Positions 1 to 64,000 of a DNA stretch of 64,000 nt are shown one piece after another. The number at the start of each line of letters is the position of its first letter. Position 1 is the stretch's first letter. A model generated the notes under the pieces. The model did no database searches and was not told the origin of the DNA. It saw nothing but the letters and a program-made list of their open reading frames with translations. Position numbers and translations under genes: made by a program. Source of the DNA: Rhizophagus irregularis (taxonomy: Eukaryota; Glomeromycota; Glomeromycetes; Glomerales; Glomeraceae); the NCBI RefSeq assembly GCF_026210795.1, contig NC_089430.1, forward strand, positions 1,984,001 to 2,048,000, in the 5' to 3' direction.

Positions 1-2666
1 GTAATTCATTCATAGTTTTGTCTAATTCTTCTTTATAATAAGCAATGAAAGGATGCTCATATGTAATATGGTCTTCTCCATATATATTGGCAAATCCACG
101 ATTATTAAGGATTGAATATATATACTGACGCAATTTTGTTGTTGCTACATGTGCTATTTCATCGTTTCCAATGCGATACCTAGAAATGTTAGTTAATAAT
201 GTGGATAATAAAGATGCTTTATTAACAATATTTGCTTCAAGATGATAATGTTGTCCTGTACTTTGAAAGTATTTTGTTGCATAGGATAATATTGTCTCAA
301 TAATATGGCGTTGTAAAACTGCTTGAATAAGTAATTGATCATCTTTTTGATTTGTAATTTTAATTGAACATTTATAAAGCAATAAAAGCTTTTTAATTTC
401 TTCCATATTAACAATAACATCCTGATTCAAATCAGTTATGTATTTTTTTAGATTATCACTTAATTGTAAGATATCGTTATTTAAACTATTAATATGATTT
501 TGGTTAGTATCTTCTGATTGGTAGTTTGATGTTTCGTCCAATAAAATATTTTGTTGAAAATTATTTTCTAATTGATTCAATAAATAGATATTTTTTTGGT
601 GCAAATTTCCATTTTCATTATCTAATTCTTCCTTTTCTTTTTCTAACTTTTTTAATTGATTCTCTTTCAATTTTACATCTTGTTGTAATTGATTGATTCT
701 TGGTTCTTGCAACTTGATTTTATTTTGATATCGTTGATTATCAATAATTTGATTTTGATATTTTTCTTCAATTCCTTTAATATCGCGTTTTAACTTTTCA
801 ACAATTATTTTATGCTGATTAGTCTCATTATTATATTTATTTATTAATGTTTTGTATTCTTCCTGTAAATTAACATAAAGTAGCATTTGGTCTTGTAATA
901 CTTCATTTTTTTCTTTAACTTCTTTAAGCTCTTTAATAGTATTTTTTAATTGATTCTTAATACGATTCTGATTAACTAGTAGATCAATATTTATTATCAA
1001 AATAAAAATTAAAATTAACGAATATTTTCCTTTAAAAAAAAAAAAGATTTATTAATTAAAATCTTACCATGATACAAGCCATACAGTACAGCTAGTAGCA
1101 AAAAAGGAAAGAAAGTTAATATCATTCTGAATCAAAAAAAAAAGAATTTATTCTCCTAAGCTATGCTCTTACCTCCTCTCATAATAGCGGTAACAGAATA
1201 AGGTGGTCTAGAAATAAGTCGTACTCTTGTATTAAATTCTTTTTTAATTCTTGATTGTAAATATTTTGATTTTCCAAGTTCACCGACTAATGATAATGCA
1301 AAACAATTATCATCACATAAACGTAATTGGGAGTCAATTAGTTGTATAATCTTTTCTATAATGGGATCAAATATCGCTTTAATATCTTCAAATTTTAACT
1401 CAAAAGACCATCCAATTCCTTTTTTATTAGTATTATATTCTTCATTACAATATTGTGCTAAAAAAGGTTGGTGTGCTAAAAATATTATGAAACAAAATTA
1501 ATTTTTTTTTTAAAAAAAAAAAGATAACTTTTCAATACATTACCTTTTGAATCAAATTTGACGGTATCAAATTCTGATTGGATTCCAGTAAAATTTATCT
1601 TGTAAAGTCTAAAAAATACTTGTAATATATATTGTATTTGGTATGGTCGATTTTCTTTAACGTAATTAATTGCAAAAGATCCAACGTTGTTCTCTAAAAA
1701 TTTAAGAAATTCTTGATCTACGGAACTACTACCACAATCATTTCCAATTCTTTCTGCTATCAAACTTAGTCTTTCATTTTCCAAAAGCTGCCTTGTTGTC
1801 AAACTTACTATGTCCCCTCCACAATCAATTATCATAAAATTTTCTAAGAAATTTAAAAATATAATTAAGAGAATAATTTTTAACAAATTTATATATCATT
1901 GTATGTTATTAATGTTTACTACTTACCACCGACCGATATATTATGAGATTTTAAATATTTCATACAAAAAATCGCAATAGCTTCGGCTATTAAAACGAAA
2001 TATTTCATAAATAATACGTTGGTTATCACGTGATAAACCATTACATATTACTTACATTCTGTGATAAATTTCAAATTTTGACTATACAGATCCCTTAATA
2101 ATCCTGCTTTGAAAGCGCATTCTCTTATAGTCCAAGTCGAAATTGTATATTTATCTGGAATCTTTATTGTTTATTTTTAAAATTATTTCTATTAATTTAA
2201 TTTCATAGTAGGAAAATTCACAACGGAAATATTGGAAATATTGAACATATATACCGCTAAGATAAATAAAATCTGAGTATAAAAATCAACCTGTCGTTCA
2301 CTACGTATAGTTTGTTCTAAAACTTTTCTCAATTCGTGAAGATAATTAGTAATGGCTATTTCATTGGACAAAGGACCACCTTCCCATTCTATATGAATAC
2401 GAATATCATTTGGATTCATGTACGAATATGCGAAGCCCTGATTAAAAAAATTATGAACTTGAGAGATTACTTGATTAAATCATGAATAATATTAACTCTT
2501 AACAAATATTATTGAGACGTACTGCACAAGAAATTCCGAAATCCCTAAAATCTTATTAAAAAAAAAAACTTAAGCGACCAAAATGACAGCAACAAATATT
2601 ACTAAATAGTAAATACATACGAATATTTGACTTACTGATACCGACAATACTGCAATAATCATTCAT
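1..2666 (-). CDS. Hsp70-like ATPase / coiled-coil fusion, copy A (3' end outside window, 5' end decayed)
   Basis: Paralog of the gene at 10496-13632, in inverted orientation. Exons inferred from splice signals and paralog alignment: 2666-2636, a degenerate exon near 2545-2521, 2437-2255, 2161-2056, 1986-1927, 1843-1544, 1475-1173, 1091-1068, and 975 running off the window start. Family hallmarks of the Hsp70/actin-like ATPase are visible: IIDCGGDIVSLTTRQ (phosphate-2 loop), the ERIGNDCGSSSVDQEF segment and SLVGELGKSKYL (adenosine motif). A long Gln/Asn/Lys/Glu-rich coiled coil and a C-terminal domain shared with the paralog follow. All reading frames from exon 3 onward are open, including the coiled coil where the paralog has a stop. 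Two defects are seen. Exon 3 lacks about 41 codons present in the paralog, an in-frame deletion after IHIEW. The short exon that should encode the phosphate-1 loop (DLGTTHS-like) has lost sense and phase. ATP binding is therefore doubtful. Role unknown; HSPA12-like relatives are expanded in these fungi. Confidence 0.65.
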
Positions 2667-3082
2667 GTTTTATTGAAGAAAAAAAGGGGGCTTTGTAATG
2701 GCAAGAATTTATAAATGTGATGTGGTTTAACTTTTATTCATTCACTTAACACAGATTTCGCAGAAATCAAATCTTTGTAGATGGGAAAATATAAAATATC
2801 ATTTATTTACTTTTTTCACACGATCATACATATTACATAAATCATCGAATCAGAAATGAAAGATCATCATATAAAAAATTCAGATATAAACAAACAAGTC
2901 TCAAAATCACGTAGATCTTTCCTCTTTCAGGAATGCGGCCGTGTAGTCCATAAATCGGCGGCGCAGAAAGCGTGGCACGTATCAGTCGTATCACTTCGTA
3001 CAAGACGAAACCGCTTATTATATTACAACTCATGCCGCCATGTCGGAAGTTTGCACAACATTCAACTACCCCTGCGTAACCG
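2667..3082. other. Intergenic, no supported gene
   Basis: AT-rich spacer upstream of copy A. It contains a short, locally GC-richer island (about 2935-3075) that is open in both strands for 60-80 codons. I recognise no protein in either reading and see no splice or start context, so no gene is called. Confidence 0.4.
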
Positions 3083-3083
3083 T

Positions 3084-3600
3084 GAAAAAAGCAGGTGACA
3101 AATAATGGGTGACAAATAAGTTTTGGCTAGTTAAAAAAAAACCAGGATAAGCAATAACTAATACTAAAGACTGCGGATTAGGTATCTAATTGACTCAAAA
3201 AGTTACTCTTAAGGAATTGATCAATCAAAAATCGATTAATCTTGATTGATCATGTGCAATTGATTTCTTAGTAATCAATTTTGTAGTTCAATCAATCAAA
3301 AAAAGGATATTTGGTTTAAAATTGATTGTCTAACATTTTAATAATAATTTTTTGCATAAAAAAACACATAAATGACATAATATTCATATTACTATTAAGT
3401 AAATGAGATAAGATTTGTACGTTATTAGTAAGATTGATTGGTAAAATTGTGAGAGTAAAATTGATCGTCCAATTTAAGCAAAATTGATTGAATTCAATTT
3501 TAATTGATGATAACTCGTGATCGATTAATTGACCTAATACTTGATTTGTGCACAAAAGTCATATGACTAATTTTTTGTCACTACGTCACCCCTGCTTTTT
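3084..3600. mobile_element. Candidate MITE with TGAAAAA(A)GCAGG ends
   Basis: The left end (3084 onward) reads GAAAAAAGCAGGTGAC. The reverse complement of the right end (about 3600-3574) reads GAAAAAGCAGGGGTGAC. The interior is filled with repeated ATTGATT/AATCAAT motifs in both orientations, so the single strand could fold extensively. No transposase and no clear target-site duplication were found, so the element class is unknown. Confidence 0.35.
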
Positions 3601-5512
3601 CATTTTTTATAAGTATTTTGAGGCTATTTGTTACACATTATTTATCAAATGAACGCAATACTTAATGTGGGCCAAACTCTTAATGCAGACAGACATGTTT
3701 GTGACATTTTTGTGCGGTAGTCTTAAGAGTAAGGTCTAATAATTTGATTGTTGATAAATTTATCCATTAATCATTAAATGATGAATCAATAATTCAGTTC
3801 ATTCATATTTTTATTTGTTTTATTTTACTTTATTTTTATTTTTATTTTTTTTTAAAAAAAATTCCACGTGAACTAAGCCACGGTACAAATTACAAGGACA
3901 CTATATACTAGAGCCAAAAGAAATAAAACCGTGAGCCAAACCGCCAAGTTTTGACGATGCCACCCTGGTATTTTATTTTTACTTTAGAAAGGCAGGCAAC
4001 GTTTAACTATAAACAAAGAAAATATCACGGGACAATCCAACATCTACCGGTTCAAAATTTTACTTGGTCCCGAATAATAAATTTATCTGATATCCGTGTT
4101 GTATAAATTATACTATCCGTATATCCGATTACGTTAATCCGAGTGTTGGCGGAACATTGGCAGTGCCGGCCGGCATTAAACAACGCACAGAAACTGAACC
4201 GAATTCTAGTTGCTGGTTTCATATTTACCGTGTAATCTATCACTTTTTCAATAGAATTTTTGGCACCTTCAATGTGCCTCGTAGAACTAGCGCAGTCATA
4301 ATTAATCCTTATTTGTCACTTTACTTTTATGAGACCGTTTATCTTCAGATATCCGTCGGTTACAACATTAGTTTCGGATTATCTATAGATATCCGCTATG
4401 TGATAACCCTAATACATAGTGATCGTCCACCACATGCATGGCCGTCGTTTCAATGATATGCATGGCGGATTTCCAGGAGGGAAATGTCATCTATTATATT
4501 TCGGGAAAATCGGGAAAATTGCTAACTTAACCGATACGATGACTAACAAATTCCAAGCATAATTGGAAAGTATCCGGTGCTTGATTTAAAAATTCCAGAT
4601 ACAGGGGAATTAATAGAAAAATTTGTTTGTTCTGATATACTTCTATCATACTAACGAAATAGTGTTATCAATAGTTCAAATTAGTTAAATAAATTGCTTT
4701 TATAGATATTGTATATCTAATAATATTATTGAATAGAATATTGTTTTAAATAATATGCTGACAATATAAAGAAACAGGTACACTGTTACTTATGATTTCT
4801 AATATTTTTAGGGTTCCGATTTATTTCAAGCAAAACTTTTATATTATGCATGTAAAATGCCTCTTTATCAATGTATCTATTAAATTTTAAGAAACAATTT
4901 TTTGGTTAGGTTTGTGACGAGATTTGTGAACATACAAATAGTGTGAGAGAAAAACAGTGCCTAAAATAAAATAGTCCTTTATGGTATTTACGTTAAACGT
5001 AATTTAACTAATTTATGTAATGCAAAATATTATATAATATAAAGTATTATATAATATAAATCATACAATGTTTTTTTCTGATTACAAATGATGTACGTAT
5101 AGTATAAAGACCAGACCATATTTAGTTAGATGATCAGACATTTAACGATTAAAGTCGATAAGAATTTTGTTATAGTATGAATTCAATCACAATTTGAGAC
5201 AATTTCCATATTTTCTATCATACATATTAAATAATAAGTATTCTGGTATTTTTTATTATGCTTAAAAAATAAATAGAAGTGTAATCTTGATATGATAATG
5301 AAATTACTGTAAATTGAAATTTTCTTGTATTAAACTGTTTCTATCGTTATCAACAATTGATTCTTGTCATATAAAAGTCTATAACTTCCTGTCTATCAAT
5401 GAGTCCATTACTTATTCGGTTAATAATGAGACAAATCTCAATATGAATAACATTGTTTGATAGCGCAATGAAGACAAAAAACCACTGATGATCATTTGAG
5501 CCACAAAAATAC
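3601..5512. other. Intergenic, repeats with GATATCCG motifs, no gene supported
   Basis: AT-rich DNA. Around 4085-4150 and 4330-4410 the motif GATATCCG/CGGATATC recurs in both orientations together with a CCGGCCGG palindrome near 4168, suggesting a decayed inverted-repeat element. A 99-codon plus-strand open frame here (4157-4456) has no recognisable domain and overlaps these repeats. Nothing else is supported. Confidence 0.35.
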
Positions 5513-5520
5513 TATATAAA
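5513..5520 (+). promoter_or_regulatory. TATA box of the ADP-ribosyltransferase-like gene
   Basis: TATATAAA lies 67 bp upstream of the ATG at 5587, followed by a T/C-rich leader ending in AAATAGAA before the start codon. Position and sequence fit a fungal TATA element; function is inferred. Confidence 0.45.
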
Positions 5521-5586
5521 AGTATGCAGTAAACGAATTTATTTAATTGATCTTTTTTTCCTCTAAAAAGTTTTATTCAAATAGAA

Positions 5587-6315
5587 ATGAAGTACAATGA
5601 AGGATATTTATACGGAAAAAGAGAACTTGAAAGAAATTCAGATTATACAATGTCTCACAAATTTATCAAAGAGTATTTACAACTTGATGATTCGATCTTT
5701 AGTCATCATGATAATTGTTATTATCTCGAAAATTATAGTCATCTTGAATATAGAGGTGGCCATCGGTATCTAAGACCATCTAAATGTTCTAAATTTGTAT
5801 TAAAACAGGGACATCATCTGTTTTATAATTATCAGTGGACATACAGTTATCATGGAACAAACTCGAAAAACATCAAAAGTATCCTTCAACATGGTCTAAA
5901 GATACCTGGAACTCTTGCTGGCGAACAAATAGTCCGGATGGAGCACGGATCAACATATGGAAATGGCATCTATACTTCAAAGATTCCATTATATTCTCAA
6001 TTATACGCACCGGTAATCAGATGGAATGGCAAGTATTTTCAAACGATCTTAATGGTACGACAACGGTCAGATTCTATTGATGTTCAAGAAGGGGAGGGTA
6101 CATATACGGTTAGCACGCTTGATTACCTTAATTACGAAAATCTTCACAAGTTATATTAGGGGAAGATTTCAGCAAATGAAATGCAATATGTTTGCTTTGA
6201 TGAAAGCTCTTGCATTCTACATGCCTTGTTGGTTAAAGTTCATGACTATGATCCAATGGATTCTGATGGTGGTGAATATCGTAAAATATCCAAAATCCTA
6301 GATAATTTGAAATAG
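5587..6315 (+). CDS. Putative PARP-type ADP-ribosyltransferase-fold protein, 217 aa, one intron
   Basis: Two exons, 5587-6097 and 6173-6315, joined across a 75-nt intron (GTACAT...TTTCAG, phase 1). Without splicing the frame meets TAG at 6157; with splicing it continues to TAG at 6313. The protein shows the three-part signature of H-Y-E ADP-ribosyltransferases: YHGTNSKNIKSILQHGLKIPG (His89), GSTYGNGIYTS (Tyr129), and, reached only after splicing, EANEMQYVCFDE (Glu173). In the PARP family His and Tyr bind NAD+ and Glu catalyses transfer. The Glu following the intron is the main reason I trust the splice. There is no signal peptide and no accessory PARP domain. The N-terminal 80 residues are unrecognised. 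It stands alone with its own TATA box. Substrate is unknown; an inactive ART-fold protein is also possible. Confidence 0.65.
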
Positions 6316-7599
6316 CAGTTAAGAAAACGTTAACTATTTATATAAGAGTTGATATTGATTATATGAGGATAAGAATAATTTTCTTTTTTTACATAAATTT
6401 TTTTTGTATTGAGAGTCTGAAACTTTATAATTATAATAAATACTAATATATTCACATGATGTCTATCTAACTGTTAAAGAGGATTATTATATAATTATTG
6501 TCACCTATATATAAACAACAATAGTCCGAAATTTGAAATTTTATTTATTTATATTGTGTAACTTATTTTAAAGTACTTTGTTAAAATATAATAATTGCCG
6601 CGTGAATGGTAAAAAATTTTTTTGTCATATGGATTTCCATGGAATTTTTGCAAAATACATAAAAATTACATGAAAACTAGTCCGAAATTTTATGTTTTTA
6701 TTATTGCTACTTATTGAAATTATCCAACTTTAACCCATAATATTAATAAATAACCCAACGGAAATGTTCAGTACCATGTTGCTCTATCATTTTATCGGTT
6801 TAGTTTATTCATTTTACTATTCAATTTATAATTTATAAAAATATGTAGTCACATAATATTAGTGTGGTTTATAAGTGGCAGTCACCATACAGATTAAGAA
6901 AAAAGTAATCCAAAAATTCTCGAGTTTCTTTATCTACGGCTTACACATGTATTACATGTATAATACGTAGTATGAAGAGCCATCCTGGTCAAAATCTCGG
7001 GTAGTTACTCTGGACGCATCCAAGGTAAAACTAGGGATATATCTGTGGTAGTACCTGAGATTTTTGACCAATTACCCTGGATGTAAACACTACCCGGGAT
7101 GATTAAATTTTCGCTCCTACAAGATTCATCGAGTCCGCCACCTTCTGCTGGCATTTTATGCATGGGTTCCAGACTTCCGCCTTTTCTTACGTGAAAGTGA
7201 GGGTATACAAATCAACATGATCCCCATTTAGTCCCTGTAGTGCTTCTCAAGGCACTAATTCTGCGCAATTCCCCATGGCCATGTGACAAGCTTCTGATTC
7301 TTGTTGCGTCAAGTTATTTTATTTTGCGTAACATTTTCATTTTGTTGCACTGGATGCAGTGATAGTACCTTACCGCCAATTAAATAAATTTCATTAATGA
7401 TCTACAAAATTTCACCCCATTTATCGTAGGATAGAAAACAAGTCCTCCATTTTCCCTATTTTATTATTTGTACCTTGTAACGCAAAGGTTATTTAAGTAA
7501 ATAAAATATTTTATTTTTATATAGGTACTCCGTGAAGTTCCCATCCAAAGATCTTCAAAACACTTGCAACAAATACTCAATTAAGACATGTAACGTAAA
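6316..7599. other. Intergenic with a hairpin-forming repeat at about 6985-7075
   Basis: No gene supported. At 6985-7075 the segment GGTCAAAATCTCGGGTA is repeated inverted as GGTCAAAAATCTCAGGTA, forming an imperfect hairpin of about 85 bp. A related phrase (CATCCAGGGTAAAAT-like) recurs at about 10227-10270, so this is probably a dispersed element. The rest is AT-rich spacer. Confidence 0.4.
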
Positions 7600-8500
7600 A
7601 AATGTAAAAAAAAAAAAAAATTTAATTAAATCTGAAAAAAGATAAATCAATAAGCCCCTAACTCCCTAAGACCATCAAATACTGAGGTTTAATAATATAC
7701 GATTAAGGAATAATTTGTGAAGATCATAATTAATAAATTAAATAAATTAAATTAAATTAAATAAATAAAAATAATTGATAATAAATGAAACAAATAATTG
7801 TGAATAATAGTAAATAAAATTATAAAGAAAAAAAAAATTTTTTTTTATGAAAATTAATTTATTTAGGTGTTCAAAAATAATTGATTGAACATAATTTGAT
7901 AATCGACTAGGAAACGGGAACCGTTGTAAGTCCGGAGCGAGGTATAATAAATAAAGATGTAGCGATATTCTACTAATTAGCAGCATAACGCCTTGGAATT
8001 CCGGTAATTTTCTGCTGATTAGCAGCATAACGCCTTGGAATTCCTGGACAGAGAAACTCATGTGATTGAAAATTTACACGTTATTTCCATAGATCATCAT
8101 AGTGCGTAGACATATATAGTTCTTCGCTTCGCTCCGGACAATAAGCCTGCAATGACTAATTTTAGCAAACAAAGTATATTTGTTTATTACCTTAGGAAAT
8201 ATTGAGGCTTAATGAACTGCATGATCAAGATATGTTTTAAGATCATTAAAAAAAAAAAAAATTTTTTATGGTCTACTAATACGTTTAAGGATTAATTTGG
8301 TAGAAATCTTAATTAATCAAAAAATATATATATATTTATAAATAATAAATAAAAAAATAATTGTTAAAATGAATGAAAAAAAGTTTTTTTTAACGCAAAT
8401 GATTTTATTTAATCTATAAGCCCCATTAACTAATTTATCAATGACATTATAATGTTTAATTACCTTCTTAGGAAATATTCAGGTTTAATCTTCTCCTTAA
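7600..8500. repeat. Two degenerate direct copies of an AT-rich dispersed repeat
   Basis: Segments 7610-7860 and 8245-8410 share an ordered set of phrases: an A-rich run, ATACG(A/T)TTAAGGA(A/T)TAATTTG, AATTAAT, and a polyA/polyT palindrome. Phrases containing TAAGCCCC and TTAGGAAATATTNAGG flank them (about 8145-8220 and 8410-8495). This looks like a tandemly duplicated, decayed repeat. No coding capacity. Confidence 0.4.
7965..8048. repeat. Two-copy tandem repeat, about 37-bp unit
   Basis: The phrase ATTAGCAGCATAACGCC plus TTGGAATTCC occurs twice in direct orientation (7975-8001 and 8019-8042), separated by GGTAATTTTCTGCTG. The reading frame through it on the minus strand is an artefact of the duplication. 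Confidence 0.5.
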
Positions 8501-8852
8501 ACCGCAGTTATTACAATATCGTTAATTGTAATGACACAATGTATATAAATATGGATGATGTAATTATTTATTTCGAAAAAATTATATACATGTTCTAAAT
8601 ATGGAAATACAAAAAATAATTCCCATATGAAGTGAAACAAAAAATATTTTTTCGAAAGTTAAAAATTACATTATGGAGCCTCCCCCTTTTTGTTTAATGT
8701 TGAGTATTGGATATTGAAGAATTGGGAAGTCGGCTGTGGAAATAGTGAAAGATTTAAATATATATATATGTATGACATGAGTATGTTAGTGAGAGAAAAA
8801 AAATTTTTACTCTTAATTATTTACTCTTAATTATTCTTAAACAAAAAAGAAT

Positions 8853-9529
8853 ATGCCCGCAAAAATCTCCACAATGTGTTACATTCATGAATTCACTGAA
8901 TGACTTACTCAGGAGTTTACGGTAAAGGAAATTACGGCTGTTGCAAGATTGAATGATGATGATCTGACAAAAATTGTATATTTGAGAGTAAAGGTCTCCA
9001 TTCCGGTAGATCAAAATATATCAATGATTTTAATAAAGGCCAGGTGATTTTCTTGAAAGGAAAGTTTGTTGCTTGCATCAGTTGGTATAGTGTACTGTAT
9101 GTATTGTTTTGCGCGTGTTCTTTTGAAATCAACCAAAAATTTGTTAATTTTTTTTTATTTTATAAATCATAAACATATCAAAGGTTAATGCAACGTCCGT
9201 TAAGTTGATTGATAATATGGGATTCGATGATATGCTTGCGATTGGGTTAAATGTCATGATTATGGGACTAACCACCAAGACGGTCAGAAATATTGATAAT
9301 CAATCGATTATGGATTTCTATGTAGAGGAAACTTAGGAGATCGGGAACCGAGAGAATTTTGGGTTGAGGTTCGTCATAATGCAAACCTCAGATATCTCGC
9401 TAACAAGACTAATGCTATAAGTCAAAGCATGCGATCTACTACTGCTTTGATGGGTACGCTAACCTATCAGATGCCGGTGCTCACCTTTTTTCTTGAATGT
9501 TCTGATTTTAACGTATACGCACATGTTTA
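8853..9529 (+). pseudogene. Decayed gene of unknown dispersed family (stop plus frameshifts, one intron)
   Basis: Starting at ATG 8853 the frame reads MPAKISTMCYIHEFTE, then meets TGA at 8901, then resumes (LTQEFTVKEITAVARLNDD, ILVYLR-like strand, SIPVDQN). A frameshift near 9020 leads to YINDFNKGQVIFLKGKF. An intron (GTACTG...CAAAG, about 9091-9194) joins SWYS to VNATSVKLIDNMGFDD and MIMGLTTKTVRNIDNQ. TAG at about 9334 and a further shift lead to REPREFWVEVRHNANLRYL and a terminal TAG near 9528. The continuity of sensible protein across three frames shows one former gene. The beta-rich GQVIFLKGKFV stretch suggests an OB-like fold, but I do not recognise the family. It is probably a repeat-borne gene. 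Confidence 0.55.
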
Positions 9530-10495
9530 GTATATTTTTGATTTTCAATCAATACATTATTTAATTTTTTTTTTAATTGTATTTTTTTATTTCATTAATT
9601 TTAATTATTAAATCTATTAAAATATTAATCATTTGTTAAAATTTGTCATATTGATTTTATTAGTTTAATGTATTTTTTTAAAAAAAAAATAAATAAAATT
9701 TAAAACAATACATCGAGTGAAAAGATTTATTTTCCTAATAATAATTTACACCATTTACGATAATCACGATTAAAAATAAGCTTCCTAACATTTCGCACAT
9801 TTACGAACTTTAATTTTATTATTAAAATTGAATTATAAAAAAATAATATGCTCTGACCCCCGATCATTGATCCCGTGACGCTATTAATTAATACTCCCAC
9901 ATTTGCTCCCATCAATCTCACTGAGTTATAGCCGGATCTCGAATTAATTTTAAATCTGAAAAAAAAAAAAATGAAAATATGGTCTGAACCATGCTCAAAC
10001 CGGAATTTTTAAATTATGATTTCATGTGATATTATTTACAATTTATTAAATAATTATAAAACAATTATAAACAAATGAAAGTATGATTATTATAAGATTT
10101 ACGATAAATTTAAAAAAGTACAATGTTGAAAATTGCAGCCTGTATTAAGGGATAATTCTGGCTCGAATTAAAATCAGGATCTGCATAATATACAACATTG
10201 TAAAAAAAATCAATGATCACCCCGGATAATATTTGCATCCAGGGTAAAATTAGGATGAATCCAGAGTAACGCAAAGAGACATTACATTTCTATTGTTTTG
10301 ATACATTGTTTGCAAAGGATAAGATAGATGATCTACCTAATAAAAACGTAATATTTGTATGGCGGGTAACCAGATATAGTAGTCAGTAGATCATCGAGAA
10401 AGATTATCATTTTAAGGGGCGAAGTCAATAAAAAAAAGTTCGAGTGAACGAACAAACTCTTTAGTCATTTTGTTGTCATTTTTTTTCAGAAAAAC
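9530..10495. other. Intergenic, no supported gene
   Basis: AT-rich spacer between the decayed gene and the Hsp70-like copy B. It holds GGATCTCGAATTAATTTTAAATCTG (about 9934-9958, two joined phrases), a related inverted phrase near 10155-10185, and a relative of the 6985-7075 hairpin at 10205-10275. No gene is supported. Confidence 0.35.
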
Positions 10496-13400
10496 ATGAA
10501 CGATTATCGTGCTATTATTGGTATCAGTAAGTTAACACATTATATAAATCTATTTTAATTTTTATTGATTCTAAAATTTTTTTTATCATGAAATTTAATA
10601 GATCTCGGAACAACTCATTCGGTACATATTAATGATATTGTTGTAAATCAATATTCGTGTTTTACTTATATAAGAAATTTTTTTTATTTAGAGCTTTGCA
10701 TACTCATTTATGAACCCGAGTAACATTTGTATCCACAAAGAGTGGAGAGATGGTATTGGATATAAAATTCCAACAGTATTATACTATGATGATGAGTATA
10801 GGAATGTTACTATTGGAAGGAATGGGCATGATAGAAACCCCGTTGAATTATTTAAATTGCTTTTAGGAAAAATGGAAAATGAACCTCCCCTGCAACATGG
10901 AAAAGCAATTATTGATTATTTTCGCGAATTTGGTAAAATTGTAAAACGAACTATACAGCATGTTGATTTTGATCAAGCTTTAATTGTTTTAACGGTAAAT
11001 AAGTTTAACATTTGTGAAATTTTAGGAAGTTTTGCTGTGAATTTGGAATTAGAAATATTTCAATTTGTTTTTTAAAATAAAAGGTTCCCGATAATAATAC
11101 GATGTTGACTCGATCTTTTTTCACTATGAGAGAATACGCTTTTAAAGCAGGGTTGCTGAGATATCCGCTCAGTCAAAATTTTAGGCTTACAACAGAATGT
11201 ACGTATTAGTTTGTTATGTGATACACAAATATAATATGGATATTAAATATTTTTTTTTTTTTGACAGCCAAGGCTATTGCACTTTATTGTATGAAATACT
11301 TGAGAGAGCATAATTTATCTGTTGGTGGTAAGTGATATAATTATTAATTTTTTAAAATTTTTTTATTTCATTAATTATATTTTTATAAATTGTTAGAAAA
11401 ATTTATAGTAGTTGACTGTGGAGATAACACAGTATATTTATCAACAATGCTGCTTTGGAACAATGAAAAATTATGTTTAATATCAGAAAGAATTGAAATT
11501 GATTGTGGTGGTGATTTGGCAGATCAAGAATTTCTTAAATTCATAGAACGTAAAATTGGTTCTTCTAGAATGAATCTTATTAGTGAAAACAAACTTCAAG
11601 AGATAAAAAATATTTTTGGATCTATCAAATTAAGTTTTACTGGAATTCAATCAGAATTCGTTACAATCAACTTTGATTCAGGTACGGTTAATATATTAAA
11701 AGTTTTTTTATCTTTTTTTTTTAAAAAAAAAAAAATATTCAGGTTTAAAATATTTTTTTAGGGTTTGCTTTGAGACAATTATTTTACCGTAATGATAATA
11801 ATAATAGATGGAATTTTAAGTTAGAATTTGAAGATGTTAAAGCGATAATTGATCCCATTGTAGAAAGGATTGTACAATTAGTTGACTCTCAATTACGTTT
11901 ATGTGATAATTGTTTTGCAATATCATTGGTTGGTGATTTTGGAAGATCAAAATATTTACAATTAAGAATTGAAGAAAAATTTAGTACAAGAGTACTTGTT
12001 TCTAGACCACCTAATTCTTGTACTGCAATATTGAGAGGAGGTAAGAATATAGGAGAGTATGAGTGCATTTTTTCTTTAATCGAGAAATATCAATTATGTT
12101 AAAATTTTATTTTATTTTTTTTTTGATAGCTGTTCTGCAGGGCTTGAATTATGGTAAGATTTTATTGTGAAAAATTTTTCTTTATTTATATTATTTAAAT
12201 TTTTGTTTTCATAGCTAATCCGGATCAGGCTTACATAATAAAGCTTGAAGAAGAAAATAAAAAGGCTCAAGAATTTAATAATTTGTTACATGAGAAGTAT
12301 GATGGTTTACAAGAAAAGTATGATAATTTACAAGAAATTGAGATAAAATATGTAAATCAAATTAGAATAAATCAACAATATAAAAATGACATCATTTTGA
12401 AAGATCAAAGCGAAAAACAAAGACAAAATAATTACAGATTATTATATGATGATTTACAAAAAAATTATGATGATTTAACAAAAAAATATAACGAAGAGAT
12501 CAATCAGAATCAAATAATTGATGAAAAGTTTAAAAATGATATCAATGTAATTGAAGAAAAATATTAAAATCAAATTAATGATATAAGTCGACAATATCAA
12601 AACAATATCGAGTTGCAAGAACAAAGAATTAATCAATTACAACAATTTTTAGAATTGAAAGAAAATAAATTGCAAAATTTGGAAAAAGAAAAGGAAGAAT
12701 TAAATGCTGAAAATGATAATCTGCATCAAAAAAATACCAATTTAGCGAACCAATTAGAAAATATTCTTCAACAAAATACTATCTTAAAAGACGATGTATC
12801 AAATATAGTATCAAATGAAAATATTGATCAAAATTATATTATTAGTTTAAATAATGATATTTCAGAACTAAATGATAATCTAAAAAAATACGTAACAGAT
12901 TTGAATCAGGATGTTATCGTTAATATGGAAGAAATTAAAAAGCTTTTATTGCTTTATAAATGTCCAATTAAAATTACAAATCAAAAAGATGATCAATTAC
13001 TTATTCAAGCAGTTTTACAACGCCATATTATTGAGACAATATTATCCTATGCAACAAAATACTTTCAAAGTACAGGACAACATTATCATCTTGAAGCAAA
13101 TATTGTTAATAAAGCATCTTTATTATCCATATTATTAACTAACATTTCGAAGTATCGTACTGGAAACGATGAAATAGCACATGTAGCAACAACAAAATTG
13201 CGTCAGCATATATATTCAATCCTTAATAATCGTGGATTTGCCAATATATATGGAGAAGACCATATTACATATGAGCATCCTTTCATTGCTTATCATAAAG
13301 AAGAATTAAACAAAACTATGAGTGAATTACGTATTGTTAAAGGTCAAGAGAAACTTGCATCCGAAAATTTGGCAGCAATTATAATTTGTGAAGTTGTAAA

Positions 13401-13632
13401 GATATTTTGGTTTAGGTTGAAAGTTCACGAATCTGTTGTACAGTATGTTTGGGTTCCATATAATGTTAAAGTAGATGAAATGTTTATGGAAGGAAGCAAT
13501 CTTGATGATAATGATGAAGAAAATTTGTGTGTTGGTTTGTGTTATTTTCCTTTAATTGGAAGAGATCTTACATTAATTGACAAAAAAGTTTTTGTTTCTG
13601 CAAAAGTCTTTACAAAAAAATCCTTGAAATAA
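10496..13632 (+). pseudogene. Hsp70-like ATPase / coiled-coil fusion, copy B, one in-frame nonsense codon
   Basis: Nine exons inferred: 10496-10526, 10602-10621, 10692-10994, 11084-11198, 11268-11327, 11397-11681, 11762-12040, 12130-12153, 12215-13632. Splicing gives GINLGTTHSSFAYSFMNPSN (phosphate-1 loop, first Asp replaced by Asn), LYYDDEYRNV, ALIVLTVPDNN, FIVVDCGDNTVYLST (phosphate-2) and SLVGDFGRSKYLQLR (adenosine motif). A coiled coil rich in QEKYDNLQ-type repeats follows, then a C-terminal region with YFPLIGRDLTLIDKKV. The frame is open except TAA at 12565 inside the coiled coil, where copy A has CAA (Gln). Exons on both sides are in one frame, so a single C-to-T change accounts for the break. 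The Asp-to-Asn change and GDN (not GGG/GGD) in phosphate-2 suggest weakened ATPase activity. A truncated protein ending at 12567 could still be made. Confidence 0.7.
12565..12567 (+). other. Nonsense codon TAA replacing Gln in copy B
   Basis: The codon before is TAT (EEKY) and the codons after are AAT CAA ATT (NQI). The inverted paralog at about 752-770 reads EEKYQNQI with CAA at this position. The comparison within the window identifies the change directly. Confidence 0.8.
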
Positions 13633-13979
13633 TTTATTTGTTAATTCAATGTATTTAATGTGAAGTATTTTAGAATCTTTAAATATTTTAAATAAATAAA
13701 CAAATAAATAACCAATAACTCATAGTTCTTTATTGTAATAAAAACTAATATTTAATTTATCAAATGCATTCTATGTTTTTTTAAAAAAAAATATGCATTT
13801 TATAGTGCTAGTACATTACAATAAAAAAAAGTTAACATTAATAGTTTAACAGATAAAATAGCTTGTAGTTTGTTATATTGTAACAACTATTATGTTAATT
13901 TAATGCATAAATTCGTCAGTATTTCTAAGGCCTGATATTCAAGTGTACTTAATGTTCCAGAATTTGCTTATATTTAATT
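13633..13979. other. Spacer downstream of Hsp70-like copy B
   Basis: AT-rich 3' flank with AATAAATAAACAAATAAATAA (two overlapping AATAAA-like signals) at about 13692-13711, which could direct polyadenylation. No gene seen. Confidence 0.35.
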
Positions 13980-15180
13980 AGTTATAAATCATTTTCACGT
14001 TGCTTAATGCTGATCAAATATGCTTTTAAAGAATCCAATAATGAATGGTAAGCATCCATATAGTCTTTTATTGAAATATTCATAGATTCTTCAAGCCATA
14101 TCTGCTAAAAATATTTCTCTAATAAAGCAAGGTACCCATTTCCTTTATTCTTTGTAAATGTGATTTTGAATTTGGAAAATTTTCTTTAAGTTGCTGCCAA
14201 TTAATTTTAATTATATGCAATCATAAATGGTAAATTCCGCCATTTTGTTTCTAGCATATTAGTATGACATTTTTCCAAAGAGGCAAAGATGTATGTTTTG
14301 TTATGTGTCAAGAGATAATAAACAGTTTTGTATGGGTGTTTAGAGCTTTTTTTAAATTGGTTGATAATTATTCCTAAGCCCCTATAAAAAAAATTTTGAA
14401 AAAGCTCCGATAAATGATCATTTTTCTAGTTTTTATTCCGAAGAAACTCAGACACGTGATCATTTTCTGAAAAATTTTTTATAAGGAAGGTGCTGCTTAT
14501 TGATGAAGAAACAGCAATTTCTCAGGAGATAGAGATCACATTTGGACACAATACTCTTCAGTAAAAATCCAGAATTGGCATATCAAACCTATTAACTTTA
14601 TAAGTATAATCAACGTCTAAAAATTTACTACTACAATATTGCTTCTGATCGGGAAGCATTTTAATTATTTGAAGTAATTCATTTGTGACTGCTGCACCAA
14701 CTCTTACTTCGTATCATATATAAAATTATAAATACTGTATCATTAAGTGAATAGTTGGTACATTTACAGCCTGATTGATGATAACCATAATCGGGTCTTT
14801 AATTTCTTGAGGAATGATTTTTCCAAAATAAGAAATTTTTTGTATTAAGGAGTAACCGTTTCAGATTATGGTCCAATCTCATACTAGCTAAAGTCTATTA
14901 TTATTATCAATAATGAAAATGGTCAATTACATTTTTGAGATTTACGATCTCTTGAATTAGTTTTATCCTCTTTACTTTCAGAAACATCTGCGCGTAAATA
15001 TATTATTTTTCTAGTAATATTTTTTTTCTTTATCATGTCCTACTTTACTCAATCATATCTGAAAATTACAAAATGATGCGTAATTTTGAACTCTTGCCAC
15101 AAATTCTTCATGACTTTTAAAATATATCTGAAATTTTCAACTCGGGAGATTGTTGTGGCTCCGGTTCGCAGTATTCATAG
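13980..15180 (-). pseudogene. Decayed coding remnants, unknown (possibly transposase-derived)
   Basis: Minus-strand translation yields patches of well-formed protein separated by stops and shifts. Examples are GKIIPQEIKDPIMVIINQAV (about 14830-14770), ELLQIIKMLPDQKQY and SSKFLDVDYTYKVNRFDMPI (about 14690-14560), KENFPNSKSHLQRIKEMG (about 14190-14140) and SMNISIKDYMDAYHSLLDS (about 14085-14030). The order is colinear, as in one large former gene. I cannot name the family; size and setting suggest a transposon protein, but that is inference. A 108-bp MITE interrupts it. Confidence 0.35.
14379..14486. mobile_element. Short MITE with CCCCTATAAAA / CCTTATAAAA ends and AAG duplication
   Basis: The left end reads CCCCTATAAAAAAAATTTT. 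The right end reverse complement reads CCTTATAAAAAATTTTTC, and ATGATCA appears inverted inside (AATGATCATTTTT and CGTGATCATTTTC). AAG at 14376-14378 and 14487-14489 could be a 3-bp target-site duplication. The ends resemble the 16791-18194 element. Confidence 0.45.
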
Positions 15181-16787
15181 TTGCTAAAGAAATATTAAGG
15201 AATAAGTTTTATATAATTAATTTTTGGTATTACTAATACTAAATATTGGTGAATTTATGATGTAATGCCGGCCAGCATTGTATATGATTTTAATTCAGGC
15301 CAAATTATATCATAATGCTGGTATAGTGTCACATGTCAGTATGCAGAACTAGTATATTGATACCTGACGCACGTCACCAGCGTCACCTGTATCTCTTCCA
15401 TAATAAACAATTTAATGAAATTACCTTTTATTCTATAAGTAAATTTGTAAATCACAATAAATTATTCATATTAAAAAACTCGTAGTATATAAATAAGTTT
15501 AACATATTTACATAAGAATATAGATAATTGTAACATGGTGGAGTATAAATGTAAAAATGCCTTCAACAATTTGGTTAATGTTCTAATAAAAAAAAAGAAG
15601 AGAGTAATGTAACAAACAAATCTAATTATTATACGATTTAATTATTATACGATTCATGTCTTTTACTAATCGAAGGTAGAATTAGTACTTAGTAGTATTA
15701 GTTACAAAGTTTTTTGTAAAATTTTACAATTTAAAATTCTCTTTTTTATGATTTGTAATAATGTACTTTTTCTGCCAAATATTGTATAAATATTATAATT
15801 AAAACATATAAACTTTAAATAGAATAATAATGAAACGCTCTTATAAAAAAAATTTGAAGTCGGTAGATAGCAGATAACACAAATTGATAAATGACAAATA
15901 GTATCTATCGGCTCATGTGATTAAAATCTTTTAAAGAATAAATTGCTACTAAAATATAGTTCGAGCTAAACTAATGCAAGATATTTTAGATATTTTAAAA
16001 TTTAAACCATGATTTAATTAGACTAGTTCTAATCAAATGTTTAAAACTTGTGATTCAAACAGATTTATCATTTAATTTAATTTGAACAGTTCTAAAAAAG
16101 GATATTAACCGGAATGTAGTAATAAGAATTATAGTAACTAATTAGATAATTTCAGTTTACTAGATAAAAACGATGTAAAAATAGTTTATTTTACTATTTT
16201 AAACTGATGTGTTTAATCTGCTACTCAAAACCGAATTTATAAATTGTGATCAGTTCAGTTTGTTGTTCAAGCCCATTGTCAGTCTTTAAAGTTTTTGAAT
16301 TGATAAGAAAGCTTTATAGGATCAAATTTTCTGGTATTACACAATTAAATTATCTGATAAATGAAAATGCAAAGCCAAAAATATATGCCATAATTTACCA
16401 ACTATGTACTGAAATCAAATAGGTACATCTCTAATTTATTGCTATTTTGCCTGAGTCACACCGTAAAGTGTCTTTTTTTTTAATTATTAATTATTATTTT
16501 ATAATAATTCTTTTTCTAATTAAAGAATTATAGGATTAGCTAGTTTATATAGAAATTATGACAATTTGTAGATTTGTAGAGCAATATATATTTATTTTGT
16601 TCTTTAAAATTAAAAAATAAAACTTTATATTTGAACGTTACTCTAAATAAATTTTCTCACACTAGATACTTTTCCTGTATGATTTATGAATGTCTTATTA
16701 AGCTTTTTATGGTAAGAATGAGGATGCTGGTTATAAATTTCTTATCCAAAATGAGCTTTTCATGAATTTTGAAAGAATAGCATAGTC
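15181..16787. other. Intergenic, no supported gene
   Basis: AT-rich spacer. Near 15265-15330 GATGTAATGCCGGCCAGCATT is followed by an inverted, imperfect copy (ATATCATAATGCTGG), a probable decayed hairpin element. Nothing coding is recognised. Confidence 0.35.
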
Positions 16788-16790
16788 AAT

Positions 16791-18194
16791 CCCTATAAAA
16801 AAACTGGATACGTTTTTTATAAAGTTTTTATAAGATTTTTTTTCCTTAGAAATAACGTATCATGAGAGGATACGGAAAATGCGCAATTCCGTATCACAAA
16901 AACGTATCATTTGCACGATTTTATCACGGAATTTACACTGATTTTGTTACTGAATTTACATGGTTTAGTCACAAAATTTATAATGATTTGGTCACTGAAT
17001 TTACTGCTTAAATTACTATTATTTACTAGTACTTTATTAAATAAAATAAAAATAATTAAAATACAAATATGAAACATTCCCTCCCAAAAATCTTTATTAA
17101 AATAAAATGAAATGCATACCAACGTTTCTATAAGATATTTGAAGTAGTCCTAAGGAAAAACCTGTTCTTATAAAATATACAAAAAAGAAATGTTAATATG
17201 TTACTTTGATGCAAATAAAAACCCAATTTAAAAGTTTATAGAATTAGACCTAAGTCCAGGTTCGACTTTTCAGGAGTCTGACGACCTGAAAAACAAAATA
17301 AAAAGAAATGTAAAGAACGTTACTTTTACTCAAACTCCTTCCTATATAGTACTACCTACAGTATCCCAGGCTCATCTAAGTCTCCAAAAGTCCAGCAACC
17401 TAAAAAAAGAAGAAATGTTACTACATTTCTAATTAATATCAATTCCCTCTATTTAATATATACAGAAATTCTGAGTCTCCAAGAGGCAACATTCCTATAA
17501 AAAAAAGCTCAGTGCCATAAAAAAAGAAGAAGTCCTAGCGTCTTTTTTTTATTATCTGTTATTCCTGCTTTCCCCCTTTTTCTTTTCCTCCTTTTCTTTT
17601 ATATTTACCCACTTCTTTTTTTATCCCTTTTTATCTCACTCCTTTTTTTATTTCACTTCATGCTTTTGTTTTAAAAAAAATAATTTTTTTTTCTTATAGA
17701 TTCCACCTCATTCCCTCTTTTTTTAAAAAATTATTTTTTTTTATATCACTTCGTTCCCTTTGTTTCCTTATTACCTTATTAGAAGTTTTTTTAAAAAATT
17801 TTTATAATTTTTATAATTTTTTGGTTTCCCTCTTTTTTTTGTAGGGCGGTTTGATTTCTTTTCTTGTAGGATGACGTGTAAGATCGGTGATCTAAATAAA
17901 TAAAAAACGTATCACAGATCATAACAATAAACAATCACGTGGTCACATTTTATGATACGGAAAGTACCGGTATACGGAATGGAAATGCGGAATAATAAAA
18001 TTATTAACTGTTAAGTTTAAAAATTCAGTATAAATTCCGTATACACAATATTCATTCCGTATACATTAATTTTTTAAAAAATCTTCAAAAATGAATTACT
18101 TATGAAATATACGGAATTGTGATACGGAATTTTTAAAATCATATATAAAATGTATACAAAACGTATCATTTCCGTATATAAATTTTTTATAGGG
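16791..18194. mobile_element. 1.4-kb TIR element, CCCTATAAAAAA ends, AAT duplication
   Basis: The left end is CCCTATAAAAAAACTGG and the right-end reverse complement is CCCTATAAAAAATTTATA. AAT (16788-16790 and 18195-18197) flanks both sides as a 3-bp duplication. Subterminal regions repeat ACGTATCAT, ATACGGAA and TTCCGTAT many times in both orientations (16850-16915 and 17905-18180), as expected of transposase-binding repeats. The interior 17525-17860 is T/C-rich low complexity. No transposase frame, so non-autonomous. Confidence 0.6.
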
Positions 18195-18289
18195 AATGTT
18201 TAATTGTTACTTTATCATTCTTGGTATAAATGGATCAATGATGTGGTAAATTTCGGAAAGAATGGCATACTATAAATATGGGCCGATCT

Positions 18290-19195
18290 GCGGAATTGAC
18301 CTTAAAAATCGTATAATCATCCATTAATTAATAATTTATAATTTAAAAACTATCACAAAAATGATTGGATGGGCGATACTATCACGTGCATAAAGAATCG
18401 TATTATAAATGTACGTGAAATTTCAAAAAAATTTTATGTATTTTACCATTCTATTATTAAATCATGCAAAATTATGCTCAACTAAAGCTCTATTTGAGTG
18501 TAATTTAATGATAATATTTTTACAAAAAACGGATTTAAATTAGCCAAATTATTTATTTTTGTAGTATAATATTTATTTTCCCCCAAAAAATTATATCTTT
18601 GTAACTTATATTTAAAATTAGGTGAAATTATAACAAAATAATGGTTTAACTAAGGTGGTTCTAGCAATACTAAAATAGAAATATTTATTAACAAGGGGTT
18701 AGAAAAGTCACAAAAAGTTTCCCCACTCTCTCTCTGATTTTTGAATAATAAAATTTGCCTAGTAATTTTGAAATAAATAAAAATTTTTTGTTATTACTTA
18801 AATTCTTTAATAAAATATGATATAAACAAACAAGAAATAAAATTACAACAAGTTTTGTCTAAAGTCCCAAACTTTTACAACTTCTTACAACTCTACTGAA
18901 CGCCAAGAACTTTTAGAAAACAAAAAAAAATAGTTACCAACCATATTTAATATGCAAATAACGTAAAATTATCACCTATACCAAAAACCCATTGGAATCT
19001 TAAAAGCCCATTAGATTTCGCGTTGTTTATTTGTATCTATGGAAAATATTTTTTATTTTAAAGTACAAAAAAAATTTTTTTTTAATCGGTTGGCATAAAG
19101 ATGATCATGTAACACAATTAGTTGTGGAATAAATGTCACGTTTTTTTAATAAATTTTATAAATCCTTAATTTCAGCCGATTCTGTAGATCGGCCC
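18290..19195. mobile_element. 906-bp MITE, GGGCCGATCT ends, ATAT flanks
   Basis: The left end is GGGCCGATCTGCGGAATTG; the right-end reverse complement is GGGCCGATCTACAGAATCGG. Both ends are bordered by ATAT (18286-18289 and 19196-19199), a possible 4-bp duplication. No coding capacity. Its right end lies 174 bp before the kinase start codon at 19370, so it probably forms part of that gene's upstream region. Confidence 0.6.
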
Positions 19196-19369
19196 ATATG
19201 CATTGTATTTTAACATTTAATATTTGGTAACACGAAAGCAGCCATTTTTTGCTACAAAAGGTGGTTTTGTCGATCATCTAAGATGTATATAAATATCCGT
19301 TATAATTTTTTTGTCAATTTTTTCAGGAATAAATATTTAAACCCTGCTGACAAGTAATTTATCTGCACT

Positions 19370-20987
19370 ATGAATCAATTAAATGCAGAAAATCCAAATT
19401 ACAGACTATGTGTTCAATGCAAAAAACCAGATGAATCAAGATATTGTAGGTCTTGTCTTTCAAAGAACAATGAGCAAAAACATGGAAGATGTATATTTTG
19501 CAAGCAAATAAAAACGGGAAAGGATTGGTGTCAACCTTGTAATTCAAAAATATTCCAAGAAAATTTTGACAATTGGACCAGTGGTAACGATGAAATTGAT
19601 AATTTCATTCAAAATACTCAGTTATCAGCAAAAAACCATCACCAAATATTAGAGTGGATACCCTATAATAGGTTTGGTAAACCTAATTATATTGCAGAGG
19701 GTGGATTTGGAAAAGTATATAGAGCAAGTTGGAAAGACGGCCATATCACACACTGGGATACAAGTTGCCGTAAATGGGGAAGAGTAAACAGTGGCTCCTT
19801 AGTAGCTCTTAAAAGTTTGAACAATTCACAAAATGTTACATTGAAATTTATTAATGAGGTATACTTAATCATATTATGTGTTTTATTTATTAATTATAGT
19901 TTAATAACTAATTCGTTTAAACTATCAGATTACATTACATCTTAAAGTTCATGAGTATTGTATGTCAGATACGATTATTAGATGTTATGGAATAACTCAA
20001 GATCCTAATACAAAAAACTATATTATGGTTATGTATTATGCTGAGAGAGGAAATCTACAAAATTCGTTGAATAAAGAAAAGAAAAAGCAGCATAAAAAGC
20101 AAAAAAGTTACAAATTTTCTAATTTGGATTTGAATATTCGGATATGGAAACATAAGATTAACATTTTAAAATATATTGCAGCTGGGCTTAGGAAAATTCA
20201 TGGCAAAGAATTAATTCATCGAGATTTACATATTGGAAATATAGTATGTAATAGAACTTCGCCTCGTATAACTGATTTGGGGTTGTGTAAACCAGCAAAT
20301 TATAATGAAGGAAATAATATGATGTATGGTGTTTTACCTTATTTGGCTCCTGAAATTTTAAGAGGACAAGATTATACCAAAGCTTCAGATATTTATAGTT
20401 TTGGCATAATTATGTATGTAATTATTTCAGAATTGCCTCCATATTATAAAGTTGCTCATGATGAATTTTTAGCATTAGAAATTTGTAAAGGATTAAGACC
20501 TGAATTTAATATTAAAGTACCAAAATTAATTTTACATATAATTAAAAGCTGCTTAGATGCAGATCCATCAAATCGACCTGATGCAAAATATCTTTCAAGA
20601 ATTTTTTATGACTGGTTAATCGATTTTGATAAAGATGCAATAAGCTATTCAGAATCCATCAATAAAACAGAATTAATTAAACAAATTGAAGAAGCGGAAC
20701 AAATTAATAATAATTCATCAACTAACTCATCACCTTTGACGATACACCCTGAAGCTATTTATAAAAGTAGGCCATTTAATTATAAAAATCTTACTGAACC
20801 AAAAAATTCTGATGGTTATTATGAAATATATGATAATATATCAACAATGAAATATTCAGGTAACAATTAATCTTTATTTACTTGTTTGGTTATTTATCAA
20901 GTTATTTGTACTAACTGCTAATCATTTACAGAAAGTCTTCTAAAGTCTGACAAAAGCGATTGTTTAGAATGTGAAATTACTGATTGA
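19370..20987 (+). CDS. Zinc-ribbon / TKL-like protein kinase, 491 aa, three exons
   Basis: Exons 19370-19858, 19929-20859 and 20932-20987 (introns of 70 and 72 nt, GTATAC...TATCAG and GTAACA...TTACAG). The N-terminus has four CxxC pairs (LCVQC, YCRSC, CIFC, WCQPC, about residues 13-60), a probable double zinc ribbon. A linker with SGNDEIDNFIQ is followed by a full kinase domain: Gly-loop AEGGFGKVYRASW, VALK lysine, HRDLHIGN catalytic loop, DLG in place of DFG, APEILRG and SDIYSFGIIMY. The lysine, HRD Asp and Asn are present, so catalysis is plausible despite DLG, which is common in this expanded fungal family. The C-terminal tail is low complexity with IHPEAIYKSRPFNYKNL, a phrase shared with the dead paralog at 23275. 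The short last exon encodes SESLLKSDKSDC. Likely a cytoplasmic Ser/Thr or dual-specificity kinase; substrate unknown. The frame is intact throughout. Confidence 0.85.
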
Positions 20988-22029
20988 ATTAAAGTTCATT
21001 AACAATAATATCATTAAACTTTCTGATTCATAATTAAATATCTGTAAACAATCTTATATATAGAGAGTATATGTAGTATTTGTTCAACACTGATTATAAA
21101 GTAGTATTATGTAAATTTGACTTTTTTTGCATAATAAAAATCAGTTTGTAATTGAACAATATATATATTTATTACCATGCGCATGCAAATTAATAAGTTT
21201 ATTTAAGAAGGTTTAAGAAGGTGTTCATAATAAAAGGCATATTTTATATATAAATTTTTAAGGTTATATTTTACTAAAAGTATGTTGATATATGTTTAAT
21301 TTATAGTGTTAGTATATTTATAAAACATTCTGATGTTTGAATATAAAATTTGGAATTCTAACACTAGTATTTTATACTTGTTTAATCTATAGTATATCTA
21401 ATTTTTAACAAAAGTTAATGACTATTGATAAATATAAAATAGTGCACGTCGGTGGGATCTGCTTGTAATTTAAAAATCTTTCAATAAATTATAAGTTCTC
21501 TAAAGGTTTCTATAAATTAATACTAGATCTTCAAAGAATAATTTTCGATAAAAAATTTCTATAAGAAACTTGAAAAAAATTTAACTAAGATCATTCATGC
21601 GATCAATTAGCAGTTATGTCTTATCGTGAAAACTAAGACCCTATGTTATATTTGCTATCAACTTAGTATAATATATATATACCAAATTTTAAGATCATGA
21701 TCTTTAGAGTATGTATTATACATAAAAGCAAGTCATATCGGTAATAAAATTCCAGTAATTAATCGGTATTTGATTGACCTTTACCAATCAAACTATAAAT
21801 AATTTAAAGCCATGAACAAATATCTTGTTTTTTTCTAAATCTCTTGGTTCCATTCAATATCTAATTTTCTCCAGGTAAAAAAAGAACCTACTTTAAAATT
21901 TTTTTCTCTTTTGAAAAGGATTCGAAAGCAATTTTTTATAATTCATATTACAACACGCGATGATTTTTAAAAATCTCCTAATTAATCATCGATTAACATC
22001 AATCTTACATCGTGCCACAGAAAATTAAA
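20988..22029. other. Intergenic, no supported gene
   Basis: 3' flank of the kinase gene followed by AT-rich spacer. Includes short repeats such as GTTTAAGAAGGTGTT (doubled near 21207-21225). No coding frame or structured element recognised. Confidence 0.35.
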
Positions 22030-22690
22030 TATACAATCCTGTGTTTAACTTAAATTTTTTTTTTCCAACCGATCTAAATTTTTTCGGTTCCCCTTATTTT
22101 TAATTTTCATTTTTTTTTCTTGAACCGATCTTCACAAATGGTTCTTTCTTTTTTTTCAAATTTCTTCTTTTCTCGAAACACTTTTTTCTTTTCCTATTTT
22201 ATTTCTTTTTTTTAAAAATTTTTCGTTTTTTTCCTCTTTCTTTTTTTTTAATTCTTTTCCCGTTTAGATTTGGTTTTTTTCCAAAACCGAAAAATTATTA
22301 TTATTTTTTTTTATTAAATAATCTTTTAAGATTTATATCATTTTTTTCGGTCTTTTTTTTTTAAAAACCGATTTCTTTCTTCTTTTCTTTCGATTTTTTT
22401 TATTTTTTCTTTCTTTTTCCTTTTCGGTTTTTTTTTTCAACCCGATTTTTCTCTTTGTTTCTCCCACAAATTTTTTTTTTAGTTTTTATTTTTTCAAATT
22501 TTTTTTTATTTTTTTCCGGTTGGCTTCTTTTCCAATCCGAAAATTTTTTTCCCCTTTTCCTTTTCCGGTTTGGCTTTTTTTCTTTCAAACCGAATTTTTT
22601 TTCCCCGAATACATTTTTTTTTTCATGACAATAGATCGTTATAATTAATCTTTTTGAGGTTTTTTTTTCTAGAGGGTGTAATTTTTTTTA
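22030..22690. repeat. Poly-pyrimidine tract with repeated CCGA/TCGG motifs
   Basis: About 650 bp of T/C-rich sequence punctuated by AACCGAT, TTTTCGG and CCGGTT in both orientations. It may be a degenerated satellite or foldback interior. The apparent Lys/Arg-rich minus-strand frame at 22400-22588 is only the complement of this tract. Confidence 0.5.
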
Positions 22691-23274
22691 ATGCTACAAT
22701 GGAATTTTTTAAGATAAAAAAAAAGATTTTTTTTGTAACAATGTAACAATAAACTACTTATACAAAATTGTTTTTGTAATGAATTTGTAAATTTCACAGT
22801 ACTGCAACATTTGTTTCGTACGATAAATAAGATTTGCATTTAATAATAATATTATATACTGTACATATACTAGATTGTGTAATTTACTACATTTATTTCC
22901 TACTAATACCATCATGATAATAGTTACCTACTCTCTTGCTTGATGGGCAAGTATCATCCCCGGCGCAACGCGACGGGTTACGCCTAGTTTTTTTTTAAAA
23001 AAAGATTTTCATGTTATGAGTAAAAAATACCCACAACTATGAAAAATTTAGACAATTTTTCGCCACCTTTTTAATTTTAGTTAAAAATTTTTACCTAATT
23101 TGCCAAAATTGAATAAATTTAATTGCCGATCTAGATTATTTTGTGTATTTTAACTAGTCTTTTTTTTCATAATTTTGTTGCCGCTCTTGGTATCGTTGCA
23201 ACACAAAAAAATATGTTATTAATTCATATGTAAAAATTACTAAAAAAAAAAATAATGGTGAACGCTATTTTAAA
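22691..23274. other. Intergenic upstream of the kinase pseudogene
   Basis: AT-rich DNA. Near 22945-22990 is CCCCGGCGCAACGCGACGGGTTACGCC (described as two joined phrases), a GC-rich patch of unknown origin, probably the end of a dispersed element. No gene supported. Confidence 0.3.
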
Positions 23275-25040
23275 ATGGATGAAATTAAATTAAGTGATGA
23301 TGTAATTGAACAAATAAAAGATTTTAATCATAATAATCACTTGACTGAAGAACAGGAATTATCGTCAATTAATAAACTAATAACAGACAAAGAATATGGT
23401 TTGTATAAAAAATGTAAGCAGCTTAATACTGATTATTATTATTGTCAATCATGTAAATCACAAAATTTTAAACAAAACTTCATAAATTGGTATGAATTTA
23501 TTCAAAAAGCACAATTAAAAGCTAAAAATGAGAGACAAATAATAGAATGGATTGAATACAATAAATTTGAAAATATTGAATATTTAGCAAAAGGAGGATT
23601 TTGAACTATTTTTAAAGCTGTTTGGAAAGATGGTCCTTGGGAAATAAATTATGGAAATGATCAATTGGAAAGAGAAGGCAAATTAAAAGTTGCTTTAAAA
23701 TGTTTGCGTAACTTAAAAGGCATTACAGCAGATTTTTTAAAAGAAGTAAGATATTTTTCATATAAATCTTCATTAGCCTTTATAAATGGTTAAACTAACT
23801 ATAATTTACTTTTTAAGATTGAATCAAATATTTTGGTATGCGATACTGGTTGGGTAGTTCGTTGTTTTGGTATTACTAAAGATCCAAAAACAAATGATTT
23901 TATTATGGTAATGGAATTAAAGATGGTACAACATTTAAATAATAATTTCATTTCACCGAATTGGAAGCAAAAGTTGCAGAATTTATATAATATTGCATAT
24001 GCCCAGTAAATAGTTTTTGTGTAAATTTATACCAAACGGGCTCATTGGCTCGAAATTAGCTCAAATTTATGCAAAAAATAATCCAAATTTAAGCCAATCT
24101 AGAGCCAATTATATATGGATGAGCCCATTTGGTACAAATTTATACAAAAACTATTTACTGGGATGGTCTTAAAGATATTCATAATAAAGGATTAATTCAT
24201 CATGATTTTCATTGTGGAAATATATTAAGTGATTTTAATACGGGAAGTTTCATCACTGATTTAGGATTATGTAGACCAGTAAATGTCAAATTCTCTCAAA
24301 ATAATAATAAAAAAATATATGGAGTATTACCTTATGTAGCTCCTGAAGTTTTAAGAGAAAAGAATATACTCAAAAAAGTGATATTTATGGGTTTGGAATC
24401 ATTGCATATGAAATTTGTACAGGTTTCCCTCCTTATTATTATATAGCTCATGATGAATCCTTAGCAATGAAAATTTGTAAGGGAGGCCAAAGTCTAATTA
24501 TAAAATACCTCAATTAATTTTTGATATTATTAATCAATGCTGGGATTAAGACCCTTTAAAACGACCTAATTCAGATGAATTACTGAATTAATTAAAAATA
24601 TTAGAATGGGATAGTTATGAAAATTCTGTAATCAATAAACAAACCGAAGAAGCAGATGAAATTAATAAAAAGTCATATTCATTACCATTATCATCTACAA
24701 GTTCTACAAGTACACTCTCATATATGATACATCCTCAAGCAGTTTATACAAGTAGGCTTTAGATTTTAAAAATCTTCCAGAACCCAATAATGCTAACAAT
24801 AATAATGATTTATTTGGAATAGAATATTCAGGTAATTATAAGTAATTTCATATTAATAATTATAATAATTTAAATTAATTTTATAATGCTAACAACTAAT
24901 AATATTTATAGATTCCTTAAGAATGGATTTTACTAAACTTGATATTAATTCCAAAGGTAATTACTTTTGCATATGATATTTTTGATCTATTAAGTATTTA
25001 ATTAAAATATTTTTTTATTATAGATGAAAGAAATCAATAA
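23275..25040 (+). pseudogene. Protein kinase pseudogene split by a MITE
   Basis: Paralog of the 19370 gene. It starts MDEIKLSDDVIEQIKDF, keeps one CQSC pair and QIIEWIEYNKFENIEYLAKGG. It then has TGA (23602) where the Gly-loop glycine codon should be, resuming as TIFKAVWKDG and LKVALKCLRNL. After an intron, VVRCFGITKDPKTNDFIMVM and LQNLYNIAY run into the 161-bp MITE (24002-24162). Removing it with one 3-bp duplication gives IAYGLKDIHNKGLIHHDFHC in frame. The catalytic loop is HHD instead of HRD. DLGLCRP and YVAPEVLREK follow, then a shift before GLESLH, and further stops in the C-lobe (WD-stop-DPLKRPNSDELLN-stop-LK). Tail phrase IHPQAVYTSR matches the intact paralog. Short 3' exons end at TAA 25038. 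Multiple independent lesions make this a clear pseudogene. Confidence 0.85.
24002..24162. mobile_element. 161-bp MITE, CCCAGTAAATAG ends, ATG duplication
   Basis: The termini are near-perfect inverted repeats of about 44 bp: left CCCAGTAAATAGTTTTTG and on to CCAAACGGGCTCAT, right-end reverse complement CCCAGTAAATAGTTTTTG to CCAAATGGGCTCAT. ATG (23999-24001 and 24163-24165) is duplicated, and excision restores the kinase reading frame. Non-coding. The high arm identity suggests a recent insertion. Confidence 0.85.
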
Positions 25041-25869
25041 ATTTGATCATATTAAATTATAATAAATAAATCACTAATAATTCAAATTGTATAAATAAGT
25101 AACATGGTTGAATTAAGAAATTACTGTTCAGTGATACCTTTATTACAATAGAATACACCACTAGACTAAATTCATATATTAAATATGATTTCATGTTTTT
25201 TGTGAAATCAGATTAAATCTCAATCACGGTTTTTGTGAAGACACCCACTATTGTATGATCAGTTAAATATTTGATTTTAGATAATTTTGATTATATGATT
25301 AATTATTATAATTAGTATTTGAAATATTTTTTCTTATAGACTCTTGTACAGTCTTTCTTTTCTTTATTTTCTTCAATAAAATACGAATGTCTTTTTAAAT
25401 TTAAATATATTATTTTAACTTAAAAATATTAATTTAAAAAGTATTACATGAACTTTGTTTTATTGAAAAAAATTGAAAACATAAAAAACTCTGTTAATAT
25501 TACATAAGATAAAACCAATCAAACTCACAGTCACACGTTCAAGCTTTCCTTAAATGTTACAGGATAGTTCATAATTGAGTCATTTTGAAAAACACAAAAA
25601 TTTCTGCATATAATTATAAAATTTTTCTGAAGAAAATTTTTTTAAAGATCCCAAGATCCCAGACCTTCATCTTAAAATTTTTTTATATTTTATTCATTAT
25701 TATTTTGATTTTTATTATTTTTATGGATTTATTTGATGGTCACCGGAGGTTAATTTAAAAAAAATTCACCAGGGGTGATATTCACCGGGTATTTCATTTG
25801 GTACACCTCATGATTGGCATCATTTTAATTATATTATCGCGTAATGAATGTATTTATGTATTTATTTTT
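25041..25869. other. Intergenic, no supported gene
   Basis: AT-rich spacer after the kinase pseudogene. CACCGGAGG and CACCAGGGG/CACCGGG phrases near 25740-25795 look like a small local repeat. No gene supported. Confidence 0.3.
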
Positions 25870-26260
25870 TTTAGGGACTTTAATGTTTCAAGGTAAATGC
25901 CAATTTACTTTTTTTTCTGCTCTTTTTTTTTTCCTCTTCAATTGAAACATTATTAACATTTCTTTTTCTTTCCCTATTCTTTAGAATAGATGAACGGCTC
26001 TGGAAATCAACCTCTATTTTTAGTTTTGCAAGGTAAGTGACATTTCGTTTCTTTTTCATTTTTTTTGTTTTTTCTTGACTTGGGAACGTCACTTTTCTTT
26101 CTATTTTTTTTTTAGGAATGGCTGAATGACTCTGGAAATTGAACTGTATTCTGGTTTATAAGTAGGCGGCATTTCATTTTTTTTCATTTCTTTTTTCGTA
26201 TTGACTTGGGAATGTCACTAATGTTCCCTTCTCTTTCTTTTTTTTTTAGGAATGAAAAAA
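25870..26260 (+). repeat. Tandem exon-like modules bounded by splice-site consensus
   Basis: About three copies of a roughly 130-150-bp unit. Each has a polypyrimidine tract ending TTTTAG, an exon-like segment (GAATRGNTGAAYGRCTCTGG then AAATYRA, degenerate notation), and AAG followed by a donor-like GTAAGTGACATTTC (copy 2, about 26033) or a damaged form (copy 3, AAGTAGGCGGCATTTC, donor G lost). Acceptors lie at about 25873, 25983, 26116 and 26249. It looks like tandem duplication of an exon together with its intron. No long protein results; host gene unknown. Confidence 0.45.
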
Positions 26261-26307
26261 AAATCGGACAAAAAAAATTAATAATCAAAAAAAAAATTTC
26301 TGATTAA

Positions 26308-26420
26308 GGTAAAATTTCATTAACTGAAATTGGATTAGTTGATTGGAATGCACATGGATCTATGGTATGGGATTTCAAGTTACACAATTCAAACTATTTA
26401 TACATGCTAGTCTAAACGTT
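26308..26420. repeat. Dispersed repeat, inverted copy at 37640-37795
   Basis: AACTGAAATTGGATTAGTTG and ATTGGAATGCACA, TATGGTATGGGATTTCAA and TTACACAATTCAAA occur here and, reverse complemented and with an extra internal segment of about 50 bp, at 37640-37795. A mobile or segmentally dispersed unit; class unknown. Confidence 0.55.
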
Positions 26421-26862
26421 ACGGTTACACATTGTATTTTTTTAGTTATATAGAATATAGATGAGTGATTAGTGATGACTAATATTTAAAATTATGGTAA
26501 TAATGTAAAGGTTTATTCTGTAACCACTTTAGGTGTGGCTGATCATTTCCAAGATAGTTTAACAAAAAAAAGGTGATATTCTAAATATATATTACGTAAT
26601 AAGAAATTTTTCTTTGATTTATGATTTTTGCTGTGCAACAATGAGGCTGATGATTGTCATACATTCCAGATATATGTGCAAAATTTGTTTGTTATACATA
26701 TAATGCTTGTACTTATGATCAACGTTTTTGCGCATAATGCATTTTGCATAAATATTATTACCACATAGACCTATACTAATAAAGGCATTTAATAATAAAA
26801 ATAATAAAGATATTTACATTATCTGTTCCAGTCAGAAAGAATTTTAATATAATTATATAGTA

Positions 26863-29800
26863 ATGGCTCTTAGTAATGATAAAGGTAATAATCATATATA
26901 TAATATAAACATTTAATACAATTAGAATTCTAATAATTTAAACAAATTTACAATATAATAAAACTAGTTTCTGATAATATTGAATTAGAAGGAAGCAGTA
27001 GCTCTAAGGAATTCAAAGAAAGTGGCTTTGAAGGATTTGAAAAAAGTAGTACCAAGGAATCTAAAGGTATAATAACATGCGTGCTAAAATATTAAATTTT
27101 TATTTGTAAATACATTTAAATACTATCTATAATTATATCTTATATAATATTCAAATATAGCTCGTAAGTTAATAGGTTATCTTATAATTGAATAATAATG
27201 GAATTACTTACCATTTTTATTACATTTCATGCAATTAAATAATTCATTTAATGATTAATAATACTATAGTCAGTAAGTTATTAGTTATTTAAATTTTTAA
27301 TTCTTTACTTGTTTATTTTACATAATATTCAAATAACTAAATTCTTTATTTAATTAACTATTTAATAATTAATTGTATTACAGATGGTAAGTGACAATAT
27401 CATATTTATTTGTTTAATATTTTATATAACTCAACTAATTATATTCTTAATTTAAACAACCAGATTGTAAGTGATATTTAATATGCAGTAAATGCTTTTA
27501 TATTATCTTTATATTTAACTAATAATTAATTAATAATACTAGGGTGTAAGTAATAGATATCTATATTTCTATTATTTATATTATTCATATAATTTAAACT
27601 GACTAAATTCTTTATTTAAATAGATCGTAAGTTATAAGTTATTTATTTAATTCTATTATTACTTATTGTTATAATATTTAAATATAATTTAAATTAACTA
27701 AATTCTTTATTTAAATAGATCGTAAGTTATACGTTATTTATTTAATTCTATCATTATTTATTGTTATAATATTTACATATAATTTAAACTAATTAAATAC
27801 TTTATTTAAATAGATTGTAAGTTATAAGTTATTTATTTAATTCTATTATTATTGTTATAATATTTACATATAAATGATATAATTTAAACTAATTAAATTC
27901 TTTATTTAAATAGATCGTAAGTTATACGTTATATATTTAATTCTATTATTACTTATTGTTATAATATTTACATATAATTTAAACTAACTAAATTTTTTAT
28001 TTAAATAGGTCGTAAGTTATAAGTTATTTATTTAATTCTATTATTATATTATTACATATAATTTAAACTAACTATTAAAAACTATTTACTAATATAGGGA
28101 GTAAGTTATTTATTCTATTATTATTTATTGTTATAATATTTACATAATTTAAACTAACTTAAATTCTTTATTTAAATAGATCGTAAGTTATAATTAATTC
28201 TATTATTACTTATTGCATATAATTTAAACTAACTTCTTTATTTAAAAATTATTTTGTAATTTCTTTTAGTTGGTAAGTTATAAGCTATTATTTAATTCTA
28301 TTATTACTTATTGTTATAATTTAAACTAACGAAATTCTTTATTTAAAAATTATTTTGCAATTTCTTTTAGTTGGTAAGTTATAAGTTATTTATTTAATTC
28401 TATTATTACTTATTGTTATAATTTAAACTAAATTCTTTATTTAAAAATTATTTAATAATGTAGGGAGTAAGTTATTCTTTTTAATTCTATTATTACTTTA
28501 TTGTTATAATATTTACATATAATTTAAACTAACTAAGTTCTTCATTTAAATAGATCGTAAGTTATAAGTTATTTATTTAATTCTATTCTTACTTATTGTT
28601 ATAATATTTACATATAATTTAAGTTTACTAAATGTAATTTCTTTTAGTTAGTAAGTTATAAGTTATTTATTTAATTCTATTATTACTTGTTATTATAATA
28701 TTTACATATAATTTAAACTAACTAAATTCTTTATTTAAAAAATTATTTTATAATTTCTTTTAGTTGGTAAGTTATAAGTTATTTATTTAATTCTATTATT
28801 ACATATTGTTATAATTGTTATAATATTTACATATAAATTAAACTAACTAAATTCTTTATTTAAATAGATCGTAAGTTATAAGTTATTTATTTAATTTTAT
28901 TATTATTTATTGTTATAATATTTACATATAATTTAAACTAACTAAATTCTTTATTTAAAAATTTTTTTGTAATTTCTTTTAGTTGGTAAGTTATAAGTTA
29001 TTTATTTAATTCCATTATTTCTTATTGTTATAGTATTTACATATAATTTAAACTAACTAAATTCTTTGTTTAAATAGATCGTAAGTTATAAGTTATTTAT
29101 TTAATCTATCATTACTTATTGTTATAATATTTACATATAATTTAGACTAACTAATATTTAAAAAAATTATTTAATAATATAGGGAGTAAGTTATTTATTT
29201 AATTCTATTATTATATAATATTTACATATAATTTAAATTAACTAAATTCTTTATTTAAATAGATTGCAAGTTATAAGTTATTTATTTGATTCTATTATTA
29301 CTTATTGTTATATATAATTTAGACTAACTAATTTCTTTATTTAAAAAATTATTAAATAATTTAGCTTGTAAGTTATTTATTTAATTCTATTATTATTTAT
29401 TGTTATAATATTTACATATAATTTAAATTAACTAAATTCTTTATTTAATAGATCGTAAGTTATAAGTTATTTATTTAATTCTATTATCACTTATTGTTAT
29501 AATGTTTACATATAATTTAAACTAACTAAATCCTTTATTTAAATAGATCGTAAATTAGAAGCTATTTATTTAATTCTATTATTACTTATTGTTATAATAT
29601 TTATATATAATTTAAACTAACTAAATTCTTTATTCTAAAAATTATTTAATAATATAGGGAGTAAGTTATTTATTTAATTCTATTATTACTTATTGTTATA
29701 ATATTTATATATAATTTGAACTAACTAAATTCTTTATTTAAATAGATAGTAAGTTATAAGTTATTTATTTAATTCTATTATTACTTTTGTTGTAATATTT

Positions 29801-32122
29801 ACATAAAATTTTAAACTAACTAAATTCCTTATTTAAATAGATCGTAAGTTATACATTATTTATTTAATTCTATTATTACTATTGTTATAATATTTACATA
29901 TAATTTAAACTAACTAAATTCTAAAAATTGTTTATTAATATAGGGAGTAAGTTATTTATTTAATTCTATTATTACTTATTGTTATACAATTTAAACTAAC
30001 TAAATTCTTTATTTAAATAGATTGTAAGTTATAACTTATTTATTTAATTCTATTATTACTTATTGTTATAATATTTACATATATTTTAAACTGATTAAAT
30101 TCTTTATTTAAATAGATTGTAAGTTATAAGTTATTTATTTAATTCTATTATTACTTATTGTTATAATATTTACGCATAATTTAAACTAATTAAACTCTTT
30201 ATTTAAAAATTATTAAATAATATAGCATGTAAGTTATAAGTTATTTATTAATTCTATTATTACTTATTGTTATAATATTTACATATAATTTAAACTAACT
30301 AAATTCTTTATTTAAATAGATCGTAAGTTATAAGTTATTTATTAATTCTATTATTACTTATAATATTTATATATAAATTAAACTAACTAAATTCTTTATT
30401 TAAAAAATTATTTCATAGATGGTAAGTTATTTATTTAATTCTATTATTACTTATTGTTATAATATTTACATATAATTAAACTAACTAAATTATTTATTTA
30501 ATAATATAAGCTTGTAAGTTATTTTTTGTTTCTATTGTTATCTATTTTATAAATATTTATTTGTTAATTGGATTTTTTATTTAAAATCTTTGTTACTTTA
30601 GTTGGTAAGTTGTAAATATGTTATTATTATATATATTTATACAAAATCTAAGACATATATTATATTAAATTTCTATTTAAATTTTAGAGTAAGTGTTAAT
30701 TTTAATCTTAAATTTTAGTGTAATTTTTATTATAAACTTCAATATAATTTTAATTATTTAAATTTATATATAGATTTGGAAAAAGTGGAGATACAATTAT
30801 GGATAATTTTATTTTGGAAAAAAAATTTAAATGGATTCCTTATGATAAATTTAAAAATGTTGAATATCTTGATAAAGGAGGATTTGGTACTATATATAAA
30901 GCTATTTGGTTTTATAATAATAAAGATAATGAAGTAATTCTTAAATGTCATATTAATTTAAGTGAAAATTTAAATGAATTTTTAAATGAAGTATGATAAT
31001 ATATTATTTATTTTTTTAATTTGAATTATATTTTATTTATACTAATACATTATTACTTTTTTATAGTGGAAATATCATGAAAGTTGTTTAAGTTCATATG
31101 ATATTATTTATTTTTATGGGTTTACAAAAGATCCAGATACTTTGAAATATATGGTAGTAATGGATTATGCAAACAAAGGTAATTTAAGAGGAAACTTAAC
31201 AAGAATAATCAAAAGTGGTTGGTATCAAAAATTATACATGTTATTTGAAATTATTTCTGGACTTAATGATATGCATAAACAAAATCTTATTCATTGTGAT
31301 TTTCATGATGGAAATATTTTAAATCATAATGAAAGTAAGATTTATATTAGTGATTTAGGATTATGTAAACCTGTAAAATCATTTTTGAAAAAATATGATA
31401 TTTATGGTGTTATACCATTTATGGCACCAGAAGTTTTAAGAGGCAATTCTTATACTCTAGCTAGTGATATATATAGTTTTTCTATGATTATGTGGGAATT
31501 TACGTCTGGGGTACCACCATTTAATAATAGAGCACATGATTTTCAACTTAGCTTAAGTATTTGTGGAGGTGAACATCCTGAAATTATTGAAAATACTCCA
31601 CAATGTTATGTAGATTTGATGGAAAAGTGTTGGAATGAAAACCAATTAAAAAGGCCATCTTCTAAAGAAGTTTTAAATATTATTAAAGAATGGATTTCTC
31701 TTCCAGATAATGTGAAAGTCGAAGATATTAATGAAGAATTAAAATGCAATATTATGGAATTTATAAATGCACCAATTGGGTATAACAATAATCTTGCTAC
31801 TGAATCTCATCCAAAAGCACATTATGCAAGCCGCTTACTTGGTTTTACTAGTAAACAATTGAATGAAATTCTTGAAAGCAGAGATTTGCAAGCTTATAAT
31901 TCAAGTCAATCATTTACTACTAGTGGAAAAGTGAATGAAGAAAGTGAAGATTCACAATCTAGTATAAAAGTTAATGAAATGCTAGTAAGTAAAGATTTGG
32001 ATGATTGTATAGTTAATTTGAAATTATCAGGTATGTAATATAATGTATATAAAAAGAATTAACTTTGCAAATTATTTATGTAAAATTAATTTTATTTATT
32101 TAATTATTTAGATAAAAAATAA
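26863..32122 (+). CDS. Protein kinase gene with tandem 3-nt microexon array in its 5' half (model)
   Basis: Model: exons 26863-26884 (MALSNDK) and 26968-27066 (VSDNIELEGSSSSKEF onward, ending phase 1), 37 three-base modules (27161-30604), one possible 1-nt module (30688), then kinase exons 30774-30990, 31067-32030 and 32112-32122. The kinase part is intact: SGDTIMDNFILE and FKWIPYDKF as in its paralogs, Gly-loop DKGGFGTIYKAIW, VILK lysine, HCDFHDGN (HRD Arg replaced by Cys), DLG, APEVLRG, SDIYSFSMIMWE, C-lobe KRPSSKEVLN, tail with SHPKAHYASRLLGF. The spliced total is 1425 nt (475 codons) only if the 1-nt module is included. Without it the upstream exons and the kinase exon are out of phase. 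It is not certain that the first two exons belong to this gene. A shorter protein could start at ATG 30799. Kinase function is as for the 19370 gene; cytoplasmic, substrate unknown. Confidence 0.6.
27161..30604 (+). repeat. Array of 37 AG-NNN-GTAAGT modules (tandem three-nucleotide microexons)
   Basis: Each module is a 3' splice site (AG after an AT-rich tract), exactly three bases, then GTAAGT or a close variant. First bases of the triplets: CTC 27161; TCA 27270; ATG 27384, 30419; ATT 27464, 27814, 29263, 30021, 30116; GGT 27543; ATC 27624, 27719, 27914, 28180, 28554, 28868, 29078, 29452, 29547, 29841, 30320; GTC 28009; GGA 28098, 28464, 29183, 29658, 29944; TTG 28270, 28371, 28764, 28983, 30602; TTA 28648; CTT 29365, 30511; ATA 29746; CAT 30226. 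Spacing is 77-116 bp, normal intron size here. The inter-module sequence is a shared, drifting unit (TTATTTAATTCTATTATTAC, then TTGTTATAATATTTACATAT, then AATTTAAACTAACTAAATTC, listed as three parts). Modules 1-5 are diverged and probably oldest; 6-34 are close copies. No triplet is a stop, and the phase-1 reading is also stop-free. Confidence 0.8.
30688..30688 (+). other. Possible 1-nt module (TTTTAG-A-GTAAGT)
   Basis: The same acceptor/donor juxtaposition as the array but with one base between the sites. The carry before the array is 1 nt and the kinase exon at 30774 needs a carry of 2 nt, so inclusion of this single base would restore frame (final codon GAA before TTT GGA AAA). A second similar site (TTTTAG-T-GTAATT, near 30719) is weaker. 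Function is inference from arithmetic only. Confidence 0.35.
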
Positions 32123-32490
32123 CTAGTAATTATTTGCATTTTATAGTTCTTTTATAAGTGATATTTAATGTCATGCATTTAACAGAAATTGTTGTTTAGA
32201 TTAATTTAAATACTAAGGCTAAAGTACTATTAAAATATTTTCAATATTCTTAGTTTGTAATTTAAATAATTCCTTCTTTTTATATTTTATTCATATATGT
32301 ATTCTCTTTTTTTATAATTATTTAAACACTAAGGCTAGAGTAGTAATATTTTACAAATTTCTTAGCTTGTAATTTAAATAATCTTTTTAACTTTTCCAAT
32401 TATTAAATATAAATTATCAAATAATTCTAATGGGTATATAGAAAACATATATTGTACAGTTGATTTTTCACAAAGTTTGACATACATATA
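32123..32490. repeat. 3' flank with two direct copies of a roughly 115-bp repeat
   Basis: ACTAAGGCTARAGTA, then ATTCTTAG/TTTCTTAG, then TTGTAATTTAAATAAT occurs at about 32212-32271 and 32327-32382. This is a local tandem duplication in the downstream flank of the kinase gene. No coding frame. Confidence 0.5.
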
Positions 32491-32499
32491 TTTGGTTAC

Positions 32500-32775
32500 A
32501 GAATGATTTCCCGACATCCATTTTCCTGACGTAACCTTTTCTTAACGATTTCCTGGCAGGACAAAATCCTGAATGGATGTATTATTGTTAAAACTATATA
32601 CCTAACCAAAGTTACATTTTCACAAACTGAATTCAGGAAAATGTCATGTCAGGATTTTGTCTTTCGGGATATTTATCGTCGGGATATTGTCATGTTGGAA
32701 AAGATGTTATTCGGAAAAATGTCCATTCAGGATTTTGTCCTGTCAGCCTGTCAGGAAATCATTGTCACCATACAT
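32500..32775. mobile_element. Inverted-repeat element with AGGACAAAATCCT motifs
   Basis: ATGATTTCCCGAC at the left is matched by ATGATTTCCTGACAGG read inward from the right. Inside, AGGACAAAATCCTGAATGGA is present once on each strand (about 32557-32576 and 32721-32740), with repeated CGGGATAT and CCTGAC phrases. It resembles a MITE; no clear target-site duplication seen. Confidence 0.5.
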
Positions 32776-33204
32776 GTATAGTTTGGATGACTCCACGTGA
32801 TTATGTGCCATATCAGCCTCATTAATTTATTTATTTATTTATGTTTAACCGCAGTAATTTTATAACTTTCCCTTTTTTTTCTTTCTTTCTTTAATGTCAG
32901 ACAAAAGTTTATAAAAAGCTGAAAATATCAATTTAATTAATTATTTTAATTACTATATTAACTATTTTATTTTTTGTCTATCTTCTTTATACAAAGAGTA
33001 GAGTGTAATTTTGGTACTTTGATCATTCTTTGAAGAATAAATAAAGTTGTTTAACAAGTAAAGGGTGTTATAATTATATTTTGTAACAATATTAAGTGCA
33101 TTATACATATTTTAAATCTCTTTAGGTAACAGGTAATACACGTTTATATATTTATTTAAGTACTATTTATTGTACTTGTTTATTATATCTATTAGGAGAG
33201 ACGC
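32776..33204. other. Intergenic, no supported gene
   Basis: AT-rich spacer between the inverted-repeat element and the hAT-like MITE. The phrase TATTAGGAGAGACGCG (about 33190) recurs as TATTAGGAGATACGCG at about 34037, with ATATTTATTTAAGT/ATATTTATTTAGGT nearby. The MITE at 33213 therefore landed inside a directly repeated segment. Confidence 0.4.
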
Positions 33205-33212
33205 GTTTTCAT

Positions 33213-33987
33213 TAGTGCTCCTACCGGGTCAAGTTGGGTCGGGTTTTGAGGAAATATTCGACCCGATCTGAATAAAAAATATAAGACTCGTATTTATTTG
33301 GGTCTCATATTTTCGTAACCCGACCCTTGACTCAACCGAGTATAATTTAACTCGTGTAACCCGGGTTAGACCCGAACATTTAAGTAAAATGGGTACTAAC
33401 TTATTTTATGTGAGATTTTCTTATAATAATAACAAAATTAATTTTTTTTTATTTGAAAAAAAGGCAACTTAGTGATTAACCACTAGTAGCCACCTAAAAT
33501 TTGTATCATGAATGGTTATACAAAACATGTAACACTAGCTCTTATTTTCTCCTAGATTAATTAAATAAAATAAAATTAAAAATACAAATTTTGAACCTGG
33601 TTTAATATAATAAAAGTCAAAGAATTAGGCAAAATAATTAGAAGATATTCAAATCAAAGATAAATTGGAATTCTAAAGCTATCAGAAAAATATTATTCTC
33701 AAAAGCCAAAGGTTAATTTTTTTATTTTTCTGATTAAGCTATGTTAATATTTGTTAAAACTAATTCTTGGCTTAATTTTGGCCAAAATTATAATTTTGCC
33801 AGAATTAAAAACATCTGGGTCAAACCCGGGTCAAACCCGAGTCAAGGAAATTTATAACCCGACCCGGCGGGTCGGGTCATGCGGGTCATGCAGGTCACGG
33901 GTCATTAAAAATCGTTAGTACCGACCCGATTTAAAAGTCGAGTCGGGTCAAATTAACCCGGGTCGACTCGTATCATTCGGAGCACTA
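33213..33987. mobile_element. Non-autonomous hAT-like element, TAGTGCTCC ends, 8-bp duplication GTTTTCAT
   Basis: TAGTGCTCC begins the element and GGAGCACTA ends it; GTTTTCAT flanks both sides (33205-33212, 33988-33995). An 8-bp duplication with short T/CAG-type ends is the hAT pattern. Subterminal regions are rich in GGGTCGGGT / ACCCGACCC motifs in both orientations (33228-33375, 33815-33965). No transposase frame. A second copy lies at 58644-59491. Confidence 0.8.
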
Positions 33988-33995
33988 GTTTTCAT

Positions 33996-35098
33996 ATTTA
34001 TTTAGGTGTTATTTGTGTTATTTATTATACTTATTTTATTAGGAGATACGCGTTTATTTATTAATAGATAAGCAGACATAAATTTCAATATGAAATTAAA
34101 CGAACTTATCATTTTTTTTTTATCAATAGAGCATATTTTTATTGTTTTATTAACTTTTTGAAAGTAAATAATTTTCAATTTAAAAACATAAATTTTAAAA
34201 GCATGAAAATTAATTTTCTTAAAAAAAATTTGCAATTAAAATTTTTCTAAGATAAATGTTACGCAGAAAAGCAAATGAGGCTGATGCGCCACAAAAAAAC
34301 GGTCCAAAATATACATGTATGGTTATTAAAATGTGTGCATGTCATACATGCGAAAAATCAACCGTACAATACATGTTTTTGTAACACCCGAAAATACTTT
34401 GCAAAATGCTGTATGGTATAAAAATTTTATTTCTATATAATAGTACTATTGATTCATTGCAATTAGTATACTGAGTATTGATTTTTCTACTTTCAAAAGC
34501 TTCGGACGATAACCAGGAGAATATTTAAAATCCCGAATATTTCTCTAACTGAAATTTTACAATAAGTACAATTAATTAATAAACATGAATGTAAAGTGAT
34601 TTTATCACCTTCTATAAATTCAAAATTTTCATCTAAGCAGTCAGTTTAGTCAGTTGGAAGTTGACAAAGCATTTCTTTTTTAGAGAAAGTAAAAAAAAAA
34701 AATTTGTAATAAATCAAAAAATGGTACCGCTTTTGAGGACTCCGAAGTTCATCCATAAAATTCTTTAAACATCATACTCACGGAATTTTATAACTATTAC
34801 TTATATTTTCATTATTTTTCCATAAATGTATCATATTCACGGAAACGGAAAAAATTTTTATAGAATTGAAGTCTATCATTAGTTGATCGATAAGTGTACG
34901 TTAATTAAAAATTTCGTATTGTTTTTATTTAATTATCCGTTCATAAAATTCTCGAAGCACAAAGTAAGACTCATTTAAATAAACTGTCATTTTATATGTA
35001 AACCAATTGTTTATTAATTTAGTAAATAAATGGTAATAAATTATATTAGATAAGTATTTAGTGATAATAGTAATAAAAAAATTATAGTCTTAATTAGT
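33996..35098. other. Intergenic, no supported gene
   Basis: AT-rich DNA between the hAT-like MITE and the protease gene's 3' end. ATACATGTATGGTTATTAAAATG-type phrases and ATACATGCG form a weak inverted repeat around 34310-34380. No coding frame is convincing. Confidence 0.35.
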
Positions 35099-35977
35099 TT
35101 AAAGTTTTGAAGCCTCATACACTAGTTTCGTGAATTCTTCGAAAGAATATATGGGTGAATCAGTTGAACCACTTTTTGAAGCGCTTGCATTACCAATTAC
35201 CCTGCCTGTATTATTTTTATTGTCATATTGTCTAATCCAAGGACCTCCGCTTGAACCACTTCCGGTATTTAAAGGTACATATCTAAAACTACCCGATCGA
35301 GACGAACTCCCATTCCATTTGCAAGGGGAATTTCCATCTCTTTTACAATCTTTAATTTCACCATTTACTGGGTAACCTATTGCAGTGATATTATTAACTG
35401 TATCGCCCGGATTAGTATCCCAGTCGAAACATCCTGTTTTGTCTTGCAATTTACCCTGATCGTAATTGAACTTAATCATGCCATAATCATAATAATAGTG
35501 ACCATCTACTACTTCTACAGAACCTCCTTTAACGGGTATAGCAACCGGACATTGACCGTTTTCATACCCGGGGCAAAAAACCATATTTGAAGACCAACTA
35601 CCATTTCCATTATAAATACAATGTGCGGCAGTAAGCCCGATATTTCCATTTTCAGTCCTAATTACACTAGCAGTACAAAAATAATTTTTACCATCTCCGG
35701 TGTTATGAAAAAATAATTTTCCATAAGGAACATAAGGATTATAACTTGTAATGTTCGATTCCTTCACTGGTAACTGATCTCTTTTAGTACGATAATTGGG
35801 TTTATTATTTTTAGATTCATTAGTTGTTAAGGGTATTGCATCTCTCATTTTTTCAGGTGTCCAATAAGCATCTTCGATGTCAAATACTTTAGTAATTATA
35901 GAACCTGCAACCGTATATTTTAAATTAGTTATGACCGTAAGTACAATCAAAATGTAAAATATAAATTTTTCATTCAT
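35099..35977 (-). CDS. Secreted trypsin-like (S1/V8-like) serine protease, 292 aa
   Basis: Single exon. An N-terminal hydrophobic signal peptide (residues 1-25, MNEKFIFYILIVLTVITN start) is followed by a probable propeptide with a kexin-type dibasic site RTKR (63-66). The catalytic triad is in the expected order: His119 in IGLTAAHCIYNG, Asp164 in YYYDYGMIKF, Ser243 in GSGSSGGPW. The family hydrolyses peptide bonds with Ser attacking and His/Asp relaying charge. Seven cysteines after residue 100 and several NxS/T sites fit extracellular maturation. The fold and length resemble bacterial/fungal glutamyl-endopeptidase-like S1 proteases more than animal trypsin. The start is chosen at the ATG giving the signal peptide. 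No neighbouring gene is co-oriented. Likely role is extracellular protein degradation or host interface, by inference. Confidence 0.88.
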   Translation of the reverse strand: MNEKFIFYILIVLTVITNLKYTVAGSIITKVFDIEDAYWTPEKMRDAIPLTTNESKNNKPNYRTKRDQLPVKESNITSYNPYVPYGKLFFHNTGDGKNYFCTASVIRTENGNIGLTAAHCIYNGNGSWSSNMVFCPGYENGQCPVAIPVKGGSVEVVDGHYYYDYGMIKFNYDQGKLQDKTGCFDWDTNPGDTVNNITAIGYPVNGEIKDCKRDGNSPCKWNGSSSRSGSFRYVPLNTGSGSSGGPWIRQYDNKNNTGRVIGNASASKSGSTDSPIYSFEEFTKLVYEASKL

Positions 35978-36330
35978 TTTTGAAATTAAGAATTTTAGGG
36001 TTAAAAATAACTGAAGTTATTCAAAGTGGAAATAAAAATTAGAAGTTACTTTTTTTACTTTTTTTTTAAAGAAGAAAAAAACTCAATGTTTATATATTTC
36101 TTTAATCGTGACTCAAAAAAAAAAACCTTGTGGTTTATTGTGACTGTAAATCCTTGAAGTGACATGGAATATCGATTCAAGAAAAATATTTTTGATTTTT
36201 TTTTTTTAAATTTAATTATTATTATCACTAAGAAAGGAATATGAGAATATCTCACACTATTCTCCAATGTTAAGGTGCCAATCGCGCATGTAACATGCAG
36301 ATCATTTTCATTTTACTTCATTCGATTTAA
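35978..36330. other. 5' flank of the protease gene
   Basis: AT-rich upstream sequence with a run of short T/A tracts. No TATA box of canonical form within 100 bp could be fixed with confidence. The open frame at 36055-36267 on the minus strand has no recognisable content. Confidence 0.3.
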
Positions 36331-37384
36331 TTTATCGCCGTTTTCAAAATGGTGTGTGCAACGTCGATCATCTGATTAAAAAAAATTCCCAGATTTTCAC
36401 CGAATATTTTAAACCCAAATATATGTTTCGCATTCTTTTCTAACTATTACCCAAGATTCCCTGCCAGAACTTGCATTAATAGGTTTGTTTACAGCTTTTC
36501 CTTGAGTTATAAGTCAATTTATTATGTACAGTTTTGAGTTTCTTTCGTCCAAAGTTTGAGATTATTGGCGATTATCGAGTTTACCATCAATAACTAATGA
36601 TTTTTTCATTTTCTCTAAAACTTTAACGTTCTTACATTTTTTTTTCTATTCACAGATACCATTTTCTCTCTTTTTATAATAATTATAATCAATTACATTA
36701 ATAGTGTTAATAAATTTTGTAAGTAATTTTAGATTTTTTGCCCATTACGTTATATTGCATTATTATAAAATAATTTAGCATTTTTGGTTAATTAAAAGGT
36801 TTTAGAAGGCTATATAAAGTTTTTCTGTAAATATTGGAACGTTTAAAATTTGGATTTATTGAATTTTAACGAAACTACCTAACTGTGTATACTTATTTTT
36901 ATAATTTTATAACAATAGATATTTTATGCTTCAAAACAAGTTAAGAGCTAAGTTAAAAAATTAAATAAGTTATTTAACAGGTATGGTGTTGCTTAGACTA
37001 AAGTTTTATCAAGTTTAAATGGTTATTTTAAAAAATTCTAACCATTTTTATAATAATAATATTGACTCTGTATTTATTTTCTCTTTATCTTTACAGAAAT
37101 TCTATATGAAAATTTGGAATTTTTATATTGTAAAATTGAAGCCTTATGAGGATTTAATTTGTAATTGTATAAAGGAGAAATTGAAATTATAAAACAAATA
37201 AAATTTTAAATAAAAATTAATTTTTTCGCGGAGCAATAATTTTTTTCACTTATTGTCACATGACCGTTATGATATTTGATTGGCCAATTTTGTTTATTTT
37301 GATCATATGACCAATAATCATAATCAGTATTCGAATTTCATGCATGATCGAGCTGCATATACCATTTTGAAAACGGCGATAATA
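36331..37384. mobile_element. 1.05-kb inverted-repeat element, TTATCGCCGTTTTCAAAATGG ends
   Basis: The left arm has TATCGCCGTTTTCAAAATGG, then TGTGTGCAACGTCGATCAT. The reverse complement of the right arm has TATCGCCGTTTTCAAAATGG, then TATATGCAGCTCGATCAT. About 40 bp of paired arms, no transposase inside. No target-site duplication could be fixed. Confidence 0.55.
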
Positions 37385-37639
37385 ACACTTATACTAATTA
37401 AGAAATTATCATGCATCTATCTAATTTTATTAATTTTACAAGAAATTGACTTATTAGCAGGGGAGCAGGGGAGCTGCCATTCGATTCATTCATTGTGTTA
37501 TAAGATAATAAGAACCATCTAAAAGCGGAAACCAAATAGTAAAGCTTTATTCACTAGTAAATTATTATTTAAAAAAAAAATTATTATTAAAAATATATAT
37601 ATATAACTAAAAAAATTTGTCTGACGTTTGGATTTATAG

Positions 37640-37795
37640 TTTCCGTGTAAATAATTTGAATTGTGTAATTTGAAATCCCATGCCATACAATTAAAACCCG
37701 TGACAAGCCTCCGCCTGATCTATTTATGGTCAAAAACTATTCGATCCGTGTGCATTCCAATCAACTAATCCAATTTCAGTTAATAAAATTTTCCT
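37640..37795. repeat. Dispersed repeat, inverted relative to 26308-26420
   Basis: Reverse complement matches the 26308 copy in two blocks (AACTGAAATTGGATTAGTTG with GGAATGCACA, and GGCATGGGATTTCAAATTAC). An extra 50 bp here contains CAGGCGGAGGCTTGTCACGG. The copy here may be the fuller form. Confidence 0.55.
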
Positions 37796-38379
37796 TTTTT
37801 TCGGAAATTTCCCTTTTTTTCAAACTGATTTCCTTTCTTTATTCTTTTTCTTCCCCCCAAATTTTTTTATTATATTAAATATATTTACAAAATTATTATT
37901 TTTTTAAAAAAAATCAATATAACAAACATATCAGATATAGGAAAATTGACCAACACAAGTAAGATTTTTTCAATTAAATTAAACGCTGGATAAATAGTTT
38001 GATTTTCAAATTCATAAAAATCAATTAATTATAAAATATGTAAAAATGTCAATTTTTTTTTGAAGAAATTGTTGATTTAATAATAGATTATTATAACCAA
38101 ATCCATATCCAAAATTGTCTAAATAACTATCAGATTTTTGAATAAAGATTTTAATTCAAATGGTTTAGTTAAATTAAGTACCAAAAGAATAATAATAAAT
38201 GAAATGAATAGATTCTAATACATTTAATTATTCAAATATTTTTTTTAAGTTGGTTATAAGTTTAAGATTGACGTAATATAAAATAAGAAATAATTATAAA
38301 ATTTATAATTAATTAAAAAAAAATATTTGTAGTATTTTCATAATATTAAAGTTTTTCAAAAATATTTCTAAAAAATTAA
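37796..38379. other. Intergenic, no supported gene
   Basis: AT-rich spacer with T- and A-runs. No coding frame or structured repeat recognised. Confidence 0.3.
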
Positions 38380-38384
38380 TCAAA

Positions 38385-38860
38385 AAAATGAGGGTGAATG
38401 AAAAAATAGGGAGATAAAAGGATAAAAGAAACGAAGGAGAGTGAGGGAGAAATGAAATGGAGCAAAGGGTGAGCGAAAGAAATAAAAGGAACGAAAAAGA
38501 TCAAGTGGGAATAAAAAAAAATGAAAAAAATGGAGGGACGAAATGGAGCAAAGGGAAATAAAAAAAAATGAAAGGAACAAAGGGTAATGTAAAAAGAAGT
38601 GGAAATGGGAAAAAAATGAAAATGACAGAGGATAGTGTAAAGGAACAAAAAAGATGAAACGGGAATGGAATAAAAATGAAAGGAACGAAGGGTAGTGTAA
38701 AGGAATGAAAAGATGAAGAAACAAAGAGGAAATAAACATAACAGAAAAAATGAAGGAAGGGAAGAATAAAAAGAGCAAAAAAAATGAAGAAACAAAAAGA
38801 AAACAAAAAAATGGAGAAGGGACGGAAATGAGATAAACAGTAAAAACCAAACCCATAAAA
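38385..38860 (+). repeat. 480-bp homopurine tract (G/A strand)
   Basis: Almost pure purine on the plus strand, with loosely repeated units such as GGAACGAAGGGTAGTGTAAA and ATGGAGCAAAGGG. Pyrimidine-only frames on the complement look like Phe/Ser/Leu-rich proteins but are composition artefacts. Such tracts can form triplex DNA. Confidence 0.65.
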
Positions 38861-39689
38861 TTAAAAGAAGAAATAAAGTTAGTAGGAAACGGAAATTACA
38901 TGTAATAAATAAACAAAAACAAAAAAATAAAAAACATACCTTAGTAGTTATAAAGAATAATCGAAAGACCTAAAAAGAATGAATTCAAAATGTAAAATGA
39001 TCAGCACAAATTTAGCCAATAAAATTTAATGTGAAAAATTATTAAATCGCCCAGGGTGAAAATACACTCAAACGTCAAATCATTAATATAAACTATATTA
39101 TTCTAAATATAATTTATATCATTCTAATATTATAAATATAATTTAATACATGTTATTTATTATTTTTTGTTAACTAATTATTACCATATTAAATTCCTAA
39201 TTATAAACAAAAAACTACTGTAACCATCTTTAATTTACTTAGTATTGCATTACATTATAATACTAAATTTTTCTATTTAATAAACAAACTCATTTGTCCC
39301 GGTGCATGACTGCTAGTAATAAACTAATACTAAATTGTACTATAATCTAGATTTTTTGAAGATATAATAATATTATTAAGATTAATCACTTTTTTAAGAA
39401 CGATAAATCAGCTGTAAAATAGTGATATAGTGATCTGCAAATTCGTATACATCATAAAAAAAAAAAAATTATTAAAAAAAAAATTATTATTACGATAAAT
39501 CAGCTGTAAATAGTGATATAGTGATCTGTTAAAAAAATAATAATAATAAACTAATGCTAAATTGTACTATAATCTAAATTTTTGAAGATATAATAATATT
39601 TATTTTTAATTTTAATAAATATTTAAAAGTTACTGTAAATTTTATTAGTAAAATATTTTTAGTGGAGTAAAATTATTATTAAAAAAAAA
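38861..39689. repeat. AT-rich spacer with a 220-bp-offset direct duplication
   Basis: The block ATAAACTAATACTAAATTGT ... TGAAGATATAATAATAT at about 39318-39375 recurs at 39541-39600. ACGATAAATCAGCTGTAAA followed by TAGTGATATAGTGATCTG occurs at 39400-39438 and 39493-39529. Overlapping segmental duplication, non-coding. Confidence 0.5.
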
Positions 39690-40197
39690 TCAAAAATTTA
39701 TTAATTAAGAAAACATTCATTTTGAAAATTTTGAAAGTATTTTTCCTTTTTTAAATTTTATGAATTCTTTGATAAAAATTTTTTTACGAAAAGAGAAAAA
39801 AATAGATCAAAATGGAAAACCATTTCCTTTATATTTTTTATGATTTTTTTTGATTTTTTTTTTCAACGAAAAAAAATAAATCAAAAAGGAAACCCATTTC
39901 CTTTTTCATCTTATAAATTTTTTTGATTTTTTTATGAAAAAAAATTTTTACAAAAGGAGAAAAAAAAATTAAAAAGGAAACCCATTTCCTTTTTTCATTT
40001 TTATAATTTTTTTTTGATTTTTTTTTTCATGAAAAAAAAAATTTTAACAAAAAGAGAAAAAAGTAAATCAAAAATGGTAGGGTATTTCCTTTTTTATTTT
40101 TATAAATTTTTTTGATTTTTTTTTTCAACAAAAAAAAAGTTTTTTACAAAAAGAGAAAAAATTAAAGCAAAAATGGAAAGTTATTTCCTTTTTCAAT
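39690..40197. repeat. Tandem repeat, about 105-bp unit, roughly five copies
   Basis: The unit contains AAGGAAACCCATTTCCTTTTT, then TTTTTGATTTTTTT(T)CA, then a polyA/polyT palindrome and ACAAAA(A/G)GAGAAAAA. Copies begin near 39735, 39815, 39885, 39965, 40070 and 40175. The last copy is cut by the LINE insertion at 40198-40219. Confidence 0.55.
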
Positions 40198-40219
40198 CAA
40201 AAAAAATCTAAAAAACGTT
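40198..40219. repeat. Left copy of the 22-bp LINE target-site duplication
   Basis: C, eight A, TCT, six A, CGTT. The identical 22 bases are at 53247-53268. Immediately after it comes an uninterrupted T-run (to about 40234), the poly(A) tail of the minus-strand LINE. The last TT may belong to the tail. Confidence 0.75.
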
Positions 40220-40422
40220 TTTTTTTTTTTTTTTACTGGTTAAACGAAAAAAACTTTATTAATTTTTTGGAAATTTATACATGTCTTTAGTTTGATTTAC
40301 AGTTATAGCTAAAAAAACTAAAACACTAATACTAAACTAAATATCTAAAACAAAATAATTATATTAAATTGTTCCTGACAAACCAGATCAAACGAAAATA
40401 ATAAAATACGCACTTAGAATAA

Positions 40423-43400
40423 CAATCATCGGTCATGTCACGGATCGGCATAGGGAACTGATTTCTATTAGAGGATCGACATGATTGCCGATCACTTTTT
40501 TAAAAACCGTTTTTTACTAAAATAAAAAAAATTTACATAATAATATATACTGAAATTTTACATGTAGTTTTGTATCATGTCGGAGCTATTATGTATTAAT
40601 TTTTGTCAGAATTGGATGATTATTGAGCTACTTTTACTATAAAAAACTTCTAAGTGAACGAAAAAATGCAAATTTTGATGTATATGCAAACATGAAAAAA
40701 TCTTGTATTACCGTAGTTTGTAACACTAAGATATTTGAAACTTCGAGATGGAAAAAATATATTTTTGTCTTCATATGGTTAAAAAAAACTGTCTATAACT
40801 TGCATCTCAGCTTTACTTTTACCCTATTTTTGCGGTTTTTTAAAAAATACTTAATTACAAATGTTAGAACACAATGATAGGTTTTCTTTAAACTCACTTT
40901 TTGAAAACTTTACAGAGGAATCAGAAGAGTTGGAGGACGACATAAGCAGTGATAATGAAGGGAGTGACTGTGAGTTTTTTGGTTCTTTTGCTGATTTTGA
41001 CGAATGTAATATTAGATTTTTACATAGAATATCTGAAAATATTGATGTAACTAGTAGTTCTGACTCCGATATTTATGAAGATGAAATAAATGAAGACCTT
41101 GAATGTGAAAATGAGTGTAATAACGAACAGTCTCCATGTAACAATAATAATGAATATCACGAAATTATAGCAGATTTAGAGTTAAAAGATTTGACGGCGT
41201 GTGTGGTAATTGATTTTATTAATGGTAAGTTTCAACGGTGTGGGCAAAATGAAGGAAAGATAAGGCAATTGCGTAACCTTTTTGGCACATGGCAAATAGA
41301 TCGTGACGCTGTTAAAGAAGTAAATGGTATTTTACCAAGATTGGGAGTTTGTGATTCACATTTTCAATTTGACAATAAATACCTGCATAAACCACGAGAA
41401 AAAAAATTTAAAGACTTTGAATCAGGAATAATACAATGGTGTAGATGTATGTCTTGTGATAAATTTGTGAATTTTTTTTCACGGGGTATGGGATGTGCTC
41501 AACATTCTTGGTATATAAATAAACATAATATTCAAGTATCATGTATTGGACAATATGGCTGTGAAGCGTTAAAAGAATGTGATCCTTTATGTGTTCAAGC
41601 ATTTGATAATATTAAAAGATCAAGATCTATTTGCTGTTCATGTTACGAAAAACTTGGGGGTCATATTTATCAACGTCCAGGAAGAGGAAAAAAAGGAAGT
41701 ACATGTGTCAATAAACAATTACATTTAGAAGATATTAGTAAAGGGCTCGAATTTTTGGGTAATTGGTTGATTGACATTTCACGAACTCAAGATGAAGAAT
41801 TAAAAAAACAAATATTGGTAGCGTTAGTTAATACTCTTATTCCTTTTGCGCCCCATTCATATTATAATAAAGAAACTAATAATCCTATTCCTATTTCTAC
41901 AAGTAAAATTACTCAACCACCTAGTTTATTTCTAATTAAAATGCTTTTTATTAAATTTTTTAAAAAAATAAATGACAACCCAAAAATAAACATTGATAAT
42001 TTTAAGGAACTTGGAAGTATAATTGGAAATAAATTGTGGAATTCACGATCAGATGTTATTGCAAATAAATCTTCCTTAGAATCACCACAAACTATCCAAG
42101 AATATTATAATGCATTTCCGAATTTTATAACTACATTTTTTTGGGGAATAATTTATAAGTTGCAAGAAAAAAAAATAGAAATAAGTAATCGTCAGCAAAA
42201 AAAACGTAACAAGCCTCTTCAAACTGTTAATCACAAAAAATTAACTAAAGTAGTGACATTTATTACCTCAATATTAATAGGATTTGCTTTTCCTTCTTTA
42301 AAAATTTGGTTACCTCGAGTTTTAGCAAGTTTGGTTCGTAGACCACGATTATTAAGTTCACTCTGCCAACTATTAACAATGTGTCATGTAACATCTCACA
42401 TAGATAGATATGAAAGAAAGCTTGCTAATGTTCGAATGAAAAATGCTAATCCAACACAACGCCTAATTAAAAAAAATAATATTTGGAATTTAGCAATCAT
42501 CGATAACATTGATTTCAAAGAAAAAAGTTTTAAGTTTGGAAATATTTACGATGTTACTCAAGAAAGTTCTCATGCAATATTAAGAATGGCCTTTCAAATA
42601 CAGCTACCAATAGATATAATAAGGACTGGACCTGAAGAAATGGTTGAATTAACTGCAGATACACCGTTATTTGGTATGAACTCTAGGATAGATCAATTAT
42701 TAATGACTTTTCAAGAAGTATTCAAAGAATTATTAGATTTTAAAAATATCAATGGCGAATTATCTTACAGAAAAGATTTTGATGCTAAAAGCGTTAAAGA
42801 TATTTTACTTTCCAAATTAGATTATGGATGTTTAGAACCATCACCTAATGTCATTATCCTTGAACCCGGAAATAACCCCAATTCAGATGAAGAGATTTTA
42901 AATGCCGCTGAGATGTATAAAAAAGAATTTGATTTAAAAGATTATGAATTTCTTGATATTGTTGCTGATGAAGCAATATATCGTAGATTAATTAAATGTA
43001 AAAAAAAATGGACAAAATTAAGACCTCACCTAGGTCAGTGGCACACGTCTAAGGACTTTTGCTCAGTACTTTTAGTTCTATTTTCAAGTTATGGATTATT
43101 AAGTTTAGCTTCACGTCTTGGTGTGCGATTTTTAGATAAACTTGAAATTGTTGTGGACTATCGTTCAACAGCTAGAGTATTAGATCTCTTGTGGGTTGCT
43201 GTAAAAATCGCTATTAATATTTATATTAATTTAAAAAAAATAAATTTTTCCGAAATTTTAGATGGTAAAAATGATACTCACATTTGTCTTAAAGTTTGGT
43301 ACCTTTATTATAGATGGGCGGGTATTTGGAAAGCTCATAAAATGGGAATGCGTATAGGAAATTTCAGTATTCAAAAAGATTCTTTAGCTGCAGCCGCGCC

Positions 43401-44820
43401 TCTTTTTGCTAGTGCTGCTAAATCCAATTATACAACTGCAATTGCCCATTATCTTTCAACACTAGCTGCTTTTCCACAATTAGAAGAAAAGTTACGTTGT
43501 GTTGGTTCTTTTAAAATTCCACGTGAACAACATGAAGAAAACCATATCTGTTTAGGTTTTGATGAGGCGTTAGAGACGTTTGGAGTGAAATATGTTAAAC
43601 AAAATGTCACCGGAAATACAATTGATGAAAAATGTCTTAAAGATCAAATAAAAGCAGTTCAGGATGAAAGGGCCAGGATAGATTTGCTAATATATGAATA
43701 TTTAGATAATAAATCAATATTACCGGCTGAACGAACTAGTAAATCACGAATGGCACCATTGTGGGATCTTGTAGGCGATCTAGTAGATATTTTTGGGATG
43801 TCAGATCCTTTGTCTCACGATCTATTTCAAGAATATCAACCAACTGAACTGCACCATCAAGGAGTTGAACGTCTAATTTCATGCTATCAGAAAGGATTAA
43901 CGTGAATCAAAACAGTTTATCGACAAGAAGTTCTAGAAATAGAATGCAGAAACACACATGGTAGAAGAGCAATAGAAGTTGTTAGAACTAGATTGAAAGA
44001 TTTTACCCAGCAAAAGAAAAATCGTCGGACTAAAGTTAAATTATCTCAAGGTACATCACGAACAGGTGGATCTCGTAATGCAGATAATTTAGAATTGTCA
44101 CACTTACCTAATGACCAAATCAGTTTACTAAAGAAAAAACGTAAACAAACAACCCCGGAAGAAGAAAAAATACTTGAGGCGTTATTAGTTTATGAAGATG
44201 AGTTACCAGACTCAGCTATTAATGAGGTTCTTGATAAACTTTCAAGTGATTGGAATAAAACTAAAGTTAAAGCAGCGTGGAGATACCGTAAATCTAAAAT
44301 TCAAATTATAAATAATAACAATAATAAATAATGTAAGTTTTTTGTTAAATTAACGTTATTTTACAAAATGAACAAATAAATACAATAAAATTTTAAAATT
44401 ATAATCTAAACAATATTAATTACTGATTAATTGGGTGCAAAAAACTATAAATTATAAAATTTCGGCAAAATTTATTAATCTAACCACCTTTTGTCGGATA
44501 TGTTTTTTGATCGTACATAAAAAGTTACATATAATTGGTAATTTAAGATCGCGTTACGTTTTCATATAAACTTGCATCTCTGGGTTAAGTCCAAAAAAAT
44601 AGAAAAGGTTGTTCAAATAGGAAATTTTTGTACAAATGTTTTTTTGCAAAGAAAATTATTGGAATATGTAGATTAAACCTTTAGTAAATAAAAGTAATTA
44701 AAATGTGAAGTTCGTTAACTTGAAAAAAAAGTTTTATATTAGAACGGAATTTCACGTGATTTAACGTTACACCAATTTCATATTAATGATCGGCAGTTCC
44801 TGTGACATGACCGATGATTG
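40423..44820 (+). mobile_element. 4.4-kb DNA transposon nested in the LINE 3' UTR
   Basis: Perfect 19-bp terminal inverted repeats CAATCATCGGTCATGTCAC at both ends, with further inverted GATCGGCA/TGCCGATC motifs inside. ATAA (40419-40422 and 44821-44824) may be a 4-bp duplication, though such a string can occur by chance here. One long transposase-like gene inside. It lies in the LINE 3' UTR, so it is younger than the LINE. Confidence 0.75.
40861..44331 (+). pseudogene. DDE-type transposase-like protein (DUF6589/KDZ-like), one TGA
   Basis: A single frame of 1156 codons interrupted once, by TGA at 43903 (GLT-stop-IKTVYRQEVLEIEC), which was probably TGG (Trp). Acidic N-terminus (about residues 15-95), then a cysteine-rich region with CRCMSC, SCIGQYGCEALKECDPLC and SICCSCYEKLGG (about 190-270), likely zinc-binding. 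A hydrophobic core follows with IDNIDFKEKSFKFGNIYDVT, LGQWHTSKDFCSVLL, SRLGVRFLDKLEIVVDYRST and TELHHQGVERLISCYQKG. These fit the large fungal transposase-like family annotated as DUF6589 and related to Kyakuja-Dileera-Zisupton elements; I cannot assign the catalytic acids with certainty. The C-terminal 110 residues are basic with a Myb-like PEEEKILEALLVYEDELPDS segment. Being inside matched TIRs supports the transposase role. Confidence 0.7.
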
Positions 44821-44872
44821 ATAATGTATATACATAAAAACTCACCCAAAGGGCGAAAATTAAAGAAATAAA

Positions 44873-47800
44873 TCAGTAACTAATGATCAGGATCACATGT
44901 ATTATAAAATCCAACGTTTTCTGATTAAAATATATACCACGCAGAAGCCCTTCAGCCTTAATTTTAGGGTTTCTTATAGGTAATCTTCTATCTTCTAATC
45001 TTCCATTAATACTTTTATTCCTCATAAACTTCCTTTTTCTATTTATTCTTAATTTCTTTTCTTTCTCAATTTGTCGATTACAACGTTCATACCAAATCAA
45101 TTTAGTTTCATCGTATATAAAATCTAAAAATAAGACGCTAATTGTATTTCGATCTTTTAGATTCATTTTAACCTTTAATGTTAAATATTCAGTTAACCCC
45201 AAAGGAAATATACCTTTAATAATATCTATAAAGGTAAACTGTGTTTTACTATAAAATAATTTTGAAAATGTTTCATTCCAAACATAATCATAGAAATTTC
45301 CTTCATCTAATGTGTATTTGTCTATACTTTTGATTTCATTAACCATAAGATCAAAAGCATCTTTAATAATTTTTTTCATTTTTTTATTTTCCGAATTACA
45401 TAACCACACATGGTGGAATGTCTCTCTTTTTCTTCCACAACGTACACATTTCCAATTTTTGTATATATCAAAATTTGATTTCTTACATTGTTCTATTGTT
45501 GGAATTTCTTCTATTATCCTTTGTATCTTTTTTCTCCTTTTCTTTGAAGTCCAAAAAGAAGTTGTCAGAGCCTTTTCCTTTTCTTTCAAATATTCAAACG
45601 TAACAGCCCAATCTATACTTAATTTATCATATTTAACGTTCCTATTAAGAAAAATGAACTTTTCTAGATTAATTGTTTCGGTATAGTGTCTAATGAATCT
45701 TCGTAATTGTGTTTCGATATTAACATTATTACACATAATTGAGTACTTAATCTGAGAAAGTTCTTCATATTTCAAATTTATCAAATAAGTACTATTTAAA
45801 TCATTAAAACGTTCTTTAATTCTTTTATCTAACTCATTATGATAAACGTTATCCGCATGAGCTTTCACCTTAATTATTGTTGGAAAAAACGAAAAATTTT
45901 CCTTAATTATTATTCTAATTAACGCCCATAAGTAGATATTCGATTGTTCTTTAAAAATTTTCCTCGCATTTGTAAAATCGTTAGTTTGACATAAAATATT
46001 GTATCTATTATATACACTTTCACAATCTGTATAAATTATTACGTTATCACAACGATGGCATACTATTAGCGCTATCAAAAAAGCTAAAGTTTCAGTTTTC
46101 GCCGGCGTTATCCAATTTTCAACTGAAACATATATTTCATCTAATATTAAATGATTTTCATCGTAAACGCACACACCAGAAATCCCAGCTATATTTTCTG
46201 TACCACTATTAGCATAACAGAGTTTCTTAAATAATCATTGGTTACACGAACTATTTATATAGCGTATAGAATAGCACATATAGTAAATCATGATGTGTTA
46301 TATTAAGCTACATTAAAGACCTATCCGTTTGACGCGAAATTTCACTAGAACATATTTCTGCTGTTACTCTACCATTATATGCATTATGATCTCTATGATC
46401 TCTTTATTCCACCAAGTTTTACTAGGAAGAACTTTAGAATTACGAACATGTTACACAAAGTCAGTATATTGGTTTTATACCTTTTAAAGACCAAAATATT
46501 AATGAAACTTGGGTCTTTTTCTTACAAAAAATCCTTTTATATTCACGTGAGCAAGGTTGAAATATGAAGAGATGATCATTTCTTTTAAAGCTTTTTGTGA
46601 AACTCCAAGATTGGCGTTACGAAGTTGTTCTTATGAAATTTGATTTACCAATCAGAATCCTTATAGATCAACCAATGAAATCAAACTTCTGTTATGCTAC
46701 CACTATTAACTACCGAACCATCTACATAAATGTGTACTCTCTTTTTATCCTGCTTAATTATTTTATCATTAATATTCATTAATTTTTCCACGCTAAGATT
46801 ATTATTAAATTTTTCTTTTAAAATAATTTTTTCTATTATATTTTTGACTGAGCTCATTGAACATCCCCTCATTTCATCTGTTCTAATATCATCTGCCAGA
46901 TATCGATCAGGATTATTTCTAAAAAATTCTTCATATCTAATTTTAATGTCAAAATGATGTTGAGATATATCTGGAATTATAGCCGATTTATTTTTCGTTA
47001 AGACCCTTTTCATTGATCTTTTTTGATTTTCTAAAAAATATACCTTTTCCGGTACCGCACCAAATATACATATATTTTTAATTCTGTTTTTAGTTAACGT
47101 ATCATCGTCTAATATACAACCTTCACATTTTTTAAATACTATATTAAAATCTTCCGGATCATTTACTGTAGTATGATGTAAAATAATCGCTTCTTCTTTA
47201 TCTAGTTTAAAAACTTTTCCGTATAAAACCTTTTGTTCTATCTTGTCAAAAGTCCCCACAAACTTATCTGATAAAGGGTTAGTTGTAATTGGAAAAATTT
47301 CTTCTCCTTTTAAATTTGTAACGTAATTGACAGTTATTTTATCAAAAATATTTTTTTTAATTTTTCTATTAATATTAGGCATTTCTATAATTTCTTTTTC
47401 TAATTGGTCCCAATTCTTTTTAATTGAGTTCCTCGACCGTAACTTTTTTCTAACATATTTCTTATAAAATAATTCTTTGAACGTTAACATACTCCTTCCA
47501 TCCAAAGTAAGAATTTGATCCAAAAATATGATATTTAATTTTTTAATCAATTTAAAATTGTTAAAATACGTATCTTTTTTTAATACTTCCTTTATGGTTA
47601 AATTACCACCTTTAACCTCCATATTATTTATAACGCTTTCAACTTTAAAATCGAAATTATGTTTTTTTGCTAAACTTATGTTTTCTAACAAAAATATATT
47701 TCTAAACAAAGTAGGAAAAATTTTTTTGAACCTTACAATATCATCAAATGACAATTCTTTGAGAGGATTTTTTGTTAGCATCAACATTTCTTGCAAATTA

Positions 47801-50800
47801 AAAAGCCTAATTTCCATTATTTTGCCTAACTCATTTTCATCATTGATTTGAATTACAAAATTTGTTATCTTTGCTTGTAATTGATTATCATGAAAACTTT
47901 TGACGTTATAAATCTCTTTCATATGCACTATAGCATTAGGTGCAGTTATCGCCAAACCTAACTTATTTTTAAACATTTTTCTAAAGGGAACAATTAATTC
48001 ATCACATTCTTTTTCGGTCAGAACAATTAACTGTGTACAGTATTTGACTCTAGGAACGATTAACATATTGAAAATATACACCATTTGTTTATCTGTCAAC
48101 CTTTTCTTCAAAAGTAAGGATTGATAAAAATTCTTAATTTCTTCTTTCATCTTAACTAAAACATGGTTCTTCTGGTTAAACGCATTGAACCAAACACCCA
48201 GAATTCTTATGGATCCCTTCCGTTCTGCTGGAATTATATCAATTTTACTATTTCCAAACCTAATATTAATTTCTTTCTGTTCATTAAGATCAATTTTCCT
48301 GTCTTTTGTCCTTAAGAGCAACTCTGATTTTTCTTTGTTAATTTTAATATCATTCATTCTATAAAATGAATCTGCTATTTCTAAAATTTTTTCCAAGTTG
48401 TCTTTACAGTCTGATATAAAATTCATATCATCCATATAAGACAAACCTGGAAAATTAAAAGCTAAAGGTCTTTCTATATTTTCATAATGATTAATTATTT
48501 GTTTTCCATCGATCTGATATCCCAAGTCTGAATTCTTGATCTTAGTCAACAAAGGATCATAATATATTATCCATAAAAGAGGCGATATTATTTCTCCTTA
48601 ATCGATACCGCACTGCATATCATATAATTCTGTTAAGCCACTTTGCGTGAAAACTCTATTTTTTCTTCCCAAAAATAAACTGGTTAATATTTTTTGTAAC
48701 TTTTTTGGAAATTTGATTCTTTCCATCGCCTTTTCTAACATGCTAATATTTATTCTATCGTAAGCTTTTGACATGTCTAAAGCTAATAGCCATAATTCTT
48801 TATTTCTTTCGTTTGCATGATTTATAACCTCATTAATAATTCTTAAAGGTTCAAAAGTAGAGTTCAAGGGTAGTCCTGCGTATTGATATCCTTGTAAAAC
48901 CCTTTTTTCTTTAATTACTTTCGATAATCTTTTAGTTAAGATTTTCATCATTGTTTTTCTCGTTACTTCTAAAAGAGTTATTGGTCTAGTATTAACCAAT
49001 CTATGCCCCCACAGTTTCGGTTTGGGTATAGGATAAATATTCGCAATTTTCCAATCATTAGGCATTTCTTGTGTTCTAAAAACATCATCTATTAAATTTC
49101 TAAAAAGTTCGTTAAATTCTTTAGGAGCATATTTAATATCTTCATATGTCATCGTTGTTGGCCCCGATGCTTTATGTAAAGGTAAAGCCTTAATTAACTC
49201 TACCCATTCCTCATCATTTATAGGGTCAAGCACGTTCTGATAAATGTTTTCTTCTACATTAGATTTAGACTCGTATTCATTCTTCCAAAAATCTGGTAAT
49301 TCTACATCATGATTCTGGATTCCAGCAAAATTCTTAAAATGCTCAATCGTTAATTTATTTATCTCTGCTTCGTCTGTCACAAGAATATCTTGTCCATCTT
49401 TATCTTCTGTTAACAGTCTATCAATAACAATTTTTTTAATCTCTTTTTCCATCACACTATCGATCATTCTTCGTTGATTACTATGCAAATCTTCACAGCG
49501 TCTTTCGACTGCCTCTTTAATTTTTTCCTCTTTAACTTTAGCCGATTCATAAGACAATTTCAAAAATATTATATCATAAACCTCGTTCAATTCTTTAATA
49601 TATTTGTAAATTAATATTTTCCTCAAAAACATATTTTCGCTGAAGTAATAATTTTCTTCTATGTTTAATTTTTTTAATAGCTTTCTAAAATGCCATTGAT
49701 ATTGCCTCCATTTTTTCCGTAATAAAGTTCTACCACTCTTTTTTTTTAATTTTTTCCTTAAAAATATTATATATCTAAGTTTTTTATACAAATCCTGTTG
49801 CTTGTATTCATCAATTATATTATTATTTTTAATAGTTATTTCATTTTTCTTGATATATTTTTCTTTTACCTCTCTTATACTTCTTTCGTAAAACTCCCAC
49901 TTTTCTTCAATCGACCAATTTTTATCCCAAAAACTAGCGCAGTCGATTAGTTCATTATCAAAAGATTCTTTTTCTTTTTCCTCTGTATTACTATATTCAT
50001 AAATTATTCTCTTGTTAATCGATTTCTTAAACGGCATCTTAGGAGTTATTAAATTTTCAGTAAATCCTATTAAAAGCATTCTGTGATCCGTCTTAATATC
50101 ACTAAAATCTTTAATTTTTGCTATAATTATTTCGTTAAAAATATTTTCGGTTACCCAAATATAATCTATTCTACTGCCTTTCCCGGTAGTTTTATTAGTA
50201 AAGGTATTAATAATTTTTCTGTTTTCCATGTCATACTCTTCTTTGTGAACGTCCCACATATTTAATTCTTCCATTTTTCCGAATATTTTTAAACTTTTAT
50301 AACAATATTTATTATTTTTAACTTTTTCGTCATATTTTTTATATTCTAAATTAAAGTCTCCCAGACAAATAATTTCCATCTTTTTTGTTTTTGCCTCTTT
50401 AATTAATTTAATAATTCGTTCATTAGTTTCTATTTTTTCTTCTACTTTCCTCGTACCAGATTTGTTATATACTAGAATAATTCTTAATTTTTTATTTTTC
50501 TTAAAAGAAAAATCTACAACCATTAAACGTCCTCCGTATTTTTCAATGTTATATATATGTTTTCCCATCTACGGTGAATTAATAAAGTCAACCCAGCACT
50601 TTGTTTAATGTTTTCAATGTTATAATTAATAATTGTATATTCATGACCAACAAGATTCATAAATTTAATCTCTCTATCCATACGATGGGTTTCTGTTAAA
50701 CCTATAATGTTAATATTTTCTTTTTTCATGTAATTAATTAAAATATTTAATTTTGTTTCACTTAAATTTTGTACATTTAAGGTTGCTATTTTTGGTATCA

Positions 50801-50987
50801 TTTTTTGTTCTTTTTTAAGATCATGCGTTGGTATATCTGAATTTGTTGCCAAAGCGTCTATATTTAACGTTTTTTTCTTTTTCTTTTTCTTTTTTCTATA
50901 ATTATTATTATTTTTTTTAATTTGGGGATTTGATTGATAATTATAATTATTATTTAATATTGGTATATTATTTGGTTGTACTATCAT
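44873..50987 (-). pseudogene. LINE ORF2: AP-endonuclease, reverse transcriptase, RNase H (disrupted)
   Basis: Starts at 50987. Endonuclease motifs: TLNVQNLSETK, GLTETHRMDR, LGDFNLEYKKY, SRIDYIWV, KTDHRML. A frameshift at about 50550, in a TATATA run, separates HRRWENIY from NIEKYGGRLMVVDF. RT motifs: ALPLHKASGPTTMTYEDIK, NDWKIANIYPIPKP, RPITLLEVTRKTMMKIL, LALDMSKAYDRI. TAA at 48598 lies in the GID-stop-GEIISPLL motif, where family members have Gln (CAA). The catalytic box SYMDDMNF follows. RNase H: VHIYVDGSVVNSG, then the 488-bp MITE, then the acidic residues in AKTETLAFL and IYTDCESVYN and KAHADNVYHNELD. Ends with a CVRCGRKRETFHHVWLC finger and a basic tail. Function was target-primed reverse transcription. 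It cannot be made as one protein now. Confidence 0.88.
46211..46698. mobile_element. 488-bp MITE with 9-bp duplication (Mutator-like) in LINE RNase H
   Basis: Ends are AGCATAACAGAGTTTCTT and, reverse complemented, AGCATAACAGAAGTTTGATT, with ATTGGTT further in on both arms. ACCACTATT is duplicated at 46202-46210 and 46699-46707. A 9-bp duplication is the hallmark of Mutator-like elements. Removing the element and one repeat gives DGSVVNSGTENIAGISGVC in frame, so the duplication is certain. Confidence 0.85.
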
Positions 50988-51062
50988 TAATAAGTATTAT
51001 TTTGGTTTAAGTTGAATGAACTTCTAATATCCCCATTATTAGAAGTTATTGTATCATGGCGC

Positions 51063-53148
51063 TCATAATTGGCCATTAATATTATTAATCATGCTGAACA
51101 TCTTGTTTAAAAGTTGATCTTGTTTATCGACCTTGGATTCTAATCCCAAAATTACGTCATTATCTTCATTTTCACTTGAAGAACTATCAGCCTTTGTTCT
51201 TTTATTGTTATTGTTGATTAATGATGCTTTATTATTAACGTTAAAAGTGACTTTTTTCTTGTTGTTTTGTTGAAGACCTTCTTTGATCTTGTTAATTTCT
51301 TGTTTAACTTGATTGTTATCATTTTTAAATTCGGTGAATAAATTAGTTAATTCCTTCAATTGTTGTTTAATTTCGTTAATGTCTTGATCACGTGATTTTG
51401 AGCTATCATTCTTATTGTTATAAGCATTTTTCTTTTTATCGTGCATCGAACTTCCTACACTTGTTCCCTTCCATTTTTTTACACCTTCATATTCCGCTTC
51501 ATCATCATCATCCCAATCACTAATTCCCTCATCACCTGAAGATTCGGGATAATTTCTATTAATATTGTCTTGATTCCAACGACGTCGTTGATTCCCCCTT
51601 TTATTTTTGGCTGCGTCTGCATATGAATTAAAATCGTTGTCGATTACGATTTTTATATTGTTGTAAAAGTTGATATCTATTAAGTGGTTTATATCTCCGA
51701 TTATCCACTTCACATTCCCTAGCAAGGTGGCTGGTGTAACCACACTTATGACACGATTTTTCTTCTGTCGTTGACCATTCTAGTTGTCGCCCTTCAAATT
51801 CGTATATATTATTCGTTCCAATTGCAAAATCTTCTTCATTTTTAAAATACACAAATGCGAATCTCATCGGTTTGTAAGTTATTGGATTTTTTGGAATAAA
51901 AATTGAGACTGCGCTGATTTCGTTTACCAGTTCTTGTAAATCTCGTGCAAAAGTGTTTGAAGGTAATCCGTTAATCTTGGCAGCATATTGCGTCCTTTCA
52001 TTCCTTTTTTCTTCTGACAATAAACACGGCACTACAGACAAACATTCCTTGAATGCCTACACACTGCCTTGACCGTAAAACCTTTGTACACTCTGTTCAT
52101 CTTTATATGTTATAAACACTTGTCGGTATATTCCTTTGAGTCTTGTACTGATTCCATCTTCTTCAACATCACCATATCAATTGAATACGGCTCTCAAGGT
52201 CGCATTTTCCATAGTAATGGGAATGTTAAAAACTTTAATTGTACGATTTTCATGTTCTTGCCTGATTTGTTTTCTTTTTTCATAATAATCTTCAATCGGT
52301 GTAAACCTATAATTAACAGCTTCTTCTCCTTCTTTCGGCATATTAAAGTTTAAATCTTCTAAGGTTTTCATATCTTCGTTCGTACCAACCTTTACGGAAA
52401 TCACGTGATTCTTCTGACCATCCTTATTTGTTTTCTTTTCTTGTATGACCAAGGTTACGTCTACTTTTGATTTGACCGTTCTAATAATGAAATTACAAAA
52501 AGCTGCACTGCCTTCCTCTTCAGGTAAAAGACATTGCGCCTTAAGCGAAACTAGTTTATTGATAGTTATTGGCGTAATTTCAGGATCATCCATTACTATT
52601 TCTGGTAGTGGCTTAGCCATCAGATCTGCAGATCCATCTGGCCCTTTCTTCTGAAAATCTTGATCAATTGGAGATTTATCACTCAATTCCTTATTGGGGA
52701 GATCATCATTAATCTCCACATGTACTTTATCTTTATTCACATTTAACATAGACGGTTGAGTAGATTGATTTTTTCTTGTTTCTTCTGTACTTCCCATGGT
52801 TGAATTTTTCGGGGTTTCAGTGGTTTTGGCTTTTTTCGAACTATAAGAATTTTTAGGAATTTCGTATGGTACGTAACTATGAACCAACCTAAGAGGAGGT
52901 TGTTGTCCCTTCATATGAGCCGTGTCTCTATTAGCCAGGAGACGTCATTCTGCCTCCTGCTTTTTCTCTTTATTTTCTTTGCGTTTGTTTGCTTTGGTTT
53001 TAACTGTCTGGAATTCCCCTTCGTCGTACTCAAAAGAGAAACTGTTGCGTGGAGGAATAACTTTAGCTATCCCTTCCATACCATCTCCCGGTTCTTTAAC
53101 TGTGTCTTGTCTGGTAGCACTTCTCGTAGTCCTTCCAGGTTTTGACAT
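51063..53148 (-). pseudogene. LINE ORF1: nucleic-acid-binding protein with RRM-like region and CCHC knuckle (disrupted)
   Basis: One former frame from ATG 53148. Stops: TGA 52945 (KKQEAE-stop-RLLANRD), TGA 52177 (AVFN-stop-YGDVEED), TAG near 52060 (GQGSV-stop-AFKECL). A 1-nt shift in a T-run near 51640 joins NRNRQRF to NSYADAAKNKRGN. The segment RTIKVFNIPITMENATLRAV to QVFITYKDEQSVQRF looks like an RRM, and NGLPSNTFARDLQELVNE to RFAFVYFKNEEDFAIG like a second. Then comes the CHKCGYTSHLAREC zinc knuckle and a C-terminal Gln/Asn/Lys coiled coil. This is the usual design of an ORF1 chaperone that coats LINE RNA. The stops fit CGA-to-TGA and CAG-to-TAG changes. Confidence 0.8.
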
Positions 53149-53246
53149 AGTGTGTAATATACTTGAAAAATAAAAATTTTATCGAAAAACTGGGTATCTA
53201 TTTTTTGTAAGATCTTTGTACAATTTTGAACGAGCTATAGGAATAG

Positions 53247-53268
53247 CAAAAAAAATCTAAAAAACGTT
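53247..53268. repeat. Right copy of the 22-bp LINE target-site duplication
   Basis: Identical to 40198-40219, marking the 5' end of the LINE at about 53246. Confidence 0.75.
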
Positions 53269-53699
53269 AGCTTCGCTATACTAACATATATATAAAATTA
53301 TCTGAGACTTTTTCATCCAAATTTGGACTTATGGTTAGATCAAATGCAAAATCTAATCCATAAAAATGCACTAACTAATCCATAAAACCGCACAATTTTT
53401 CACAATTTTTCATAATTTTTCATTTTAAGATATGATTGTCAATGATCTAATGCATTCCAGGATATGATGATCATTTTGGCACAAAAAAATCTATCGAATT
53501 ATTTGATATGAGGGTTAAATTATGGAAAGCCGCCATGGTCAAAAGTGCGTAGCAAAACATAGCGTGTATACGCTATGTTTGTAGCGCGTATACGTTATAT
53601 TTCACAGCGGGTTACCCCTGTTCTGTCTGTTTCAGGGGTAACCTGCTGTTGCAAAAAATAGCATTTAATACGCTATATTTCATAGCGTTATATACGTTA

Positions 53700-53809
53700 T
53701 ATGTTATGATGGGTACCCATTATAAGAAACGGCGGGTACCTATTATAAGGAACGGCGGGTACCCGCTATAAGAAACGGCGGGTACCCGTTATAAGAAACG
53801 GCAGGTACC
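53700..53809. repeat. 23-bp tandem repeat of GGGTACCCGYTATAAGAAACGGC
   Basis: About four copies here and three more at 55488-55556, the two halves having been one array before the nested insertion. A related array (GAAGCGGCGGGTACCCGATA followed by TGT) lies at 57040-57170. GGTACC is a perfect palindrome, so single strands may form cruciforms. Confidence 0.7.
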
Positions 53810-55487
53810 TATGGCAAGCCATTCAAGTCAAAAGTCCGCCGCTATTGCAGCAGGTACCTGTTGCTTTCGCGGCAGGTACCTGCTAGATTTGCAGCAGGTA
53901 CCTGCTGAATTTGCAGCAGGTATCTGCTGGATTCACGGCAGATACCTGCTAGAATTGCGGCAGGTACCTGCTAGATTTGCGGCAGGTACCTGCTGAATTA
54001 GCGGCAGGTACCTGCTGAACTTGCAGCAGGTACCTGACAGGTTACAAATATGGTATTTTATTTTTTCTGGGTCAAAAAGATTTTTTTGATTTCCATTTAT
54101 AGTAATCTACCGAATTATTGGATCTAAGTTAGTTTATTTCTTTTTTCAGAAGTGATCTTCATCTCATAATTCGGCCTATTACTTTAAATTTTGCTAAAAT
54201 TAATGATATATAAGGAATCTATATTTGATTAATTATAAATAAATTTTTGAAAAGATCGTTTAATTGAAAAAGATTACTGCAGAATACATTTTACAATAAG
54301 CTTAAAAATCAAACTATAAAATTTATATTATTTATTTTTTATATACTATTATTTTTATTGAAGTTTTGCTTTATATATCATTATTAGTTGAATTTATAAG
54401 AGTTATGACAATGGGATTGACATAAAATGAGTCTTTGTCATATTCACACATCTGCTCATAATTGTTTTAGATTTCCTGCCCAAATTCAAAATAAAAATAA
54501 ATAGTTTATTTATGATTTTTAGCAAATCAACAGACATTTCTATAAAAAAAATATACATATAATGAGCTATCAATAAAGTTAAATTTACTGGAGTTGCTTT
54601 TTTTTAAAAAAAAAAATATTCCCTATATGTAAATTTTTGTTCATTAGTTCTTTTAATGGTTTTGCAAAGATTTCATAATTTAAAATTTTTTTTCTAAATG
54701 ATCAGAGATTTCCAGCCATAATCCACATATAAGAAAGGGTTTTGTGATATTGGTTTAAAATTAAAAGAATAATATTAATGATAGTGGCATCAATAAATTT
54801 AAACCAATATAGTTAAATTAGGTATATAAATAATAATATTCTGGTAGTGTATTTTGTTATACTAATCATTTAATCAAATTGTAAATTTTAAAATTATTTA
54901 AATTGATTTTTATATTGCTCATTTGAATTTAAAAATTTTATAATAATTTATTATTAATTCTTTCATTTATAATTTTTTTTATACTTAAAAGTTGAGTTTC
55001 AAGTTATTTTTTACATTAAACCTTATTTTAAAAAATACTTTGAATTTACAATATAAATTAAAACTATTAAAGATTTTAGTATTGATTATACGATTAATTC
55101 TAGCCAAATTTATAGTAATGGGCAGAATTATGAGATGAAAATCACTTCTGAAAAAAGAAATAAACTAACTTGGATCCAATAATTCGGTAGATTACTATAA
55201 ATGGAAATCAAAAAGATTTTTTTGACCCAGAAAAAATAAAATACCATATTTGTAACCTGTCAGGTACCTGCTGCAAATTCAGCAGGTACCTGCCGTAAAT
55301 CTAGCAGGTACCTGCCGCAATTCTAGCAGGTACTTGCTGCAAATCTAGCAGGTACCCGCCGCAATTCTAGCAGGTATCTGCTGCAATTCTAGCAGGTACC
55401 TGCTGCAAATTCAGCAGGTACCTGCCGCAAATCTAGCAGGTACCTGCCGCAATAGCAGCGGACTTTTGACTTGAACGGCTTGCCATA
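53810..55487. mobile_element. 1.7-kb foldback element nested in the larger one, 6-bp duplication GGTACC
   Basis: Ends are TATGGCAAGCCATTC and, from the right, TATGGCAAGCCGTTC, both followed by AAGTCAAAAGTCCGC. GGTACC is duplicated (53804-53809, 55488-55493), and deletion restores the host's 23-bp repeat phase. Arms of about 360 bp (to about 54165 and from about 55125) are inverted copies: a roughly 21-bp tandem repeat (GCRGCAGGTACCTGCTRRAT) followed by a unique arm (TTCTGGGTCAAAAAGATT, ACCGAATTATTGGATC, TCTCATAATTC). A loop of about 950 bp, AT-rich and non-coding, joins them. The 53811-53996 open frame is repeat translation, not a gene. Confidence 0.8.
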
Positions 55488-55689
55488 GGTACCCGCTATA
55501 AGAAACGGCGGGTACCTGTTATAAGAAACGGCGGGTACCCGTTATAAGAACTGGCAGTCAGCATATTAACTTTTGATAAACATCAATAATGATAATTATT
55601 TATTTAATGAAATTTTATTTGACAAATATTAAAATTTAAGTCACACATTTACGATTTTAAAGAAAAAAATCACCATATTTATTTTTATT

Positions 55690-57010
55690 GAAGTGTACAA
55701 ATAAAATTAACAATAACAATAAATAAAAAAGATAAGTAAATTACAATGATCAAGGAGAAAGATGCTAATAAAAAAATGAAACAACAGTGGAGTAATGGAA
55801 AGTAATAGAAGATAAAAGGGAGTAAAAAAGAGTAATGAGAAGTGATAGGAAACAAAAAGGAGAAATAGGACATAATGAGAGATGAAAAGGAGTGATGGTA
55901 GACAAGGAGCGATGGGAGATGAAAGGAAGTGATAGGAAGATGAAGAGAAGTAAAAATTTATTAAAATTGTAAATTTAATAAAAAATTTTCCAATAAATTT
56001 TCAATCAATTTTTTATAAAAAAAAAGATCTCTAATGAAATTCTTTATTAAAAAAAAATTTTCAAGCCAAAATTCTCGATACACTTATTAAAAAAAACTAT
56101 TTTCAATAAAATTTTCTATTAAGATTTCTAAACAAAATTCTCCATCAAAAAAATAAAAAAATTTTTCAACAAACAATTCTCTAATGAATTCTCAATCAAA
56201 AAAAATATCCCGATTAAAGAAAAATTCAAAGATTCTTACCACCTATTAAAAAAAATTCTCAAAAGAATTTCTATACCAAAAAAAAAAATCTTTACTGAAA
56301 TTCTCTATCAAAAAAATCTCCCTGTTAAAAAAATTTACACTAACGAAATTATCTATCAAAAAAAAATTCTATGATGAAATTTCTATCAAAAAAAAAATAT
56401 TCTCAGTGAAATCTATTTAAGAAAATTCTTTAATGAAATTCTCTATCAAAAACAATCCCCCTATTAAAAAAAAATTCTCTAATAAAATTCTTCGTCAAAA
56501 AATACTTTCACCTATTAAAAAAATTCTCAAAAGAAATTCTTTATTAAGGAAAACTCCTTCAATTAAAAAAAAATTCGTAACAAAATTCTCTATCAAAAAA
56601 AATTTCATTTGTTAAAAAATTTTCTAACGAAATTATCTATCAAAAAAAAATCTTCAAATAATTTTCTACAAAAAAAAAAAAAATCTCAAATAATTCTCTA
56701 TCAAAAAAATCTCTCCTGTTAAAAAAAATTGCTCCAACAAATTAAGTATACGTCAAAAAAAAAAAAATCTTATTAAAAAAAATTCTCCAATGAAATTTCT
56801 ATCAAATAAAAGTTTTTAACGAAATTATCCATCAAAAAAAAAAACTCAGAAATGTCCCTATCAATGAAAAAAATTTTCTAACAAAATTTTTTATCAAAAA
56901 AAATCTTCTTATTAAAAAAATTTCCAATCAAATTCTATCAAACAAAGCCTTTGCCTATATTAAAAATAAAAATTCTCTACAAAATTTGTTTATAAAAAAA
57001 AGCCAAGAAA
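55690..57010. repeat. A-rich degenerate tandem repeats inside the foldback element
   Basis: 55740-55950 is a purine-rich tract with repeated AGTRATRGGARAYRAAARGG-like words. 56030-57000 holds some 25 drifted copies of a 35-45-bp word, TTCTCTAATGAAATT plus CTATCAAAAAAA. No gene supported. Confidence 0.55.
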
Positions 57011-57420
57011 AAAAAAAAATTTTTAAAAAAAAAAAATTAAATGGCGGGTACCCGATATGTAAAATAGCGTTTACCCGCTATGTGAAGCGGCAGGTACCCG
57101 ATATGTGAAGCGGCGGGTACCCGATTTGTGAAGCGGCGGGTACCTGATATGTGAAGCGGCGGGTATTCAATCCCTTGAAAATTTTAAAATTTGGTCTAAA
57201 ATAAATTAATAAACCGTTATAATATAAAGTGTATACACGTTAAATTATGTAGCGTATACACGCTGTTTTTTATGGCGGGTTACCCCTGAAATTGACAGGT
57301 TAATCCAACAGAATAGGGGTAACCCGCCGTAAAAGATAACGTGTATACGCTGTGTTTTGTAGCGTGTACACGCTATGTTTTGCTACGCACTTTTGACCAC
57401 TACCGCTTGCCATATTAAAT

Positions 57421-58230
57421 TTCCTTTTTTGCGGCTATTTTATTTATTTTTTTTTCTGCATTTTACGGGAAATTTTTTTAAAAAAAACGCTTTCTTTTAA
57501 AAATGGATTTACTACGAAATCCCTGACAATCAGAACCTGCTACAACACGAACCTCGACGCTCACAATCCCGACAAATCATAATCCCGAAACTTCAGAATC
57601 CCGTAACCACATTATTCATGACATTCATTATCCCAAAACTATCCTCCTAACAATTGAAATATGATGACATAGTATAGAAATTCTAAAAAATGATTTATTA
57701 AAATCTTTAATCACTATATTGAAAAAATAAAAAAAATTCTTATATCTTTATGACGCAATAATTTAAATTTTTATTGAATTTAAAAGCAAGATCTTTTTTT
57801 TAAAAAAAAAAAAATTAATCAAAATAAATAAAATTTTACAAAAATTTATGATTTATATTTTTAACAATAAATCATTAATATTTATTAAGTGATTCTTAAT
57901 TTTTTTAGATGTATTATTAAATTCATTAAAATATTATTAATATTTGCACAGTGATTTTGCAAAGTATCATTACAGAATACTATTAATAAAAAAAAAATAA
58001 TAAAAACATTTATTTTTTCAATATTAAAAAAATTATAATTTTGCGATATTTTAAAAATTATTACATATTTATTACAAAATATTACAATAATATTACGTCT
58101 ATAAAAAAAGTCATAAAAAAAAAAATATCGTATCAGGAATCAGGATAGTAAATTTTCAGAATAATGGATAATGAATGTTGGGAATAATGTGGTTACTGAT
58201 TGTCTGGATTTTGAACGGCTCCCCATAAAA
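57421..58230. mobile_element. Decayed inverted-repeat element
   Basis: GTAACCACATTATTC and ACATTCATTATCC at 57606-57636 are matched by inverted copies at 58160-58200, and GACAATCAG lies outside both (about 57526 and 58203). The interior is AT-rich. Edges and duplication not determined. Confidence 0.4.
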
Positions 58231-58519
58231 ATACTGTTTTTACAACAAGAATATGAGTAGAAAACGTTTTCAAATGGTAAGTTATTCAGATAGTTTTTGC
58301 GTAAAACACGAAAAAATTACTTTTTTACTACAAAAAGCAGATTTTTAAATTTATATTTAATAAATAATGTATTTATTTATATTAGCGATTGTAATTACAA
58401 CTCCTTTAAAACTATATTTGTTAGCTTTGGCATTATTTTTGATCTCTACTTATTACTAATTTTCCTTTTCTTCATTTTTTTAGGCGTTATTTCTTTTCTT
58501 TTTTAGATTTTTAGATCTT

Positions 58520-59822
58520 TTCGGCTGAGGGAGACTTCATTGAGGGAAGTAGCAGAATCACGCCTACAACACCACAAAATTCTCTTGGAGCAAATCAAAA
58601 AGTTCTTGACTTGTCTATACCTATTAGAGATTCCTAGCATGACTAGTGCTCCTACCGGGTCGGATTCGGTCAGGTTTGGAGAATATATTCGACTCGACCC
58701 GGCAAAAATAGAAATGATCCGATTTTAACCCGACCCGAGTATATTTAATTCGAATAACCCGGATTAGACCCGAAATTTTCATTGGATAATATACTGTATG
58801 CTTAGTAATATATCAAAAATATTTTTTCAAATATAATTTTTTCAATAACGCAAGGTAATTGATCTACAAGATGATCACACAACTTTTTGTTATTAAAACT
58901 AAAGCTAAGCACGAATTTAAAGATATCTTTAATTTCTGTTTATTTATTGCTTTATATTTGAACTATAAAATCGAAATTATATCACTTGCTTTAACAGAAA
59001 TTTGACTATACTTTATATCTGCCAGGACTTTAAACACATGCATGCTCTAATTGTATCTGCTTTAAGACTACATCTTTTTGCAGCTATCAAATCGGTTCCA
59101 CTGGAAACTACTGGAATGCTGGTTGCTTTATTAATCATCAAAATCATCTTATTAGTTAATGTAATATTAATAATTAAAATAATAATTCATACACATACCC
59201 GAAATTGCAAGGTGTCTCTAGCAATTTTCGCTAAGTGAGGATATACTACCTCATTCATCTAACAAAATTATATAACGTAATCAATATTAACGTGTAATCG
59301 ATATGTGATCAGTGATTTTAATGATCATCCGGGTCTAATTCGGGTCAAAACTCGAGTCAAGGAAATGAATGACCCGACCCGACGGGTCGGGTCATGCGGG
59401 TCACGGGTTATTAAAATTGTTAGTACCGACCCAATTTAAAATTCACTCGGATTGAATTATCCGGGTTAGACCCGAATTTTGCGGAGCACTAAGCATGACA
59501 CTACCATCACCATGAATTATAACATGGGAAATAGCTCACTTCCTTCTAACACTACCGCCAGTACTCCTCATACCTCGATACTGATGTTGGACGATGGTAA
59601 CTCCCAATCCCCTCAACCTTTATTCATCCTGACGACCCAGTTTTCCTTCGACAGCAACTTCCTACTGCTAATGCTAAACAAGATCGTTTCCTTGCTGCCT
59701 CAAGCATATACACCATATGCAATTGTGAAACTCATAAAGAAAATCTAGAACATTGTAATGTACTTAAAATCAAAAATAAAATTACGATTCAATTACTATT
59801 CCATAAATCAAAAGAACGTTAG
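58520..59822 (+). pseudogene. Decayed gene fragment of unknown family, split by a hAT-like MITE
   Basis: Readable protein FIEGSSRITPTTPQNSLGAN and QKVLDLSIPIRDS precedes the MITE. After it come DTTITMNYNMGNSSLPSNTT and PHTSILMLDDG in the same frame once the MITE and one duplication are removed (with one TAG at the junction region). A later shift leads to HPDDPVFLRQQLPTANAKQ and FLAASSIYTICNCETHKENL, ending TAG 59820. Ser/Thr/Pro-rich, no domain recognised. Base composition is less AT-rich than its surroundings, supporting former coding function. Confidence 0.45.
58644..59491. mobile_element. Second copy of the hAT-like MITE, 8-bp duplication AGCATGAC
   Basis: TAGTGCTCC ... GGAGCACTA with AGCATGAC at 58636-58643 and 59492-59499. 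It shares the CTACCGGGTC start and GGGTCGGGTCATGCGGGTC subterminal motif with the 33213 copy; the interiors differ in length (848 versus 775 bp) and content, so only the ends may be shared. Confidence 0.8.
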
Positions 59823-60215
59823 CGACGTTCTTATAGACAAAAGGAATCCTCTTCCTTTTGAAATTACCGTTCTCCATAAAAAAAATGAGGAAAAAGAACG
59901 GTAGAAACATTTTAATGCAATACACACAGAAAGAACCTTCTCCCTTTTGAATTACCATTCTATAGAAGTACTCCCTACAGAAAAAAAGAGGAAAGAGAAC
60001 GTTAGTAAACGTTCTTATACAATGTACACAAAAAAACTTCTACCTTTGAAATTACTATATTATACAAAATCTAGAAGTTCTTCTCTATAAAAAGAGAGAG
60101 AATAAAAAGCATTAGTAACGTTCTTAAACAATATATAAAAAGAAACCCTTTCCTTTTGAAATTACTAGTCTACAGAAATTCAGAAGTCTGTCTTGCAAAA
60201 AAAGAAAGAAAAAGA
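59805..60215. repeat. Tandem repeat, about 110-bp unit, four copies
   Basis: Each copy has AGAACGTTAGTAACGTTCTT (or variant), AAGRANCC, CCTTTTGAAATTAC, CTACAGAA and a purine run. Copies begin at about 59812, 59897, 59995 and 60107. GAACGTTAGTAACGTTC is a palindrome-like core. Non-coding. Confidence 0.6.
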
Positions 60216-60931
60216 ACTTTCTTATCACCTAAAAATAAATAAATAAATATTCAAATATAATTTTAAAAATAAAATAGTTTTTGTGGTCTTGGCAGAACAC
60301 ACAGGATTATAAATTTCTGTTAAATGTATTATATTTTTATTAATAAAGCATATTACGCGTGACAAAAAAAAGTTTTTTTGCCGATAAGTTAGAAATTAAA
60401 AATTATGATTTGGCCAATTAAAATAAATTTACGTTTCAAATCATTTTGATTGGTTCGAGTAATTCTGGCAATCCGCGTTAAATGTGATCGAGCAATCGAT
60501 TAAAGTTACTAGCAAGTTTCAAATTTTAAAACTTTGTTAAATAAAACTAAATATATGTATACGATAATAACATCTTCTGTTATAAATTCTTATTTAGAAA
60601 CTTCATAAATTTATTTCGTTTATCTTTGAATTGCGTAAATATTAAAATCTTAATATATTATTATTATATACTGTATTTGTTTTACCGACGATTTATAAAA
60701 CAAACAATAATAAAACGTCAATACTTATCAAATCTTATTTATAAATCTTACTTTTCTTAAGTAAAAAAAAAGATAAAGTAAACGGGAGAGTAAATAGCTA
60801 TTACTAAAAAAAAAACTACATAATCTTTTTAAATATATCTTAAATAATTATTTTAAAAATTGTAAATACATAAATAATCTTAAAATATTGAAATATATAT
60901 TTTTTTCTTTTTACAATAAAAATTTTGAAAT
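60216..60931. other. Intergenic, no supported gene
   Basis: AT-rich 3' flank of the HMG-like gene. Nothing structured recognised beyond short A- and T-runs. Confidence 0.3.
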
Positions 60932-61369
60932 TTAAAATGATACAAATTTAAAATCTTTAACCTCTTTTTCACATACTTTTTTTGTTACTTCTTCTTGTTT
61001 AACATATGGATACTTACTTTGTTGGATGAATGTCTTATTTTTACGTTTATTAGGTTTTACTTCATAATGTTTAAATGTTATTGAACATTTTTTCTTAACA
61101 GCTTGATTTATTTTTTGTGCATAATCGTTAAAAAATGTACGGAAATCTTCTTTGGCAATATGCCAAGTTTCGCTCGCTATTCCGGATAATTCCCCGGTAC
61201 CAATCCCACGGAGTTCTTTATGTAATATCGAACGATAAACGATGAAACCATTACAATTATTGTAGTCGAATGAATTTACGGGTGGCAATTCATAATGAAA
61301 CAAGTAATATTGTTCAACCGATAAAACACTTCTTCCGTTAATATTATGAATAGAAGGTCGAGACATCAT
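60932..61369 (-). CDS. HMG-box (MATA-type) DNA-binding protein, 145 aa
   Basis: Single exon. Residues about 38-94 match the MATA-HMG box pattern: NCNGFIVYRSILHKELR (helix 1 with the conserved FIVYR), a loop with LSGIASETWHIAKEDFR (helix 2, ETW and EDFR) and FFNDYAQKINQAVKKK (helix 3). Such boxes bend DNA and act in the nucleus as transcription factors; they include fungal mating-type regulators and are strongly multiplied in Glomeromycotina. The C-terminal basic stretch KPNKRKNK (105-112) could be a nuclear signal. The length is short but typical for this family. A TATA-like element lies about 55 bp upstream. No mating-locus partner is seen nearby, so a mating role is not claimed. Confidence 0.75.
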   Translation of the reverse strand: MMSRPSIHNINGRSVLSVEQYYLFHYELPPVNSFDYNNCNGFIVYRSILHKELRGIGTGELSGIASETWHIAKEDFRTFFNDYAQKINQAVKKKCSITFKHYEVKPNKRKNKTFIQQSKYPYVKQEEVTKKVCEKEVKDFKFVSF

Positions 61370-61420
61370 TAAAAACTTTGTACCAAACGTGAGATTTTTT
61401 TTTCGATAGAATACTTCCTC

Positions 61421-61430
61421 CTTTTTATAA
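61421..61430 (-). promoter_or_regulatory. TATA-like box upstream of the HMG-box gene
   Basis: TTATAAAAAG on the minus strand, about 52 bp before the ATG at 61369. Inferred from position only. Confidence 0.35.
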
Positions 61431-61439
61431 TGTTTTGAT

Positions 61440-63017
61440 AATATAACAATTTTATTTCTTACCTTAGTTTATATTACATTTAACAATCAAAAATATTGCT
61501 CTAATGCCTTTTTGAAATATGTGAAAAAGAAAGAAAGTAAATGGCATAAAGACACCTTGAATTATCATCAAAATTGAGTTTATAAAGAGGCGATTAGGCG
61601 TAAATATTATTGAGGAATTGTTAAAAGTATTTATAAGCAACAACCAATTTTGGGACAGAAAAGATTAAAATAAAGAATAACGAGTCCTGTGATTGAAGAT
61701 ACATGCACGCTTTGATCGTTTATGAATACAAATAATCTCTTGATCTCGAAATAATGGTCCGTATGAATGGGGTTATCGAGGATCTACGCGACTTGCCGCA
61801 GCAATATAAAAATTTTGTAATTGGCTTTTTTAAAACCGATTTATTTATACAAATAAATCGTCTATCGGGTATTTATTCTTAGAGATAAGTTTAATTATTT
61901 GATCATAATCACTTTATAAAATTACAAAAACAAAAATAAAAATATGACTAAATTTGATTTCAAATAATCGCCATATTGCTTTTCTTGTGTAACAAACATG
62001 ATCATTGTGCATAATTATGGGACTAATGGGAGCAGTTTGATATTTGAAATTTCCGTTATATCAGATCAAAATGTGGATTAATAGTCTATTCTAGAATTTC
62101 TCGTTTGAATGATATCCATTTTAGTGATAGAATGACGAAATAATTTTTTTGTTTTGTACAACAGAAAATTAGAAATTTCGAAGTTCGAACAATAGTGTTC
62201 TTTACTTTTTTCTTAAAAGCGTAAATTATGGAAATTTTTTTCTTTTTTTTTCGATTATTTAACAAGCCATGATGACATTTAACCCCATTCGAAATGTAAT
62301 TGAAAATAAGAAGAATAATAGTAATTACATCATTATGTTTATTTAAGCAAATCAGATGATAAGCCGATCATAAAGAAATTTAGTTAAACAGTAATTATCT
62401 TTCATGCATATTTTTACGTTTAACTGTTATCGATTTCTAGATATGGGTTTATTCTAAAGCCTTTTTTCTTTTGCCTTTTATATTCGAAAATTACAATCGA
62501 AAAAAAAATAGTTGAATGTCTCCATTTAGATAAAAGCTCCAACTATCAACCGATACCATCATTATAACTATTATGTAACCCAAAAATAGTCAAGACGAAA
62601 TATGGCTTTTTCGGAAATATATAGAAAAGTGTCCGGGTGAGTTACAGGAAGTGTCGAAATTCGATCCCATTTTCCGATATCCACGGATCTACCTGGACAT
62701 TTCTCAATTTTCATAGGAAAAATTATAAGATTATGATCTGTACTACATGATTTAAGAGACGTTAGAGACGTCCAAATTCATACTAATCATGAAGATCTAT
62801 ACTATTTTTTTTTTTGAAATTTCTTTAGTTCTGTTTTATTTTATTCGTTGATTACAAATTACAATTTAAATTGTACCGTATAAGGTTTTTTATTATATTT
62901 TTTTCAGATTACAAAAAGACTTACGTCACTTTATCACTTTATTTAACGATAATTTTTATTTTTTATGTTAGTACATGGTTTGGTTAATATGAAAATTTGA
63001 AATCGAATTTTGAGACA
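61440..63017. other. Intergenic with a small hairpin at about 62628-62712
   Basis: AT-rich. GAAAAGTGTCCGGGTGAG near 62627 is mirrored by GAGAAATGTCCAGGTAGATCC read from 62706, a roughly 85-bp imperfect hairpin, probably a short MITE. No gene recognised. Confidence 0.35.
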
Positions 63018-63125
63018 ATGGTCTGGAAAAATCGAAAAAAAAAATCATATAATTCAATAAAAGAACAAATAGGACTCATCCATGATGGTTTTGGTACAGC
63101 TTTAAAAGAATTTGTTGAATGTTAA
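63018..63125 (+). pseudogene. Short coding fragment, 35 codons
   Basis: MVWKNRKKKSYNSI then KEQIGLIHDGFGTALKEFVE and a Cys before TAA. The second half has normal protein texture in DNA that is otherwise non-coding, and may be the end of a decayed gene. Family not recognised; it could also be chance. Confidence 0.25.
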
Positions 63126-63702
63126 GCGTTATTAAATATTTTATCAATGTCGATGGTTTATACAAAGTATGACTAGCTATATGAGATAGCGGAGAGAGGC
63201 TTTTTTATTAAAAAAATGCTCTTATTTGTTTGTTTACTATGAAGATACAATCCTGATAATTGAAATTTTTTCTATAATCTATACTTTAAGGATACATTTT
63301 AATCAATAAAAAAGATATTATTCATATCACCAAAAAAAGAATAAAACAAGTTTTTCTTAGGTCCAATAGACCGTTATTCAGATAGTTTTTTAAAAAAATA
63401 TGCGTAAATTTCAAATTCTTTTTTAATCACATTTTCAAACTTTGCATATTTAATATTTAAATTATAAGAAAAATAATTTACGATATTTAATGAAAAAAAA
63501 AAGTTATATAAAATAATAAAAATAAAGATAAAATAATATATGAAATTCTGCTATAAAATACAACATGTACAGTATATCAAAAAAGTAGTCTATAAAATTT
63601 GTATTTAAGTTTTAATACGTTTCCCTATTTATTATATAGAAAAAAACAAATAAATATATTAATTATTATTATAGTTAATAATATGTAAAGATTATGATTA
63701 TT

Positions 63703-64000
63703 TTACTTACTATCGTTTTGAGTTTCAATTCCTAATTCTTCAAAATGACGTTTTCTCGAAAAATCTCGAGTAGTAGAATTAGTACTTAGTAAAGATGACC
63801 TAAAATGTTTTAAAAATAATTAAACCTATTTTTGCCTTTTTTGCAAAATTATAAATTATGTGATTACCTTTGCTTGCTTTGCATATCTATATCAAAATCA
63901 TATTCTTTTGTAATATATTCTAAATAATAATGATAATATTAAATTAATAAAATTCATCAATAATTTCTTTAAAACTTAACTAAAATATTTTACATACCTT
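63703..64000 (-). CDS. 3' end of a gene running off the window, kinase-tail-like
   Basis: Minus-strand exons 64000-63998 (partial), 63919-63868 and 63799-63703, with introns of 78 and 68 nt (GTATGT...TTTAG, GTAATC...TTTAG). The phases agree (1 then 2). They encode EYITKEYDFDIDMQSKQR, then SSLLSTNSTTRDFSRKRHFE and ELGIETQNDSK before TAA 63703. The arrangement of short terminal exons with a phase-1 junction before a Glu codon copies the 3' ends of the kinase genes at 20932 and 24913, so this is probably the tail of another such kinase. The catalytic part is outside the window. Confidence 0.5.

Follow-up and report, generated by a model that had tools for sequence, protein, structure and literature searches.

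A gene on the forward strand of the Rhizophagus irregularis window analysed here (the whole stretch of 64,000 nucleotides) contains 37 consecutive predicted three-nucleotide exons upstream of a protein kinase. We conclude, with a probability of roughly 0.9, that this array is coding and specifies a hypervariable peptide built codon by codon, although neither a transcript nor a protein has been seen. Because no RNA was seen, the support for a coding array is an inference from evolution. Computation established the open reading frame, the conservation, the avoidance of stops and the excess of change in the triplets. The predicted gene comprises 42 exons and 473 codons, with a final stop and no internal stop, and its parts lie as follows.

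26863–26884, forward strand: predicted first coding exon (MALSNDK), ending in phase 1; a similar MALNNDK lies upstream in two paralogs (L005, L015)
26968–27066, forward strand: predicted second exon, acidic and serine-rich (VSDNIELEGSSSSKEF...ESK), ending in phase 1; supported by frame and paralog relatives
27067–27160, forward strand: intron preceding the array, GTATAA...TAG, 94 nt
27161–30604, forward strand: array of 37 three-nucleotide exons and 36 introns; phase-1 reading ALNDWYHHYRRNLVGNLIDLDRNSYHRNNRNYSYHAF
27161–27163, forward strand: first triplet exon, CTC, opening the block CTC-TCA-ATG-ATT-GGT, a form common to many paralogs
30602–30604, forward strand: last triplet exon, TTG, of a CTT-TTG end common to many paralogs
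30688, forward strand: one-nucleotide exon (A) in an AG-A-GTAAGT unit; its single base moves the phase from 1 to 2 ahead of the kinase
30774–30990, forward strand: kinase exon 1 (FGKSGDTIMDNFILEKKFKWIPYDKF...), entered in phase 2
31067–32038, forward strand: kinase exon 2 with the stop codon; Pfam matches PF07714 and PF00069

The preliminary description of this DNA had claimed 37 units, and a search for AG-NNN-G[TC]AA[GA]T returned exactly that number between 27161 and 30604. Its other counts were reproduced as well: a unit spacing of 77–116 bp, one GCAAGT and one GTAAAT among the donors, 13 kinds of triplet, no stop codon among the 37 triplets, and a phase-1 reading that remains open throughout. 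Strict matches to AG-N(k)-GTAAGT on the forward strand of the 64-kb window number 35 at k = 3, all within the array, and 0 or 1 at every other k from 0 to 12. The AG-A-GTAAGT unit at 30688 had been missed in that first reading, as had the genome-wide family of such arrays.

The kinase exon is entered in phase 2 because the upstream exons end in phase 1, the 37 triplets follow and the one-base exon adds a single nucleotide; joining 27066 straight to 30774 loses the kinase frame. A phase-0 reading of the triplets, which gives an L/I/G-rich hydrophobic string, was dropped since it does not match the phase-1 end of the upstream exon. Phase 0 with a single one-base exon also misses the kinase frame, and the phase-1 stop test described below settled the rejection. 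The kinase domain, which we take to be tyrosine-kinase-like, was recognized by Pfam at 31067–32035 (PF07714, E = 1.1e-31; PF00069, E = 1.7e-30); three kinase-type families matched there and none matched 30775–30996. No NACHT or NB-ARC domain with WD, TPR or ANK repeats was detected by Pfam in these two segments, the only ones scanned. Thus, as far as its kinase exons go, the gene fails the test for a fungal NLR/NWD allorecognition gene. Relatives of the second exon occur upstream of some paralogous arrays (E = 5e-4 in L015, 0.002 in L013, 0.009 in L005, weaker in others), and reading by eye also places them there. The first exon differs in other paralogs, and its likeness in L005 and L015 covers only seven residues (E = 6.2) and is weak alone.

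Arrays of this kind are a genome-wide family. The strict three-base motif TAGNNNGTAAGTTAT has 3,772 matches across the genome, versus 35 for the version with a two-base spacer, 40 with a four-base spacer and 62 for the three-base pattern read backwards. We read 46 array-bearing loci, whose clean runs hold 1,432 triplets (L044 lies outside this set); an array was present at all 11 loci picked by the kinase exon alone (L033–L043). Within the arrays of the 46 loci, 1,077 of 1,104 GTAAGTTAT donors have their closest [TC]AG at a distance of 3 nt, and the exon stays at 3 nt while the length of the introns (about 96 nt) varies with an SD of 10. The tally of branch points, 1,238 of 1,309, lacks a chance control. 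Exons of another length made up 11 of 987 parsed units, with a parser that penalised such exons. Four of 32 loci (L005, L021, L023, L025) could not be parsed and were counted only in the clean-run stop test, and L006, L008 and L016 contain units whose inclusion would disrupt the frame. By predicted splice sites only, the gene satisfies the definition of a micro-exon gene, which asks for many internal exons much smaller than usual.

The one-base exon was found in 42 of the 43 loci that retain the corresponding position (in 14 of these by visual reading); its donor is GTGAGT in L041 and GTTAGT in L042. A second unit, AG-T-GTAA, lies in the last intron about 24 nt past the one-base exon and was rejected as an exon, as the resulting intron would be far below normal size. 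It is also disfavoured by the absence of its AG in five of 18 loci compared (L006, L015, L017, L019, L020).

If adjacent triplets are joined and translated, the codons formed by neighbours should avoid stops, and this is as observed. In phase 1, only 2 of 1,309 adjacent pairs in the 46 loci form a stop, versus 27 of 1,186 at lag 2 and 37 of 1,074 at lag 3 (2.3–3.4% for non-neighbours), and 2,000 shuffled triplet orders gave a mean of 36.9 stops and a minimum of 21. Phase 2 of the kinase arrays is a stop at 206 of 1,309 joins. The signal persists with the conserved array ends removed (2/1,137 vs 23/1,021) and among globally distinct triplet pairs (1/395 at lag 1 vs 15/396 at lag 2). Arrays share ancestry, and the shuffles therefore overstate independence. 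The two phase-1 stops in clean runs fall in L010 and L023; two further joins in L016 produce a stop if its irregular units, one of them with its donor lost, are passed over. A simple satellite would have units free of codon constraint, and the one-phase avoidance of stops between neighbours does not fit that description.

The triplets also change faster than the introns around them. We rely on the register-controlled comparison, made within loci on equal-length introns with held-out intron sites. With both introns matched, triplet positions 1, 2 and 3 change at 12.1–17.5, 2.5–3.0 and 13.9–15.9 times the intron rate, and with one intron matched position 2 reaches 4.1–10.7 times. Overall, the register-matched values are 8.5–20 times intron sites for codon positions 1 and 2 and 2.5–11 times for codon position 3. 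The ratio depends strongly on the choice of flank sites: at distal ungapped sites it is 1.3–1.9, 0.6–1.0 and 1.8–2.2 for triplet positions 1, 2 and 3, a lower excess that probably arises because indels shift the register. Triplet position 2 supplies the third base of the codon when read in phase 1, and 95.6% of the 1,338 main-set triplets carry T or G there, a bias that constitutes an NNK-like codon set; the rule breaks down in the divergent L041–L043 (63% of 84 triplets).

A second gene type carries the same layout. The locus L049 encodes an AIG1 GTPase (PF04548, E = 1.8e-17) with a 65-unit array whose introns are unrelated to those of the kinase arrays. This array is stop-free in phase 2 only, the phase assigned from its downstream exon; the result is weak alone (27% of shuffles also have zero stops), and five gaps of more than 200 nt may hide units.

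We propose that the array unit would consist of one short intron (about 96 nt) and one three-base exon, with introns putatively taken out singly by intron-definition splicing and the triplets joined. Their removal may still follow a ratchet-like order. Each codon would then span a junction, made of the last base of one triplet and the first two of the next, and the gene in the window would encode a 37-residue triplet peptide between an acidic N-terminus and the kinase, its frame fixed by the conserved one-base exon. Duplication or loss of units would shift peptide length in whole codons without ever moving the frame; the peptide could owe its hypervariability to diversifying selection acting on the triplets. 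The peptide would probably serve as a rapidly evolving segment for binding or for recognition (of self/non-self, a partner or a symbiont) that feeds into the kinase, or elsewhere into the AIG1 GTPase. That the units are spliced and translated, that the cause is diversifying selection and that the peptide serves in recognition are all inferences. Extended to the genome, thousands of single-codon exons, probably in at least 150 kinase genes and at least one GTPase gene, would form an NNK-like library of hypervariable recognition peptides, rewritten frame-safe under diversifying selection as an immune-like or self/non-self repertoire; we regard this wider proposal as evenly poised.

The preliminary description had weighed amplification of a three-base exon and its intron as a unit against two other models, and frame and neighbour stop avoidance strongly favour the former. 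Were the array an intron-derived satellite, excised whole either as a single large intron or through nested steps, no triplet would reach the mRNA. The DNA is indeed strongly repetitive and dispersed genome-wide, and an unrelated AG-NNNN-GTAAGT satellite exists (L050). The earlier text had held that an equal abundance of the motif in non-genic satellites would refute its reading. That point was checked in part: this plain satellite has a four-base, nearly invariant spacer (ATTC in 9 of 10 units), unlike the arrays. Whole removal would also join 27066 to 30774 out of frame, give no motive for conserving the one-base exon, and has to contend with the stop avoidance specific to phase-1 neighbours, with triplets outpacing introns in register-matched comparisons, and with arrays in 11/11 paralogs picked by the kinase exon alone; we consider it very improbable. 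We are equally sceptical of a ratcheting chain of recursive splice sites that leaves three bases each time by chance. Acceptor and donor are paired in every unit, and the parses of L008 and L027 contain zero-length units, but recursive sites require neither a residual exon nor a frame, whereas here 3 nt are held and the residual bases are codon-constrained. Whole-array removal and pure recursive splicing thus both leave the frame and the neighbour stop avoidance unexplained.

The least credible alternative places the array in untranslated 5′ or regulatory sequence, its units acting as splicing-dependent expression elements and the kinase starting at its own ATG (30799). The window gene does have such an in-frame ATG in its first kinase exon; across 18 aligned loci, however, the codon is Met in only three (the window gene, L004 and L015) and the other 15 have Ile. 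Nor would this alternative lead one to expect that the triplets avoid phase-1 stops. Variable inclusion is compatible with a coding array: triplets would be skipped in subsets, randomly or under control, to yield many whole-codon isoforms. Any subset preserves the frame, and units with poor donors or wrong lengths would need skipping, yet joins between non-neighbours create stops in 2.3–3.4% of pairs, while selection is evident for neighbouring triplets. All triplets should therefore normally be included in order, and we treat variable inclusion as possible but doubtful.

A narrow search of open-licence papers on Rhizophagus microexons and fungal tandem 3-nt exons found no such array layout. 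A point against the coding reading is that Nanopore RNA reads went into the published R. irregularis annotation, yet its main text does not contain the word microexon (PMC10234402). If the coding reading is true, whole protein segments are made only of one-codon exons, thousands per genome; the spliceosome must accurately join dozens of them within one transcript; and introns act as spacers that let a protein diversify by single codons without loss of frame. Gene models of this major plant symbiont may then lack the segment in which a large kinase family varies most. That family, with its apparent one-codon arrays, is a likely source of rapid protein diversity in a symbiotic soil fungus.

Isolated three-base and one-base exons are known rarities, and the exons of aphid bicycle genes are much longer than 3 nt. 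According to their abstracts, one-base exons in Arabidopsis APC11 (PMC4674806) and Fusarium CYP621A (PMC12940212) are needed for frame and have splicing evidence, so single-nucleotide exons are possible. Unlike those isolated cases, the fungal one-base exon recurs across a large paralogous family after an array of three-base exons, and without RNA evidence. The Schistosoma mansoni MEGs resemble the present genes in having many short exons per gene within a gene superfamily, with exons of 3–81 bp, introns of up to 5 kbp and secreted products (PMC10526429); the fungal genes differ in that tens of exons follow one another, each exactly a single codon long, within amplified units that have introns of about 96 nt and precede a kinase or GTPase. 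Bicycle genes are likewise a fast-evolving family with many small exons of near-constant phase, averaging about 17 exons, with one "megacycle" gene of more than 100 microexons; the available text mentions neither an amplified intron-plus-codon unit nor a kinase (PMC9168663). Similar in its workings, by analogy, is the Podospora NWD/HET family of WD-repeat allorecognition genes, in which, according to the abstract, repeats are reshuffled within the family and a few codon positions are under diversifying selection (PMC1805685); the Podospora repeat encodes a WD domain, whereas in R. irregularis it is almost wholly intron with a single codon.

The 37 units of AG, three bases and GTAAGT that the preliminary description had placed at 27161-30604 were recovered exactly as described. 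They fall within a predicted gene of 42 exons (two upstream exons, 37 triplets, a one-base exon and two kinase exons), totalling 1,422 nt and 473 codons followed by a stop, and the last exon encodes a protein kinase domain (Pfam PF07714, E 1.1e-31).

Predicted exons flanking the array in the window:
26863-26884, upstream exon 1
26968-27066, upstream exon 2
30688, one-base exon
30774-30990 and 31067-32038, kinase exons

If the array and the one-base exon were left out, 27066 would join 30774 with the kinase out of frame. A neighbouring kinase (23173-24517, + strand) has an N-terminal part, YYYCQSCKSQNFKQNFINW..., that is an uninterrupted frame and that we take to be zinc-ribbon-like. In the array kinases the triplet peptide may stand in place of this part and, if so, the neighbour could display the ancestral state. 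Also in the window are several tandem repeats of higher GC content, based on GGTACC / CAGGTACCTG (53711-57165), and an open frame with LTAAHC...GSSGGPW (35099-36016, - strand), presumably a secreted trypsin-like serine protease.

We read 46 loci in total. Matching of array DNA supplied 31 (L001-L032, with a pair of stretches merged into a single locus), and the kinase exon, with arrays playing no part in the choice, supplied 11 kinase paralogs (L033-L043). The window itself and three arrays picked by motif cluster (L045-L047), of which the ends were read, complete the set. L044, on the wrong side of its gene, was excluded. Because these selection criteria differ, array presence was given by choice in 35 loci and is a result in the paralogs picked by kinase exon, where it was found in 11/11. 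A kinase exon follows the array in all loci long enough to show one; the stretches of L007, L013 and L024 stop before it, and the kinase-exon search places one downstream of each. These three were likewise not countable for the one-base exon, as they stop before its place. That exon was detected by pattern in 28 of the 32 first-set loci and by eye in L023, in 10/11 of L033-L043 and afterwards in L042, L045 and L046, giving 42/43 loci. In the exception, L047 (C1:2288800-2292200), other DNA adjoins the kinase exon and there is no one-base exon, and for these reasons it is probably a broken copy. The single base is A in most loci, C in L003/L004, T in L015 and L027 and G in L042, with weaker donors in L041 (GTGAGT) and L042 (GTTAGT). 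At least two kinds of upstream exon occur, and those with frame read by eye end in phase 1; in L021 the donor no longer has its usual G. L003/L004 and L037 show duplicated blocks of units. Single array introns of L003 (from 4363) and L004 (from 1662) contain inserts, about 165-190 bases long and related to each other (GGTGCTGTCAGATATTACC...), that are probably a small transposon.

Computation shows that exon length and the one-base exon are conserved, and it also shows the frame. Among parsed exons, 976/987 are 3 nt (28/32 loci, four being left unparsed), with a parser that penalises other lengths. By a measure without this bias, 1,077 of the 1,104 GTAAGTTAT donors within arrays sit 3 nt from the nearest [TC]AG, the rest lying at other distances (10) or having no [TC]AG in range (17). 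Introns measure 96 ± 10 nt in clean runs (unit spacing 60-140), where a loose branch-point-like motif occurs in 1,238/1,309 of them (no chance control). We infer, with no RNA evidence, that they would be removed by ordered intron-definition splicing.

Across the genome (146.7 Mb, 32 contigs; window at C2:1984001-2048000), a 601-base array piece returned 285 matches, those listed being spread over many contigs, and the kinase exon at least 151. The strict motif TAGNNNGTAAGTTAT, with its three-base spacer, has 3,772 matches, versus 35 with a two-base and 40 with a four-base spacer and 62 for the three-base pattern backwards. For the looser AGNNNGTAAGT the count is 9,494 versus 4,026 (two-base), 4,934 (four-base) and 5,237 (backwards), the four-base count including a plain AGATTCGTAAGT satellite of ~140-bp period. 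A plain AG-NNNN-GTAAGT satellite at C1:3471100-3473000 has copies mostly 133-145 bp apart and, in contrast to the triplet arrays, the spacer ATTC in 9/10 copies.

If neighbouring triplets are joined in phase 1, T/AA, T/AG and T/GA (the slash marking the junction) should be avoided at lag 1 and not at greater lags. Such avoidance between neighbours was observed: phase-1 stops number 2/1,309 at lag 1, 27/1,186 at lag 2, 37/1,074 at lag 3, 22/973 at lag 4 and 2.6-3.4% at lags 5-8, and 2,000 within-locus shuffles gave a mean of 36.9 (SD 4.8, minimum 21). At lag 1, phase 2 has 206/1,309 stops; phase 0 has 7/1,432, every one TGA. The arrays are related, so these counts are not independent. Globally distinct triplet pairs gave 1/395 (lag 1) versus 15/396 (lag 2), and removal of conserved end blocks left 2/1,137 versus 23/1,021. 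Translation of the joined triplets is inferred from this pattern. The two lag-1 stops in clean runs are in L010 and L023. In the parsed set, five phase-1 stops remain in 976 triplets. L010 has one of them; the other four (one in L014, two in L016, one in L003/L004) fall at joins >140 nt with an irregular unit. In L014 and L003/L004 this unit has a weak donor whose use would remove the stop; one in L016 has lost its donor, and this locus may therefore be decayed. Units in L006, L008 and L016 break the frame unless skipped, and six kinase-exon matches among those listed, L032 included, contain a stop, suggesting that some copies may be decayed. We infer that assembly errors may account for part of the odd units.

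Triplets change faster than register-matched intron sites. We compared near-identical units of the same locus whose introns are equal in length; half of the sites in the intron interior served to choose pairs and the other half as yardstick.

Rates of change at triplet positions 1 / 2 / 3 relative to intron sites:
Both introns matched (two thresholds, 106 and 115 pairs): 12.1-17.5 / 2.5-3.0 / 13.9-15.9
One intron matched: 9.8-17.9 / 4.1-10.7 / 11.7-19.9
Cross-locus pairs: 8.5 / 2.5 / 9.8
Ungapped, near junction: 8.7 / 3.4 / 11.3
Ungapped, distal flank sites: 1.9 / 1.0 / 2.2 and 1.3 / 0.6 / 1.8

The distal ratios are low, probably because indels spoil the register there, and positions 1 and 3 exceed position 2 in every version run. 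At position 2, the third codon base in phase 1, 95.6% of 1,338 main-set triplets have T or G, against just 63% of 84 triplets in the divergent L041-L043, and base use at position 3 is nearly uniform, making main-set codons NNK-like. The commonest residues are R, D, W, N, F and Y; of 1,309 codons, conserved ends counted, 9% encode W. Diversifying selection as the cause of the fast triplet change is an inference, and so is a role of the peptide in recognition; gene conversion sparing the triplets would be another explanation for the fast change and is not excluded.

A second array is independent of those of the kinases.

C1:1722300-1735200, AIG1-GTPase array gene (L048, L051, L049): 65 three-base units, introns unrelated to the kinase arrays

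It lies upstream of a coiled-coil and AIG1 GTPase frame (PF04548, E 1.8e-17), and five gaps >200 nt may hide further units. Phase 2 was assigned from the downstream exon via a GTTAGT donor, chosen because the coiled coil continues with it; another donor would give phase 1. In phase 2 the array is predicted to start with an ATG split across the first two exons and has 0 stops in 64 codons (phase 1, 7; phase 0, 3), weak evidence alone as 27% of shuffles also give zero. Phase 2 makes triplet position 1 the third base of the codon and, as the coding model predicts, 49/65 units carry A there and positions 2 and 3 vary. A further array with this intron type (L052, C17:3899800-3905300) lies upstream of another kind of kinases with a zinc-ribbon-like N-terminus.

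We found no description of such three-base-exon arrays in the literature searched, and the word "microexon" is absent from the main text of the R. irregularis DAOM197198 genome paper (PMC10234402). One-base exons are already published in Arabidopsis (PMC4674806) and Fusarium (PMC12940212). The nearest gene kinds found are MEGs (PMC10526429) and bicycle genes (PMC9168663), and the closest working analogue, of which the kinase array family is not a member, is the Podospora WD-repeat allorecognition family (PMC1805685).
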